Virus record (IMG/VR): IMGVR_UViG_3300032770_000062
Location: 1 to 37,167 of that record
Origin: a virus
DNA: 37,167 nt
Strand: one strand, 5' to 3'
Positions 1 through 37,167 of the stretch are shown here, piece by piece. Made by a program: the position numbers and the translations under genes. The notes beneath the pieces were generated by a model. It was not told the origin of the DNA, made no database searches, and worked only from the letters and a program-made list of their open reading frames with translations. The first letter of the stretch is position 1, and each line of letters opens with the position of its first letter.

Positions 1-36
1 AGAGGCCGCCTCAATAGCCTGAAAGGCAAGAAGTGA
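1..36 (+). CDS. 3' end of a 52-residue gene (partial, second copy)
   Basis: This is the last 11 codons and stop of the gene that is complete at 36050-36208; the bases are identical. The stop TGA overlaps the ATG of the next gene by one base, as in the complete copy. The fragment exists because the window starts inside the repeated flank, so it is probably an assembly-end duplicate and not a broken gene. No function is known. Confidence 0.75.
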   Translation, partial: RGRLNSLKGKK

Positions 37-137
37 TGCCTCTTTGGTTCTGGGCCCTCTGCGGGGCGGCCGCCTATCTTACATTCCTTCTTGTCGTTGG
101 CTGGTTAGTATCTCGAATACCACCGAGCTTGAGGTAA
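36..137 (+). CDS. 33-residue single-pass membrane peptide (copy A)
   Basis: The ATG overlaps the stop of the preceding gene in TGATG, so translation is probably coupled. The peptide is nearly all one hydrophobic helix, rich in Leu, Val, Ala and Trp, followed by a short tail with Arg residues. This suggests a small inner-membrane peptide. The copy at 36208-36309 differs by one residue near the C-terminus. Its length, position between small genes and conserved frame argue for a real gene, but the function is unknown. A role in host membrane modification or as a toxin-like peptide is only a guess. Confidence 0.55.
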   Translation: MPLWFWALCGAAAYLTFLLVVGWLVSRIPPSLR

Positions 138-140
138 TCT

Positions 141-314
141 ATGAGCCGCATAGTCGCTTTCAAGGCTGATGACGAGGAAGAAGCTGAGATATTAGCCTAC
201 ATGGAGATGAAGCACCTCAAGAGCTTCTCTGACCTTGCCAGATCAGCCCTTTTTGCCTACATGCGTCAGAATCGAGGCGGGAAGCATGGGACGGGAAATG
301 AGGCGTCAAGGTGA
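141..314 (+). CDS. Ribbon-helix-helix regulator, allele A (57 aa)
   Basis: The protein begins with a short beta-strand-like stretch (RIVAFKAD). Two helices follow, and the second contains SFSDLARSALFAYM, which fits the pattern of Arc/MetJ/CopG ribbon-helix-helix proteins that bind DNA as dimers. The start ATG lies 3 bases after the stop of the membrane peptide, with GAGG just upstream. At the equivalent place the other variant (36313-36525) encodes a different ribbon-helix-helix protein; only the first three residues (MSR) are shared. This suggests swapping of a regulator, perhaps one that controls promoters in this region. Assignment of the fold is by pattern only. Confidence 0.65.
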   Translation: MSRIVAFKADDEEEAEILAYMEMKHLKSFSDLARSALFAYMRQNRGGKHGTGNEASR

Positions 315-362
315 CACGGATTGAACCGGGACGCAATAGCACCCTCCGTAGGGCAATCCTAC

Positions 363-391
363 TTGACATTTGAACCTTTATATGCCTAAAT
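363..391 (+). promoter_or_regulatory. Candidate sigma70 promoter
   Basis: A perfect TTGACA at 363-368 is followed after 17 bases by CTAAAT (3 of 6 matches to TATAAT) at 386-391; TATATG lies nearer but at a poor spacing. It is downstream of the allele A regulator in variant-specific sequence. Transcription would run into the hairpins at 396-430. The weak -10 keeps confidence low. Confidence 0.4.
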
Positions 392-395
392 TGGC

Positions 396-430
396 CTTAT
401 CCCGTAGGGGCTTCGGCCCGGGCCGGTAAG
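396..430 (+). other. Hairpin with a UUCG tetraloop
   Basis: GGGC (408-411) and GCCC (416-419) close a TTCG loop, a very stable RNA tetraloop. An outer helix can form between CTTA (396-399) and TAAG (427-430). It lies directly after the candidate promoter at 363, so it would sit near the 5' end of that transcript. No U-tract follows immediately, so I do not call it a terminator. Confidence 0.45.
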
Positions 431-467
431 AGCCTCCAAATCCCCTCCCAAGGTCTCGGAGGCTCTT
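428..467 (+). terminator. Terminator-like inverted repeat
   Basis: AAGAGCCTCC (428-437) pairs perfectly with GGAGGCTCTT (458-467), a 10-base stem with a 20-base loop. The following bases are pyrimidine-rich (CTCATCTT) but are not a clean T-tract. In the other variant the right arm is retained but the left arm is replaced by a separate, better terminator. It may end transcripts from the allele A regulator. Confidence 0.4.
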
Positions 468-527
468 CTCATCTTGACAACCAATCAAGATACGTGCTAT
501 GTTCTACTTCCGGCTGTATTAGACCAC
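451..527. repeat. Direct repeat of 37091-37167 (right flank of the variable cassette)
   Basis: These 77 bases are identical to the last 77 bases of the window, and the base before each copy differs (A at 450, T at 37090). The repeat includes the candidate promoter at 475-504 and the first arm of the structured RNA at 511. Together with the repeat at 1-148 it brackets the part that differs between the two variants. Confidence 0.9.
475..504 (+). promoter_or_regulatory. Strong sigma70-type promoter with extended -10
   Basis: TTGACA (475-480) is followed after 18 bases by TATGTT (499-504), with TGC directly before the -10 giving an extended -10. The start of transcription would fall at about 511, which is exactly where the long inverted repeat of the structured RNA begins. 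No rightward gene follows, and the next gene ends against it on the other strand, so the product is probably a non-coding RNA. Confidence 0.6.
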
Positions 528-589
528 ATGGACGCGATCAGTAACCTCCATGAAGGCCGAAGGTTCGCGCGGCCTTCCTAATACAGCCG
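511..589 (+). ncRNA. Candidate three-way-junction small RNA (about 80 nt)
   Basis: A perfect 12-base helix joins 511-522 (CGGCTGTATTAG) to 578-589 (CTAATACAGCCG). Inside are two further hairpins: CATGGA (527-532) with TCCATG (547-552), and AAGGCCG (553-559) with CGGCCTT (570-576). The two loops are complementary to each other (CGCG and AACCT in the first, AGGTTCGCG in the second), which allows loop-loop pairing or an alternative long hairpin. The predicted start of transcription coincides with the first base. A modest T-rich run follows the helix. It lies between the end of the regulator region and the end of the lysis cassette. It could be a regulatory RNA, a packaging-type RNA or a bidirectional terminator; I cannot decide. 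Confidence 0.5.
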
Positions 590-627
590 TCATTTCGCCA
601 GAGCCCAGATGACCGCTGCTACCGTCC

Positions 628-1071
628 CTAGTGGTTGCCTGCCGAGCCTTGAATCTTCTCTACCGTGCGCGTGACGATGTTTCCGAGTCCGAGGGCGCCC
701 AGCACCACCTGAGTCGGCACATTCATGTCCAATGGCGCCCAGTGAGCACCGAGCCACGTGGCGACCGGCTGGATGACGTATTGAAGAAGGAACGCCCCGC
801 CGCATACCCAGAGCACGAATGGCCGAGGCCCCGCGCACCAGAACTTGAAGAAGTTGGTGCCGGTGACGCCTGCATACTGGGCATCAAGATCAGTCTGAGC
901 TTTCTGGGCTTGCGCCTGTAAGTTGGCTGCCTGCTGCTGAAGATTGAGGGTTAGTTCTGTTATCTCAGCGGCTTTTGCCGGATCAATGCCGGTGATAGCC
1001 GTTCTGATCTTTACGGCCGTATCACCTAGACCGGAGACTATCCCTCCGATCAGATCGGTTATGGCACTCAT
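628..1071 (-). CDS. Holin, three-transmembrane phage holin type (147 aa)
   Basis: An N-terminal region with a Gln/Ala-rich amphipathic helix (about residues 28-65) precedes a hydrophobic C-terminal half with FKFWCAGPRPFVLW and further membrane segments to about residue 135. This order matches the 3TM holin family found in phages and gene transfer agents. It would form membrane holes that release the lytic enzyme. It is the last gene of the leftward transcript, next to the lysis genes at 1205-1938. Its ATG overlaps the stop of the small gene at 1068-1202. Endolysins often travel with this holin type. Confidence 0.75.
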   Translation of the reverse strand: MSAITDLIGGIVSGLGDTAVKIRTAITGIDPAKAAEITELTLNLQQQAANLQAQAQKAQTDLDAQYAGVTGTNFFKFWCAGPRPFVLWVCGGAFLLQYVIQPVATWLGAHWAPLDMNVPTQVVLGALGLGNIVTRTVEKIQGSAGNH

Positions 1072-1202
1072 TGCGCGGGCGGGACCGGCACTACCTTGAC
1101 CGCAGTCTTCCAGGGGAAGCCCGTCTTGTACTGTACGTAAGAGCCTACCAGAATCCCGAGAGCCAAGAGAATCACAGCCACGATCAAACCGAATAGAAAC
1201 AT
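1068..1202 (-). CDS. 44-residue lysis-cassette membrane protein
   Basis: The protein starts with a 20-residue hydrophobic helix (about residues 2-21) and then has a short polar tail rich in Val and Pro. Its stop TGA overlaps the holin ATG, and its ATG lies three bases after the upstream stop, so it is tightly placed in the lysis operon. It may be a small accessory membrane protein, a second holin or antiholin. It lacks the coiled coil or lipobox expected of classical spanins. Too short for most automatic callers. Confidence 0.65.
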   Translation of the reverse strand: MFLFGLIVAVILLALGILVGSYVQYKTGFPWKTAVKVVPVPPAQ

Positions 1203-1204
1203 CT

Positions 1205-1681
1205 TCACGCCTCCAGCACTTCCATCGTTACTTGCTGTCCACCGGACAGGGCTTCGTTGATTGAGTTGACCAGGAACATTATATCATCAACTCCCAAAAC
1301 ACGCAAACATCCGAATGTATAATCGCACGTCGAATGATGCACTCCATAGCCCCAATCCATGACCTGGCGCCCCGTAGGACACTTGTAAAGTTCATGTTCG
1401 TCAAGCTCCCACTCTTCGACCCACTGATGTGCGTCCGTAGGGATGAAGAAAGGCGCTGTGTAAGGGCTTGTTCTCGATACCGGGTTTCTGACGTTCCATA
1501 CACCCACGGGGAAGCTAGTTGGCTTGTAAGGCACTCCATCGCTTCCGTCCTCGTTTGTGGACAGCACTACATGCTCTGCCGGCGTTTCTGTCATGATCTC
1601 ATAGAACTTGTTTGAGACGTAGATGGAACGATGGAAGGCAATCATGGTCCCTTCGCCATGTTTCCAAAGTAAGTCACTCAT
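1205..1681 (-). CDS. L,D-transpeptidase-fold-like protein, candidate lysis enzyme (158 aa)
   Basis: Residues 113-127 contain GVHH, a short spacer and then GCLR, with Cys125 and Arg127. This resembles the His plus S/T-x-GC-I/L-R signature of the YkuD L,D-transpeptidase fold and of the related phage DUF5675 family. A stretch at 56-64 (SFPVGVWNV) resembles the family's P-x-G-x-Y-x-V strand. It sits between a coiled-coil membrane protein and the holin. No other peptidoglycan hydrolase is visible in the window, so it may be the lytic enzyme. The start is fixed by an ATGA overlap with the gene at 1678. No signal peptide is seen. The fold is inferred from short motifs only. Confidence 0.5.
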   Translation of the reverse strand: MSDLLWKHGEGTMIAFHRSIYVSNKFYEIMTETPAEHVVLSTNEDGSDGVPYKPTSFPVGVWNVRNPVSRTSPYTAPFFIPTDAHQWVEEWELDEHELYKCPTGRQVMDWGYGVHHSTCDYTFGCLRVLGVDDIMFLVNSINEALSGGQQVTMEVLEA

Positions 1682-1938
1682 TTCTTATCCTCTATCTTAG
1701 CTAGAATGACGGCGATATCTTTCTGCATCTGAGGTATGGCCTCTATTATCTTCTCAATCTTAGTAGTTCTGTCGGCCACCGCATTGACAGATTCTTTGAT
1801 AGCCTCATGCTGTGCGTCATTCATCTTTTCGGCCGCCAACGCCAATCCACCAGCTACCGCAAGGATACTTGTAATCACTAAAGCTACTGCTGCCCAGAGA
1901 GGAATAGTAGCGCGCCCTTCTTTTATGTGTACCGTCAT
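1678..1938 (-). CDS. Membrane-anchored coiled-coil protein (i-spanin or XhlA-like)
   Basis: After a short polar N-terminus there is one transmembrane segment (about residues 14-37 from the chosen ATG) and then a 45-residue charged helix likely to be a coiled coil. This matches the topology of inner-membrane spanins and of small haemolysin-like lysis proteins. It is immediately upstream of the candidate lytic enzyme and overlaps it by four bases. A GTG three codons upstream (1947) is an alternative start; both have a purine-rich site. No outer-membrane partner lipoprotein is visible in this cassette. Confidence 0.6.
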   Translation of the reverse strand: MTVHIKEGRATIPLWAAVALVITSILAVAGGLALAAEKMNDAQHEAIKESVNAVADRTTKIEKIIEAIPQMQKDIAVILAKIEDKK

Positions 1939-1957
1939 GCTGTGCACCTTCGTCCTC

Positions 1958-2350
1958 TCATGTTATTCGTTTCGCCCATCCCATCCAGACATTGCCAGCA
2001 GAAAGAGCACCGACAGTAGTACCGCCCGCCGCCACTCCTCCCGTGTGTCCTCCTCCAATCCATACACCCGTAGTACCGTTAATGAGAATTCCCCAATAGA
2101 TCCATGTCCCACCGGCGGGAAGAATGAAGGCAACTCCGACACCGGGGTACATCTCCAGGAATTGACCAACACCAGCCGATGAATGAGAAGCAGGATCTGA
2201 TGCCGCTTGAGCTGCTTCTTGAGCATCAGAGGCTGCTGAGAGCGCGGCCGCATGAGTCTGATTTACTTTGTCCAACAGGTCCAAGGCAGATTTTTGGATA
2301 TCCTGAGGATTGTTAGTCTGAGGAAGATTGGTGGAAGGATATTCAGCCAT
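1958..2350 (-). CDS. Small structural protein, probably tail-associated (130 aa)
   Basis: The N-terminal half is an Ala/Gln/Asp-rich helix (about residues 18-52). The C-terminal half is Gly/Thr-rich and hydrophobic with [13 protein letters not shown] and repeated GG-x-T motifs, like the beta-rich ends of tail fibre or collar proteins. Its start lies inside the 3' end of the gene at 2343, an 8-base overlap. It is between the probable ejection genes and the lysis genes, where podovirus-like phages often keep fibre or spike parts. The family is not recognised. Confidence 0.5.
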
Positions 2351-2510
2351 TCTTGCTCCATGGCATACGCGGCGCCCGGTGTTTCTTCTTTGCTTCCCGC
2401 TGGACTGAATAGGCTATGGCCGCCGCCTGTTTAGGATCTTTGCCAGCCTCTATCTCCTTTGAAATGTTCTCGTTTCTCGCCTTATCGCTCTTACCCTCGA
2501 TCAACGGCAT
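2343..2510 (-). CDS. Conserved small phage protein with MPLIEGKS start (55 aa)
   Basis: The sequence matches a very common small phage protein that begins MPLI-x-GKS and contains a Glu/Lys helix and the motif [11 protein letters not shown]. These proteins are found in virion gene clusters of many phages and have no settled function. The ATG at 2510 has purines upstream and the gene fills the gap between 2350 and 2512. The 3' end overlaps the next gene by 8 bases. The basic C-terminus ([10 protein letters not shown]) may contact DNA or other virion parts. Confidence 0.75.
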
Positions 2511-2511
2511 A

Positions 2512-2892
2512 TTACCTCCACGGTATTCTCGGCGCCCTATGGCGGGTCGCCTCTTGCTGCTCCACCGGATTGGCTACCTGTTCATGAGCTTCGTCATAAG
2601 GCATACCCTCATCTTGAGCTATAACTTCCGCAAGTTCATGTGCCAGCGTCTTTGCTGGTTTTCCTTTCTCCTTGAAAATCAAGGACGACAAGAAAATATG
2701 ATGGTCCGGTACATATTTAGGATGGTCTGTTTGTTCCTGGTCATGGAGCCAATTATCGCCTTCCACAAAGTCAGGATTCGGCCCCGCTTCAACTTTGTCT
2801 TCGTCAACTATGTCGATGGTAAGAGGCTTATGGCAGTCAGGCTCGGGACAGGGGATCGTTTTCCATGTCTTTACAAGCCAATCCGGTTTCAT
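2512..2892 (-). CDS. Phage protein with HELAE metallopeptidase-like motif (126 aa)
   Basis: Near the C-terminus is [28 protein letters not shown]. This matches a recurring phage and archaeal pattern, HEL-x-E with a downstream YxxAHxxA and Glu, that resembles zinc-binding helices of peptidases but lacks the usual second His of HExxH. The N-terminus has a Cys pair (CPEPDC). It may be a structural or enzymatic virion protein. It overlaps the neighbour at 2889 by four bases (ATGA). Enzymatic activity is not shown by the sequence. Confidence 0.5.
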
Positions 2893-3296
2893 CTCTCACC
2901 TTTAGGCGCCGGGCCGCCCCAAGGCCCCGAATTGTCCATGTTGGGAGCCGTGCCCTTCCCCGCAAGGTTCGCGGGCGGCGCCGATGGAGGCTTGGGAATT
3001 GACGGAAGACCGGGATTGAATACTCTCTGAGCCTCCAAAGCCGTGTAGATATCCCCAAGTGTCCGTTTCTTCCGCAGCGGCTTCGGTGGAGCTACGGGGC
3101 CGCTTCTGAGGATATACTCAAGCTCGCCCTTGATGTTTCCCTTCAGAGGAATGACGGCTTCGGGGCCTTTTTCTCCTATGATGGCTTTTGTCGGCTTGGT
3201 GACGATCCCGCCTTTGGCGTACTGAGCATAGTTTTCGCTCATTTGGCTGTGAGTCGAAGAGTCTTCCGACAGTTTATCTTTAGCTTCTGATGCCAT
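2889..3296 (-). CDS. Small protein carrying the tape-measure C-terminal motif (135 aa)
   Basis: Residues 28-52 contain AKGGIVTKPTKAIIGEKG followed by PEAVIPL. This is the short motif usually found at the C-terminal end of long tape-measure proteins. Here it stands alone in a 135-residue Pro-rich protein. It is directly downstream of the 780-residue probable ejection protein and overlaps its stop. It might be a split or residual tape-measure end, or the motif may serve in assembly of the ejection apparatus. The rest is low complexity. Confidence 0.55.
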   Translation of the reverse strand: MASEAKDKLSEDSSTHSQMSENYAQYAKGGIVTKPTKAIIGEKGPEAVIPLKGNIKGELEYILRSGPVAPPKPLRKKRTLGDIYTALEAQRVFNPGLPSIPKPPSAPPANLAGKGTAPNMDNSGPWGGPAPKGER

Positions 3297-5638
3297 TATC
3301 TACTCGCTATCTGTGGAGTTTTAGGATTTGACTGCCCGCCCACAATATCAGGAACGGCCCCATACTTGGTGAGCAGATCATAGTCCATTCCATATTCCTG
3401 CAATACATCACGCAACGCCTTTCTCTTCATCTGTGGCGTTGTTCTTCTGGCCGCAATTCCATCTATCACCTTTGATACTTGATTCACTGTGGCCGCATCA
3501 GGTTTCCCGCCATAAGGCGTTGCAAGCTGCACAATTATGCTCTTGAGATTTTCAAGAGCCATTGCACTCTGTTCTGTCTGTGGCTTTCTTCCTACTCCAC
3601 TGATAAACGGATTCAAAGTTGCGGCCAATCCCGGGCGCTCAAGAGGATTGAATCCCACATTCCCGCCTTCCTGTAAGGCTTGATCAAGATTGGCACCCTG
3701 GATCTTCAGCGCCGTATCATAGTATTTCAGATAAGCAAGGGCTTGATTCCTATCTTTGAAGATGAAACCCGCCGTCAAATGAGGATCAAAGTTATTGGTC
3801 AACTGTTGCGCTTGATTGAAGAACTCGTCCCGAGACATGAGATCTCCGAATTGAGGTGCGACCATAGAATCATAGATAGCGCCAAGCCTGTCTTTGATCT
3901 GCAACGACCATAGAGTATTTGTTTGCTGTTTCGCGGCATCTTGGGCCGGTGCCGGTAGAGCTTGCGCCGATTGAGTTACCGCCGCTGCGGTTTGATTTGT
4001 TACAGGATCACTACCGGATGATAGAGCCTCATTTGTGATCTGGCTTGTAGGATCTTGAGGATTGGAAGCCTGTAGTCCTGCCTGACCCATAAGTCTGCCT
4101 ATCGCTGGAGCCACTTTAGGACCGATAGCAGAGCCAGCTTTAGAAAACCCTGCTATAGCTCCTGGAGTGATGAGATCAGACAATCTCGCAATTCCTTCTC
4201 CACCCACTCTATTTATCCCTTTTGCAAGAAGCCTGTTAGCAGCCCCACCGAGCACAGTACCAGCAAGGCCGCCAGTAAGAATCTTCTTCCATCGGTCGGG
4301 ATCATCAGGACTTGAGGTAAGAGCCTCACCGAAAACTCCAAATCCCGCGCCTTCTCCGCTTCCCGTGAGAATGTGTCCGAGAACTTGCCTTGGTTGAGTA
4401 GCCGATCCCGCTTCAGCTTTCGGAATAACCGCCTCTTCTCTCTTTAGAGCATAAACAAGAGGCTGGATTGTATGCCAATCCTGCTTGGCTCCCGCGATGT
4501 CTATCTGAGGAGTGAAAGTACCGGCAATATCGTCTATGTTATCCTTGACTATCTTGGCTATTACACCCTGAGCTTGAGCCGGTCCCGTCACCGTAGGAGA
4601 AAAACCACGCTTGATTATCTCATCCGCTATCTTTTTCTTTGCGTTGTAGTCGGCTCCCGAATCTATACCTCCGATAGTATTCTGAATGAGAGCCTGCATG
4701 TCTTCTGGAGTCCCGATATCACTTCTTCCTATCAGTGCTTGGATTCTCGGATCTGACATGATACCTTGGGAATACGTCGGGTCCGTCAATTTGACTTTGT
4801 TAGAGTTGAAACCATTAGCAAGTTGCTGCCAAACTTCTCCTTTGTCTCCGAAAAGCTGTTCCTGTGTCTTTTTCCCGAAAGCCCCCGTCTGCTTGAGTGT
4901 ATTCCAGAGATTGCTTACCTCATCATCGGCATTATTGATAGTGGTCCCTGCATACTTACCAAGAGGGCCGCTTGAAAGAGCCTTTCTGAGATCTCTGGTC
5001 GCCACTCCAGCCGCGCCGAGTCCCCGTCTCTGAGCCCAATTCTTGAAAGTAGACAGAAGTTCGGGAAGCTTGTTTGCTACTCCTTCTGTTGCTGTTCCGA
5101 GGACAGTTCCTGCACCAGTACCAAGAGCAAAGCTCTTAGCCGCTCCTCCGATGTCTCCACCGGCTGCTTGAGTGATAGCAGGAGGAGCCGAAGCCACGGC
5201 CGCATTGAGAGCGTTTCTACCAATCAGACTACCAAGTCCCTTAACACCTTGAACGGCGAATTTGCCAGCCCCGAGTGCAGGTGCTTCTATAGCTTGCCCG
5301 AGAGATCCACCAATAGATCCCGCCGTCTCAAGGCCAGGATTGGCTGCCGCCGCCTTCTTCATCTCCTGATACTGACCCGGTTCTGTCTTGTTGAGAATCC
5401 AATCCCCTATTCCAAAAGGCAAAGAGCCATAAAGTCCTTTGTTTATGGCTGCCAATTTCTCCGTGAATGATCCGGGCTGAATAGTTGATTGATCCTGAGC
5501 CGGTGAGTTTAATGCTACCTGTCTCGTCTGGTATCGAGACTGTATGTTATTATTCGCCGCCAGTTTCGACGGTATTCCATTGAGGCTTTTGTCAAGTTCA
5601 TCAAGGTCCGGGGGATTCTCTCCCCAAATGTCGGACAT
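3296..5638 (-). CDS. Large internal virion or DNA-ejection protein candidate (780 aa)
   Basis: The protein is long, polar and Gln/Asn-rich with two Gly/Ala-rich hydrophobic stretches (about residues 102-190 and 430-530) that could insert into membranes. No enzymatic motif is seen. In podovirus-like genomes the genes after the tail nozzle usually encode proteins ejected with the DNA that build a channel across the envelope, and this one lies in that position. It overlaps the upstream gene by one base (TAATG type). Weak similarity to other ejection proteins would need profile searches. Confidence 0.5.
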   Translation of the reverse strand: MSDIWGENPPDLDELDKSLNGIPSKLAANNNIQSRYQTRQVALNSPAQDQSTIQPGSFTEKLAAINKGLYGSLPFGIGDWILNKTEPGQYQEMKKAAAANPGLETAGSIGGSLGQAIEAPALGAGKFAVQGVKGLGSLIGRNALNAAVASAPPAITQAAGGDIGGAAKSFALGTGAGTVLGTATEGVANKLPELLSTFKNWAQRRGLGAAGVATRDLRKALSSGPLGKYAGTTINNADDEVSNLWNTLKQTGAFGKKTQEQLFGDKGEVWQQLANGFNSNKVKLTDPTYSQGIMSDPRIQALIGRSDIGTPEDMQALIQNTIGGIDSGADYNAKKKIADEIIKRGFSPTVTGPAQAQGVIAKIVKDNIDDIAGTFTPQIDIAGAKQDWHTIQPLVYALKREEAVIPKAEAGSATQPRQVLGHILTGSGEGAGFGVFGEALTSSPDDPDRWKKILTGGLAGTVLGGAANRLLAKGINRVGGEGIARLSDLITPGAIAGFSKAGSAIGPKVAPAIGRLMGQAGLQASNPQDPTSQITNEALSSGSDPVTNQTAAAVTQSAQALPAPAQDAAKQQTNTLWSLQIKDRLGAIYDSMVAPQFGDLMSRDEFFNQAQQLTNNFDPHLTAGFIFKDRNQALAYLKYYDTALKIQGANLDQALQEGGNVGFNPLERPGLAATLNPFISGVGRKPQTEQSAMALENLKSIIVQLATPYGGKPDAATVNQVSKVIDGIAARRTTPQMKRKALRDVLQEYGMDYDLLTKYGAVPDIVGGQSNPKTPQIASR

Positions 5639-6534
5639 TATTCTACCTTCCCACCTTGCAATGCCTGAGCGATAATTGACCTAAGCTGCGCCATACGAGT
5701 ATTACCGTATTGCATCTGCTCCCAATTGGTAGGAGTGCGCTGAATCTTTGCCTCTTCGAGCCGCGCCGCCCTATCCTTGGCCGCCTCTGTCACTTCTTGC
5801 TGCATTTTCTGTTGCGCGAGATCCTTCTCTTGTTTAGTCGAAGCCTCAAAACGCTTCTGAGTCCATTCATTCTGAATTCTTGCAAGGTCGCTCTGAAATT
5901 GCTGCTCTGCTATCTGCCTCTGCTTTTCTGCTTCGATAGGCATCGTGGCAAGTTTTTCCGCCTCTCTTACCTGAGACTGAAGAGGTATGTTGCTTCCGCT
6001 GTATCCCTTGGCGAATCCCTGGATAGCTTCCAATACCGAAACACCAGCATTTTTGGCAAACTGTAGAAGCTGCTGTCCTACATTCGGATCTGCCTTGATA
6101 TCACTTGCTATTGCCTTGGCATCTTGAGGAGAAACCCCTGCCCCGCCCGGTCCACTCTGGATGACTTCCATAGGAGAAGGCGCCGAAGAAGGTAAGGAAG
6201 GAGTCCCGCCAATAGTCGGTATATCCTTCGTCTTTGTTGCAACCGCTGTCGGCTTCTCCACGTCAGGAGGAGCCATAGGCGTGGGCGCAGAGGATGGAGG
6301 AGATATGCCGGGAGCTACGTCTGTCTCACCAAGGCCGATAGCCCTAGCGACTGCATTTGTATTCGGCATGGGATTCGTTTCTGCCGCCGGTGCTTTCATA
6401 CTTGCTGGTGTGGCGTTAGATTCATCAAGGCCCATAGCTCCCATAACCGCCGGTGTAGCAGAGGCAACCGGCTCTTTGTCAGGATCGGAGGGAGAAGTCC
6501 CTGTTGCCTTTCGCATCTGGTCAGGATTTGGCAT
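5638..6534 (-). CDS. Coiled-coil ejection-type virion protein (298 aa)
   Basis: The N-terminal half is low complexity, rich in Pro, Ala and Met. A long charged helix (about residues 185-270) follows and is probably a coiled coil. Size, composition and position between two other candidate ejection proteins fit a small internal virion protein. The ATG lies inside the 3' end of the neighbour at 6521, giving a 14-base overlap. No family recognised. Confidence 0.45.
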   Translation of the reverse strand: MPNPDQMRKATGTSPSDPDKEPVASATPAVMGAMGLDESNATPASMKAPAAETNPMPNTNAVARAIGLGETDVAPGISPPSSAPTPMAPPDVEKPTAVATKTKDIPTIGGTPSLPSSAPSPMEVIQSGPGGAGVSPQDAKAIASDIKADPNVGQQLLQFAKNAGVSVLEAIQGFAKGYSGSNIPLQSQVREAEKLATMPIEAEKQRQIAEQQFQSDLARIQNEWTQKRFEASTKQEKDLAQQKMQQEVTEAAKDRAARLEEAKIQRTPTNWEQMQYGNTRMAQLRSIIAQALQGGKVE

Positions 6535-7597
6535 TTTTACTCCCCCCGATCATCGCCTCAAGTCTCTTGATCCTCTTGGCCGCCTCTGAAATCATCGCCG
6601 TATTGCTTCCCGTCTGTTTGGCAACGTCGATTGCCTTTCCCTTCGGCGTGTCAATCACGTTGTCTTTCATGGGAGTCTTTTCCAAGTCCTGAGCCATCAC
6701 CCCCACGTATCGCTTGCTTGGATCTTCTCCCAATCCAGGCTTGTAATTGTAACTATGAGAAGGTACTTTCTCCGCTACTTCGTCAAGATTCGTCTTGGCG
6801 TTCTCGTCAGAGAAGAGAGAGGCCAAAGAAGCAATCCCTCCGATAGCCCCCATTCCTCCTCCACCGCCCCCGCCGCTTGACATCATTTTATTGAGCGCCC
6901 CGCCTCCCGAGCCTTCTGGACCGCCCGCATTAAGCGAAGTCCCCAAGCCTTTCATCATGTCAAACGTAGAAGATCCGCCCGAATCTCCTGTCTTCGCCGG
7001 TGCAGGCGGAGGCGTCAAAGCAGGAGCCGCTACCGCCTTGCTCTTGTCATCATCAACATTCTCCTTGTTCTCCTCCGAGGAGTTCAAGATTCCGCTAACG
7101 AGACCTGTAACTCCCCCAAGGAAGTCTTTTCCCTGCTGTTGACCGAGATTCGCAGCCCCGAGTCCCGCATTCGACTGCGCCGCCCCGACCGCGCCCTGTC
7201 CAGATGCCGCCCCGATCTGCTGCGCTGCCGCTGTTTGCTGTGCGTTGATCCCCTGACCCATTCCTGCCGCCTGGCCGCCAGTGTAAAGCCCGCTCACCTG
7301 CTGGCCCGCCGTCTGTGCCGCTTGTCCTTTGTTGAGGCCCGCCGTCCTTGCGGCCTGTAGAGCTTGCTGCTGGCCTTGGGTTGCCGCGGTACGTCCTTGC
7401 TGTTCTCCAAGCTGCTGGCCTGTCTGGATAGCTTTCTGGGCCGCCGCTGATGGATCTTGAGCCGCTATGTTTCCCAGAGTATTGGCGGCCTGTCCCATAG
7501 TGGCCTGTCCTGCTCGCTCTCCCGCCTCTCCCAAACCGGTCTGAGTGGCCCCCGACGCGCTTCCAAACCAACTCCCTACGTTATCCCAGAATCCCAT
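6521..7597 (-). CDS. Virion protein with C-terminal S74-type chaperone domain (358 aa)
   Basis: The first 260 residues are Gly/Ala/Gln-rich with repeated AAQ and QG motifs. The C-terminal 95 residues carry LFSDENAKTN at 261-270 and YVGVMAQDL at about 297-305. Both are landmarks of the intramolecular chaperone (peptidase S74) domain that folds trimeric phage spikes and is often cut off before an S-D pair. Ser263-Asp264 would be the cut site. A S74 domain on a small protein next to ejection genes is unusual but recurs in environmental podovirus-like phages. Cleavage is inferred. Confidence 0.6.
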   Translation of the reverse strand: MGFWDNVGSWFGSASGATQTGLGEAGERAGQATMGQAANTLGNIAAQDPSAAAQKAIQTGQQLGEQQGRTAATQGQQQALQAARTAGLNKGQAAQTAGQQVSGLYTGGQAAGMGQGINAQQTAAAQQIGAASGQGAVGAAQSNAGLGAANLGQQQGKDFLGGVTGLVSGILNSSEENKENVDDDKSKAVAAPALTPPPAPAKTGDSGGSSTFDMMKGLGTSLNAGGPEGSGGGALNKMMSSGGGGGGGMGAIGGIASLASLFSDENAKTNLDEVAEKVPSHSYNYKPGLGEDPSKRYVGVMAQDLEKTPMKDNVIDTPKGKAIDVAKQTGSNTAMISEAAKRIKRLEAMIGGSKNAKS

Positions 7598-10500
7598 TTA
7601 ACTGCTCCTGCTTGCTTGAGGCGTGGCAACCATGTCCGGCGTAACTTCAATCTCTGCCCGGTTGATTGTGACATATCCGGTAGTCTGTATTCCCACGGAG
7701 ACACCAAAATTGAGTGTATGCTCAGGGACTACGCGCCCGCTCCTCCAGAATCCCATGGAGTCCCAATCACCGGGGTTGATCGTGAAGTAGTGATCCTCAT
7801 GCCACGTGGCCCCTTGGTCGAATCCATCCACGGTGATATCCACGGAGATAGCCGCTTGCGCTTTACTGTAGAGCGTGATGAAGAATGCCGTGATAGTTCC
7901 GAGCCTGTTCTCGGTGATGGTAAAGTAAGGACTCTGCCAAGTCAAAGGGACCACCGTGGCTCCCGCTTGCGCAAAGAATGAATAGTTCCAACTTGTCGTA
8001 TTGTTGGAAATCACTATTCCGCCTGTGGTGTCATACAGTCCGAGAATCCCCGCCTGATCCGTCTTTTTGGGCTGCGCCGTAAATATCTTGTCGTTTACCC
8101 AGATCAAGCTATTTGTCCCGTTCAAGAGCAAAGCATCATCGCGCGTTGAATAGACTCCATCCGTCACCAAGTCCAGGTCATTCATGCGGACTTGCTTGTC
8201 AAGAGAACGGCCGCCGTTGAACGAGTAAAGGGAGTTGTCATATCCAGAGAGAAAGAAGGCTTCAAGAGGAGAGACCGCAATAAACTGCATTCCCGCAGCG
8301 TTCGCCAGAGGAGCATTTCCTTTCCCTTGGAACGTGGCAAAGCTGAAATTAGCTATCCAGATCGAATTGCCGTCGAAGAGATATGTCTGCCCGTAAAGCT
8401 GGAAGCCCTGGAATTGTCCGGTAACGTCATTTCCTATCATGTAGCCCAAGTAGTCGAAATCAACATCAGTCACACCGCTGACTGTTACTCCTGTAAAGAA
8501 AGTCTCGACCTCACTCTGCGCCACGTGGCCGCTTCCAAAGTAGGTATATCCCATTGCGATAGGATCTCTCGTATCCTGGAGATAGGTGGAGTTCGCAAGG
8601 TTCCCATTCACTGCTACCACGTTGAAGGCATCATAGGTAGTGAGATAGATCTCATTGCCGCCCACCGCTTGTTGGAGGTAGATATTCACCCCGAAGTCAG
8701 AAATCGCCCGGTCGATGAATGAAGGAAGCTCGATTCCCGGTACTATGCTGCTTGTAGTAGCGAAGGTCTGCGTGATGATCTTCACGCCAAAGTCTATCGA
8801 GTTGGCGTGTAGCCCTTGCATGAGTCCAACGATCTGAAGAGCTTGAGCAAGAATCCCGCCGCTGGACCGCAGTAGGATTCTCCCGTTATAGTCATTCACC
8901 CCGAGCGTTAGGGACTTCAAGGCTATGTCAATGGCGTTTGCAGGGGAGAGGCAATTCACTGTATAGAGATTGTCGCTCACCTGTTGCAAGGCGTTAGGAT
9001 TGGCCGCCGTTCCTATCGTGAAGAAAAAAAGCACTCCGTTGTATCGGTAAATGACCGCGACTTGACTTGAGCCGTTATCCACCACGTGCGGCATGAATGT
9101 CTCATCAAACTCACCAACGTTTGTAATCGGAACGCCAAGACAATCATAAGAGGCATCATTTCCGAGAATACCGGCAGAGATCAGAGAAGGCTGTCCGTTG
9201 ACCATCACAGAGCGGAGAGAGCATGTATAACCGAGAGCATTCCCGTTGAAGTCCGAAAGGCGCCCATAGCCATTAGCAAAGGTAGGAGTCTGACTCTGTG
9301 AGTTGTCAAACCATGCTCCCGGGTTGTGTTGCATGATTGGAGCTTGATAGTAATAGATGTTGGTCCCGGTATCGGATCGTGTGTAAAATCCTTCAGAATA
9401 ACCCGGGCCAGAAATAGGAGGATAGGCCGTGCCATTTATCGTGGTGCTGATTGTCACCGCCGCCAGAGCTATTCCGTAGTATGTAGGAGTAGCAGTGTAT
9501 GTCCCTGTCTGGTTGTATCCTACTTCTCCAATCCCCGTAAGCAAGTTGGATGCATTCTTCTTTAGCGGAAAAGTCAATATCGCCCGAGAATATGCCGTGC
9601 CCGCAAATTGATCTATCACCGCCCAAGTTGCATCAGTAATAGCGGTTAATGTTCCCGCGACATCTCCTATAGAAAAAGAACCAGACACACCTTGATTGCC
9701 TATTAGATAATTGTTAGAACTGAATTTCCATCCAATATTACTCCCCAGTACCTGCTGTTGTGCAGTAGCCGCATAATGAGTCACACCGAAACCAACTGCT
9801 GATATTGTCGAAAGCTGAGGAGACCAAGCTAGTGCCAACCATGAATCGGCCTCCAATGTCTGAATAGTCCAATTGATCCCATCAGGAGATGATGCTGCAT
9901 AATTAGTAGCATTACTCAGGGCGACAAAAATAGATAATTGAGAAATCCATATGACTGAATTCCAAGTACCAGTGGCAATAGATCTTGAAGTCCATGTAAC
10001 TCCGTCAGGAGAAGTTTGTACTAAACTGAGAGGCCCTACGGCAACAAAGAGACTCAATTGTGGAGACCATGCTATTGCAAGGAAATTTGCAGCAGGATGA
10101 GCCATGACTGTCCATGTTGCTCCATCATTAGAACTATAAGGCGTTCCTCCCAATGCAATGAATAACCCTAATGTCGGAGACTCGGCGACAACATTGACTC
10201 CACTAGCTAAGCTCGCATGAGTTGTCCAGGTCACACCATCCGGAGATGTCGCACAGTAAGTTGTGGCGAAACTAACAGCAACAAATTGAGATGTACGTGC
10301 TGACCAGATTACAGAATTCCAAGATCCATTGGCTATAGTCTGAGGCGTCCAAGTTACACCATCTGGTGATGTCGTGGCTGCATTCTGTGCTACAGCAACA
10401 AAAATAGATTTCTGAGGAGACCAACAGACAGAAGTCCACCCGTGAGCTCCTATGGTCCTTGTTGACCAGGCTATCCCATCCGAAGATGTGGCTGCCGTTC

Positions 10501-11176
10501 CAGCTCCAGAACCTACTGCTACAAAAATTGCTAATTGTGGAGACCAACAAACAGAATCCCAGTTGCCCGATCCAAGAGTTCTAACAGTCCATTTCTGACC
10601 ACCAGCCATACTTATTGTAGATCCGCTTTCACTTAGGATATAAGTAGACTGATTGTTAGATATGATGAATTGGAGTGAATCAACAAAGTTCATTCCGATA
10701 TATTTGATAAGTGCTACGTTAGTAATAGCTGTCGTAGGCATTGCAAATATAGTTGACCGAGTATTAATCACCGCCATCGTGGACGGATTGATCTCATCAA
10801 CCTTGATCGCGCTTCCAATCTTCACTATGGCAATAATCGTGTTCGTCGATGACCAAGCCGCATCCGAATAACCCTTGATTGCGTTCCTATTCGTTACAGA
10901 CAAAGGGCCGACATTTCCTATTACCGTATTGTTCAGCCTGATATTGTGCGCCGCATCAAGCTGGACAATAGTCCCGTCTTTGGCGACCATCGTCGAAATA
11001 CCGGCGGTCGGGAAAGTAGTTTCTTTCTCGTAGAGAGGCGTTATGCCTCCGTTTCTTTCAAGTCCGGTATTCGATATATGGGTTGCCGCGGGATCCCCGA
11101 ACTTCCAAAGGTCCGCTCCAGAAGGCGTGTCGGTGCAAATGGATTGTCTAAGGTTAATAGGAACTATGGCTGCCAT
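7598..11176 (-). CDS. Large tail protein with a predicted seven-bladed propeller (1192 aa)
   Basis: This is the largest gene of the window. Residues about 196-475 hold seven repeats of some 40 residues, each with a W-S-V-x-W-S-P-Q core, a FVAV strand and a S-x-DG-x-TW turn. Seven such units suggest a complete beta-propeller. The flanking parts look like a phage nozzle or DNA-stabilising tail protein (T7 gp12 or P22 gp10 role), because an adaptor-like gene lies directly upstream and probable ejection genes follow. The stop of the adaptor-like gene overlaps its ATG. The repeat DNA is richer in A and T than the rest. Role is inferred from order. Confidence 0.5.
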   Translation of the reverse strand: MAAIVPINLRQSICTDTPSGADLWKFGDPAATHISNTGLERNGGITPLYEKETTFPTAGISTMVAKDGTIVQLDAAHNIRLNNTVIGNVGPLSVTNRNAIKGYSDAAWSSTNTIIAIVKIGSAIKVDEINPSTMAVINTRSTIFAMPTTAITNVALIKYIGMNFVDSLQFIISNNQSTYILSESGSTISMAGGQKWTVRTLGSGNWDSVCWSPQLAIFVAVGSGAGTAATSSDGIAWSTRTIGAHGWTSVCWSPQKSIFVAVAQNAATTSPDGVTWTPQTIANGSWNSVIWSARTSQFVAVSFATTYCATSPDGVTWTTHASLASGVNVVAESPTLGLFIALGGTPYSSNDGATWTVMAHPAANFLAIAWSPQLSLFVAVGPLSLVQTSPDGVTWTSRSIATGTWNSVIWISQLSIFVALSNATNYAASSPDGINWTIQTLEADSWLALAWSPQLSTISAVGFGVTHYAATAQQQVLGSNIGWKFSSNNYLIGNQGVSGSFSIGDVAGTLTAITDATWAVIDQFAGTAYSRAILTFPLKKNASNLLTGIGEVGYNQTGTYTATPTYYGIALAAVTISTTINGTAYPPISGPGYSEGFYTRSDTGTNIYYYQAPIMQHNPGAWFDNSQSQTPTFANGYGRLSDFNGNALGYTCSLRSVMVNGQPSLISAGILGNDASYDCLGVPITNVGEFDETFMPHVVDNGSSQVAVIYRYNGVLFFFTIGTAANPNALQQVSDNLYTVNCLSPANAIDIALKSLTLGVNDYNGRILLRSSGGILAQALQIVGLMQGLHANSIDFGVKIITQTFATTSSIVPGIELPSFIDRAISDFGVNIYLQQAVGGNEIYLTTYDAFNVVAVNGNLANSTYLQDTRDPIAMGYTYFGSGHVAQSEVETFFTGVTVSGVTDVDFDYLGYMIGNDVTGQFQGFQLYGQTYLFDGNSIWIANFSFATFQGKGNAPLANAAGMQFIAVSPLEAFFLSGYDNSLYSFNGGRSLDKQVRMNDLDLVTDGVYSTRDDALLLNGTNSLIWVNDKIFTAQPKKTDQAGILGLYDTTGGIVISNNTTSWNYSFFAQAGATVVPLTWQSPYFTITENRLGTITAFFITLYSKAQAAISVDITVDGFDQGATWHEDHYFTINPGDWDSMGFWRSGRVVPEHTLNFGVSVGIQTTGYVTINRAEIEVTPDMVATPQASRSS
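9752..10591 (-). repeat. Seven diverged tandem repeats encoding propeller blades
   Basis: The segment encodes seven consecutive units of 36-42 residues within the large tail protein. The best conserved parts are the W-S-P-Q strand and the SPDG-V-TW turn. Units differ in cysteine content and at the surface-exposed positions. The base composition is more A/T-rich than the neighbouring tail genes. It looks like a module that was expanded or acquired. Confidence 0.7.
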
Positions 11177-12603
11177 CAGATGACCCCCGCCATGCCAGCA
11201 GGATTAGTAGCGCGACTATTTTTGATCCGCTCAGGCTCGTAGTCATCCCTCTTGAAGAGCTTGTAGAAGGAAGCCCACAGTCCCGTAAGGGGAGCGATAC
11301 TCGGATCTCCAAGTCTTATCTTTAGAGCCGTGAAGTCTTTGCCGAGTTTAGTGCAGAAGTCTATGGCCGCCTGGAGAGCTATGATCTCGATAATCACGTT
11401 TGCGGGATAGGAGACATCAACATCAGGCAAAGCACTAAGCGCCCACATTTGAGAGGTCTCTTCGTCGATCACCGAAAGATAGCCATTACTGTAGTTGCCA
11501 AGATAGATGCATTCCGGGCTTAGGATATTGTCTTCTGTCACGGTGACGGTCGTTCCGTTAACTGAAACCGTCAACTGATGGACTACCAGATTGGTGTCCA
11601 GCGTATAGAGGAATTCAGTATCAGAGGTCAGATGGAGAACGTTTGTTGCAATAGAGGGAGAGGTGATACTCACTACGGTATTTGTCGCCCGCACCCGTCC
11701 AACAATCACGGATGAAGGGCCATTCCCAAGCTGGCAAACATCGTCCACCGCGAGGGCCGCGAAAAGGGTCTGATTCGTCCCGTCGAGATTGCAGGTATAG
11801 ATGGATGTTGACGTTGTGTAGTAGATCAAATTGTCAATGATGGTGAAACTAAGGATAGTACCAACATTCGTCGCGTTCGCCGTGCTGACCGCCGCCGGTG
11901 CTCCAGGATTGAAGATCCCTCGATAGATGTCGGCCGCCTGGATGTAGTACAGATAGCCCTTGTAGTACCAGGGGCGAATAGGTGTGACCGCCGTGATAAG
12001 AGATGTGGTGGTTCTAAGCTGCTGGTTTTCAAACCATATCACGTTTCCTATCACGTAGAGCATTCCCTGATTCGCACCGATGTAGAAAATCCCTTCTGGA
12101 CTATGGACGGTAGCCAAGACATTCGGCGCCAGAGAGCTACCAAAGACGATGGTTGATGTAGGATGCGTGAGAACCGAGGGAGGCGGATAGTAGTGAAGAC
12201 GGACTTGATTAGCTGTTCCGCCGATAATCCAAAGATTGGTCGAGTCAAACCTGTAGTGCGGATCGGAAGGCTGGTCGTTTCGCATGGAGATAGGAAACTT
12301 ATGCATTTGCTGCCAGCCTCCGCCCGTAGAGGCCGTGGTGGAGAGATAGTCTACAAACCTGAGTCGATAGAAGTCATCGGGAAGAGGGATCTTCCACTCG
12401 TTAGGATTCGTCGTCGCGTAAGCTGTCAGGGAGGGGAAAACTACCTCTTTGGTGAAGTAATCGTCATCCCGCTCTATCAGCCTTGCGTATATGTCTTTCC
12501 ATGAGATATTAACCGCGTTGTCTTCATCGTCATGGGAAATGCTCGCTGTGGAGGCTATGTTCGCCTGACTGCGCCCGTAGTTGACCAACTCTGATACTTT
12601 CAT
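11176..12603 (-). CDS. Head-tail adaptor-like protein with an inserted beta-rich domain (475 aa)
   Basis: The first 130 residues (with DDFYRLRFVDYL and a basic and aromatic stretch) and the last 90 residues (an all-helical end with AIDFCTKLGKDF and LWASFYKLFKRDD) resemble the split N- and C-terminal helical parts of phage head-tail adaptors. Between them about 250 residues of repeated short strands (WFENQQL, LIYYTTS, LYTLDTN) look like a propeller-type insertion. It precedes the large tail protein, as adaptors do. The ATG at 12603 is preferred over TTG at 12606. No Shine-Dalgarno site is visible. The recurrent motif at 12611-12621 lies 7 bases upstream. Confidence 0.5.
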   Translation of the reverse strand: MKVSELVNYGRSQANIASTASISHDDEDNAVNISWKDIYARLIERDDDYFTKEVVFPSLTAYATTNPNEWKIPLPDDFYRLRFVDYLSTTASTGGGWQQMHKFPISMRNDQPSDPHYRFDSTNLWIIGGTANQVRLHYYPPPSVLTHPTSTIVFGSSLAPNVLATVHSPEGIFYIGANQGMLYVIGNVIWFENQQLRTTTSLITAVTPIRPWYYKGYLYYIQAADIYRGIFNPGAPAAVSTANATNVGTILSFTIIDNLIYYTTSTSIYTCNLDGTNQTLFAALAVDDVCQLGNGPSSVIVGRVRATNTVVSITSPSIATNVLHLTSDTEFLYTLDTNLVVHQLTVSVNGTTVTVTEDNILSPECIYLGNYSNGYLSVIDEETSQMWALSALPDVDVSYPANVIIEIIALQAAIDFCTKLGKDFTALKIRLGDPSIAPLTGLWASFYKLFKRDDYEPERIKNSRATNPAGMAGVI

Positions 12604-12610
12604 CAACTAC

Positions 12611-12621
12611 TATAGCCCCAA
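12611..12621 (-). promoter_or_regulatory. Recurrent motif TTGGGGCTATA upstream of a late gene (copy 1)
   Basis: Read leftwards the sequence is TTGGGGCTATA followed by GTAGTTG and the ATG of the adaptor-like gene. The same 11 bases occur at 16403-16413 and 22894-22904, always on this strand and just before a start codon. CTATAGT would resemble a -10 box, but no -35 is present and the start codon is so near that a transcript would be leaderless. Confidence 0.45.
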
Positions 12622-12658
12622 GAATCGATGTATCCATAATGAAATTGTATACAGAATG

Positions 12659-12667
12659 TGCTATAGT
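12659..12667 (+). promoter_or_regulatory. Extended -10 promoter of the lipoprotein moron
   Basis: TGC directly precedes TATAGT (12662-12667), a 5 of 6 match to the -10 consensus with the extended TG. There is no clear -35 at 12639-12644. The start would fall near 12674, ending just before AGGAG and the ATG at 12687. It serves a gene that runs against all its neighbours, so an own promoter is expected. Confidence 0.55.
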
Positions 12668-12686
12668 CTTGCTTAGGAGACCCACC

Positions 12687-13028
12687 ATGAGAAAGCTATT
12701 CCTTCTTGCCCTTCTTACGCCCCTTCTTTTCGCCTGTTATGAGGGCGCACCTTATGCTTTCCAAGAAAAACCGCCTTCCTCAGTGACAATTGTCCTGCAA
12801 TGGAGCCCAAAAACCACTTATTCCAAGGGCGAAATGGCCACAATGCCAGAATTTGCCTCTGGAGGCCCCGTTTATGTCAGTTTACAGGACGGAAACACCG
12901 GAATTCAGCCTCCATCCAAGATTGTTTCGGCAAATGACGCATGGGGAAATGTCGGAGATCAGCTTCCTTGGATAATTCCTTCTCCTGACTGGCAGAATTG
13001 GTGGAAATTGGCCGACATAACGCAATAA
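12687..13028 (+). CDS. Lipoprotein moron, probably host-surface modifying (113 aa)
   Basis: The N-terminus MRKLFLLALLTPLLFAC is a typical lipoprotein signal peptide with lipobox LFAC, so the mature protein would start at Cys17 and be anchored in a membrane. The rest is a small beta-rich domain with YSKGEMAT, VYVSLQDGNTG and three Trp near the end, reminiscent of chitin-binding-type modules. AGGAG lies 7 bases before the ATG. It is the only rightward gene inside the late block and has its own promoter. Such isolated genes are often morons expressed from a resident phage, for example for superinfection exclusion. An outer spanin is less likely from its place. Confidence 0.7.
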   Translation: MRKLFLLALLTPLLFACYEGAPYAFQEKPPSSVTIVLQWSPKTTYSKGEMATMPEFASGGPVYVSLQDGNTGIQPPSKIVSANDAWGNVGDQLPWIIPSPDWQNWWKLADITQ

Positions 13029-13056
13029 AAAGGCCCCCGGAGCGTTACGGGGGCCA
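13026..13056 (-). terminator. Intrinsic terminator for leftward head-gene transcription
   Basis: GGCCCCCG (13032-13039) pairs with CGGGGGCC (13048-13055), an 8-base GC stem with an 8-base loop. On the leftward strand it is followed by TTTTT at 13031-13027. On the rightward strand there is no T-tract. It would stop or thin out transcription after the capsid and decoration genes before the tail genes, and it insulates the moron. Confidence 0.75.
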
Positions 13057-13094
13057 GAAGCGGGAGAAAAGGAGGTGGTAACCCCCGTTTCTAC

Positions 13095-13733
13095 TTAGGG
13101 ATCAACTTCTCTCCACTGGATCGAAGCCACAATACCCGTGGTGATGACCGTCTGAGTGCCAATCGCGATGTAACCACCGGGAGGGACTTCGTACAAACCA
13201 CCGATATCGAAGGTGGCGGGAGAGTTCGCCACCGACAATGCGCCGGTCGCGTTAGCCGACTGGAGCATACAGAGCCAGATCGGGGTCCCTACGAGGGTAC
13301 AACCAGAGCTTCCAGTTGCACCGCTGGCGGGAGTTCCAGTAACCAGCGTCTTCGCGTTGTAGGTTGCAAGCGCGTTTGCGGGGGTGACACCAGCCGCAGA
13401 CCATCCGCCAAGGAGCCCGATGGCCGCAATCGTGCCCGGGGCCGCCCAAGGGGAGATACTCACCCTGAGAATCGACAGATTCTTCTTAGACGTTGCCGGG
13501 TTAAGCAGGGCGCAACCCGTGTAGGTAGTCGCCAGAGCGATGGTGGTGGTAGTGGCTGACTGGTTAGCGATGAAGTAGACTTCACCGTTTCTGACCATCT
13601 GCCGGTAGGCCGCATCAAGCTGAGAGCCAAGAAGTTCCGCATGCGGCCCCAAGGCTGCGTTAGTGACGACGCCGTTTGCAAACGGTCCCTGAAGGGAGCC
13701 TACCGTAAAGGAAGGCTGTATAATGGTATCCAT
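13095..13733 (-). CDS. Head-associated structural protein, paralogue 1 (212 aa)
   Basis: The protein is beta-rich, Ala/Gly/Thr-rich and begins MDTIIQPSFTVG. It shares about 60 percent of residues by eye with the protein encoded at 13746, including identical ends (QWREVD) and the stretch TSKKNLSIL. Both follow the capsid gene, so they are probably head decoration, head fibre or similar abundant proteins. A good Shine-Dalgarno region precedes the ATG. The pair arose by tandem duplication. Family is not recognised. Confidence 0.6.
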   Translation of the reverse strand: MDTIIQPSFTVGSLQGPFANGVVTNAALGPHAELLGSQLDAAYRQMVRNGEVYFIANQSATTTTIALATTYTGCALLNPATSKKNLSILRVSISPWAAPGTIAAIGLLGGWSAAGVTPANALATYNAKTLVTGTPASGATGSSGCTLVGTPIWLCMLQSANATGALSVANSPATFDIGGLYEVPPGGYIAIGTQTVITTGIVASIQWREVDP

Positions 13734-13745
13734 TTCCGTTTACTC

Positions 13746-14375
13746 CTATGCGTCCACTTCGCGCCACTGAATCGAGCCAACACCCGAGATGGCCGTCTGC
13801 GCGCCAATCGCAATCCACCCTCCGGGCGGGACTTCGTAGGCGCCCCCGATGTCAAACCACACCGGCGAGTTGGCAGTGGAAAGGGCCGCAGAGGTATTGG
13901 CAGAGGAGAGCATGGTCAACCAGATCGGTGTTCCGACCGTGGTAGCCTGAGAGTCCGCACCGCCATATCCACCGCCGACCGTGAAAGTCTTGGCGTTGTA
14001 GACCACCAAGGCCGCCGTGTGAGTCACGACACCCGCCGCCGACCATCCACCCTGAAGTCCGATGGAGACAATTCCCGCAGGGGCCGACCACGCGGAGAAT
14101 GAGGCCGCAAGAATCGAAAGGTTCTTCTTGCTAGTGACCGGGTTATAGACCACGCATCCGGTGTAGGTAGTGGTGAGTGCAACGCTAACCGCCTGGGTTG
14201 CCTGGTTACAGGCAAAGTAGACTTCTCCGTTTCTCACCCCGATCCTGTAGCGTGCTTCAAGCTGAGAGAGCAGACTTTCGGCATGCGGACCGAGAGCCGC
14301 ATTCGTAATAGTCCCTGCCGAGAACGGGCCCTGCTGTGCTCCTACGGTAAAGCTGGGCTGTATGATGGTATCCAT
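13746..14375 (-). CDS. Head-associated structural protein, paralogue 2 (209 aa)
   Basis: It is the first of the tandem pair in transcription order and has the same start (MDTIIQPSFTVG) and end as its copy at 13095. Differences lie mainly in the middle, where this copy has a Gly-rich loop (GGGYGGADS) in place of a Gly/Ser/Cys loop. It lies 11 bases after the capsid gene. Keeping two diverged copies suggests two different surface sites or two binding targets on the virion. Function is inferred from position. Confidence 0.6.
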   Translation of the reverse strand: MDTIIQPSFTVGAQQGPFSAGTITNAALGPHAESLLSQLEARYRIGVRNGEVYFACNQATQAVSVALTTTYTGCVVYNPVTSKKNLSILAASFSAWSAPAGIVSIGLQGGWSAAGVVTHTAALVVYNAKTFTVGGGYGGADSQATTVGTPIWLTMLSSANTSAALSTANSPVWFDIGGAYEVPPGGWIAIGAQTAISGVGSIQWREVDA

Positions 14376-14386
14376 TTTCTTCTCCT

Positions 14387-15802
14387 CTAGGAAACCAGGT
14401 TAATAACCACGCAATGCGCGGGGTTCTGAACGACAAATGAGCCATAGACAGTGAGCAAGGCTTGCATTCCCGCTCCGTCCTGGCCTACCGTGAGAGGATT
14501 AAGGGTCAACATATCCTCAATCAGAAGAGCATACTGATTGGTGGGAGTGTCGCCCGCCTGAGTGATCGTCGGAGCCCCGGGTTCGTTGTCCGCGATAGAG
14601 TCCGCAGTCACTTTCTCCACGTTCGACAGAGACACGAACTTGAAGGTCCGGCTTTCGAGGACGTAGGCTATGAAGCACGGGCAGTACGGGTCATCCACCA
14701 CATACTTGACCCAAGTATTGGCCTGCTGGAATGCCGTAAGCTCCATACCGATAGCCGTCTCGTTAGTCGAGCCTTTGGCCCCCGCAGTATTCAGAGACTG
14801 CCAATAGGTCTGGGCGGCCTGGATTTCCGAGATGATTGAAGTATAGTCGTTGTCATTCAGCACGATCATGTCAGGCTCAGATCCCTGCCGACGCGCCAGC
14901 TTGATTGCCCGCGTGATGGCCTGGTATCTCTTTTCTCCTCCCGAGACGTTCCGAAGTACAAACCCGCCCGCAAGCCGCGTCGGGAACGGAGAACGGTCAA
15001 CGCCCTGGAAGGTGGTTTGGATGTAGGTATTCCACGCCGTCAGGTCCCCACCACCGGCCGCACCACGATTGAACCAATAGGGGATCGCCGCCCCAAGTCC
15101 AACCGGCATAAGCCCGGTAGATCCGGTGCGCCCGCCGTTAATCTCGATCCAGGCACCAGCCGTAAATCCAGCCGCCGGGACAACGCCAGGAGTGAAGGTA
15201 ACGGTGTTATTCCCCGATCCATCGCTTGCGATATTGGTCACGGTGTAGGTATCGGCCGACAGAAGAGGCTCAGATGGGATTCCGATGGATTTGTCAGTCA
15301 CCTGGAACACGGTTCCGACATCCATCTTGACAAGAGTGGAGTCATCAACGAGCATGCTGGTCGCAGTCTGCGCGACACCAGCAGTCACCTTGCCGATCTC
15401 ACCGAAGCCCATTCCGTAGGCGCAAGCAGCCATCATCTTGCGGGCCGCCTCGCATGCCGCGAACATCTTCACGACGCCCGCAGGCTCAAAGGCGCCCTTC
15501 TCATTCTGGCTTGCAAGAATCTCTTTGTTGGTAAGCTGGAAAGCCGTGAAAAGGTTCCCGTACTGCGCCGCCATCTGCGCCGTGCGCGCCTGAGTGCTGG
15601 ACTGAGCAACGGCGGTTGCACCGTTACCAGATACCGCACCTCCCATTCCCGAGAGCATCGGGAAGTTGTACGACGCACCCGTAACACGCATCTTCTCCGT
15701 CTTCTTCACCAGGGGTGAATTACGGAACAGAAGCTGCTCCATCTTGTCGGGTGTGTAGTAAATCTTGAAGATGCCTAGCATCTCCGCTGTGTCAACTGCC
15801 AT
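14387..15802 (-). CDS. Major capsid protein candidate (471 aa)
   Basis: The protein follows a scaffold-like gene and has the size and composition of a major capsid protein, with an N-terminal helix-rich region, a beta-rich middle (residues 160-230), and a C-terminal half with IVLNDNDYTSIISEI and TWVKYVVDD, as in spine and axial parts of HK97-fold shells. I see no protease gene and no clear cleavage site. AGGAGAAGG precedes the ATG. It is the most likely abundant head protein. The HK97 fold itself is assumed from knowledge of tailed phages. Confidence 0.7.
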   Translation of the reverse strand: MAVDTAEMLGIFKIYYTPDKMEQLLFRNSPLVKKTEKMRVTGASYNFPMLSGMGGAVSGNGATAVAQSSTQARTAQMAAQYGNLFTAFQLTNKEILASQNEKGAFEPAGVVKMFAACEAARKMMAACAYGMGFGEIGKVTAGVAQTATSMLVDDSTLVKMDVGTVFQVTDKSIGIPSEPLLSADTYTVTNIASDGSGNNTVTFTPGVVPAAGFTAGAWIEINGGRTGSTGLMPVGLGAAIPYWFNRGAAGGGDLTAWNTYIQTTFQGVDRSPFPTRLAGGFVLRNVSGGEKRYQAITRAIKLARRQGSEPDMIVLNDNDYTSIISEIQAAQTYWQSLNTAGAKGSTNETAIGMELTAFQQANTWVKYVVDDPYCPCFIAYVLESRTFKFVSLSNVEKVTADSIADNEPGAPTITQAGDTPTNQYALLIEDMLTLNPLTVGQDGAGMQALLTVYGSFVVQNPAHCVVINLVS

Positions 15803-15836
15803 TTCCTTCTCCTATCCTCATAGAGTCAGGACGGAC

Positions 15837-16391
15837 CTAATAGCCGTCCAACATGCTCTTCTTCACCTTGCCCTTGCCCGCAGAGAGCATTTCCTTCGCC
15901 CCACCCGGGGCTTTCTTCTCCACCTCTACCTTTACGGCCGCCTCGGGCTTCTCTGGCGCCGCCGCTGGAGTAGTGAGAGACCCGCCGGTGATCTTCTTGA
16001 TCCGGTCCATCGCCTGGTCATGGATATTGCCAATCCAAGACTTTTCCGAATCCTCACCCCAACCCTCACCGCTTTTCAGCTTTTCAAGCTCGTCATAGAG
16101 ACGCCCGTAAACGTCATCTATTCCAAAGCCTTTCCACTGATCGTCAGTGATGTCTCCGAGAATGCTGCCGTACTTCCCTTTAAGATCCTCGATGCCCTTG
16201 CCGCGCATGCTCGACTGGTACTGCTCATGGATAGGGCCAAAGAAATCTTCATGGATCTCCTTGTCCAAATCCTCATGTGCCTGACAGACCGCAGTAATTC
16301 TCTGCTCGTGATCCTGGAGGATTCCGAGGATCTGCTGCATGATGTCTGCCAATTCTGGCGTCTGTCCCCCACCGGGAGCCATATCACTCAT
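15837..16391 (-). CDS. Scaffolding-like head assembly protein (184 aa)
   Basis: The protein is small, acidic and mostly helical, with a charged helix in the first 60 residues, a low-complexity Ala/Pro/Glu/Lys linker at about 138-165, and a basic C-terminus (GKGKVKKSM). These are usual traits of phage scaffolding proteins, which bind the capsid through a basic C-terminal helix. It lies directly upstream of the capsid gene. AGGAG is 9 bases before the ATG. The recurrent motif at 16403-16413 lies just upstream. Confidence 0.6.
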   Translation of the reverse strand: MSDMAPGGGQTPELADIMQQILGILQDHEQRITAVCQAHEDLDKEIHEDFFGPIHEQYQSSMRGKGIEDLKGKYGSILGDITDDQWKGFGIDDVYGRLYDELEKLKSGEGWGEDSEKSWIGNIHDQAMDRIKKITGGSLTTPAAAPEKPEAAVKVEVEKKAPGGAKEMLSAGKGKVKKSMLDGY

Positions 16392-16402
16392 CTGTCATCT
16401 CC

Positions 16403-16413
16403 TATAGCCCCAA
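16403..16413 (-). promoter_or_regulatory. Recurrent motif TTGGGGCTATA upstream of a late gene (copy 2)
   Basis: Read leftwards the motif is followed by GGAGATGACAG and the ATG of the scaffold-like gene at 16391. It is identical over 11 bases to the copies at 12611 and 22894 and lies in the short gap after the gene that ends at 16432. The CTATAG part overlaps the start of the Shine-Dalgarno sequence. Confidence 0.45.
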
Positions 16414-16431
16414 ATCTGGAGCAAACTATTA

Positions 16432-17529
16432 CTAGCCATTCGGCCTGAAACCAACTGAGTTCCCAAGATACGGAGCCGAGAAAACCGGATCGGGTTGCCC
16501 GTTGACGATGTTGACCGCCTGACCCGCCACAAACGGATTCACGCTGAGTACCAGATCCGAAAGCCCCGCAAAGTTCGATCCGGCAGCGTTGTCAACCGAG
16601 CAATCGAAGAGCACTACCGGCACCCCTACCAGCGTAAGATCATCGACATAGAAAGCCGTGCTCGTCGGAGCCGTTGCGGGAGATTCGACACGGATGAAAG
16701 CCTGGTCCGCGTTCCATGGGATAGCAGCCGTCACGGTGACATACTGCCAAGTGTCAAAGTTATTCGGGGGCGAAGCCGAGGCCGTGGTTGCCTTTCCTCC
16801 GACATCGTAGATAATCTCAATCACCGCGTTTGCAAGCGCCTGATTCACTCCAGAGGCCATGTACATCCAAGCACCGAAAGTGTAGGTGTTGCCCGGGACA
16901 AGTCCGTTAAAGAATCCGTTTGATGCGTCCCCAGAGTCCAGGGGCGCATAGGCTTCCGTGGAGTTATTCCCTGTCTTGGTAAACAGAAATGAGTTAGACC
17001 CGCCATGCTTCTGGACCGCACTCTGGGCGAAAGTAGCCTGTACGGGCGCGGCGGCCGTCCCGAATATTGAAGGCGTGGTTGCCGCTTCACAGTTGGCATT
17101 CGCAATGGTCGGAGGCGCTGCCATTTGCTGATAGCATCTTGCGAATCTTCCAAGCCCCGAGACCTGAGCTACCACGGTGGGAAGCTGGTCAAGGACATAG
17201 ATGCATCCACCGCCCGCCGGTCCATTCGCCAAGTCCGTCCCCACGTTGTCATTGATGGTCGGCTTCTGGCCAAATCCACCCGCGCCTACGGACCCTGGCC
17301 AGGTCGGGACAATCACGCTCTCCGTATCCAAGGGAAACGGATAACTCAAGGCCAGAGCGTTGTCCGAGGCCAAGGCGGTGTCAGCCGTCATGGGCTGTCT
17401 ATTGGTGTAGACGTTAAGCGTGGCCCCGGGCAGCAAAGGCGTAGGCGTGTAGACCTCCGCGATACTGGCCCCCGGGTTTCCCGCCAGGAACTTGGCGGTG
17501 TACGTTGAAAAGTTGAATGTGCTACTCAT
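16432..17529 (-). CDS. Structural protein with carbohydrate-binding-like domain (365 aa)
   Basis: The ATG at 17529 overlaps the stop of the next gene in ATGA, so this start is preferred over a longer reading frame. Residues 145-302 look like a jelly-roll carbohydrate-binding module of the CBM4/9 type: a conserved Cys start, TYTFGAWMYM, FDTWQYVTVT, and FYVDDLTLVG at the end. The N-terminal 140 residues and the last 60 residues are separate beta-rich parts. It lies in the head gene block, so it may decorate the capsid and bind glycans, but a tail position is possible. Confidence 0.6.
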   Translation of the reverse strand: MSSTFNFSTYTAKFLAGNPGASIAEVYTPTPLLPGATLNVYTNRQPMTADTALASDNALALSYPFPLDTESVIVPTWPGSVGAGGFGQKPTINDNVGTDLANGPAGGGCIYVLDQLPTVVAQVSGLGRFARCYQQMAAPPTIANANCEAATTPSIFGTAAAPVQATFAQSAVQKHGGSNSFLFTKTGNNSTEAYAPLDSGDASNGFFNGLVPGNTYTFGAWMYMASGVNQALANAVIEIIYDVGGKATTASASPPNNFDTWQYVTVTAAIPWNADQAFIRVESPATAPTSTAFYVDDLTLVGVPVVLFDCSVDNAAGSNFAGLSDLVLSVNPFVAGQAVNIVNGQPDPVFSAPYLGNSVGFRPNG

Positions 17530-17882
17530 ACCTCGATTACCTCTTGTTCTCTGCGCGCCCGTCTCTGGCGCTGTAGATTCTGCTTGTATTGACCTATCGC
17601 GGGGATCTCCAAGGTCCGCGCCTGTACTGGCGTTCTCTGTCTCTGGCCCACTCGCGCAATCCATTCGGGCAAAGGCTTTTCAACCGGCTTTGGTGCGGGC
17701 GGAATTGTCAAAGGAGAGAGAATCAGTTTCTTCTTGCCCTTCTTGAGAAGGTCATAATAGCTGTACCACTGGCCGCCCATACCAGCGAGTGCTGGAGGTT
17801 TCTGAATAATAATAGGGACCGGGACCGGGTAGACATCGTAGATCTTAGAATCGAATATGGCCCCGTCAAAGAAACCGCTCAT
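17526..17882 (-). CDS. Small basic virion-operon protein (118 aa)
   Basis: The N-terminal 50 residues are rich in Pro, Tyr, Val and Ile. The C-terminal half is rich in Pro and then basic, with RQRRARRE near the end. No domain is recognised. It overlaps its neighbours at both ends (ATGA), so it is probably translated together with the methyltransferase and the carbohydrate-binding structural protein. It may be a minor structural or DNA-contacting protein. Confidence 0.45.
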   Translation of the reverse strand: MSGFFDGAIFDSKIYDVYPVPVPIIIQKPPALAGMGGQWYSYYDLLKKGKKKLILSPLTIPPAPKPVEKPLPEWIARVGQRQRTPVQARTLEIPAIGQYKQNLQRQRRARREQEVIEV

Positions 17883-18352
17883 TCCTTCACCTCTGGTTTA
17901 TGAGCGGTAGCCTGTATTGTCTCTTGGTTATAAGCCCATACAATCGCTATCTGATCGACCATGAAGCCCGCATTTTGCAAGTCGCCTTGCAATCCCATGG
18001 GCGTGAAGGCGCACTTGTGAAACTCTCCGCCATGCGCTTGATTTCCAAATACGATCATCTCGGCCCATTCGCGGTCAGGCCCCGTCAACCAATATTTTGC
18101 TACATAGTCCATATTAGGAACCAAGAGTGTGAGTTTGCCCCCTGGCGCGAGCAATCTAAACCACTCCCGAAGAGTAGGCTGGACAAGTCCTATCGGAACG
18201 TGTTCAAGAGCATGAGAAGAGAAGACTTCCTCCACGCTCCCATCATTAAGCGGGATCTTCCACATTTCCGCCTTGATATCCGTCTCCACGAATGCATCGA
18301 CCCCGGTATAGCCTTCTAACTTTGCATTCCCGCAGCCTACGTCAATTTTCAT
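17879..18352 (-). CDS. Class I SAM-dependent methyltransferase (157 aa)
   Basis: Residues 1-16 read MKIDVGCGNAKLEGYT, the glycine-rich motif I of a Rossmann-fold methyltransferase. HALEHVP near residue 50 is the typical motif of the Methyltransf_11 group, and LLAPGGKLTLLVP near 70-85 is the next strand. It would transfer a methyl group from S-adenosylmethionine to a sugar or small substrate. The gene overlaps the glycosyltransferase by four bases. The ATG at 18352 is chosen because of this ATGA; a longer start at 18370 exists. Its acceptor is unknown. Confidence 0.75.
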   Translation of the reverse strand: MKIDVGCGNAKLEGYTGVDAFVETDIKAEMWKIPLNDGSVEEVFSSHALEHVPIGLVQPTLREWFRLLAPGGKLTLLVPNMDYVAKYWLTGPDREWAEMIVFGNQAHGGEFHKCAFTPMGLQGDLQNAGFMVDQIAIVWAYNQETIQATAHKPEVKE

Positions 18353-19071
18353 CCTGCTTTCTCCAGGCACGGCGGCCGCTTCGTCGCAAAGTCCTCTGGC
18401 ATCTTCGGCGTAGGGCAGATCAGCCCCTGCTTCGCACTTGGCGCAAGGTTCCCGTAGGCCATCTCGTATCCGTCAAGGTGCTTCACTTCAAAACGATTTG
18501 TGAGCACGATCCTTCCCCCGCACCATTTCTGATTTGTCGCTTCTATCGCCTGTGGTACGTTATTGTAGGTGTCGTATTCTGCCATCGCTTTTTCAAGAAG
18601 CTGACGGCTCATCAGCATGCATCCAAGCTCATGGTAAAACCAATCGTCGGCTTTCATGCCGCTCGCTTTGGCTGCGCTCTCATGCATGGGATAGGCGTGA
18701 GTCACAAGGTGCACTCCGCCGTAAAGCGCCATATTGACCATGATCTCAAGGCCCTCTGGCGCCACAACATTGTCCGCTTCCATGCTCAATATCCAATAGC
18801 AGTCAAACGCCTGGGCGCGCGAGAGTATCAACTCCCAACACCGCTTGAAAGTTCTGTCCCAGTCGGGCCACGGTGAAAGGTAGCTACAGTCTATGCCAGT
18901 CTTTTTGATCTCATCAAAGTACGCCGTTCCCTCCGAAGTGTTGTCCACCTGATAGGCATACTTCGGCTCATATCGAAGCGCCTTGAAACCATCAACCCAT
19001 GGCTCAAGCGCATACTGTTTGCCCGCGTAAGTGGGGCAGGCAACCAATACGCTTCCTGTTCCTTCGCTCAT
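18349..19071 (-). CDS. GT-A type glycosyltransferase-like protein (240 aa)
   Basis: The sequence starts with a strand and ACPTYAGKQYALEPWVDGF, then a VDNTSEGTAYF stretch. Residues 94-100 read ILSMEAD with EAD in the place of the metal-binding DxD of GT-A enzymes, and QKWCGGRIVL is near the end. It likely moves a sugar to a protein or glycan. It is coupled with the methyltransferase below and the collar fibre above, which suggests modification of a virion surface protein. No Gln/Trp motif of processive synthases is seen. Confidence 0.6.
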   Translation of the reverse strand: MSEGTGSVLVACPTYAGKQYALEPWVDGFKALRYEPKYAYQVDNTSEGTAYFDEIKKTGIDCSYLSPWPDWDRTFKRCWELILSRAQAFDCYWILSMEADNVVAPEGLEIMVNMALYGGVHLVTHAYPMHESAAKASGMKADDWFYHELGCMLMSRQLLEKAMAEYDTYNNVPQAIEATNQKWCGGRIVLTNRFEVKHLDGYEMAYGNLAPSAKQGLICPTPKMPEDFATKRPPCLEKAG

Positions 19072-20558
19072 GCGACCCTCTGGATGAAAGCCAAGGCAAA
19101 GAAAGGAATTACGTTCGCCACAGTATCATGTGCGCTTATCACGTGGTCACTCGGCTCATTGTAGCTATGTGTCACCGTACCCGCAGTGCCGTGCGCCGCG
19201 GGAGCCGTAAAGGTATGAACGCCATAATCGGTGCCAAGATGCGAGTTGTAGCCCGTAGGCGTCAGCGTGCTTCCCGCATGAGTGTGTGATCCACTCGGCG
19301 TGCTCCCGGTCGCGCTTGCCAAGGCCACGCTTTGTGACGGCACAGATCCCGTCAGGCTTGGCAGTCCCGCACTTTGCGACGGAACCGACCCCGTAATGCT
19401 TGGCAGCGTCAATACACCGCTTGGAACGCTTCCTGTATGGCTTGTCAGGGTTGCCACGCCACTCGGGACAGAGCCTGTCACGCTTGGGAGCGTTGCACTG
19501 AAAGCCGCATGGGTGTGCGTTCCAGAGGGCACCGCTGGAGCACCGCCATAGGTTGCCACAGTCCTTGCAGTGCCCTGGCTGGAGATCGAAAGTGTAAGCG
19601 ATCCAATGTTGCTAACCGTTGCCGATGCCTGAGTTCCCGTAAGGTTTGGCGCGCTCGCCGTTGTCCCACTCGGTATCGAAAGCACACTTGATGCCACGCT
19701 TCCCGTCACACCGCTTGCAATACTCGCAACGCCGCTCGGCACAGATCCCGTAGTGCCGCTTGGAATACTGTGCACTCCGCTTGGGATGCCTACCGTGTTG
19801 TTTGTACCTGTCGGTATTGTCGCCACGCCGCTTGCCACGGCCGCACTCTGAGAAGCGAAGCTCGCTATCATGCTCGCCTGGGCGCCCGTGAAGCTCGCTA
19901 AGGCAAGGTTTGATATCGAGTGCGTCAGGTCAGGATGATTGGCAATCGTGAGTCCATGCGTCAGGCCCGTGTGATCGCCGATGGTCAAGCCCGTATGCGT
20001 CAGGTTTGCGTGTGCGCTATGGCTATGAGCCGTGGTACCGCCCGTCTGTGCAAGTGCTCCTGTTAGATTTGTCTTTGCAATCCCTCCGCTGTCCTGACGC
20101 GCCCCGACCACAAATTGATCTCTAAGGTCAGGCCCGGGAGCATTGGCTGTCCCATCGCACAAAGCCCATGAAGCAGGGATAGTTGCGATGGTCCCGCTCC
20201 ACATGATAATCCCGCCGACAGGAACTACACCGGCCGATGATCCTCCCGCATCAGCCCATTTGGTGTCATAGTCTGCATTAGAATTCTTGGCGAGAACTTG
20301 ATTTGTAGTCCCGCCCGCCGGTACTCCTACTCCGTCTGTACCGGGGTCTCCCTTAGGCCCTTGCGGACCTGTCGGTCCTAAAGCCCATGCACCATTATTG
20401 CGTCCGTAGGTGTTGCCATCGGAGGGAGCATCGTCCACCAAGGCCATACTTCCAAGGCCCGTAATATCATGCGCCGCATTCCATGCGTCTGCGCTTATAT
20501 CCTTTGTAGGATCATTGGGAAGAGTTGTCACATGGTGATGGACGATGGAAACCGGCAT
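19068..20558 (-). CDS. Tail fibre or collar protein with collagen-like stretch (496 aa)
   Basis: Residues 61-73 are a short collagen-like run (GPTGPQGPKGDPG). Residues 115-152 match the phage tail collar domain (VGGIIMWSGT, WALCDG, DLRDQFVVGA). After that the protein has His-rich LTH repeats (about 175-215) and many SGV/SIPSGT repeats with a core of 8-10 residues to about 430, then HTHA and a conserved end. It would bind the host or a substrate. The glycosyltransferase and methyltransferase follow with overlapping starts. The DNA repeats are diverged, which fits variable receptor-binding. Confidence 0.7.
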   Translation of the reverse strand: MPVSIVHHHVTTLPNDPTKDISADAWNAAHDITGLGSMALVDDAPSDGNTYGRNNGAWALGPTGPQGPKGDPGTDGVGVPAGGTTNQVLAKNSNADYDTKWADAGGSSAGVVPVGGIIMWSGTIATIPASWALCDGTANAPGPDLRDQFVVGARQDSGGIAKTNLTGALAQTGGTTAHSHSAHANLTHTGLTIGDHTGLTHGLTIANHPDLTHSISNLALASFTGAQASMIASFASQSAAVASGVATIPTGTNNTVGIPSGVHSIPSGTTGSVPSGVASIASGVTGSVASSVLSIPSGTTASAPNLTGTQASATVSNIGSLTLSISSQGTARTVATYGGAPAVPSGTHTHAAFSATLPSVTGSVPSGVATLTSHTGSVPSGVLTLPSITGSVPSQSAGLPSLTGSVPSQSVALASATGSTPSGSHTHAGSTLTPTGYNSHLGTDYGVHTFTAPAAHGTAGTVTHSYNEPSDHVISAHDTVANVIPFFALAFIQRVA

Positions 20559-22640
20559 TTACAACGGCGCTCCCGCCGGTATTGCCGGTACATCCTCTAT
20601 AGGGATTATCTGTTTGTCGCTTTGTACCATCTCGCCCCGCGCATCCCTTTGATATGTGGTGACTTCCCGAGTCTTGCCAGTCTTATTGTCCACGATGATT
20701 GTCAAGTTCACCGGCTGAGGCTGAGGCATAGGCTGTTGCTGAGAAGCCATATCCACCTTCTGAGCTATCGCTTGGAGGGCTTGCATTAACTGAGGATCTT
20801 CTGACGGAGCCGGTGGAGGTGGAGGAGGCGCAGGAGCGGGAGGCGGCCCTTGCTGGACTGGAGGCCCAGGAGGAGGCGCGTTCTGTGCCAGAGCATCAGA
20901 AGCTTGAGGCATGGCAGGGTTCGCGGGCTGGCCCGTCATCACCGGGGGCGCTGCTGGAGGAGGCGCGGGCATCGGAGGCGTGGCCGCTTGATTCATCGTA
21001 TCCATTTTCTCTTTTAGGTGATTCAAGAAGCCCACCAGGTTATCAAGCACCTTCTCGTTATCAGGCTCGTCTGCATCAAGCCGCATGATCTCGTTAGACA
21101 CGTTCTGAAACAGTTGCTGGATATTCAAATTCTCGTAATGGTCATATTGTCCTTTTTCTGCGGCCCGGTCCGTCACCGCTTCGATATCGTCTCTATTTGC
21201 GCTCGCCACACCAAGAGATTTTTCAAGGTCGGGCCAGCCCAACATAGATGCAATCATCTCGGGACCGATGACACCCATCTTCTGGAGCTTTTCTACTTCC
21301 TCCATCTTCACCTTTGGCGTGTTGGACAAAGCAGAAGCAGGAGAGAACTGGATGGAGTAGAAGTCCCTTTCGGTCTGGATGTCTTTCCAAGTCACTCCCG
21401 CGCGCGTGGCCCTTTCAGGAAGAATCGTGTCTTTTGCAGGGAAAACACGGATGCCAATCTCACTGATATCCATGCAGAACCGCTCATAGTTCTGAAGCTC
21501 AAAATTGTGGCGCTCGCTCTCTACGTCCTCAAGGGTATCAAGTGCAACTCCGCTATTGAGTCCACTTGGCTTTTTGGCTTGGGCTGAGAGTTGTGAGACG
21601 CCACTTATCTGATACATGGTATCAATAATCATCTGGCGCCGTTCAAGAAGCTGAGGATTGACCGGCGCTGGATTCATCCAAGCGACAGGGGCCGTAGCGC
21701 CAGAGACAGGTTCATACTCGTAGAGAAGTCCCTCGCGGCCCGCGTCAAGCGTAGACTTCTTGATCCCACCGAGCGTAGGAACAAGAGCAAGATTGGCTGG
21801 AGTCAATACCGTGGCATCATGGATCTTCTGGTTTACAACGTCTAACTCTCTCTGGAGCGTGATCATATCGTCTATGATCGAAGTGCTCCACATTCCTTTC
21901 ACCGGCGGGACACAATAGATCGAGGCTACTGGAGATATCTCAAAGTCAATCTTGCTCTCTTCAATCTGCTCTTCACCAACATAGATATATTTGCGCCCAC
22001 CATCCAAATCATAGTAGATATGGAGCTCATCGGCCTTGGCGTGAATGTCTCTCTCAAGGGCTTGCGCGGCCCGCGTCCCTTTCTTGATCTTGTCTTTGAT
22101 GGTAAGCAAAGGGAACTTCCAGAACCTGACGAAGCACCTATATATCTCGCCGTAGTTCAACTCAGCAGGATCAACATAGTATTCCCACGGCTTGATACGT
22201 CTCGGAATGCGCGTCTCGTCATCAACATAAACGTGTCCAACTTCGAATATCTGACAGTCTCTGTACGCCTGGATTGCCTCCGAATAAACCCGGTATCTCT
22301 GGTAGTATTCGTCAAAGAACTGCTGCCCTGCCCGACAAACCTTTCGCGTCTTCCACTTGCCGTTGACCGGATTGAAGAACGGCCGCACCTTAACCTGACT
22401 CATCTTAGACACTTTGGTGTCTATACAGGACTTCATGATGTTCTCGATAGGCCAAGGCCCGGTGTCCGAATCACTTGCCGAGTAGTAATAAGCTACCGGG
22501 TTGTTGTAAAGCTCCCAGATGTTCTCTCTGCGCTGCCCGTTGTTGCTGTACCTATTGAGATTGCGAAGGTACTTGGCATCCCGCCTTGTTAGCTGAGACT
22601 GGAGCCACATAATGTCAGAGCGGACCTGTTTGTCATCCAT
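20559..22640 (-). CDS. Portal protein (693 aa)
   Basis: The size, place after the terminase and sequence of residues 1-480 (with SDTGPWPIENIMKS, GMWSTSIIDDMITLQRELD, and a long C-terminal clip helix region) fit podovirus-like portal proteins. After about residue 510 there is a strongly Pro/Ala-rich linker and a Gln-rich helix; then a small domain follows (VNLTIIVDNKTGKTREVTTY). Such a C-terminal extension is uncommon in portals. It forms the dodecameric gate for DNA entry. AGACTTACTG precedes the ATG, and the stop of the gene at 22640 overlaps it. Confidence 0.8.
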   Translation of the reverse strand: MDDKQVRSDIMWLQSQLTRRDAKYLRNLNRYSNNGQRRENIWELYNNPVAYYYSASDSDTGPWPIENIMKSCIDTKVSKMSQVKVRPFFNPVNGKWKTRKVCRAGQQFFDEYYQRYRVYSEAIQAYRDCQIFEVGHVYVDDETRIPRRIKPWEYYVDPAELNYGEIYRCFVRFWKFPLLTIKDKIKKGTRAAQALERDIHAKADELHIYYDLDGGRKYIYVGEEQIEESKIDFEISPVASIYCVPPVKGMWSTSIIDDMITLQRELDVVNQKIHDATVLTPANLALVPTLGGIKKSTLDAGREGLLYEYEPVSGATAPVAWMNPAPVNPQLLERRQMIIDTMYQISGVSQLSAQAKKPSGLNSGVALDTLEDVESERHNFELQNYERFCMDISEIGIRVFPAKDTILPERATRAGVTWKDIQTERDFYSIQFSPASALSNTPKVKMEEVEKLQKMGVIGPEMIASMLGWPDLEKSLGVASANRDDIEAVTDRAAEKGQYDHYENLNIQQLFQNVSNEIMRLDADEPDNEKVLDNLVGFLNHLKEKMDTMNQAATPPMPAPPPAAPPVMTGQPANPAMPQASDALAQNAPPPGPPVQQGPPPAPAPPPPPPAPSEDPQLMQALQAIAQKVDMASQQQPMPQPQPVNLTIIVDNKTGKTREVTTYQRDARGEMVQSDKQIIPIEDVPAIPAGAPL

Positions 22641-22888
22641 CAGTAAGTCTCTCCGTCTGTCCGCTGCGATTTGGGCTTTACCCCGAATTCAAAGCTGGTC
22701 AGGTCAGGGAATATCAACTTGGCGTAGAACCCTGGATTCTGCCGTGCGGCGGCCTCAAACATCTCCTGGATGAGCGGATAGGTGAGATTGTGACGAGTGA
22801 ATGTCTGATAGGCTTTGCGCTTTCGGTCTAAAGCGCGCTGCTCACGGAACGATGAAAGAATGAGACTCCATGCGTCTTTGAGGTCCAC
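22640..22888 (-). CDS. 82-residue protein between terminase and portal
   Basis: A small helical protein with many charged residues (FREQRALDRKRKAYQTF) and no recognised domain. It starts with GTG at 22888 just after the recurrent motif at 22894-22904, and no Shine-Dalgarno site is seen. Its end overlaps the portal start. Small proteins in this place are often head completion or terminase-associated factors, but this is inference. Confidence 0.45.
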   Translation of the reverse strand: MDLKDAWSLILSSFREQRALDRKRKAYQTFTRHNLTYPLIQEMFEAAARQNPGFYAKLIFPDLTSFEFGVKPKSQRTDGETY

Positions 22889-22893
22889 GCATA

Positions 22894-22904
22894 TATAGCC
22901 CCAA
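22894..22904 (-). promoter_or_regulatory. Recurrent motif TTGGGGCTATA upstream of a late gene (copy 3)
   Basis: Read leftwards the motif is TTTTGGGGCTATA, followed by TATGC and the GTG of the gene at 22640-22888. It lies in the 24-base gap after the terminase. It shares 11 bases with the copies at 12611 and 16403; the longer match TTTGGGGCTATA is shared with the copy at 16403. Confidence 0.45.
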
Positions 22905-22912
22905 AACTGGGC

Positions 22913-24580
22913 TTATTTCTGCACAGAATCTGAAGAAATCGTACTCGGCTTTACCTTGCTCTTGAGCCACACATAGCGCATGGCATAGAGAACAGACTTC
23001 GTAATTTCAGGGTGAATGCCTTCCTCTTCGTCTATGCGGCGCGTCAGTTGATTTGTGACCGGATCACGAGCGAAAATGATCTTATACGTCTCTTGCTCAA
23101 AGGGACCGATAATCTTCTCCCCGCTGACTTCCTGTATCGCATGAGCCTTAAAGCGGGCGGATTTGATGTCATCCTGGAGCATTTCGTACATGAGATCTTG
23201 TTGTCCTTGGTAAGCTGGGGCCACTCGTATGCCGTACATGGCTGCGAGGTCGTGTGTGAGTTGCTTTCCAAGTCCTTCTGTATCGCAGTACCAGGTCCAG
23301 GACTTGTTAGGAATGGCGGCCAAGTAAGGGTTTGATACAACCAGGTTTGTAATTCGTTTGAGTTCATTCCCGAAGTCTGATGTGCTTTGCCTATGTCCTT
23401 TGTATTCCGCAAGGAGAAAGCGTTCACCCTTGCTTTCAGAAGAGAGAATAATCGCCGCAGAGTCGTAGTCGTCAAATCCATAGTCTAAGCCTCCCGACAG
23501 GAAAACATCCGTGATAGGCTGAGAATCAATCCATTTTCGAAGGTCAGGCTCGTCAAAATGATTGGCTGGTTGCATGCGGAATACAAGAGCCTCGGTGTCA
23601 TAACTACCCACTATGCCGAGGTATTCGCGTTGCCAAGTAGGATCAGTGTCCGTGAAGCCCTTGGCTTTCTTTGTTTTCTCCATGTCCCGCTCTGACTTGG
23701 GGATATGAGGATTGACTGACATGTTCCAGTTAAGGCGCTTGACGGACTTATTGTTAGATTGGAATAGCTCCTCAGCGTAGTTCCCTGGCACCCGAGGCGG
23801 AGTCCCGCTCAAGACTATCTCGCTATCCTCAAAATCCTTTCCAGCAGGCTCCAGAATGTCCCTGACAAGATAGCGGAGCTTTTCTGGTGCGTCTGACTGA
23901 ATCTCGTCCACGATGGACAGGAAGTAGGCTTTACCGCGTAGGTTCTCGATATCCTCTTTCGATGCGCGGCCCCGAACTTGGATCTCTGTGCCCATAGGTA
24001 GCTTGATGGTCTGAGTAGCTATATGCGGCTCATAGGGGACTTGGGCAAGGTCAAGAAGCATGGTCAGTGGCCGCCAGATCATCTCAAATGCGCTCTTAGC
24101 TGTTCTCCCAAGGTAGAGCGCTACACCCTTCTCATGGTGAATAGCCCTATCATCAGCCAAAGCGCCAAGCCCTATTGTCTTCCCTGCCCGCCTCCCGCAG
24201 ATCATCACCGTCATGGGCTTCTTGGTCATCAGTAATTCATGCTGTTCATCAAAGCAGTACTTGTAGATCAAGTAGCTCATGTAATTGAGGTCGCGCGTCT
24301 TCTGATTGGATAGGATCTCGTCTATTTCCCCGAGACGAGGGAGAGCTTGCTCCATGAAGGTAGACATGACGTTGCCCTTCATCTCAAGGATAGACTGCTG
24401 ATACTTCTCCAGGGCGTCTATGATGAAGGGGCGCTTAGACTCACCATAGGGCGTTTCAATAAGCCACTTAAAGAGTTCAGCAGACCAATGCTTGTAGCCT
24501 GCCGTGCGGCCTGGTCCTCCTTTGTTGCCGGGCTTAAATTGTGTTGCCTCTCCTACGGAAGGATCGAAATTAGGGTTCAT
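22913..24580 (-). CDS. terL: Terminase large subunit with small-subunit-like N-terminus (555 aa)
   Basis: Walker A is CGRRAGKT at residues 128-135, Walker B is FLSIVDE at 220-226 and the coupling motif SGTPP is near 265. The nuclease part has GGLDYGFDDYDSAA, with the metal-binding Asp. It packages DNA into the prohead with ATP. The first 100 residues contain QFKPGNKGGPGR, a motif of DUF5681 and of small terminase-like proteins, and a helical segment. This suggests a fusion or an added DNA-recognition region. ATG at 24580 is chosen; a TTG at 24622 is the other option. It overlaps the winged-helix gene by 11 bases. Confidence 0.85.
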   Translation of the reverse strand: MNPNFDPSVGEATQFKPGNKGGPGRTAGYKHWSAELFKWLIETPYGESKRPFIIDALEKYQQSILEMKGNVMSTFMEQALPRLGEIDEILSNQKTRDLNYMSYLIYKYCFDEQHELLMTKKPMTVMICGRRAGKTIGLGALADDRAIHHEKGVALYLGRTAKSAFEMIWRPLTMLLDLAQVPYEPHIATQTIKLPMGTEIQVRGRASKEDIENLRGKAYFLSIVDEIQSDAPEKLRYLVRDILEPAGKDFEDSEIVLSGTPPRVPGNYAEELFQSNNKSVKRLNWNMSVNPHIPKSERDMEKTKKAKGFTDTDPTWQREYLGIVGSYDTEALVFRMQPANHFDEPDLRKWIDSQPITDVFLSGGLDYGFDDYDSAAIILSSESKGERFLLAEYKGHRQSTSDFGNELKRITNLVVSNPYLAAIPNKSWTWYCDTEGLGKQLTHDLAAMYGIRVAPAYQGQQDLMYEMLQDDIKSARFKAHAIQEVSGEKIIGPFEQETYKIIFARDPVTNQLTRRIDEEEGIHPEITKSVLYAMRYVWLKSKVKPSTISSDSVQK

Positions 24581-24908
24581 CGCCGACAGTAGCCGTCTTT
24601 TTTGACGTTTCGCCGTCCACAAAAGGTTTCAGCTTGTCAAAAACTATCTTGTACTCCATACCTCGCTTGCCTTTCTTCTGCTCTAACCAACCGGATTCTA
24701 CCAGATTATGGAGCATGAGATATACCACTGAATCCTTGACTTTCAGCGCCCGCGTAATCTGGGCTATTGAAGGAGGAAAGAAGTAGCCATTACGTGGAAT
24801 GTAGCGTTCTGGGAATTGCTGATAGATAGCTGTCATTACAAGAGCTTGCATGGGGCGCATGCATTTCATTAATCCTTTGACTATAAGCTCTTGGGGATTA
24901 TCACTCAT
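24570..24908 (-). CDS. Winged-helix DNA-binding protein (112 aa)
   Basis: Residues 20-85 fit a winged helix: helices with PMQALVMTAIYQQF, then FPPSIAQITRALKVKDSVVYLMLHNLVESGWLEQKKG, a typical recognition helix and wing as in MarR-like domains. It is directly upstream of the large terminase with an 11-base overlap, so it may be the small terminase or a late regulator. Its ATG overlaps the stop of the ribbon-helix-helix gene at 24905. The binding site is unknown. Confidence 0.6.
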   Translation of the reverse strand: MSDNPQELIVKGLMKCMRPMQALVMTAIYQQFPERYIPRNGYFFPPSIAQITRALKVKDSVVYLMLHNLVESGWLEQKKGKRGMEYKIVFDKLKPFVDGETSKKTATVGDEP

Positions 24909-25102
24909 AGATCATCCTTGAGCATCGCCAGGAGAAGATTTACTAGCTTGCTCCTGCTTATCCCGTTTGCTTTGCAGTATGCGTCTCCGTACTGCGCCAA
25001 GACCGGATCCAGATATGCCACCCACTTTCGTTTTCCTGTGGAGCGCCCGGTATACTTCGTGGAGGGAGGTGGCGTGATCATATATCCACTCCCGTTCGAC
25101 AT
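24905..25102 (-). CDS. Ribbon-helix-helix protein nested in a sigma-like gene (65 aa)
   Basis: The C-terminal 40 residues have the pattern of an Arc/CopG-type protein: WVAYLDPVLAQYGDAYCKANGIS followed by RSKLVNLLLAMLK. A strong AGGAGG lies 10 bases before the ATG. The stop TGA overlaps the ATG of the winged-helix gene (ATGA), as in the other coupled genes here. Apart from the last bases of its stop region, the whole gene lies in another frame within the 3' end of the gene at 24912-25598. Good start site and family pattern argue that it is real. Confidence 0.65.
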   Translation of the reverse strand: MSNGSGYMITPPPSTKYTGRSTGKRKWVAYLDPVLAQYGDAYCKANGISRSKLVNLLLAMLKDDL

Positions 25103-25598
25103 ACTCTGAAATCCTCCTGATAGCTTGCCGGTAGCTTCTTGATCTACAGAGGTCCGCCGCCATCTTACGGCCCCTGGGATGATTGAAAGCTATATCAGAG
25201 AGCTTGTCATCACAGCCAAGAGGGATTATCTCATTTTCCCGCTCCCAGAAATCAAGCTCAGATTCGATGGATATAGCCGCCTCAAAGCTTCTTTGCTTGC
25301 TGCCCTTAGGGATAAACATCTCTTTCTGTACCATGAAGTCAAGAGACTTGGCGAAGTGTCGGCAGTTGAAGTCAGGCTTTTCAAGATATCGCTGGATGAG
25401 TCTCACTGAGGCCCCGTGAGCTATCTCCACTAGTCTTTCATGAGGATACAGGATTGCTTCTCCGTTCATGCCGCGCACTTTCTGTTTTGTTATCTGATAG
25501 GCTATACCAAGACATTCTTCATAGAGAGGTTGAAGGGCTGAGACTGCTCCACCTTGATACATGCTTTGAAGCCCCCGCGCCCGCCCTTCGTCTATCAT
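24912..25598 (-). CDS. Sigma-factor-like protein (228 aa)
   Basis: Residues 20-95 resemble sigma70-family region 2: LQPLYEECLGIAYQITKQKV, then ERLVEIAHGASVRLIQRYLEKPDF and FAKSLDFMVQKEMF. The C-terminus is basic and has two helices (residues 180-220) that may form a DNA-binding end. It would direct host RNA polymerase to phage promoters; the motif at three late genes could be its site. The last third is out of frame with the nested ribbon-helix-helix gene. The start at 25598 lies right after the stop of the upstream gene. Region 4 is not clear. A small-terminase role is a less likely alternative. Confidence 0.45.
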   Translation of the reverse strand: MIDEGRARGLQSMYQGGAVSALQPLYEECLGIAYQITKQKVRGMNGEAILYPHERLVEIAHGASVRLIQRYLEKPDFNCRHFAKSLDFMVQKEMFIPKGSKQRSFEAAISIESELDFWERENEIIPLGCDDKLSDIAFNHPRGRKMAADLCRSRSYRQAIRRISEYVEREWIYDHATSLHEVYRALHRKTKVGGISGSGLGAVRRRILQSKRDKQEQASKSSPGDAQG

Positions 25599-25880
25599 CT
25601 AATTTGTCGGGTTGCCCTCTGGGAGAATGATCCCCGCAAGACAAACCCGCAGCTTCGTTGTCAACTCGTCATCGCCTATCTTCTGAATTGCCAGAATTGC
25701 GCTTGTCGGCATAGTGATATGTACGGGCCGCCCAAATAGCTTTGACAACTTCTGAGCCGTGAAGCCTTCGTTGCCTATCTTTAGAACTAATGTGTCATCT
25801 CCTGAAAGTATCAAGAAATCGGCATCCCAAAGCGTTTTCTCAGTCCAATACACCGTACCGCTGATTGTGAAGTATAACAT
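25599..25880 (-). CDS. Uncharacterised small beta-rich protein (93 aa)
   Basis: The sequence is mostly beta strands (YFTISGTVYW, DADFLILSGDDTLVLKIG) and then a Lys/Leu-rich helix. No domain is recognised. ATG at 25880 is chosen because GAGGAGG lies 7 bases upstream; the ATG two codons earlier is too close to it. The start overlaps the stop of the gene at 25880 by one base. Confidence 0.5.
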   Translation of the reverse strand: MLYFTISGTVYWTEKTLWDADFLILSGDDTLVLKIGNEGFTAQKLSKLFGRPVHITMPTSAILAIQKIGDDELTTKLRVCLAGIILPEGNPTN

Positions 25881-26071
25881 CACCATCCCTCCTCAACAAT
25901 ATGTACTACAGCCAGAGCAAATCCAATTATAGCTCCTATTATGGCATGAAGAATCAGGATCAATATGATTGGATTCATTGATCCTCTGTTAGTAAAAGGA
26001 ACGTACCAGAAGAAAAATCCATAAAATGTTCCACCTCCCAAAATAACCACAATCCTAGATAACCACTTCAT
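25880..26071 (-). CDS. Two-pass small membrane protein (63 aa)
   Basis: Two hydrophobic helices (about residues 5-24 and 33-56) are split by a short polar loop. It is coupled with ATGA to the upstream gene. A possible accessory holin, antiholin or membrane modifier, but its early-block place and lack of lysis neighbours leave the role open. Confidence 0.55.
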   Translation of the reverse strand: MKWLSRIVVILGGGTFYGFFFWYVPFTNRGSMNPIILILILHAIIGAIIGFALAVVHIVEEGW

Positions 26072-26382
26072 TTTCTTTTCCTGGCATTATATACCTTCTT
26101 CCGTTCTCTGTCACGCCTTTTTCTCAGCTTATGAAGCCTGTCTTCCTCTTTGCCCTTCAAGTCTAAGTACAGCCCGCGCCACTTATTGCACGCCTCCACC
26201 AGGTGGTCAAAGTGCAGAAGAACTGTCCCTTGAGTCTGGTCTACCATGTCGCAAGTGTAGGCTGACTTGATCCGGTGGCGCCATTTGACGGCCTGCTGAT
26301 AGTTGGTCTCCAGCTTGTCATCAGAGAGATCTCTCATGCTTTCAGAATCTAGACGTTTCATATCCTCACCGCTTTGACCCAT
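26068..26382 (-). CDS. Charged helical protein (104 aa)
   Basis: Nearly all helix, with a very basic C-terminus (LHKLRKRRDRERKKVYNARKRK). The ATG at 26382 is preferred because GGGAGG lies 5 bases upstream; it overlaps the upstream gene by 17 bases. A possible start seven codons later exists at 26361. It may bind nucleic acid. No known family. Confidence 0.5.
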   Translation of the reverse strand: MGQSGEDMKRLDSESMRDLSDDKLETNYQQAVKWRHRIKSAYTCDMVDQTQGTVLLHFDHLVEACNKWRGLYLDLKGKEEDRLHKLRKRRDRERKKVYNARKRK

Positions 26383-26761
26383 CACCGCCTCCCTGCGCGC
26401 TGTCCTCCACGAAATATACCGGCCCACCGCACATAGGACACAAGGGCCCTGTGAGCAGACCACGATCTACGGCGGTACGAAACCGCCTCGCTGCCTCGGG
26501 TGGGGTTGATCGATTCGCCTCAGTGCCGGCGATTATAGCAGCCGCCAATTCTTCCGGAGTAGTTACGGCGCGGGCGGGCGTCTCGTCGGGGTAGCGGCGG
26601 TGGCTTTTCTCGTCGAACTCGGCCAGAGCATTCTCGAATGCCAAGGCCATAGGGTCCTTTTTCAGACGCAAATGACTCAGGTGATCACGGAGATAGGGAT
26701 AGGCCCACTCCATTTCCTCTTGCAAATCTCTAAACGCATCCCTCTGGTCTTTGGCACTCAT
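26366..26761 (-). CDS. Zinc-ribbon protein (131 aa)
   Basis: The first 60 residues are helical and acidic. Near the C-terminus CPMCGGPVYFVED contains a CxxC pair, which could be half of a zinc ribbon. AGGAGG lies 5 bases before the ATG at 26761, and the stop of the 58-residue gene overlaps it. A longer GTG start at 26809 is unlikely as it would lie inside that gene. Function unknown. Confidence 0.55.
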   Translation of the reverse strand: MSAKDQRDAFRDLQEEMEWAYPYLRDHLSHLRLKKDPMALAFENALAEFDEKSHRRYPDETPARAVTTPEELAAAIIAGTEANRSTPPEAARRFRTAVDRGLLTGPLCPMCGGPVYFVEDSAQGGGDGSKR

Positions 26762-26934
26762 GGCTGCCTCCTGCACCACGGGTATTTTCTCATCATTCGC
26801 TTTATCCACAACTGTTCACTTGCATCGAGCGGATGTTGAAATGCCTGTTTTCCCATAAGGCGCTCAAGCTCAGACTCTTCTGCTCGGGTCATTTCATCAG
26901 CCACGTTCCAGAGCATGTCGATAGCCTTGCTCAT
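26758..26934 (-). CDS. 58-residue helical protein
   Basis: The gene has AGGAGT 8-9 bases before the ATG and ends in an ATGA overlap with the zinc-ribbon gene. The protein is helical and charged (EMTRAEESELERLM) with a basic, Trp-containing end. No domain is recognised. It fills the space between 26761 and 26940 and was picked from its start site and overlaps. Confidence 0.6.
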   Translation of the reverse strand: MSKAIDMLWNVADEMTRAEESELERLMGKQAFQHPLDASEQLWIKRMMRKYPWCRRQP

Positions 26935-26939
26935 GGGGT

Positions 26940-27887
26940 TTACTCCTTTGGCGTCTGGGCAGGCTCGACGGGTCTACCATGAACAGAACACGCCTCTGTG
27001 CTGATGATGTTTGTACCGGAGCCTTGACAGGTACACCGCGTCTGCTCACTGGCCCCCGCGAGGGCGGCTTCATAATGGGGTATCTCCATCCAAGCCTCTA
27101 CGTTGTCCCATGCACGCGCATTGCGCGGATGCTCACTTCGAGGTCTTCCGTCGTACCAGAAGATGCCGTCTCCACTTCCATTCCTGCGAACATGATTGCG
27201 GGTGTGAACGATATAGTGGCCCGGTTGGGCGGGCTTCTCAGCAGGCCATCTATGCCAAGGTCCCGTCGTCTCCTTGGGCGTCTCGGGGTTTCGTGCTCGC
27301 CACGAGATGGCATCCCTAACGAGTGCGTCGTAGACTTCCTGCGTGATGGCGGGCGCGTGACCCCTCACTTGCTCAAGAGTGGGAACCTGCTCGGCGCTTG
27401 GTCCGCTGGTGGGGTGGCGCAAGAGAGCGAGAATCGCATCTGCTACTTCGTATCCCTTCCCGGCTCCCATGGCATTACACAAGTCGGAATTGCTGTCCAT
27501 ATATGCCCAATAGATACGATCCCGCAACCCACTTGCCCCGCCCTCGTACTTGGCGGCCAGTTCATCGCGTATCTCCTCGGTGGCGCTTGGTCCGCTGGCG
27601 GGGTGAGCAAGAATAGCATCCATCTTGTCGCAATGCTCTTTCACCACCTTAATCATCATCCAAGCAGAAACATCGCCAGAAGGAAGACCGAACTTGAAGC
27701 GTTCCATCTCCGCATCTACCGCTTCCCGCAGCCCGCTTGCCCCGCCCTCGTACTTGGCGGCCAGGGCGCGGAGTTCCTTGATACATCGTTTCCTTTCGTC
27801 CTCTTCTCCTTGACCATACATTCCAAGCCCATTCGAAAGGCTTTCCCACTCCTTTGCCAGCACCAGCAGATCCGCGTGGATACTCAT
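26940..27887 (-). CDS. Repeat-module protein with DUF551-like C-terminus (315 aa)
   Basis: Residues 45-180 hold two modules, each starting AAKYEGGASGLR and ending SGPSA. The cores between differ. The C-terminal 110 residues contain WHRWPAEKPAQPGHYIV, a W-D-VEAWMEIP end and a final Cys/His-rich part (CTCQGSG...CSVHG), which resembles DUF551-type phage proteins with a zinc-binding end. The start ATG has AGGAGG 5 bases upstream in a 50-base sequence repeated at 28275. Function is unknown. The modular structure suggests recombination. Confidence 0.6.
   Translation of the reverse strand: MSIHADLLVLAKEWESLSNGLGMYGQGEEDERKRCIKELRALAAKYEGGASGLREAVDAEMERFKFGLPSGDVSAWMMIKVVKEHCDKMDAILAHPASGPSATEEIRDELAAKYEGGASGLRDRIYWAYMDSNSDLCNAMGAGKGYEVADAILALLRHPTSGPSAEQVPTLEQVRGHAPAITQEVYDALVRDAISWRARNPETPKETTGPWHRWPAEKPAQPGHYIVHTRNHVRRNGSGDGIFWYDGRPRSEHPRNARAWDNVEAWMEIPHYEAALAGASEQTRCTCQGSGTNIISTEACSVHGRPVEPAQTPKE
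27392..27560. repeat. Recombining module 3 (borders conserved, core variable)
   Basis: The element GGCGCTTGGTCCGCTGG and its flank at 27392-27415 and the 40-base element at 27521-27560 border a unique core. The same borders enclose unrelated cores at 27582-27764 and 27956-28144. Confidence 0.7.
27582..27764. repeat. Recombining module 2
   Basis: Border elements at 27582-27604 and 27725-27764 are nearly identical to those of the other two modules. The core encodes residues between AAKYEGGASGLREA and HPASGPSA. It and its neighbour are in the same gene. Confidence 0.7.
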
Positions 27888-27912
27888 ACTTCCTCCTTTT
27901 TGTGACCGGAAA
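27863..27912. repeat. 50-base direct repeat, copy 1
   Basis: Exact match to 28275-28324. It carries the Shine-Dalgarno site, start codon and first codons (MSIHADLL) of the gene at 26940-27887 and the last codons (SGHKKEEV) of the gene upstream. Duplication of a translation start can place a new gene into the operon. Confidence 0.9.
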
Positions 27913-28228
27913 CCGTGTAGATGGATGGCACTTCTATTTCCGGCTCCCCCTGCTCGGCGCTTGGTCCGCTGGCGGGGTAGCTCCGCATGAAATCCCTTAT
28001 CGCCCGAAGGTTGGCAATTCCCCCTTGGCAGTATTCGTTTGTTGGCTCCTTGCCATGGAACTTGCAGCTATCAATCAGCGATTTCAATTCCTTTTCCATT
28101 GCCTCCCGCAGCCCACTTGCCCCGCCCTCGTACTTGGCGGCCAGGATCGCCCTCGCGATTTTGTGAGCCTTAATTCCGCGAAGCGCACTGTGCTGGTGGA
28201 TGATACGAACAATATCTACTTCGTTCAT
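27884..28228 (-). CDS. Repeat-module protein, single module (114 aa)
   Basis: The protein has an N-terminal helix region (NEVDIVRIIHQHSALRG), one AAKYEGGASGLREA module with a Cys-containing core, and the SGPSAEQ border near the end. It shares the module borders with the neighbour at 26940, so the two genes are related by duplication. ATG at 28228 overlaps the stop of the stub at 28225 (ATGA), and the stop overlaps the next ATG. Longer starts at 28273 would run through the stub. Function unknown. Confidence 0.6.
   Translation of the reverse strand: MNEVDIVRIIHQHSALRGIKAHKIARAILAAKYEGGASGLREAMEKELKSLIDSCKFHGKEPTNEYCQGGIANLRAIRDFMRSYPASGPSAEQGEPEIEVPSIYTVSGHKKEEV
27956..28144. repeat. Recombining module 1
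   Basis: Border elements at 27956-27978 and 28105-28144 match the other modules with few mismatches. It is in a separate gene (27884-28228). The core encodes a Cys- and His-containing helix region not seen in modules 2 and 3. Confidence 0.7.
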
Positions 28229-28299
28229 ACGCGGGCTCCCTGCAGCAGATCGATACCACCACAGAACGGACACGCCAGCAGATCCGCGTGGATACTCAT
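28225..28299 (-). pseudogene. 24-codon stub with CPFCGG motif (Lar-like remnant)
   Basis: The reading frame starts with the duplicated MSIHADLL codons and goes on with ACPFCGGIDLL, the zinc-knuckle typical of Lar-type restriction-alleviation proteins, then stops. A good AGGAGG precedes it and the stop overlaps the next ATG. It is probably the remains of a Lar-like gene cut by recombination, kept because it couples translation. A functional 24-residue peptide is possible. Confidence 0.45.
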
Positions 28300-28324
28300 A
28301 CTTCCTCCTTTTTGTGACCGGAAA
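28275..28324. repeat. 50-base direct repeat, copy 2
   Basis: Exact match to 27863-27912. It supplies the start of the 24-codon stub at 28225-28299. The two copies differ at once outside these limits. Confidence 0.9.
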
Positions 28325-28436
28325 TTACCAACATAGCCCCTGCACGGAGTCGAACCGTGCCGCGGTGAGTGCCAACCTTATCGGCCTCGAACTGTCGCGC
28401 CCACGCGGTGACTTTTCGCGTTGCGGTCAGGGGCAT
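28296..28436 (-). CDS. Short open frame overlapping a tRNA-like element (46 aa, doubtful)
   Basis: The frame begins ATGCCCCTG 6 bases after the upstream stop and ends in the duplicated SGHKKEEV codons, with an ATGA overlap to the stub. No good Shine-Dalgarno site is seen. Residues 30-37 (GTVRLRAG) are what a tRNA T-arm reads as in this frame. It may be only a by-product of the tRNA-like sequence and of the repeat, so I keep it as doubtful. Confidence 0.3.
   Translation of the reverse strand: MPLTATRKVTAWARQFEADKVGTHRGTVRLRAGAMLVISGHKKEEV
28335..28434 (-). tRNA. tRNA-like element, unusual or degenerate (100 nt)
   Basis: On the minus strand the 5' end GCCCCTG pairs over 7 bases with CAGGGGC near the 3' end, followed by one unpaired base as in a tRNA discriminator. 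Directly before the 3' strand is a T-arm, CACGG-TTCGACT-CCGTG, with the conserved TTCGA loop. A possible anticodon stem-loop with a 7-base loop ATAAGGT (anticodon AAG) lies in between. However U8 and the D-loop GG are not seen and there are about 22 bases too many on the 5' side. No CCA is encoded. It may be a degenerate tRNA, a tRNA-like part or chance. Confidence 0.3.
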
Positions 28437-28441
28437 TGTTT

Positions 28442-28747
28442 CTACTCGACTCTCTCGGGCCAGTGCCACGTTCCGGGCTGGATCCCGGTTCCGTCGGGCG
28501 TCATGGCGTACTGCGCGCTCGTGTACCACATGGTGCCGTGCAATGTGTCGATCTTCGCAGGAAGCGGCAGACCGGCATACGCCTCGTTGTCGTTCGTCCC
28601 GTCAAGGAACACTTGGAGATTCAGGCCGGTGTGATCGTCGGGGTTGTTGGGAAACTCCTCTGGCCACACGCGCACCACAATCGCCGGGCGATGCTCGCCG
28701 TTCGGGAGAACGAAATGGACAATCCTACCGATTGAAGCTGACTGCAT
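28442..28747 (-). CDS. Conserved small phage protein, GTWHWPE type (101 aa)
   Basis: The sequence has ASIGRIVHFVLPNGEHRPAIVVRVW, LNLQVFLDGTND and the end GTWHWPERVE. This combination is common in phage accessory regions and is of unknown function; it looks like a small beta-barrel. AAGGAGAG lies before the ATG. It stands between zinc-ribbon and tRNA-like parts and starts a short run of its own after a 62-base gap. Confidence 0.65.
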   Translation of the reverse strand: MQSASIGRIVHFVLPNGEHRPAIVVRVWPEEFPNNPDDHTGLNLQVFLDGTNDNEAYAGLPLPAKIDTLHGTMWYTSAQYAMTPDGTGIQPGTWHWPERVE

Positions 28748-28809
28748 ACTCTCTCCTTGCGTACAAAGCCCGCCGGCTCTTGTTGCCGTGATGGGGGATT
28801 ATCATCGCG

Positions 28810-28998
28810 TCAGACCAATTCATCGTAGCTACGGCCGTTGTCATCGAAAATCCGAATACTCGATTTTCCGTAGGCTTCTGCATTTATGTGCCGACGTGCC
28901 CGAGCAATTGCAGCGATGGGACTGTCGTCCATGACAAGACCTGCGATATCTCCAACATGCCAGATCGCCGTATAGATGACGATATTGTCTGAACCCAC
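28810..28998 (-). CDS. 62-residue uncharacterised protein
   Basis: The GTG start overlaps the TAG of the upstream gene (TAGTG), which selects it over longer starts in the same frame. The protein has IVIYTAIWHVGD, a helix with AIARARRHINAEA and a final SIRIFDDNGRSYDEL, typical of small mixed-fold phage proteins. No known domain. Confidence 0.5.
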   Translation of the reverse strand: MGSDNIVIYTAIWHVGDIAGLVMDDSPIAAIARARRHINAEAYGKSSIRIFDDNGRSYDELV

Positions 28999-29162
28999 TA
29001 CTTTGCCTTTTTCGCTTTGCGCTTCTGTGCGCGCAGTTTCTTTTCGTAGGAGTCCACCACCTGGACGTACTCGTGGTCTCCGCATGCCGGGGGAAGGGTT
29101 GTCTTCCTCCACCAGATCATCTCGCCGCAAACGATGCAGACCGCAGAATCTTTCAAGCTCAT
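28998..29162 (-). CDS. Small zinc-ribbon protein (54 aa)
   Basis: CIVCGEMIWW near the start and a single CGDHE make a CxxC plus Cys/His site. The C-terminus is highly basic (KKLRAQKRKAKKAK), suitable for nucleic acid binding. AGGAGG is 6 bases before the ATG at 29162. The neighbouring ATG at 29168 is directly next to the Shine-Dalgarno and is less likely. Confidence 0.55.
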   Translation of the reverse strand: MSLKDSAVCIVCGEMIWWRKTTLPPACGDHEYVQVVDSYEKKLRAQKRKAKKAK

Positions 29163-29196
29163 CTTCATCCTCCTTGGCTGATATGGTCCCTTACCG

Positions 29197-29664
29197 TCAC
29201 AGTGTGTTGTCGCAGATGATCTTGTCGTCGATGGCGACAATGATCCCGTGACCGTAGTATCCGTTGTGCCCGTTGTAGACCGCGAGCTGAAGCGTGCCCC
29301 GCGATGTCTCAAAGTTCACGAACTGGATTCCACCGTCGCCGATGTACACGTCATCCATTTTCATGGTATTCAGCGCCGTGTCGGTGAGCGTGACCTCGCG
29401 AAGATCAGCCCCGATGAAATCGTCCAGCTTGTCCTCGGAGGCCATGTACCCCCAGGACTCGCAACACGACTGACCGTTGTCGATCAGAACGAGGAAGGCG
29501 TGATCCTTCGTCGTGACCTTGTAGCCGTCCATAGAACGGCCACCACCGAGAGTGTTGAGCATGGACATCATGCCGAGCTGCGCTCCGTTCTTTCCCGTCA
29601 TGGGCGCGTTGTTGCCCAGCTTGAATCCGTTCAACTGCTCAATCGTCGTGATCTCTCCGTACAT
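29197..29664 (-). CDS. DUF7448-like phage protein (155 aa)
   Basis: GQSCCESWGYM followed by LDDFIG and a later ETSRGTLQLAVYNGHNGYYGHG match a family of phage and bacterial proteins with a conserved CCES motif (DUF7448 as I recall it). The N-terminal half is less conserved. The family's function is unknown. ATG at 29664 has AGGAGG 8 bases upstream; an earlier GTG overlaps the Shine-Dalgarno. The gene is set apart from its neighbours by 34-57 bases. Confidence 0.6.
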   Translation of the reverse strand: MYGEITTIEQLNGFKLGNNAPMTGKNGAQLGMMSMLNTLGGGRSMDGYKVTTKDHAFLVLIDNGQSCCESWGYMASEDKLDDFIGADLREVTLTDTALNTMKMDDVYIGDGGIQFVNFETSRGTLQLAVYNGHNGYYGHGIIVAIDDKIICDNTL

Positions 29665-29721
29665 CTCTCTCACCTCCTCGAAACTTTCATCCCGTCAACG
29701 ACGGGGAGACGGTATCTCTCG

Positions 29722-30075
29722 TTACCGCTGCTGCTCATAGCCACGTACTTCTTCTGCCGCCTTTGGTAGATTCCTTGCGTTCAGCCTGTTTATCTGATCC
29801 TCTGCCCAAGCTTTGTACAAAGACAATTTGTGCTCCGCTATCCTTCTCCCTTGCTCTGCTTGCTTGACATGATAACGGCTTTGAGAACGCCTCACTACCA
29901 AGTAAGTCAAGAAAGCAATGATGATAAGAGAGGCCGCCCAAAGTATCTGGCGCGCAAAGCCTGTCTCTTCCAGGATCAAATGGAGTATGCCATCACGGAT
30001 AGTCCAGTTGAGCGACAGAAGGCCAGCAAAGAATCCTATGAGCAAGCCCCCGGCAAACATTCCCCACCGTCTCAT
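29722..30075 (-). CDS. Two-pass membrane protein with coiled-coil tail (117 aa)
   Basis: Two hydrophobic helices (about residues 6-26 and 44-63) are followed by a charged helix of 50 residues with a cytoplasmic or periplasmic coiled-coil look. It overlaps the next gene by ATGA. It is one of three small membrane proteins in a row (29722, 30072, 30317). A role in superinfection exclusion or membrane reshaping is possible but not shown. Confidence 0.5.
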   Translation of the reverse strand: MRRWGMFAGGLLIGFFAGLLSLNWTIRDGILHLILEETGFARQILWAASLIIIAFLTYLVVRRSQSRYHVKQAEQGRRIAEHKLSLYKAWAEDQINRLNARNLPKAAEEVRGYEQQR

Positions 30076-30320
30076 ATTCTCGACCTGAAAATAGTCTTGC
30101 GTTCTTTCGGCTCTGAATTTGATCTTACTCTGCTACCTATGAAATCAGCTAAAAATAAGAAAGCTGTCAAAGGTCCTAAGAAGGCACAGCCTACAATATC
30201 TTTTATCTCGTCAGTCGTAATATCCAAGTCCCTTGTCCACCAAATCACAAACAAACAAACACCTGTAAGTGTCCATCCTAAAAACATTAAGATACAAACA
30301 ACGATAATTCCCACTATCAT
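30072..30320 (-). CDS. Two-pass membrane protein (82 aa)
   Basis: Two transmembrane segments (about residues 2-28 and 45-64) are separated by an acidic loop (TRDLDITTDEIKD). The ATG at 30320 has GGAGG 8 bases upstream and overlaps the stop of the gene at 30317. A longer frame from 30443 is not likely. No family recognised. Confidence 0.55.
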   Translation of the reverse strand: MIVGIIVVCILMFLGWTLTGVCLFVIWWTRDLDITTDEIKDIVGCAFLGPLTAFLFLADFIGSRVRSNSEPKERKTIFRSRI

Positions 30321-30448
30321 TTCACATCCCTCCCTCTCATCCTTCTCTGTTGCCTTGCCTTCAGATCGTTGATAGCAACAATCGAGAAAGCAAACCAAAG
30401 CACTATGATACAAGCCACTCCAAACAATACCCAACCCCACCAACTCAT
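30317..30448 (-). CDS. Single-pass membrane protein (43 aa)
   Basis: One hydrophobic helix (residues 3-24) then a basic tail (LKARQQRRMRGRDVK). Its ATG overlaps the NinG-like stop (TAATG). A Shine-Dalgarno is not clear, so coupling to the upstream gene is probable. Positive residues after the helix suggest the tail is inside the cell. Confidence 0.5.
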   Translation of the reverse strand: MSWWGWVLFGVACIIVLWFAFSIVAINDLKARQQRRMRGRDVK

Positions 30449-30882
30449 TACTTTGCCTCCAATCCGCGCCACTGGCAATGCTTGATGTACTTCGCGTGCC
30501 ATATCTCGGCCGCCTCTTTTATCTGCCATGTCTTCATGGGCTCCGCTTTCTCGTATGCTCTATGAAGCTGAAAGATGGTGTCAGGCCCCCACAAAGATTC
30601 TGCATATTCCAAGAGTTGGCGCGCCACTACCGGGTCATTCTCCATGTCAATGTTTGCTTTCGTGCAAAGAGGATAGAGATTTGCTTCATCCCATCGGGTC
30701 GAATAGGCTATCCGAGAGAATAGATGGCCGCATTCTATCTTGCCCTTGCATATGTGGCCTGGTGTTCCCATAAGGACGCAATTACCATCAAGCCTTACAT
30801 CAAGCGATGCCCACCTGTCGGCCTCTTTGACAATCGCCTTCCTGGAAGGTTCTCTGACTCGCTTCTTCTTGGGATCTCTCAC
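30448..30882 (-). CDS. ninG: NinG/Rap-like recombination endonuclease (144 aa)
   Basis: CKGKIECGHLFSR and STRWDEANLYPLCTKANID match the conserved HNH-type core of lambda NinG (Rap) proteins, which bind and resolve branched DNA intermediates. The flanks are shorter than in lambda NinG (about 200 aa). It starts with GTG at 30882, overlapping a 16-codon frame. The NinB-like gene is directly upstream, as in the lambda nin region. It would act with the single-strand DNA-binding protein in recombination. The symbol is given by similarity only. Confidence 0.65.
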   Translation of the reverse strand: MRDPKKKRVREPSRKAIVKEADRWASLDVRLDGNCVLMGTPGHICKGKIECGHLFSRIAYSTRWDEANLYPLCTKANIDMENDPVVARQLLEYAESLWGPDTIFQLHRAYEKAEPMKTWQIKEAAEIWHAKYIKHCQWRGLEAK

Positions 30883-30929
30883 GATATCGCCATGCCCCCT
30901 ACTGCCTTATTGAATACCCGGTCTGTCAT
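30879..30929 (-). CDS. 16-codon coupling peptide (doubtful)
   Basis: An ATG overlaps the NinB-like stop (ATGA) and the frame stops after 16 codons in GTGA, overlapping the NinG-like start. The short frame would carry ribosomes across the gap of 43 bases. The peptide itself has no recognised role. Confidence 0.35.
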   Translation of the reverse strand: MTDRVFNKAVGGMAIS

Positions 30930-31258
30930 GCTTCCTCCCGCAACTTGATTCCCAACTCATCCGCTACCTGGTGCGCTTCGTCTATCAACATGGCGCATTC
31001 ATGCTTGCTGCAATTGACCTCACTCTTGAACACATCCACCGGCGTTGACCATGCCTTGACCTTGATCTGATGCGGGGGCGGGAAACCCCTCTTTATCGCT
31101 CTGCACTTGATCCCTATCTTCACATCCTCAAAGTCGTTTCCTGTCTCCCGCGCTATCTGTGCTATGTGTCCGTTGAGGTGGTGATTCTGGGACCGCCAGC
31201 CCGTGGTACGCTGCTCTGGAAGTATCTCAGTATCCTTGCCACAATGAGGACAAGTCAT
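30926..31258 (-). CDS. ninB: NinB-like recombination protein with zinc ribbon (110 aa)
   Basis: After an N-terminal CPHCGK zinc ribbon half, RSQNHHLNGHIAQIARETGNDFEDVKIGIKCRA and later ECAMLIDEAHQVADELGI fit a phage family related to lambda NinB (Orf), a recombination mediator that binds single-stranded DNA. Its neighbours are a NinG-like and a single-strand DNA-binding protein. It starts one base from the stop of the upstream gene. The zinc ribbon is not part of lambda NinB. Confidence 0.6.
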   Translation of the reverse strand: MTCPHCGKDTEILPEQRTTGWRSQNHHLNGHIAQIARETGNDFEDVKIGIKCRAIKRGFPPPHQIKVKAWSTPVDVFKSEVNCSKHECAMLIDEAHQVADELGIKLREEA

Positions 31259-31870
31259 TTAGAAGATCTCGATTTCCTTTTCTGTCGGCGGCCTACCTTC
31301 GACCTTTCCCGCATCTACCCATCCACGTTCCGCTATCTTGTCTGTCTCTTTGTTCTCGTTGACTATCTGCTTCTCAATCATTTTCTGGACGCGGCCCGGT
31401 ACATAGACCGGATCTGTCTCCAAGGAGAAGGGCGCAGTCATCGGTATGAGCTTCCCGTCCTGCATGATTACAGCTTTCCGAATCCCTGCGATATCTGCAA
31501 AGCCTTTGTCATTATGCACGATGGACAGGATGGCCGCCGAACCTTTGATCTTCTTGATGTTCCAGCCTCGAAGTTCATACTCGTTGAATGGCTTTCCGCG
31601 CCACGCCTCAAGATCCTTCCGAAGGTTGCTCTTGGCTGAGAGAGACGCTGTGTAGGGCCGAGTACCTATCAACATGCGCTTCCCCTGGAACGGCCCCGCC
31701 GAGTAACGGACATCAATCTCAAAGTAAATCATCAACTGAGGCTTGATGCCATAGGGCGTTTCCTGGAGGCCAAGATTGAATACCTCAAAGCATACACCAA
31801 TGGTATCCCCCGGCGGCGGCAATTCCCGGTCAAATTGGGGAGAATCCTTGATAATCAGTTCATCACTCAT
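31259..31870 (-). CDS. Single-strand DNA-binding-like phage protein (203 aa)
   Basis: PPPGDTIGVCFEVFNLGLQET, a beta-rich middle and LSAKSNLRKDLEAWRGKPF plus SIVHNDKGFADI match a group of phage proteins near recombination genes thought to bind single-stranded DNA or assist recombination. The acidic C-terminus (PTEKEIEIF) resembles that of SSB proteins. ATG at 31870 is chosen over a longer start because of AGGAGAAGG before it and the overlap with the gene at 31867. Confidence 0.55.
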   Translation of the reverse strand: MSDELIIKDSPQFDRELPPPGDTIGVCFEVFNLGLQETPYGIKPQLMIYFEIDVRYSAGPFQGKRMLIGTRPYTASLSAKSNLRKDLEAWRGKPFNEYELRGWNIKKIKGSAAILSIVHNDKGFADIAGIRKAVIMQDGKLIPMTAPFSLETDPVYVPGRVQKMIEKQIVNENKETDKIAERGWVDAGKVEGRPPTEKEIEIF

Positions 31871-32007
31871 ACCTTCTCCTTTACCTTCTCCTTTCCACAC
31901 TTAGCACATCGCCATCCCTTCGCGGTTCCGTTATGAACCCTCATACCCTTACCGTATTTTTTATCCATGTACTCATCATCACACGTGCACTTCAAAATAG
32001 CTGTCAT
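31867..32007 (-). CDS. Zinc-ribbon protein (46 aa)
   Basis: CTCDDEYMDKKYGKGMRVHNGT and WRCAKCGKE form a CxC...CxxC zinc ribbon, a pattern seen often in phage accessory genes. AAGGAGG is upstream, and ATGA overlaps lie at both ends. It would bind zinc and perhaps nucleic acid or a protein partner. Confidence 0.65.
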   Translation of the reverse strand: MTAILKCTCDDEYMDKKYGKGMRVHNGTAKGWRCAKCGKEKVKEKV

Positions 32008-32276
32008 ATCCTTCCTCCTTGCTTCTCTTTGTATTCCTGGTACATCACTTCCAAGTCTTCATCATTCAAAAAAGAGATCGAGTCATCGCTACTGGTCCCG
32101 CCCATTCCCAACTTCTCGGGGCTTACCTCCAGCCTATCCCCTTGGGGCAATCGCCTGTCCCGGCAACTGGAGTCATATACCGGGTTCAACGGTTTCGCTC
32201 TTGACTCGATCTTCTTGACCTTCATAGAATCGCAGACCATCTTGGTCATCTTCTCCAGATAATCCATGTAGTTCAT
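32004..32276 (-). CDS. Acidic uncharacterised protein (90 aa)
   Basis: The N-terminal 20 residues form a helix (MNYMDYLEKMTKMVCDSM), the middle is polar, and the end is acidic and helical (NDEDLEVMYQEYKEK). No family is recognised. It is coupled to its neighbours by ATGA overlaps at 32007 and 32276. Confidence 0.45.
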   Translation of the reverse strand: MNYMDYLEKMTKMVCDSMKVKKIESRAKPLNPVYDSSCRDRRLPQGDRLEVSPEKLGMGGTSSDDSISFLNDEDLEVMYQEYKEKQGGRI

Positions 32277-32449
32277 TTCAGAGCCTCAATCAAAGCGTCA
32301 GCAAAATCACAGGCACATTGAGCAAGAATACTTGCGGATGCACCATTCCTAGATGCTATGTATCCCTGTAGTGCCATGGCCGCGAAGTACTCCCGCTTCG
32401 TCAGTCCTTTCGCTCCGTCAGTAGAAAACGCCAGATCTTTCCCGTTCAT
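32273..32449 (-). CDS. Phage protein with LTKREYFAAMALQG motif (58 aa)
   Basis: LTKREYFAAMALQGYIASRNG and the end FADALIEAL are characteristic of a common short phage protein of unknown function. AGGAGG lies 8 bases before the ATG. Longer reading frames that continue upstream run through the repeat DNA of the neighbouring gene and are not real. Confidence 0.65.
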   Translation of the reverse strand: MNGKDLAFSTDGAKGLTKREYFAAMALQGYIASRNGASASILAQCACDFADALIEALK

Positions 32450-32469
32450 TTCTCCATCCTCCTGTCTCT

Positions 32470-33081
32470 CTATATGGCCGGTGCTTTCGTATAATGCTTG
32501 CGCACTATATTTGCACACTGCTTCAATACCTTTTTTCGTTCTGTGATGTAGGCGGCGGCGTAGGCGGCGTCGGCGGCGTTGGCGGCGGCGGCGGCGGCGT
32601 AGGCGGCGTCGGCGGCGGCGGTGTTGGCGGCGTCGGCGGCGGCGGCGTTGGAGGAGGCGTAGGCGGCGTCGGCGGCGGCGGCGGCGGCGGTGGCGGCGGC
32701 GTAGGAGGAGGCGTAGGCGGCGGCGGTGGCGGCGGCGTAGGAGGAGGCGGAGGCGGCGGCGGCGGCGTAGGCATTGGCGGCGGCGTTCCTTACTTCCTCT
32801 ATTGTCGCTTCTCCCTTTGTCCACGCCTCGGAGGTCTCGATGCACTTCAGCACGCGAGGATCTTTCGTATATGGCAGCGCAAATCTTGCACATTCGCAGG
32901 CGACCAGAACCAGAGGTTTTCTGCTGTCGCTCCACGGATCTCCCGCTGTTTTACCGATAAGCCATAACATCCAGTCCCCACGCTTGCAGAACGACCATGC
33001 CGTTTCTTCGTCAGCCTGTCCAAATGCCCACTCGACCGCCTCACTGCAAGCCCCCAGCGACCGCAATTTCGATACATCCAT
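32470..33081 (-). CDS. Imm5-like helical protein with Ala/Tyr repeat array (203 aa)
   Basis: The first 100 residues (EAVEWAFG, WLIGKTAGDP, LVACECARFALPYTKDPRVLKCIETSEAW) fit a family related to Imm5-type immunity proteins. From residue 101 to 180 there is a repeat array of AAYA, ASSYA and ADAA units. Its DNA is a run of GCGGCGGCGTAGG-like triplets. A basic end follows. The helical array may be a solenoid of variable length. A similar array is in the unrelated protein at 34152. Function unknown; toxin immunity is only suggested by the family. Confidence 0.6.
   Translation of the reverse strand: MDVSKLRSLGACSEAVEWAFGQADEETAWSFCKRGDWMLWLIGKTAGDPWSDSRKPLVLVACECARFALPYTKDPRVLKCIETSEAWTKGEATIEEVRNAAANAYAAAAASASSYAAATAAAYASSYAAATAAAAAADAAYASSNAAAADAANTAAADAAYAAAAAANAADAAYAAAYITERKKVLKQCANIVRKHYTKAPAI
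32550..32785. repeat. Ala/Tyr-coding triplet repeat array 1
   Basis: On the plus strand the bases alternate GGC, GGA and GTA/GTT units with few other codons for over 230 bases. It makes long spurious Gly-rich, Arg-rich and Pro-rich frames on other frames. Repeat units vary, and slippage or recombination could alter the length. Confidence 0.8.
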
Positions 33082-33458
33082 TATGCCATCTCCTTTCTTT
33101 TGTCTCGCTCTATCTCGTACCTCATGTCCTCTGCCATCTCGCGGCGCCCTTCTTCCTCATCCTCCCTGGCCCGGTCAAAGTCGTTAGGTAAACACCCGCT
33201 ACCGTGGCACCGTGAACACTTGGTTCCCTCGTGCATCCCTTCTCCGCTTCCGTTGCACTGAGGGCAGGTATCTCGCTCGTTAGGGTCAGGTTCGGCAACT
33301 ACTAACTTTGACCTGTCGCGGCCCGCTTCGCTGATGTCAGGGTCAAGCTCCAGCCTCTGACCGCAGTTGTCGCACTCGGCCTCAACATCGTCAGGCTCTT
33401 CAATCTCCACTTCACACCCGCAGACCGGGCAGGGATAGACTGCTTTAGGAGGCTTCAT
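33081..33458 (-). CDS. Protein with zinc ribbon and DnaJ-type zinc motif (125 aa)
   Basis: The N-terminus has CPVCGCEVE and CDNCGQ, a full four-Cys zinc ribbon. Residues about 65-90 have CPQCNGSGEG and CSRCHGSG, two CxxCxGxG motifs as in the zinc centre of DnaJ. The C-terminal third is a charged helix. Two zinc modules on one small protein suggest a role in protein or nucleic acid binding. ATGA overlaps at 33458. Confidence 0.6.
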   Translation of the reverse strand: MKPPKAVYPCPVCGCEVEIEEPDDVEAECDNCGQRLELDPDISEAGRDRSKLVVAEPDPNERDTCPQCNGSGEGMHEGTKCSRCHGSGCLPNDFDRAREDEEEGRREMAEDMRYEIERDKRKEMA

Positions 33459-33754
33459 GTTTTACCTTCCCCTGTCAGCGTGTACTCAGTGCGCGGGAGA
33501 GATTCCACGCTCTCTTGAAGATCTTTCATACCTTCGTCGTCTGCCAGCTTCTGTACGGCCGCCTTCATCTTGTCCACCAGGTCAAAGGCGTCCATGATGG
33601 CCTGTACTTTGTGCTCGCGGCGGGGAGAAGTGAAGAAATGTATTTGCGATGACCCGTCATCAATCATAGACAACTCTGCAAACCATCCTGTCGCGTCGCC
33701 CTTGTAGACATAAACCTCCGCTTTCTCAAACCCATGCATTGTAATGTGAATCAC
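33455..33754 (-). CDS. Uncharacterised protein (99 aa)
   Basis: Two beta-strand segments (EVYVYKGDATGWFAEL, QIHFFTSP) and then helices with a Glu/Lys-rich end. It starts with GTG at 33754, 7 bases after AGGAGG and in a GTGA overlap with the gene at 33751. A longer frame from 33787 would go through that gene. No family recognised. Confidence 0.5.
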   Translation of the reverse strand: MIHITMHGFEKAEVYVYKGDATGWFAELSMIDDGSSQIHFFTSPRREHKVQAIMDAFDLVDKMKAAVQKLADDEGMKDLQESVESLPRTEYTLTGEGKT

Positions 33755-33927
33755 TTCCCTGCCTCCTCTATCGCTTTCTTTGCACACTTGACACAGTAGC
33801 CGTCCGACCGCCCGCGCCCCTCTTGTATCTTCAAGATTTCATGGCAAACACAGCAGACTGTCACCATTGTCCTTTTGGCCATTGAGTGAGCCATACGCTG
33901 AGAGTAGGAGAGCATAAGAGAGTTCAT
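33751..33927 (-). CDS. Zinc-ribbon protein (58 aa)
   Basis: CCVCHEILKIQEGRGRSDGYCVKCAKK is a CxxC...CxxC zinc ribbon. AGGAG lies 6 bases before the ATG, two bases from the upstream stop. The stop overlaps the GTG of the next gene. Probably a DNA, RNA or protein-binding accessory factor. Confidence 0.65.
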   Translation of the reverse strand: MNSLMLSYSQRMAHSMAKRTMVTVCCVCHEILKIQEGRGRSDGYCVKCAKKAIEEAGK

Positions 33928-34155
33928 CTAGTGCTCCTGATGCGCGCCTACAAATACATATCCCGATCTCCTATAGCATTTGGGATACCTTTGCGCCTTC
34001 TGGGTCCATGGTGGAACTTGATCCATGGCAACTTTCTTGCGCCATATGATCTCCATAGAGTCCAGCATCCAGCATCTATGAGAACCACCAAGACCGTGAT
34101 TGTAGTCATCGTTATAACAGCCCGCACAATGCTTCAACTTCTCCCTGTCTGTCAT
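33928..34155 (-). CDS. Conserved phage Cys-rich protein, VDQ/PPW type (75 aa)
   Basis: CAGCYNDDYNHGLGGSHRCWMLDSM, MDQVPPWTQKAQRYPKCYRRSGYVFV match a widespread small phage protein with two Cys pairs. It is likely a zinc-binding fold. No function is known. Coupled with ATGA to the gene at 34152. Confidence 0.65.
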   Translation of the reverse strand: MTDREKLKHCAGCYNDDYNHGLGGSHRCWMLDSMEIIWRKKVAMDQVPPWTQKAQRYPKCYRRSGYVFVGAHQEH

Positions 34156-34814
34156 TTTCGCGCCTCCCTCTTGGCTGCCTTCTCAATAGCCGTAACAAGC
34201 CAACCGGCGTACTTTTTCTTTGCCTTTTCTCTATCGGCGGCGTTGGCGGCGGAAGCGGCGGCGTAGGCGGCGTAGGCGGCGGCGGTGGCGGAGGCGTAGG
34301 CGGCGGCGTAGGCGGAGGCGGAGGCGTAGGCGGCGGCGGAGGCGTAGGCGGCGGCGTTGGCGGCGGAGTAGGCGAAGTAGGCGGCGGTGTTGGCGGCGGA
34401 GTAGGCGGCGTTGGCGGCGACGTAAGTTCTATCTTTTCCCCTTATCCACAAATCAGCCCATGCGTTCCACGCCTTGTCATTGCAGACCTTCTTTGTTGTC
34501 TTCACAGCATCGGTCGCCACACGAATCGACCACGCTAAAATGATTTTCTTCGCGTCCAGCGTCCACAGCACTTTACGATTTCGGCAAACCAGCTTTCGCT
34601 CATCCTGCTCCATGTCTCCGCTGCACTCCACGCGAGAAACTTGAAATCCCGGTGCAAACCACAGAGCATCCTGAATGTCTACGCTTGCGTGATATCCCCT
34701 GACGCACATTTTCAGATTGCCCTCGTACTTGTAGGTCTTTCCTACTTTTAGCGGCTGACCGTCTCTCAGCTTCATCCCGTCAGTAAAATGCCATGCCAGT
34801 ACTTTCTTAGTCAT
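34152..34814 (-). CDS. DUF7666-like protein with Ala/Tyr repeat array (220 aa)
   Basis: The first 100 residues (VLAWHFTDGMKLRDGQPL, CVRGYHAS, ALWFAPG) match a phage and bacterial family of unknown role (DUF7666-type as I recall it). Residues about 127-195 are an array of AAYA, SAAN and ASA units like the one in the protein at 32470, with similar DNA. A basic end (REKAKKKYAGWL) follows. The shared array on an unrelated N-terminal domain suggests exchange of the repeat between genes. Confidence 0.6.
   Translation of the reverse strand: MTKKVLAWHFTDGMKLRDGQPLKVGKTYKYEGNLKMCVRGYHASVDIQDALWFAPGFQVSRVECSGDMEQDERKLVCRNRKVLWTLDAKKIILAWSIRVATDAVKTTKKVCNDKAWNAWADLWIRGKDRTYVAANAAYSAANTAAYFAYSAANAAAYASAAAYASASAYAAAYASATAAAYAAYAAASAANAADREKAKKKYAGWLVTAIEKAAKREARK
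34237..34430. repeat. Ala/Tyr-coding triplet repeat array 2
   Basis: GGCGGC, GGAGGC and GTAGGC units run for about 190 bases on the plus strand, as in the array at 32550-32785, with long Arg-rich and Gly-rich spurious frames. The two arrays lie in separate genes 1.5 kb apart. Confidence 0.8.
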
Positions 34815-35058
34815 TGCTCTTTCCTTTCTTGGCTGCCTTCATTTCCTCAGGTGATACATACCGCCTCTCACTCTCTGGGCCGAAAGCCTTGCCATTACGA
34901 ATGATGCTCTTGATCTCGCCCGCCGTAGTAAAGATGTACTTCGGCCCGCCCGGCAGTACCGTTATTGTTTTCTCCTTTTCTTCAACGTGCTTGCCATCAA
35001 TAGCTGCCATAATCTCTATCATGTCTCTAAGCACTTCTCGGTCTGTCATAGTTAGCAT
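34807..35058 (-). CDS. First gene of the leftward early block (83 aa)
   Basis: Helical N-terminus (TDREVLRDMIEIMAAID) then beta strands (TVLPGGPKYIFTTAGEI) and a basic end. The ATG at 35058 has GGAG 8 bases upstream; an upstream GTG (35067) is too close to it. No family recognised. Overlaps the next gene by 8 bases. Probable leader gene of the long operon, whose promoter must lie in 35059-35181. Confidence 0.5.
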   Translation of the reverse strand: MLTMTDREVLRDMIEIMAAIDGKHVEEKEKTITVLPGGPKYIFTTAGEIKSIIRNGKAFGPESERRYVSPEEMKAAKKGKSND

Positions 35059-35130
35059 TTTACACACTCCAGTGCAGAACGCAAGAAAAATCTTCCCTAA
35101 GTTATCACTAGGTCATAAAGACACACTTTG

Positions 35131-35163
35131 AGTCATTTTGACTGTCAGGAAAATCACTACAGT
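35131..35163. promoter_or_regulatory. Inverted repeats in the divergent intergenic region
   Basis: AGTCA-TTT-TGACT (35131-35143) is a perfect dyad with a 3-base centre. It is joined by ACTGT (35141-35145) and ACAGT (35159-35163), 13 bases apart. These sit between the leftward and rightward operons, a typical site for a regulator. No -35/-10 pair for the leftward operon is clear. The ribbon-helix-helix proteins are candidate binders. Confidence 0.4.
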
Positions 35164-35181
35164 TAAGAATGAAAAAGGTAC

Positions 35182-35212
35182 TTGACATGGTTTTGGTGTA
35201 ACCTAGTAAGAT
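35182..35212 (+). promoter_or_regulatory. Promoter for the rightward leader and operon
   Basis: TTGACA (35182-35187) is a perfect -35. Possible -10 boxes are TAGTAA (16-base spacer) and TAAGAT (19-base spacer); neither is perfect. It points into the 250-base leader. Weak -10 and ambiguous spacing suggest control by a factor. Confidence 0.5.
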
Positions 35213-35214
35213 AG

Positions 35215-35467
35215 CAAACAAGGGTGGGCTTAAGGACCATCCAGCTTTCGGATAGAGAAAAACAGAAAAGCGGCCGGTAGACTTTCAAGACATACGGAAA
35301 ATAGTTCTTGTAATGTGAGACGGTTGTTGATAGACTTCTGGATGCTACCGGGTGATGAACATCATCTGGCTTAAGGGTTGACCTACATCATGGTAAGGTG
35401 GTGTGAGTCAACGGGGTCTCCGTTGTTGGCCGCCGAGAGTCTTACCGCTCAGAGCGGCCTTTTTCTT
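35215..35467 (+). ncRNA. Structured leader with alternative hairpins and terminator
   Basis: This region lacks a protein gene. A hairpin near 35223-35242 (GGTGG with CCATCC), GATG-AA-CATC at 35354-35363, GTTGAC (35377-35382) with GTCAAC (35407-35412) and CAACGG (35409-35414) with CCGTTG (35420-35425) can form; the last two share bases 35409-35412 and exclude one another. A terminator follows. GGCTTAAGG occurs twice (from about 35227 and 35368). The set resembles an attenuator or a terminated small RNA. Confidence 0.5.
35428..35467 (+). terminator. Intrinsic terminator in the leader of the rightward operon
   Basis: GGCCGC (35428-35433) pairs with GCGGCC (35454-35459), with a further GAG/CTC pair inside, and TTTTTCTT follows at 35460. 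It lies 15 bases before the GTG of the first gene, so expression needs read-through, antitermination or control of this hairpin. Confidence 0.7.
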
Positions 35468-35481
35468 CTAGGAGCGTAGAA

Positions 35482-35916
35482 GTGAAGTGGAACGGAGAAT
35501 CATTCAGTGCTAACTACGTAATAACACACTTTGACGGAGATGTAATGTTTGTCCTGAAAAAGGACGCTGAGGCTGAAATAGAGAAGGCCCGCAGAGAAAG
35601 CTATGAAAATGGTACATCAGATGTAATAAGAAGGATGGAAGAGGCCCGCGCCAAGGAACGAGAAAGCATTCTTGCATTTGCTAGAAGTGAGAATCTTTCT
35701 AATGGCGAGCCTGGATATTTCGGAGAGGGATGGAGAAAATCCAGAAACCTGATCATAAACTTCATCAAGTCTCGCTCCGGTGGCTCACAGAGTAAGCCTA
35801 TTCAGAAAATTTCATGGGAGGCTACTTGGGAGCATACAGACTCATGGGTTGTCAAGAAGTTCAACGAACTCATAGACGCTGTTAACGAGCTAAGGGCTAA
35901 AGGAGATAAGCAATGA
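35482..35916 (+). CDS. First gene of the rightward operon, coiled-coil protein (144 aa)
   Basis: A short N-terminal beta region (FSANYVITHFDGDVMFVLKKD) is followed by a charged helix (about residues 29-70), then a polar middle and a helical end. It starts with GTG at 35482, 7 bases after AGGAG and directly behind the leader terminator. It overlaps the next gene in ATGA. No family recognised. As the first early gene it may act on host functions. Confidence 0.55.
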   Translation: MKWNGESFSANYVITHFDGDVMFVLKKDAEAEIEKARRESYENGTSDVIRRMEEARAKERESILAFARSENLSNGEPGYFGEGWRKSRNLIINFIKSRSGGSQSKPIQKISWEATWEHTDSWVVKKFNELIDAVNELRAKGDKQ

Positions 35917-36053
35917 AGTTCCCAGATCCGAAACAATGGCTCATAGAGAACATTGGCCCGCTTCCAAAAGAGACCGAGAAAAGAGATGAATGGCTCACAC
36001 GCCTTGGCATTCTTGTTAGTTACAGCTTCGACGTGGAAAAGATGAACAAATGA
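35913..36053 (+). CDS. 46-residue protein
   Basis: The gene overlaps both neighbours (ATGA at 35913 and 36050), which argues that it is real. It is small, with MKFPDPKQWLIENIGPLPKE and a helical, charged rest. No domain seen. Confidence 0.55.
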   Translation: MKFPDPKQWLIENIGPLPKETEKRDEWLTRLGILVSYSFDVEKMNK

Positions 36054-36208
36054 CTAAGAACGTGAGAAGAGACAAGTACCTGGCCTTGATCTCCCTAGCT
36101 GAGGAGTTCCTAAGAGAAGAAGGCTTAGAGAACGGCGAGAGAACTACCATGCAAGAGGTAGTCTCCCTGGTGAGAGGCCGCCTCAATAGCCTGAAAGGCA
36201 AGAAGTGA
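36050..36208 (+). CDS. 52-residue helical protein
   Basis: Two helices (KYLALISLAEEFLREEGL and TTMQEVVSLVRGRLNSLK) with a helix-turn-helix look and a basic end, which might bind DNA, but the signal is weak. It is coupled to both neighbours. Its 3' end is repeated at 1-36. Confidence 0.5.
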   Translation: MTKNVRRDKYLALISLAEEFLREEGLENGERTTMQEVVSLVRGRLNSLKGKK

Positions 36209-36320
36209 TGCCTCTTTGGTTCTGGGCCCTCTGCGGGGCGGCCGCCTATCTTACATTCCTTCTTGTCGTTGGCTGGTTAGTATCTCGAATACCACCGAGT
36301 ATGAGGTAATCCATGAGCCG
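36173..36320. repeat. Direct repeat of 1-148 (left flank, complete copy)
   Basis: See the copy at the window start: 127 bases exact then three mismatches up to 36320. Downstream of it the sequence encodes allele B of the regulator. Confidence 0.9.
36208..36309 (+). CDS. 33-residue membrane peptide (copy B)
   Basis: Same gene as 36-137, with one changed residue near the end. A single hydrophobic helix of about 25 residues. The ATG overlaps the upstream stop. The stop is 3 bases before the regulator ATG, so the two genes are probably co-translated. Confidence 0.55.
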   Translation: MPLWFWALCGAAAYLTFLLVVGWLVSRIPPSMR

Positions 36321-36525
36321 TGAAGTAAGATTCAGCTTCGATAGCGAAGAACAGAAGGCCGAGTTTGAAGCCTATGCCAAGGGTAAGGGCATGAGCCTTT
36401 CAGGTCTCTCAAAGATGGCCGTATTTCAATACAAAGCCAAATATGCCCTAAGCGAGGCGCAAAAGGCTGGAATCAAGAGAGGGCGCGGCAGACCACCCAA
36501 AGAAAATAATACTGTACAGTCTTGA
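36313..36525 (+). CDS. Ribbon-helix-helix regulator with AT-hook-like tail, allele B (70 aa)
   Basis: VRFSFDSEEQKAEFEAYAKGKGMSLSGLSKMAVFQY has the strand-helix-helix pattern of Arc/CopG-type DNA-binding proteins. The tail KRGRGRPPKE matches the AT-hook core (RGRP), a minor-groove contact. Combined, these give a small DNA-binding protein likely to repress a nearby promoter. The dyad at 36959-36976 is a candidate site. It takes the place of a different ribbon-helix-helix protein at 141-314 in the other variant. Confidence 0.7.
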   Translation: MSREVRFSFDSEEQKAEFEAYAKGKGMSLSGLSKMAVFQYKAKYALSEAQKAGIKRGRGRPPKENNTVQS

Positions 36526-36547
36526 TTTTTTGGGATAGACTGTAGCC

Positions 36548-36952
36548 ATGGCATACAAGAATAAGGCTACTCGTAATGCAGCACAGAATAAACATCGTCG
36601 TGAACATCCTGAAATACGACAAAGATACATTTATAAAAACACAGCCCTTCAGAGGAAACGGCAAGCAATTAAGAGGATTAGGAATAGAGAACTTGTATTT
36701 GATCACTATGGTTGGAAGTGTGAATGTTGTGGAGAAGATCATAAAGAATTCTTGGCCATCGACCATATTGATGGAGGAGGCAACAAACACAGACAACAGA
36801 TCGGAGTTGTAGGATCAGGATTCTATGAATGGCTAGTGAAGAACAACTTTCCAGAAGGATTTAGGACTCTATGCCATAATTGTAATTTCTCTCTAGGAGT
36901 CAAAGGTTACTGCCCTCATCATCCACCTGACTTACCATTATTTCAGACTTGA
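36548..36952 (+). CDS. HNH endonuclease, probably homing (134 aa)
   Basis: The N-terminus is basic. CECCGEDHKEFLAIDHIDGGGNKHR and later FRTLCHNCNFS form the HNH/N fold with four Cys for zinc and the DH catalytic pair. This group is found in free-standing homing endonucleases of phages. The gene is A/T-rich, unlike the neighbouring genes, and is present only in variant B. It could promote spread of the cassette by cutting the cassette-free allele. It has its own weak upstream site at TTGGGATAGACTG. Confidence 0.75.
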   Translation: MAYKNKATRNAAQNKHRREHPEIRQRYIYKNTALQRKRQAIKRIRNRELVFDHYGWKCECCGEDHKEFLAIDHIDGGGNKHRQQIGVVGSGFYEWLVKNNFPEGFRTLCHNCNFSLGVKGYCPHHPPDLPLFQT

Positions 36953-36976
36953 CTGCTATGTATACTTTAGTATACA
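36949..36976 (+). promoter_or_regulatory. Promoter with overlapping perfect operator dyad
   Basis: TTGACT (36949-36954) is followed after 16 bases by TATACA (36971-36976). TGTATACT-TT-AGTATACA (36959-36976) is a perfect dyad with a 2-base centre that covers spacer and -10, so a bound dimer would block the promoter. The transcript would run into the hairpins and terminator below. Confidence 0.6.
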
Positions 36977-36982
36977 ATTTTC

Positions 36983-37090
36983 ATGTCAGACGTAAAGCCG
37001 AGGGCGGGATAGGAGGCAGGGTACCGATGGGTACGAGTAGGCAGTCTGGCGAAGGCCGGCAGATCCTCCCAATTCGCCGGCCTTTCTTTT
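36983..37090 (+). ncRNA. Candidate small RNA with own promoter and terminator
   Basis: From the predicted start near 36983, CAGAC (36987-36991) can pair with GTCTG (37044-37048), GTACC (37021-37025) with GGTAC (37030-37034), and a terminator ends it. There is no good open frame. It exists only in variant B. It might be a regulatory RNA under the control of the local regulator. Confidence 0.45.
37051..37090 (+). terminator. Intrinsic terminator of variant B cassette
   Basis: AAGGCCGGC (37052-37060) pairs with GCCGGCCTT (37076-37084), and TCTTTT follows. It ends the HNH or small RNA transcript. The shared right flank begins just after it. Confidence 0.75.
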
Positions 37091-37167
37091 AGGTCTCGGA
37101 GGCTCTTCTCATCTTGACAACCAATCAAGATACGTGCTATGTTCTACTTCCGGCTGTATTAGACCAC
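37091..37167. repeat. Direct repeat of 451-527 (right flank at the window end)
   Basis: 77 exact bases, including the promoter at 475-504 and the first 17 bases of the structured RNA. The match runs to the last base, so the true sequence most likely continues as at 528. Confidence 0.9.

Follow-up and report, generated by a model that had tools for sequence, protein, structure and literature searches.

A promoter-linked structured element, most likely with a small RNA role, at the convergent end of a phage late operon

Genomic context

The window analysed here is the whole of the IMG/VR virus record IMGVR_UViG_3300032770_000062 (37,167 bases), which represents an uncultured phage. Nearly all genes of the record are oriented leftward, with the terminase (22913-24622) followed by tail and structural genes and the holin coming last. 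The rightward arm is short, running from about 35180 round to 590, and converges head-on with the holin; the structured element discussed here, RNA C, lies at the end of this arm (Table 1). The sequence-only reading from which this work started had noted that no rightward gene is present, and there is indeed no credible one: a 96-aa frame (631-921) is wholly antisense to the holin and has no Shine-Dalgarno sequence before it. A search for tRNA and tmRNA found none.

The large terminase subunit is canonical (phrog_2 match, E 1.8e-23). Positions 37091-37167, the right end of the record, are identical to 451-527, and positions 1-148 show 98% identity to 36173-36320. In the simplest reading, these repeats would reflect a circularly permuted genome of about 36.6 kb, with the assembly containing two versions from the population of the stretch to the left of the RNA C promoter. 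Of these, variant A contains a 57-aa frame together with a promoter and a terminator-like hairpin, and variant B a 70-aa frame, an HNH endonuclease and RNA B with its own promoter and terminator; the 57-aa and 70-aa frames are similar in sequence at their beginnings, and the RNA C promoter is the same at the join with either variant. The two versions, 1-527 and 36173-37167, meet at the same 77-base stretch, which is either a place where the phage population exchanges sequence or a junction between variants made by the assembly.

Relatives of the terminase and portal (49-62% identity) come from contigs of 6-26 kb; those fetched whole are fragments and contain no match to the holin, and a genome scan for holin relatives returned none. 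One contig comes from a metagenome bin that carries the label Elusimicrobia; as an indication of the host, this is weak at best.

Several other features of the record deserve mention. Region 35182-35459 comprises a possible promoter (TTGACA-19-TAAGAT, found by eye), about 245 nt in which no clear gene is seen, and a strong terminator ending at 35459 (TTTTTCTTCT); it is possibly a further leader or small RNA ahead of the rightward gene at 35482. Degenerate alanine-rich tandem repeats, 77-85% alike, occur at 32548-32787 and 34234-34424 within the leftward genes 32273-32935 and 34152-34814, and several exact or near-exact direct repeats of 27-50 bases are clustered within about 1 kb at 27386-28324.

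Table 1. Coordinates of RNA C, its parts and the neighbouring features in the window
Feature	Position	Strand	Basis or remark
Upstream cassette of variant A: promoter 363-392, short structured RNA (RNA A), terminator-like hairpin 430-465	363-465	+	Promoter, fold and terminator scoring
Junction common to both variants (A and B); contains the promoter and the 5' end of RNA C	451-527		Identical to 37091-37167
Sigma70-type promoter, TTGACA-18-TATGTT, extended -10 (TGc)	474-503	+	10/12 positions
RNA C, predicted three-way-junction RNA	511-589	+	Fold, rarity, pair probabilities
Closing helix, 5' arm, 12 bp	511-522	+	Partner 578-589; inverted-repeat scan, pair probabilities
Hairpin 1, 14-nt loop CGCGATCAGTAACC (533-546)	528-551	+	Predicted fold
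Hairpin 2, 10-nt loop AAGGTTCGCG (560-569), partly complementary to loop 1	552-577	+	Predicted fold
Closing helix, 3' arm, followed by TCATTTCG, a poor U tract	578-589	+	Inverted-repeat scan, terminator scoring, pair probabilities
Holin (GTA_holin_3TM / phrog_3427); final gene of the leftward late operon, oriented towards RNA C	628-1071	-	
Upstream cassette of variant B: promoter 36949-36978, RNA B 36985-37050, intrinsic terminator to about 37092	36949-37092	+	Relative in L016:1313-1377

Fold and promoter of RNA C

RNA C had been described as a perfect 12-base helix that closes two inner hairpins, and this architecture is confirmed: all 12 pairs of the closing helix are Watson-Crick, with probabilities of 0.95-1.0, and the inner stems are formed by 528-532/547-551 (with a competing sixth pair, 527-552) and 552-559/570-577. 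Within the window, this helix is the sole perfect inverted repeat of at least 12 bp with a span of 55-140, against an expectation of 0.13 per shuffled genome. The minimum free energy of 505-600 is -34.6 kcal/mol (z -3.97), a value equalled by none of 200 shuffles; the fold energy of RNA C itself ranks 256th among the 37,088 79-base windows on the plus strand of the whole record, which is good but not exceptional, so that the case for RNA C rests on the helix and its place rather than on energy. The minus strand yields an equal or better fold (-39.6 kcal/mol), and the fold by itself therefore says nothing about the strand, which is given by the promoter. Furthermore, given that all pairs are Watson-Crick, an inverted repeat functioning at the DNA level or on the other strand would look identical. 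RNA C is non-coding, with structure beyond chance; the 17-aa ATG frame inside it (528-581) has no Shine-Dalgarno sequence.

The extended -10 promoter that had been proposed is present and matches 10 of the 12 positions, but it lies one base to the left of the position initially assigned to it (475-504). The companion claim that transcription begins at the edge of the helix holds as well: the usual start from this promoter would fall at 510-512, and the helix lies 6-9 nt after the promoter. Extended sites of this quality occur about 0.2 times per shuffled genome, and none of 150 shuffled genomes contained a promoter of at least 10/12 whose start coincided with an inverted repeat of 10 bp or more. 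As judged by these matches, RNA C appears to possess a promoter of its own, as expected of a small RNA gene.

No intrinsic terminator follows 589 on the plus strand (T-score 1.7 at 590 and 2.4 at 593, that is, 4 nt beyond the stem), and no good plus-strand terminator was found between 589 and about 970. On the minus side, there is no U tract (T-score at most about 1). RNA C itself was considered as an intrinsic terminator and rejected for either strand, the required succession of hairpin and U tract being absent on both.

The complementarity of the two loops, also pointed out in the sequence-only reading, is real but carries modest weight. CGCG (533-536) and AACC(T) (543-547) pair with AGGTTCGCG (561-569), leaving a 6-nt bulge; among shuffled loop pairs, 1.2% attain 8 bp in two runs, 6% have a run of 5 and 15% match the duplex energy, so that, depending on the measure, 1-15% match the observed loops and the signal is weakly above chance. 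The computed energy of an RNA C dimer is -76.3 kcal/mol as opposed to 2 x -32.9 kcal/mol for the monomers, which would make dimerisation possible thermodynamically; the computed dimer consists mostly of hairpin arms opened onto each other, as would be the case for any hairpin. A search for antisense targets of RNA C within the phage yielded none beyond chance, the best loop-to-start-site energies being matched by 16% of shuffles.

Search for relatives of RNA C

No meaningful match to RNA C was detected in Rfam at gathering or permissive thresholds, and none in the phage and plasmid collections. A single-sequence covariance model, run against the related phage records and, for the phylum to which the Elusimicrobia bin belongs, 199 genomes, retrieved only RNA C itself and chance-level matches. 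Pattern scans of IMG/VR gave 4 matches for the closing helix with a free middle and 12 for hairpin 2, all of which were discarded as chance, coding-like sequences without the structure. RNA C matches no known family, and a homologue is absent from every search (Rfam, IMG/VR patterns, phages, plasmids and related records); very close records might have been omitted from these, so that the absence does not amount to proof.

RNA cassettes at related loci

Relatives of the holin are present in two phages that otherwise share little with this one, L003/L016 (65% identical) and L004/L018 (53%). In both, a rightward, terminated RNA cassette lies beside the holin and is followed by a leftward terminator for the holin side, located 66-95 and 21-46 nt from the holin stop. 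Here, such a leftward terminator is absent, and RNA C, 39-117 nt from the holin stop, occupies that very place. The L018 phage has a comparable, terminated cassette there; the promoter-like sequences of L016 and L018 are weaker (8/12 by eye, with none reaching at least 9 in the promoter scan).

RNA B, in the alternative upstream version, is a 66-nt structured RNA with the conserved core GAGGG..GGG..GGAGG..GGUnCC..AUGGGnACGAGUAGnCAG and belongs to no Rfam family. Its relative at L016:1313-1377 adjoins the 65%-identical holin and retains 12/12 pairs, with 2 compensatory and 2 one-sided changes, the latter giving U-G pairs that fit the plus strand. The shuffle control of this alignment (138/500) is not decisive with two sequences, but shifted pairings are only 18-36% paired. 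A further pattern match to RNA B, in L015, was dropped as coding-like sequence. RNA B and its relative share a helix that closes right at the transcript start, a terminator and a place beside the holin; RNA C is likewise predicted to start at its helix. With compensatory changes between two phages, RNA B is better supported than RNA C.

Two other observations pertain to these loci. A frame with a DPPW motif (L016:32-631), which precedes RNA B in the L003 phage's rightward arm, resembles adenine methyltransferases, and a tandem repeat of about 30 bases (GTCAGCGTACAGCGCGGCGAGCTTGGCC) lies beside the RNA cassette of the L004 phage (L018:2709-3040).

What could RNA C be?

The earlier proposal, a structured RNA driven by a promoter and perhaps regulatory, agrees with the sequence, the rarity among shuffles and the neighbouring RNA cassettes in related loci. 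More specifically, the promoter, the buried 5' end and the slot that carries other RNA cassettes suggest that RNA C is a stand-alone, orphan phage small RNA gene expressed from its own promoter, a reading to which we give about an even chance. Under this scenario, whose transcription, 3' end, stability and action in trans we infer, the host RNA polymerase would start at about 510-512 from the extended -10 promoter, and the transcript would fold at once into a three-way junction with its 5' end buried in the closing helix, yielding a compact, nuclease-resistant RNA of about 80 nt. Such an RNA would most likely use its two exposed loops to act in trans, its target being either an RNA (of the host or the phage) or a host protein; when not engaged, the loops may pair with each other. 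RNA C would sit next to the holin, at the late operon's convergent end, in a variable slot for small RNAs that other promoter-RNA-terminator cassettes fill at related loci; it is probably one of several small RNA genes that are swapped in and out at this spot near the lysis genes. Against the stand-alone reading stand the lack of an RNA C homologue, of a phage target and, unlike in its neighbours, of a terminator, the last being its weak point; the weaker promoter matches of L016 and L018 and the strand-neutral Watson-Crick pairs also count against it. A more ambitious version, in which RNA C is a structured phage RNA of a new type whose complementary loops allow it to dimerise or switch and which, as one of the exchangeable cassettes at the late-operon end, governs a host factor or the timing of lysis, strikes us as quite improbable.

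Alternative explanations bear on the same facts. The inverted repeat could be a boundary element whose minus-strand hairpin terminates or protects the leftward late transcripts, with the plus-strand promoter being incidental or separate. This would account for the presence of an inverted repeat where L003 and L004 have a leftward intrinsic terminator between the holin and the convergent RNA, and for the stronger fold of the minus strand, but not for the absent minus-side U tract or for the fact that the repeat starts exactly at the expected transcription start of the plus promoter; we regard it as possible but unlikely. RNA C could also be the 5' end of a longer antisense transcript: with no terminator after 589, the polymerase would continue along the opposite strand across the holin and the next gene, lysis would be delayed, and the fold would protect the 5' end. 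The promoter faces the holin, the stretch without a good terminator extends to about 970, and there are precedents in the PAK_P4 RNA over the endolysin (PMC12197685) and the early antisense RNAs over late genes of PAK_P3 (PMC4933390). However, the rightward RNAs beside the holin in L003 and L004 are closed by terminators, and a simple antisense promoter has no need of an 80-nt three-way junction, so we consider this explanation rather unlikely, somewhat more so than a boundary element.

Less likely still is a chance inverted repeat or a DNA-level site (for protein binding, an origin or recombination) without RNA function. Compatible with such an origin are the symmetry of the repeat at the DNA level, the switch between population variants immediately to its left and the absence of any homologue from the searches; the combined rarity of the repeat and its position relative to the promoter speaks against it, and neither a target-site duplication nor an integrase was found beside RNA C. 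Finally, the sequence-only reading had invoked the loop-loop pairing principle of the phi29 packaging RNA; an RNA of this type would form a ring through such pairing. The three-way junction with partly complementary loops recalls this RNA, and, known pRNAs being only about 12% similar in sequence (PMC5340915), the absence of a match is not decisive. Nevertheless, as the same reading had recognised, there is no sequence match (the pRNA covariance model, searched along with all Rfam families, found none) and the phage is not phi29-like: rather than a phi29-type packaging ATPase and a protein-primed linear genome of about 19 kb, it has the canonical terminase and a permuted genome twice the size of that of phi29. 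Given also that RNA C is about 80 nt long, compared to 120-174 for pRNAs, which have been described as unique to the phi29 group, with its linear genomes of about 19 kb and terminal proteins (PMC11476376), the suggestion is not supported; we see no reason to think that RNA C packages DNA and deem this very improbable. We favour the view that RNA C is a real, well-placed, structured, promoter-linked element of an ordinary kind, most likely with a small RNA role as far as the sequence can tell.

In broader terms, little is known of the small RNAs of virulent phages, which are overlooked in most phage annotation. A recognisable convergent gap beside the holin that holds interchangeable promoter-RNA cassettes in otherwise different phages would be a place to look for them. 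This cassette slot, together with RNA B, is a more promising lead than RNA C itself.

Comparison with known systems

The likeness of RNA C to the phi29 prohead RNA is confined to general shape, namely a three-way junction and two hairpins with pairable loops, whereas the type of phage, the length and the position all differ. With antisense RNAs such as PAK_P4as15 and lambda aQ, RNA C shares a promoter directed against a lysis or late gene (PMC12197685); unlike these, it ends before the holin and is strongly structured, and read-through into the holin is hypothetical. Virulent phages make abundant small RNAs of about 100 nt, the function of which is unknown (PMC4933390). PAK_P3 sRNA1 and sRNA2 and the band C and D RNAs of T4 are, like RNA C, phage-encoded, intergenic and about 80-100 nt long (PMC4933390); they have been seen as transcripts, whereas RNA C is a prediction, and the Rfam and phage-record searches revealed no sequence relation between them. 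Of the systems compared, the small RNAs of virulent phages are the closest kind to RNA C.

Follow-up and report, generated by a model that had tools for sequence, protein, structure and literature searches.

How does a phage express an operon whose first start codon lies immediately behind a strong intrinsic terminator? The question arises in IMGVR_UViG_3300032770_000062, a record of 37,167 bases that comes from an uncultured bacterial virus and was analysed over its full length (hereafter the window). Nearly all genes between 590 and 35067 point leftward, in a long unit that runs from 35067 down to ~590 and includes terminase, portal, capsid, tail and holin genes; the terminase and holin family matches, as well as the portal and capsid relatives, all fall on the leftward strand. 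A short rightward unit, beginning at 35482, is convergent with the end of the holin gene near 527–628. The gap between the two starts, 35068–35481, forms a divergent control region that contains a terminated leader (Table 1). Toward the leftward unit, the same gap carries an operator-like palindrome, AGTCATTTTGACT, at 35131–35143.

Table 1 Features of the predicted leader and of the rightward operon that follows it.
Feature	Position	Strand	Details
Candidate promoter P1	35182–35212	+	−35 TTGACA 35182–35187; −10 TAAGAT 35207–35212; spacing 19
Predicted terminated leader RNA	35219–35467	+	~250 nt; gene-free by frame inspection
Hairpin H1	35222–35242	+	GGGUGG/CCAUCC stem; GGCUUAAGG in stem end and loop
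First GGCTTAAGG	35227–35235	+	contains self-complementary CTTAAG 35229–35234
Candidate antiterminator strand GGTAGACTTTC	35276–35286	+	11 pairs with 35435–35446
Hairpin H3	35348–35369	+	9 pairs; loop GAAC; P 0.98
Second GGCTTAAGG	35368–35376	+	CTTAAG 35370–35375 is the unpaired H3–H4 linker
Hairpin H4	35377–35412	+	14 pairs; apical loop GGUAAG 35392–35397
Hairpin H5	35409–35425	+	CAACGG/CCGUUG; excludes base of H4
Intrinsic terminator T1	35428–35467	+	hairpin 35428–35459; T run 35460–35467; apical loop CUUACC 35441–35446
First operon gene	35482–35916	+	144 aa; GTG start; good ribosome-binding site
Rest of operon	35913–36525	+	46 aa (35913), 52 aa (36050), 33 aa (36208), 70 aa (36313)

The ends of the record match each other: 1–148 aligns with 36173–36320 at 98%, and 451–527 with 37091–37167 at 100%, the second match stopping exactly at the record's last base. 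The two ends (1–527 and 36173–37167) are alleles of one locus, the right-end allele with an HNH endonuclease gene (36548–36949) and the left-end allele without it, and on the strength of this match the genome most likely closes to ~36.6 kb; IMG/VR classes the record ends as linear. Elsewhere in the record, two proteins (32470–33081 and 34152–34814, the latter with a DUF7666 domain) have long alanine-rich repeats that are alike in DNA; the 189-base family to which they belong was counted in 28 overlapping copies. An exact 50-base direct repeat (27863–27912 and 28275–28324, 412 bases apart) sits amid further related repeats at 27386–28145.

A preliminary description of this DNA had proposed that a perfect −35 hexamer opens a leader of ~250 bases without a gene, and this held on closer analysis. 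TTGACA stands at 35182, and inspection of 35190–35467 yielded no convincing gene, the longest + strand frame having 33 codons; none of the starts in that interval has Shine–Dalgarno pairing to match that of GTG 35482 (best −5.7 versus −7.7 kcal/mol). The hexamer by itself is weak evidence because the record's + strand holds 12 copies of it, and the best candidate −10 element, with 4 of 6 matches, is weak and lies at long spacing. A standard promoter scan, which allows spacings of 16–18 and so leaves P1 outside its range and unlisted, found no + strand site between 34541 and 36949, and hence none between T1 and GTG 35482. From the position of P1, transcription is expected to start near 35219, and we infer that P1 is active.

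The same description had placed an intrinsic terminator just before the first start codon. T1 bears this out, as its T run ends 14 bases before GTG 35482 and the site is strong: the hairpin folds at −15.9 kcal/mol, T1 ranks 4th among 646 candidate sites in the record by hairpin-plus-T score, its T score is the highest among the 25 sites listed, and it was equalled in 1 of 1,000 dinucleotide shuffles of the gap. All genes before 35182 point the other way, so the transcript that T1 is positioned to stop is one begun within the gap itself. A further hairpin, CUUCUA/UAGAAG (35465–35482, + strand), has in its loop the GGAG that belongs to the ribosome-binding site; the fold of 35464–35481 is within chance (z −0.4).

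The overlaps ATGA, ATGA and TGATG that join the first four operon genes suggest that these genes are real and lie on one shared transcript. ATG 35545 is the alternative start of the first gene, if one is used. The AlphaFold model of the 144-aa product, with a mean pLDDT of 50, was set aside, and the protein has no relatives in IMG/VR or phages. The 70-aa protein, a possible AT-hook DNA-binding protein, has no relatives in phages, the four small operon proteins searched together gave no match in IMG/VR, and no family match marks any of the downstream genes as metabolic.

Since no promoter-like site lies between T1 and GTG 35482, polymerase must pass T1 to reach the first gene; expression of the operon thus probably depends on some means of getting through this stop. 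The simplest account would be a leader that is terminated by default, with read-through that is either regulated or leaky. We give about an even chance to this arrangement being a conditional transcription attenuator, in which the leader is terminated by default and the operon is expressed on read-through. Polymerase would start at P1, at ~35219, make a gene-free leader of ~250 nt and stop at T1 (~35460–35467), its presumed default, releasing a structured RNA; the operon from 35482 would be expressed only when T1 is read through. Read-through would come from a phage or host antitermination factor on polymerase (N-, Q- or p7-like in effect) or from leakage, not from a ligand. By analogy with lambdoid phages, an antitermination factor is the most likely agent. 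The preliminary description had seen the layout of an attenuator, riboswitch, antitermination site or separate small RNA; a terminated leader ahead of an operon is well supported, and attenuation or antitermination is the best reading of it, there being no other promoter-like site for the first gene. A known riboswitch is unsupported, given the lack of an Rfam match, and a ligand is not indicated as the regulator.

The leader carries two general marks of an attenuator, namely a terminator between promoter and first gene, with no gene and no second promoter-like site in that interval. An antiterminator fold is the hallmark of self-contained attenuators but does not define those in which a factor bound to polymerase drives read-through, and here no antiterminator fold beyond chance was found. 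The candidate strand GGTAGACTTTC does pair with high probability (P 0.93–0.94) in a transcript ending at 35452, and the antiterminator fold lies just 1.5 kcal/mol above the best one. We rejected this as evidence of a switch: an equal or smaller energy gap arose in 335 of 600 upstream shuffles and, elsewhere in the record, in 80 of 147 segments. Measured directly, the duplex strength of the upstream sequence with the terminator was not significant (P 0.066), and GCGGCC at 35270, an upstream copy of the terminator arm, reached P ≤0.26 in the transcripts tested.

The leader as a whole folds somewhat better than chance (z −1.9 and −2.1 in two runs), with the surplus in its 3′ half (35340–35460, z −2.7; 5′ half, 35212–35340, z −0.5). 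The H1 region (35210–35252, z −1.2) is within chance. H4 is the most striking single hairpin, at −16.0 kcal/mol with z −4.0 and 0 of 200 shuffles as stable. Mutually exclusive hairpins had also been proposed, and base-sharing pairs do exist: H4 and H5 overlap in CAAC, and a long-range stem between CCGGTAG at 35274 and CTACCGG at 35345 overlaps H3 in CCGG. The competition is one-sided, however; these pairs are poor switches on energy alone because H4 is preferred over H5 by 5.1–5.5 kcal/mol and H3 over the long-range stem by 7.4 kcal/mol.

The repeat reported within the leader fared similarly. The 9-base GGCTTAAGG is indeed present at both 35227 and 35368, but such a repeat is within chance, with a shuffle probability of 0.08 (8% of 2,000 shuffled leaders), and is also found in 76 of 289 windows of the record. 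Its CTTAAG core occurs twice in the record against 3.3 expected. We rejected this rarity as a special signal, as it is explained by a general avoidance of six-base palindromes (287 found versus 493 expected by a Markov estimate), a depletion that looks as if the genome were under restriction pressure.

One feature was new relative to the preliminary description: the apical loop of H4 is complementary to that of T1 at all 6 bases. A 6-base loop–loop match was reached in 3 of 1,500 shuffled leaders and, among 568 overlapping windows on both strands, in 2, both of which hold H4–T1 itself; the match was spotted after looking, so its true significance is lower than these counts. An energy model that permits up to two loop contacts puts the leader at −90.6 kcal/mol (z −3.2), lower than any of 300 shuffles. 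The energy gain from the contacts, 7.0, was reached by 1 of 300 shuffles and is unusual but not unique, because it is also attained in 4 of the 186 windows taken from the rest of the record. In the attenuator, contact between the two loops may pin the terminator hairpin or protect the released RNA. The complementary loops appear to be the leader's one unusual feature.

A second contact, between the CTTAAG copies in the H1 loop and the H3–H4 linker, is possible because a fold that has H1, H3, H4 and T1 and leaves all the loop and CTTAAG bases free lies 1.9 kcal/mol above the minimum; the best-scored two-contact model picked a different second contact. A bolder form of the argument, which we consider quite improbable, would make this a new class of leader whose terminator is built into a tertiary fold. 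The H4 loop would kiss the T1 loop, the CUUAAG copies would clamp H1 to the H3–H4 linker, and a protein or RNA capturing either loop would decide between termination and read-through.

We searched for relatives of the leader and of its parts. No Rfam covariance model matched the leader at gathering score, the only other match being an irrelevant snoRNA (E 0.67), and the leader DNA has no relatives in phage or plasmid records. The virus has no known close relatives; the nearest found are five IMG/VR contigs and one Elusimicrobia MAG contig, with terminase, portal and capsid proteins at ~49–62% identity. Four of the IMG/VR contigs gave neither a DNA nor a model match to the leader, and their gene order stops short of the region; neither the fifth, of 5.8 kb, nor the MAG contig, of 9.7 kb, was matched by the model, and at these lengths they cannot extend to it. 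As these fragments do not reach the region, their silence is no evidence against conservation of the leader. Twelve loci with relatives of the protein encoded at 31259–31900 hold no leader-like DNA.

A covariance model of 35345–35467, built from one sequence given twice, was run against the window and 43 of 51 loci (leaving out the leader's own locus, L001, and the likely duplicates L010, L011, L015, L016, L019, L020 and L021); it found the window only, with the next best match at E 0.33. Two copies of GGCTTAAGG spaced 115–145 bases apart occur in 27 IMG/VR stretches, which we rejected as leader relatives after inspection by eye: they are CRISPR arrays, tRNA-like sequences, tandem repeats or apparently coding. 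The linker and both loops combined into one IMG/VR pattern returned a single stretch, also rejected as apparently coding.

Two further structured elements lie near the record ends. At 474–592, TTGACA-18-TATGTT is followed after ~7 bases by a 12-base perfect inverted repeat (511–522 / 578–589) enclosing two hairpins, a three-way-junction element of ~80 nt in the convergent gap that adjoins the holin gene. With −34.6 kcal/mol, z −5.0 and 0 of 200 shuffles, it is folded more strongly than the leader studied here; a pattern search for it in IMG/VR returned 4 stretches, apparently coding. At 36949–37090, a promoter-like site overlaps the palindrome GTATACTTTAGTATAC and is followed by ~100 gene-free bases after the HNH gene that end in a strong terminator (37053–37083 plus a T run), possibly a second terminated RNA. 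CCTCCC occurs in the loop of this terminator and in the terminator loop of the left-end allele (430–466).

Among alternatives to the attenuator, a trans-acting small RNA gene, with P1 to T1 as its own unit, a 250-nt product whose targets would be RNAs or proteins of the host or the phage, and an operon living on leakage, is possible, if doubtful. A promoter-like site of its own, a strong terminator, a stable 3′ domain (H3–H4–T1) and the loop–loop match all speak for such a gene, and there is precedent for a terminated phage leader serving also as a small RNA, in StxS (PMC7873438). However, the 14 bases between T1 and the operon start, with no second promoter-like site, tie leader and operon together, structure in the 5′ half stays within chance and no homologue was found.

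T1 could also be a plain terminator that keeps stray rightward transcripts, coming through the leftward unit, out of the operon, with the leader a passive untranslated region. With genes from 590 to 35067 nearly all leftward, stray antisense transcription could enter, and the repeat, which is within chance, and the ordinary antiterminator energies would fit a passive leader. An insulator, however, belongs upstream of the operon promoter, whereas the interval from T1 to the gene holds no promoter-like site, which makes this reading unlikely. Control of T1 by a ligand, or by ribosomes translating a short frame such as MNIIWLKG (35355) or the one of 33 codons at 35378–35479, is the least probable of all, even though H3–H4 with its linker upstream of a terminator fits the layout and the longer frame runs through T1, since no Rfam family was matched, the short frames lack good ribosome-binding sites, no family match makes the downstream genes metabolic and the antiterminator energetics are ordinary.

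The attenuator reading finds its closest parallels in other leaders that are terminated ahead of an operon. The terminator layout is that of rplJL-type attenuators. With these and with transcriptional riboswitches, the phage leader has in common a structured leader and attenuation ahead of an operon, as described for Bacillus rplJL, where the attenuation is protein-controlled (PMC4538822); it differs from them in having no known family and no antiterminator beyond chance. The lambdoid late leader, from PR′ to tR′, is constitutively terminated before its operon as part of antitermination control, according to PMC7873438, which also presents StxS as a small RNA made from it. Antitermination by Q is covered in PMC6606751, and the leader with Q and its StxS by-product in PMC12197685. 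One promoter and termination before an operon are common to the lambdoid and the present leader, which resembles it in layout only. Unlike the lambdoid leader, which serves late genes, the present one precedes small genes without assigned function, and the late genes lie leftward. Searches with a set of the window proteins turned up neither a recognisable antitermination protein nor a Q-like family.

The put RNAs of HK022 (putL and putR) offer a second comparison: as described in PMC9378689, they are ~70 nt long, form two stem-loops, bind polymerase and act on terminators up to 10 kb away. The likeness is one of description: a phage transcript that carries a structured RNA close to its start, in an antitermination context; H1 is the clear hairpin near the leader's start. 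Whereas put spans ~70 nt, the phage leader spans ~250 nt and itself ends in a terminator. A survey of candidate structured RNAs (PMC2864571) lists phage motifs such as manA, wcaG and c4.

Judged from its sequence, the terminated leader of this orphan phage is real and ordinary-looking, and its kind is known. If the attenuator reading holds, transcription read-through would gate the rightward operon in a group of phages about which little else has been characterised. Changing six bases of one loop would break the gate, and the matching change in the other loop would restore it. Such a gate would be a hint, too, that the phage or its host has an antitermination factor yet to be recognised.
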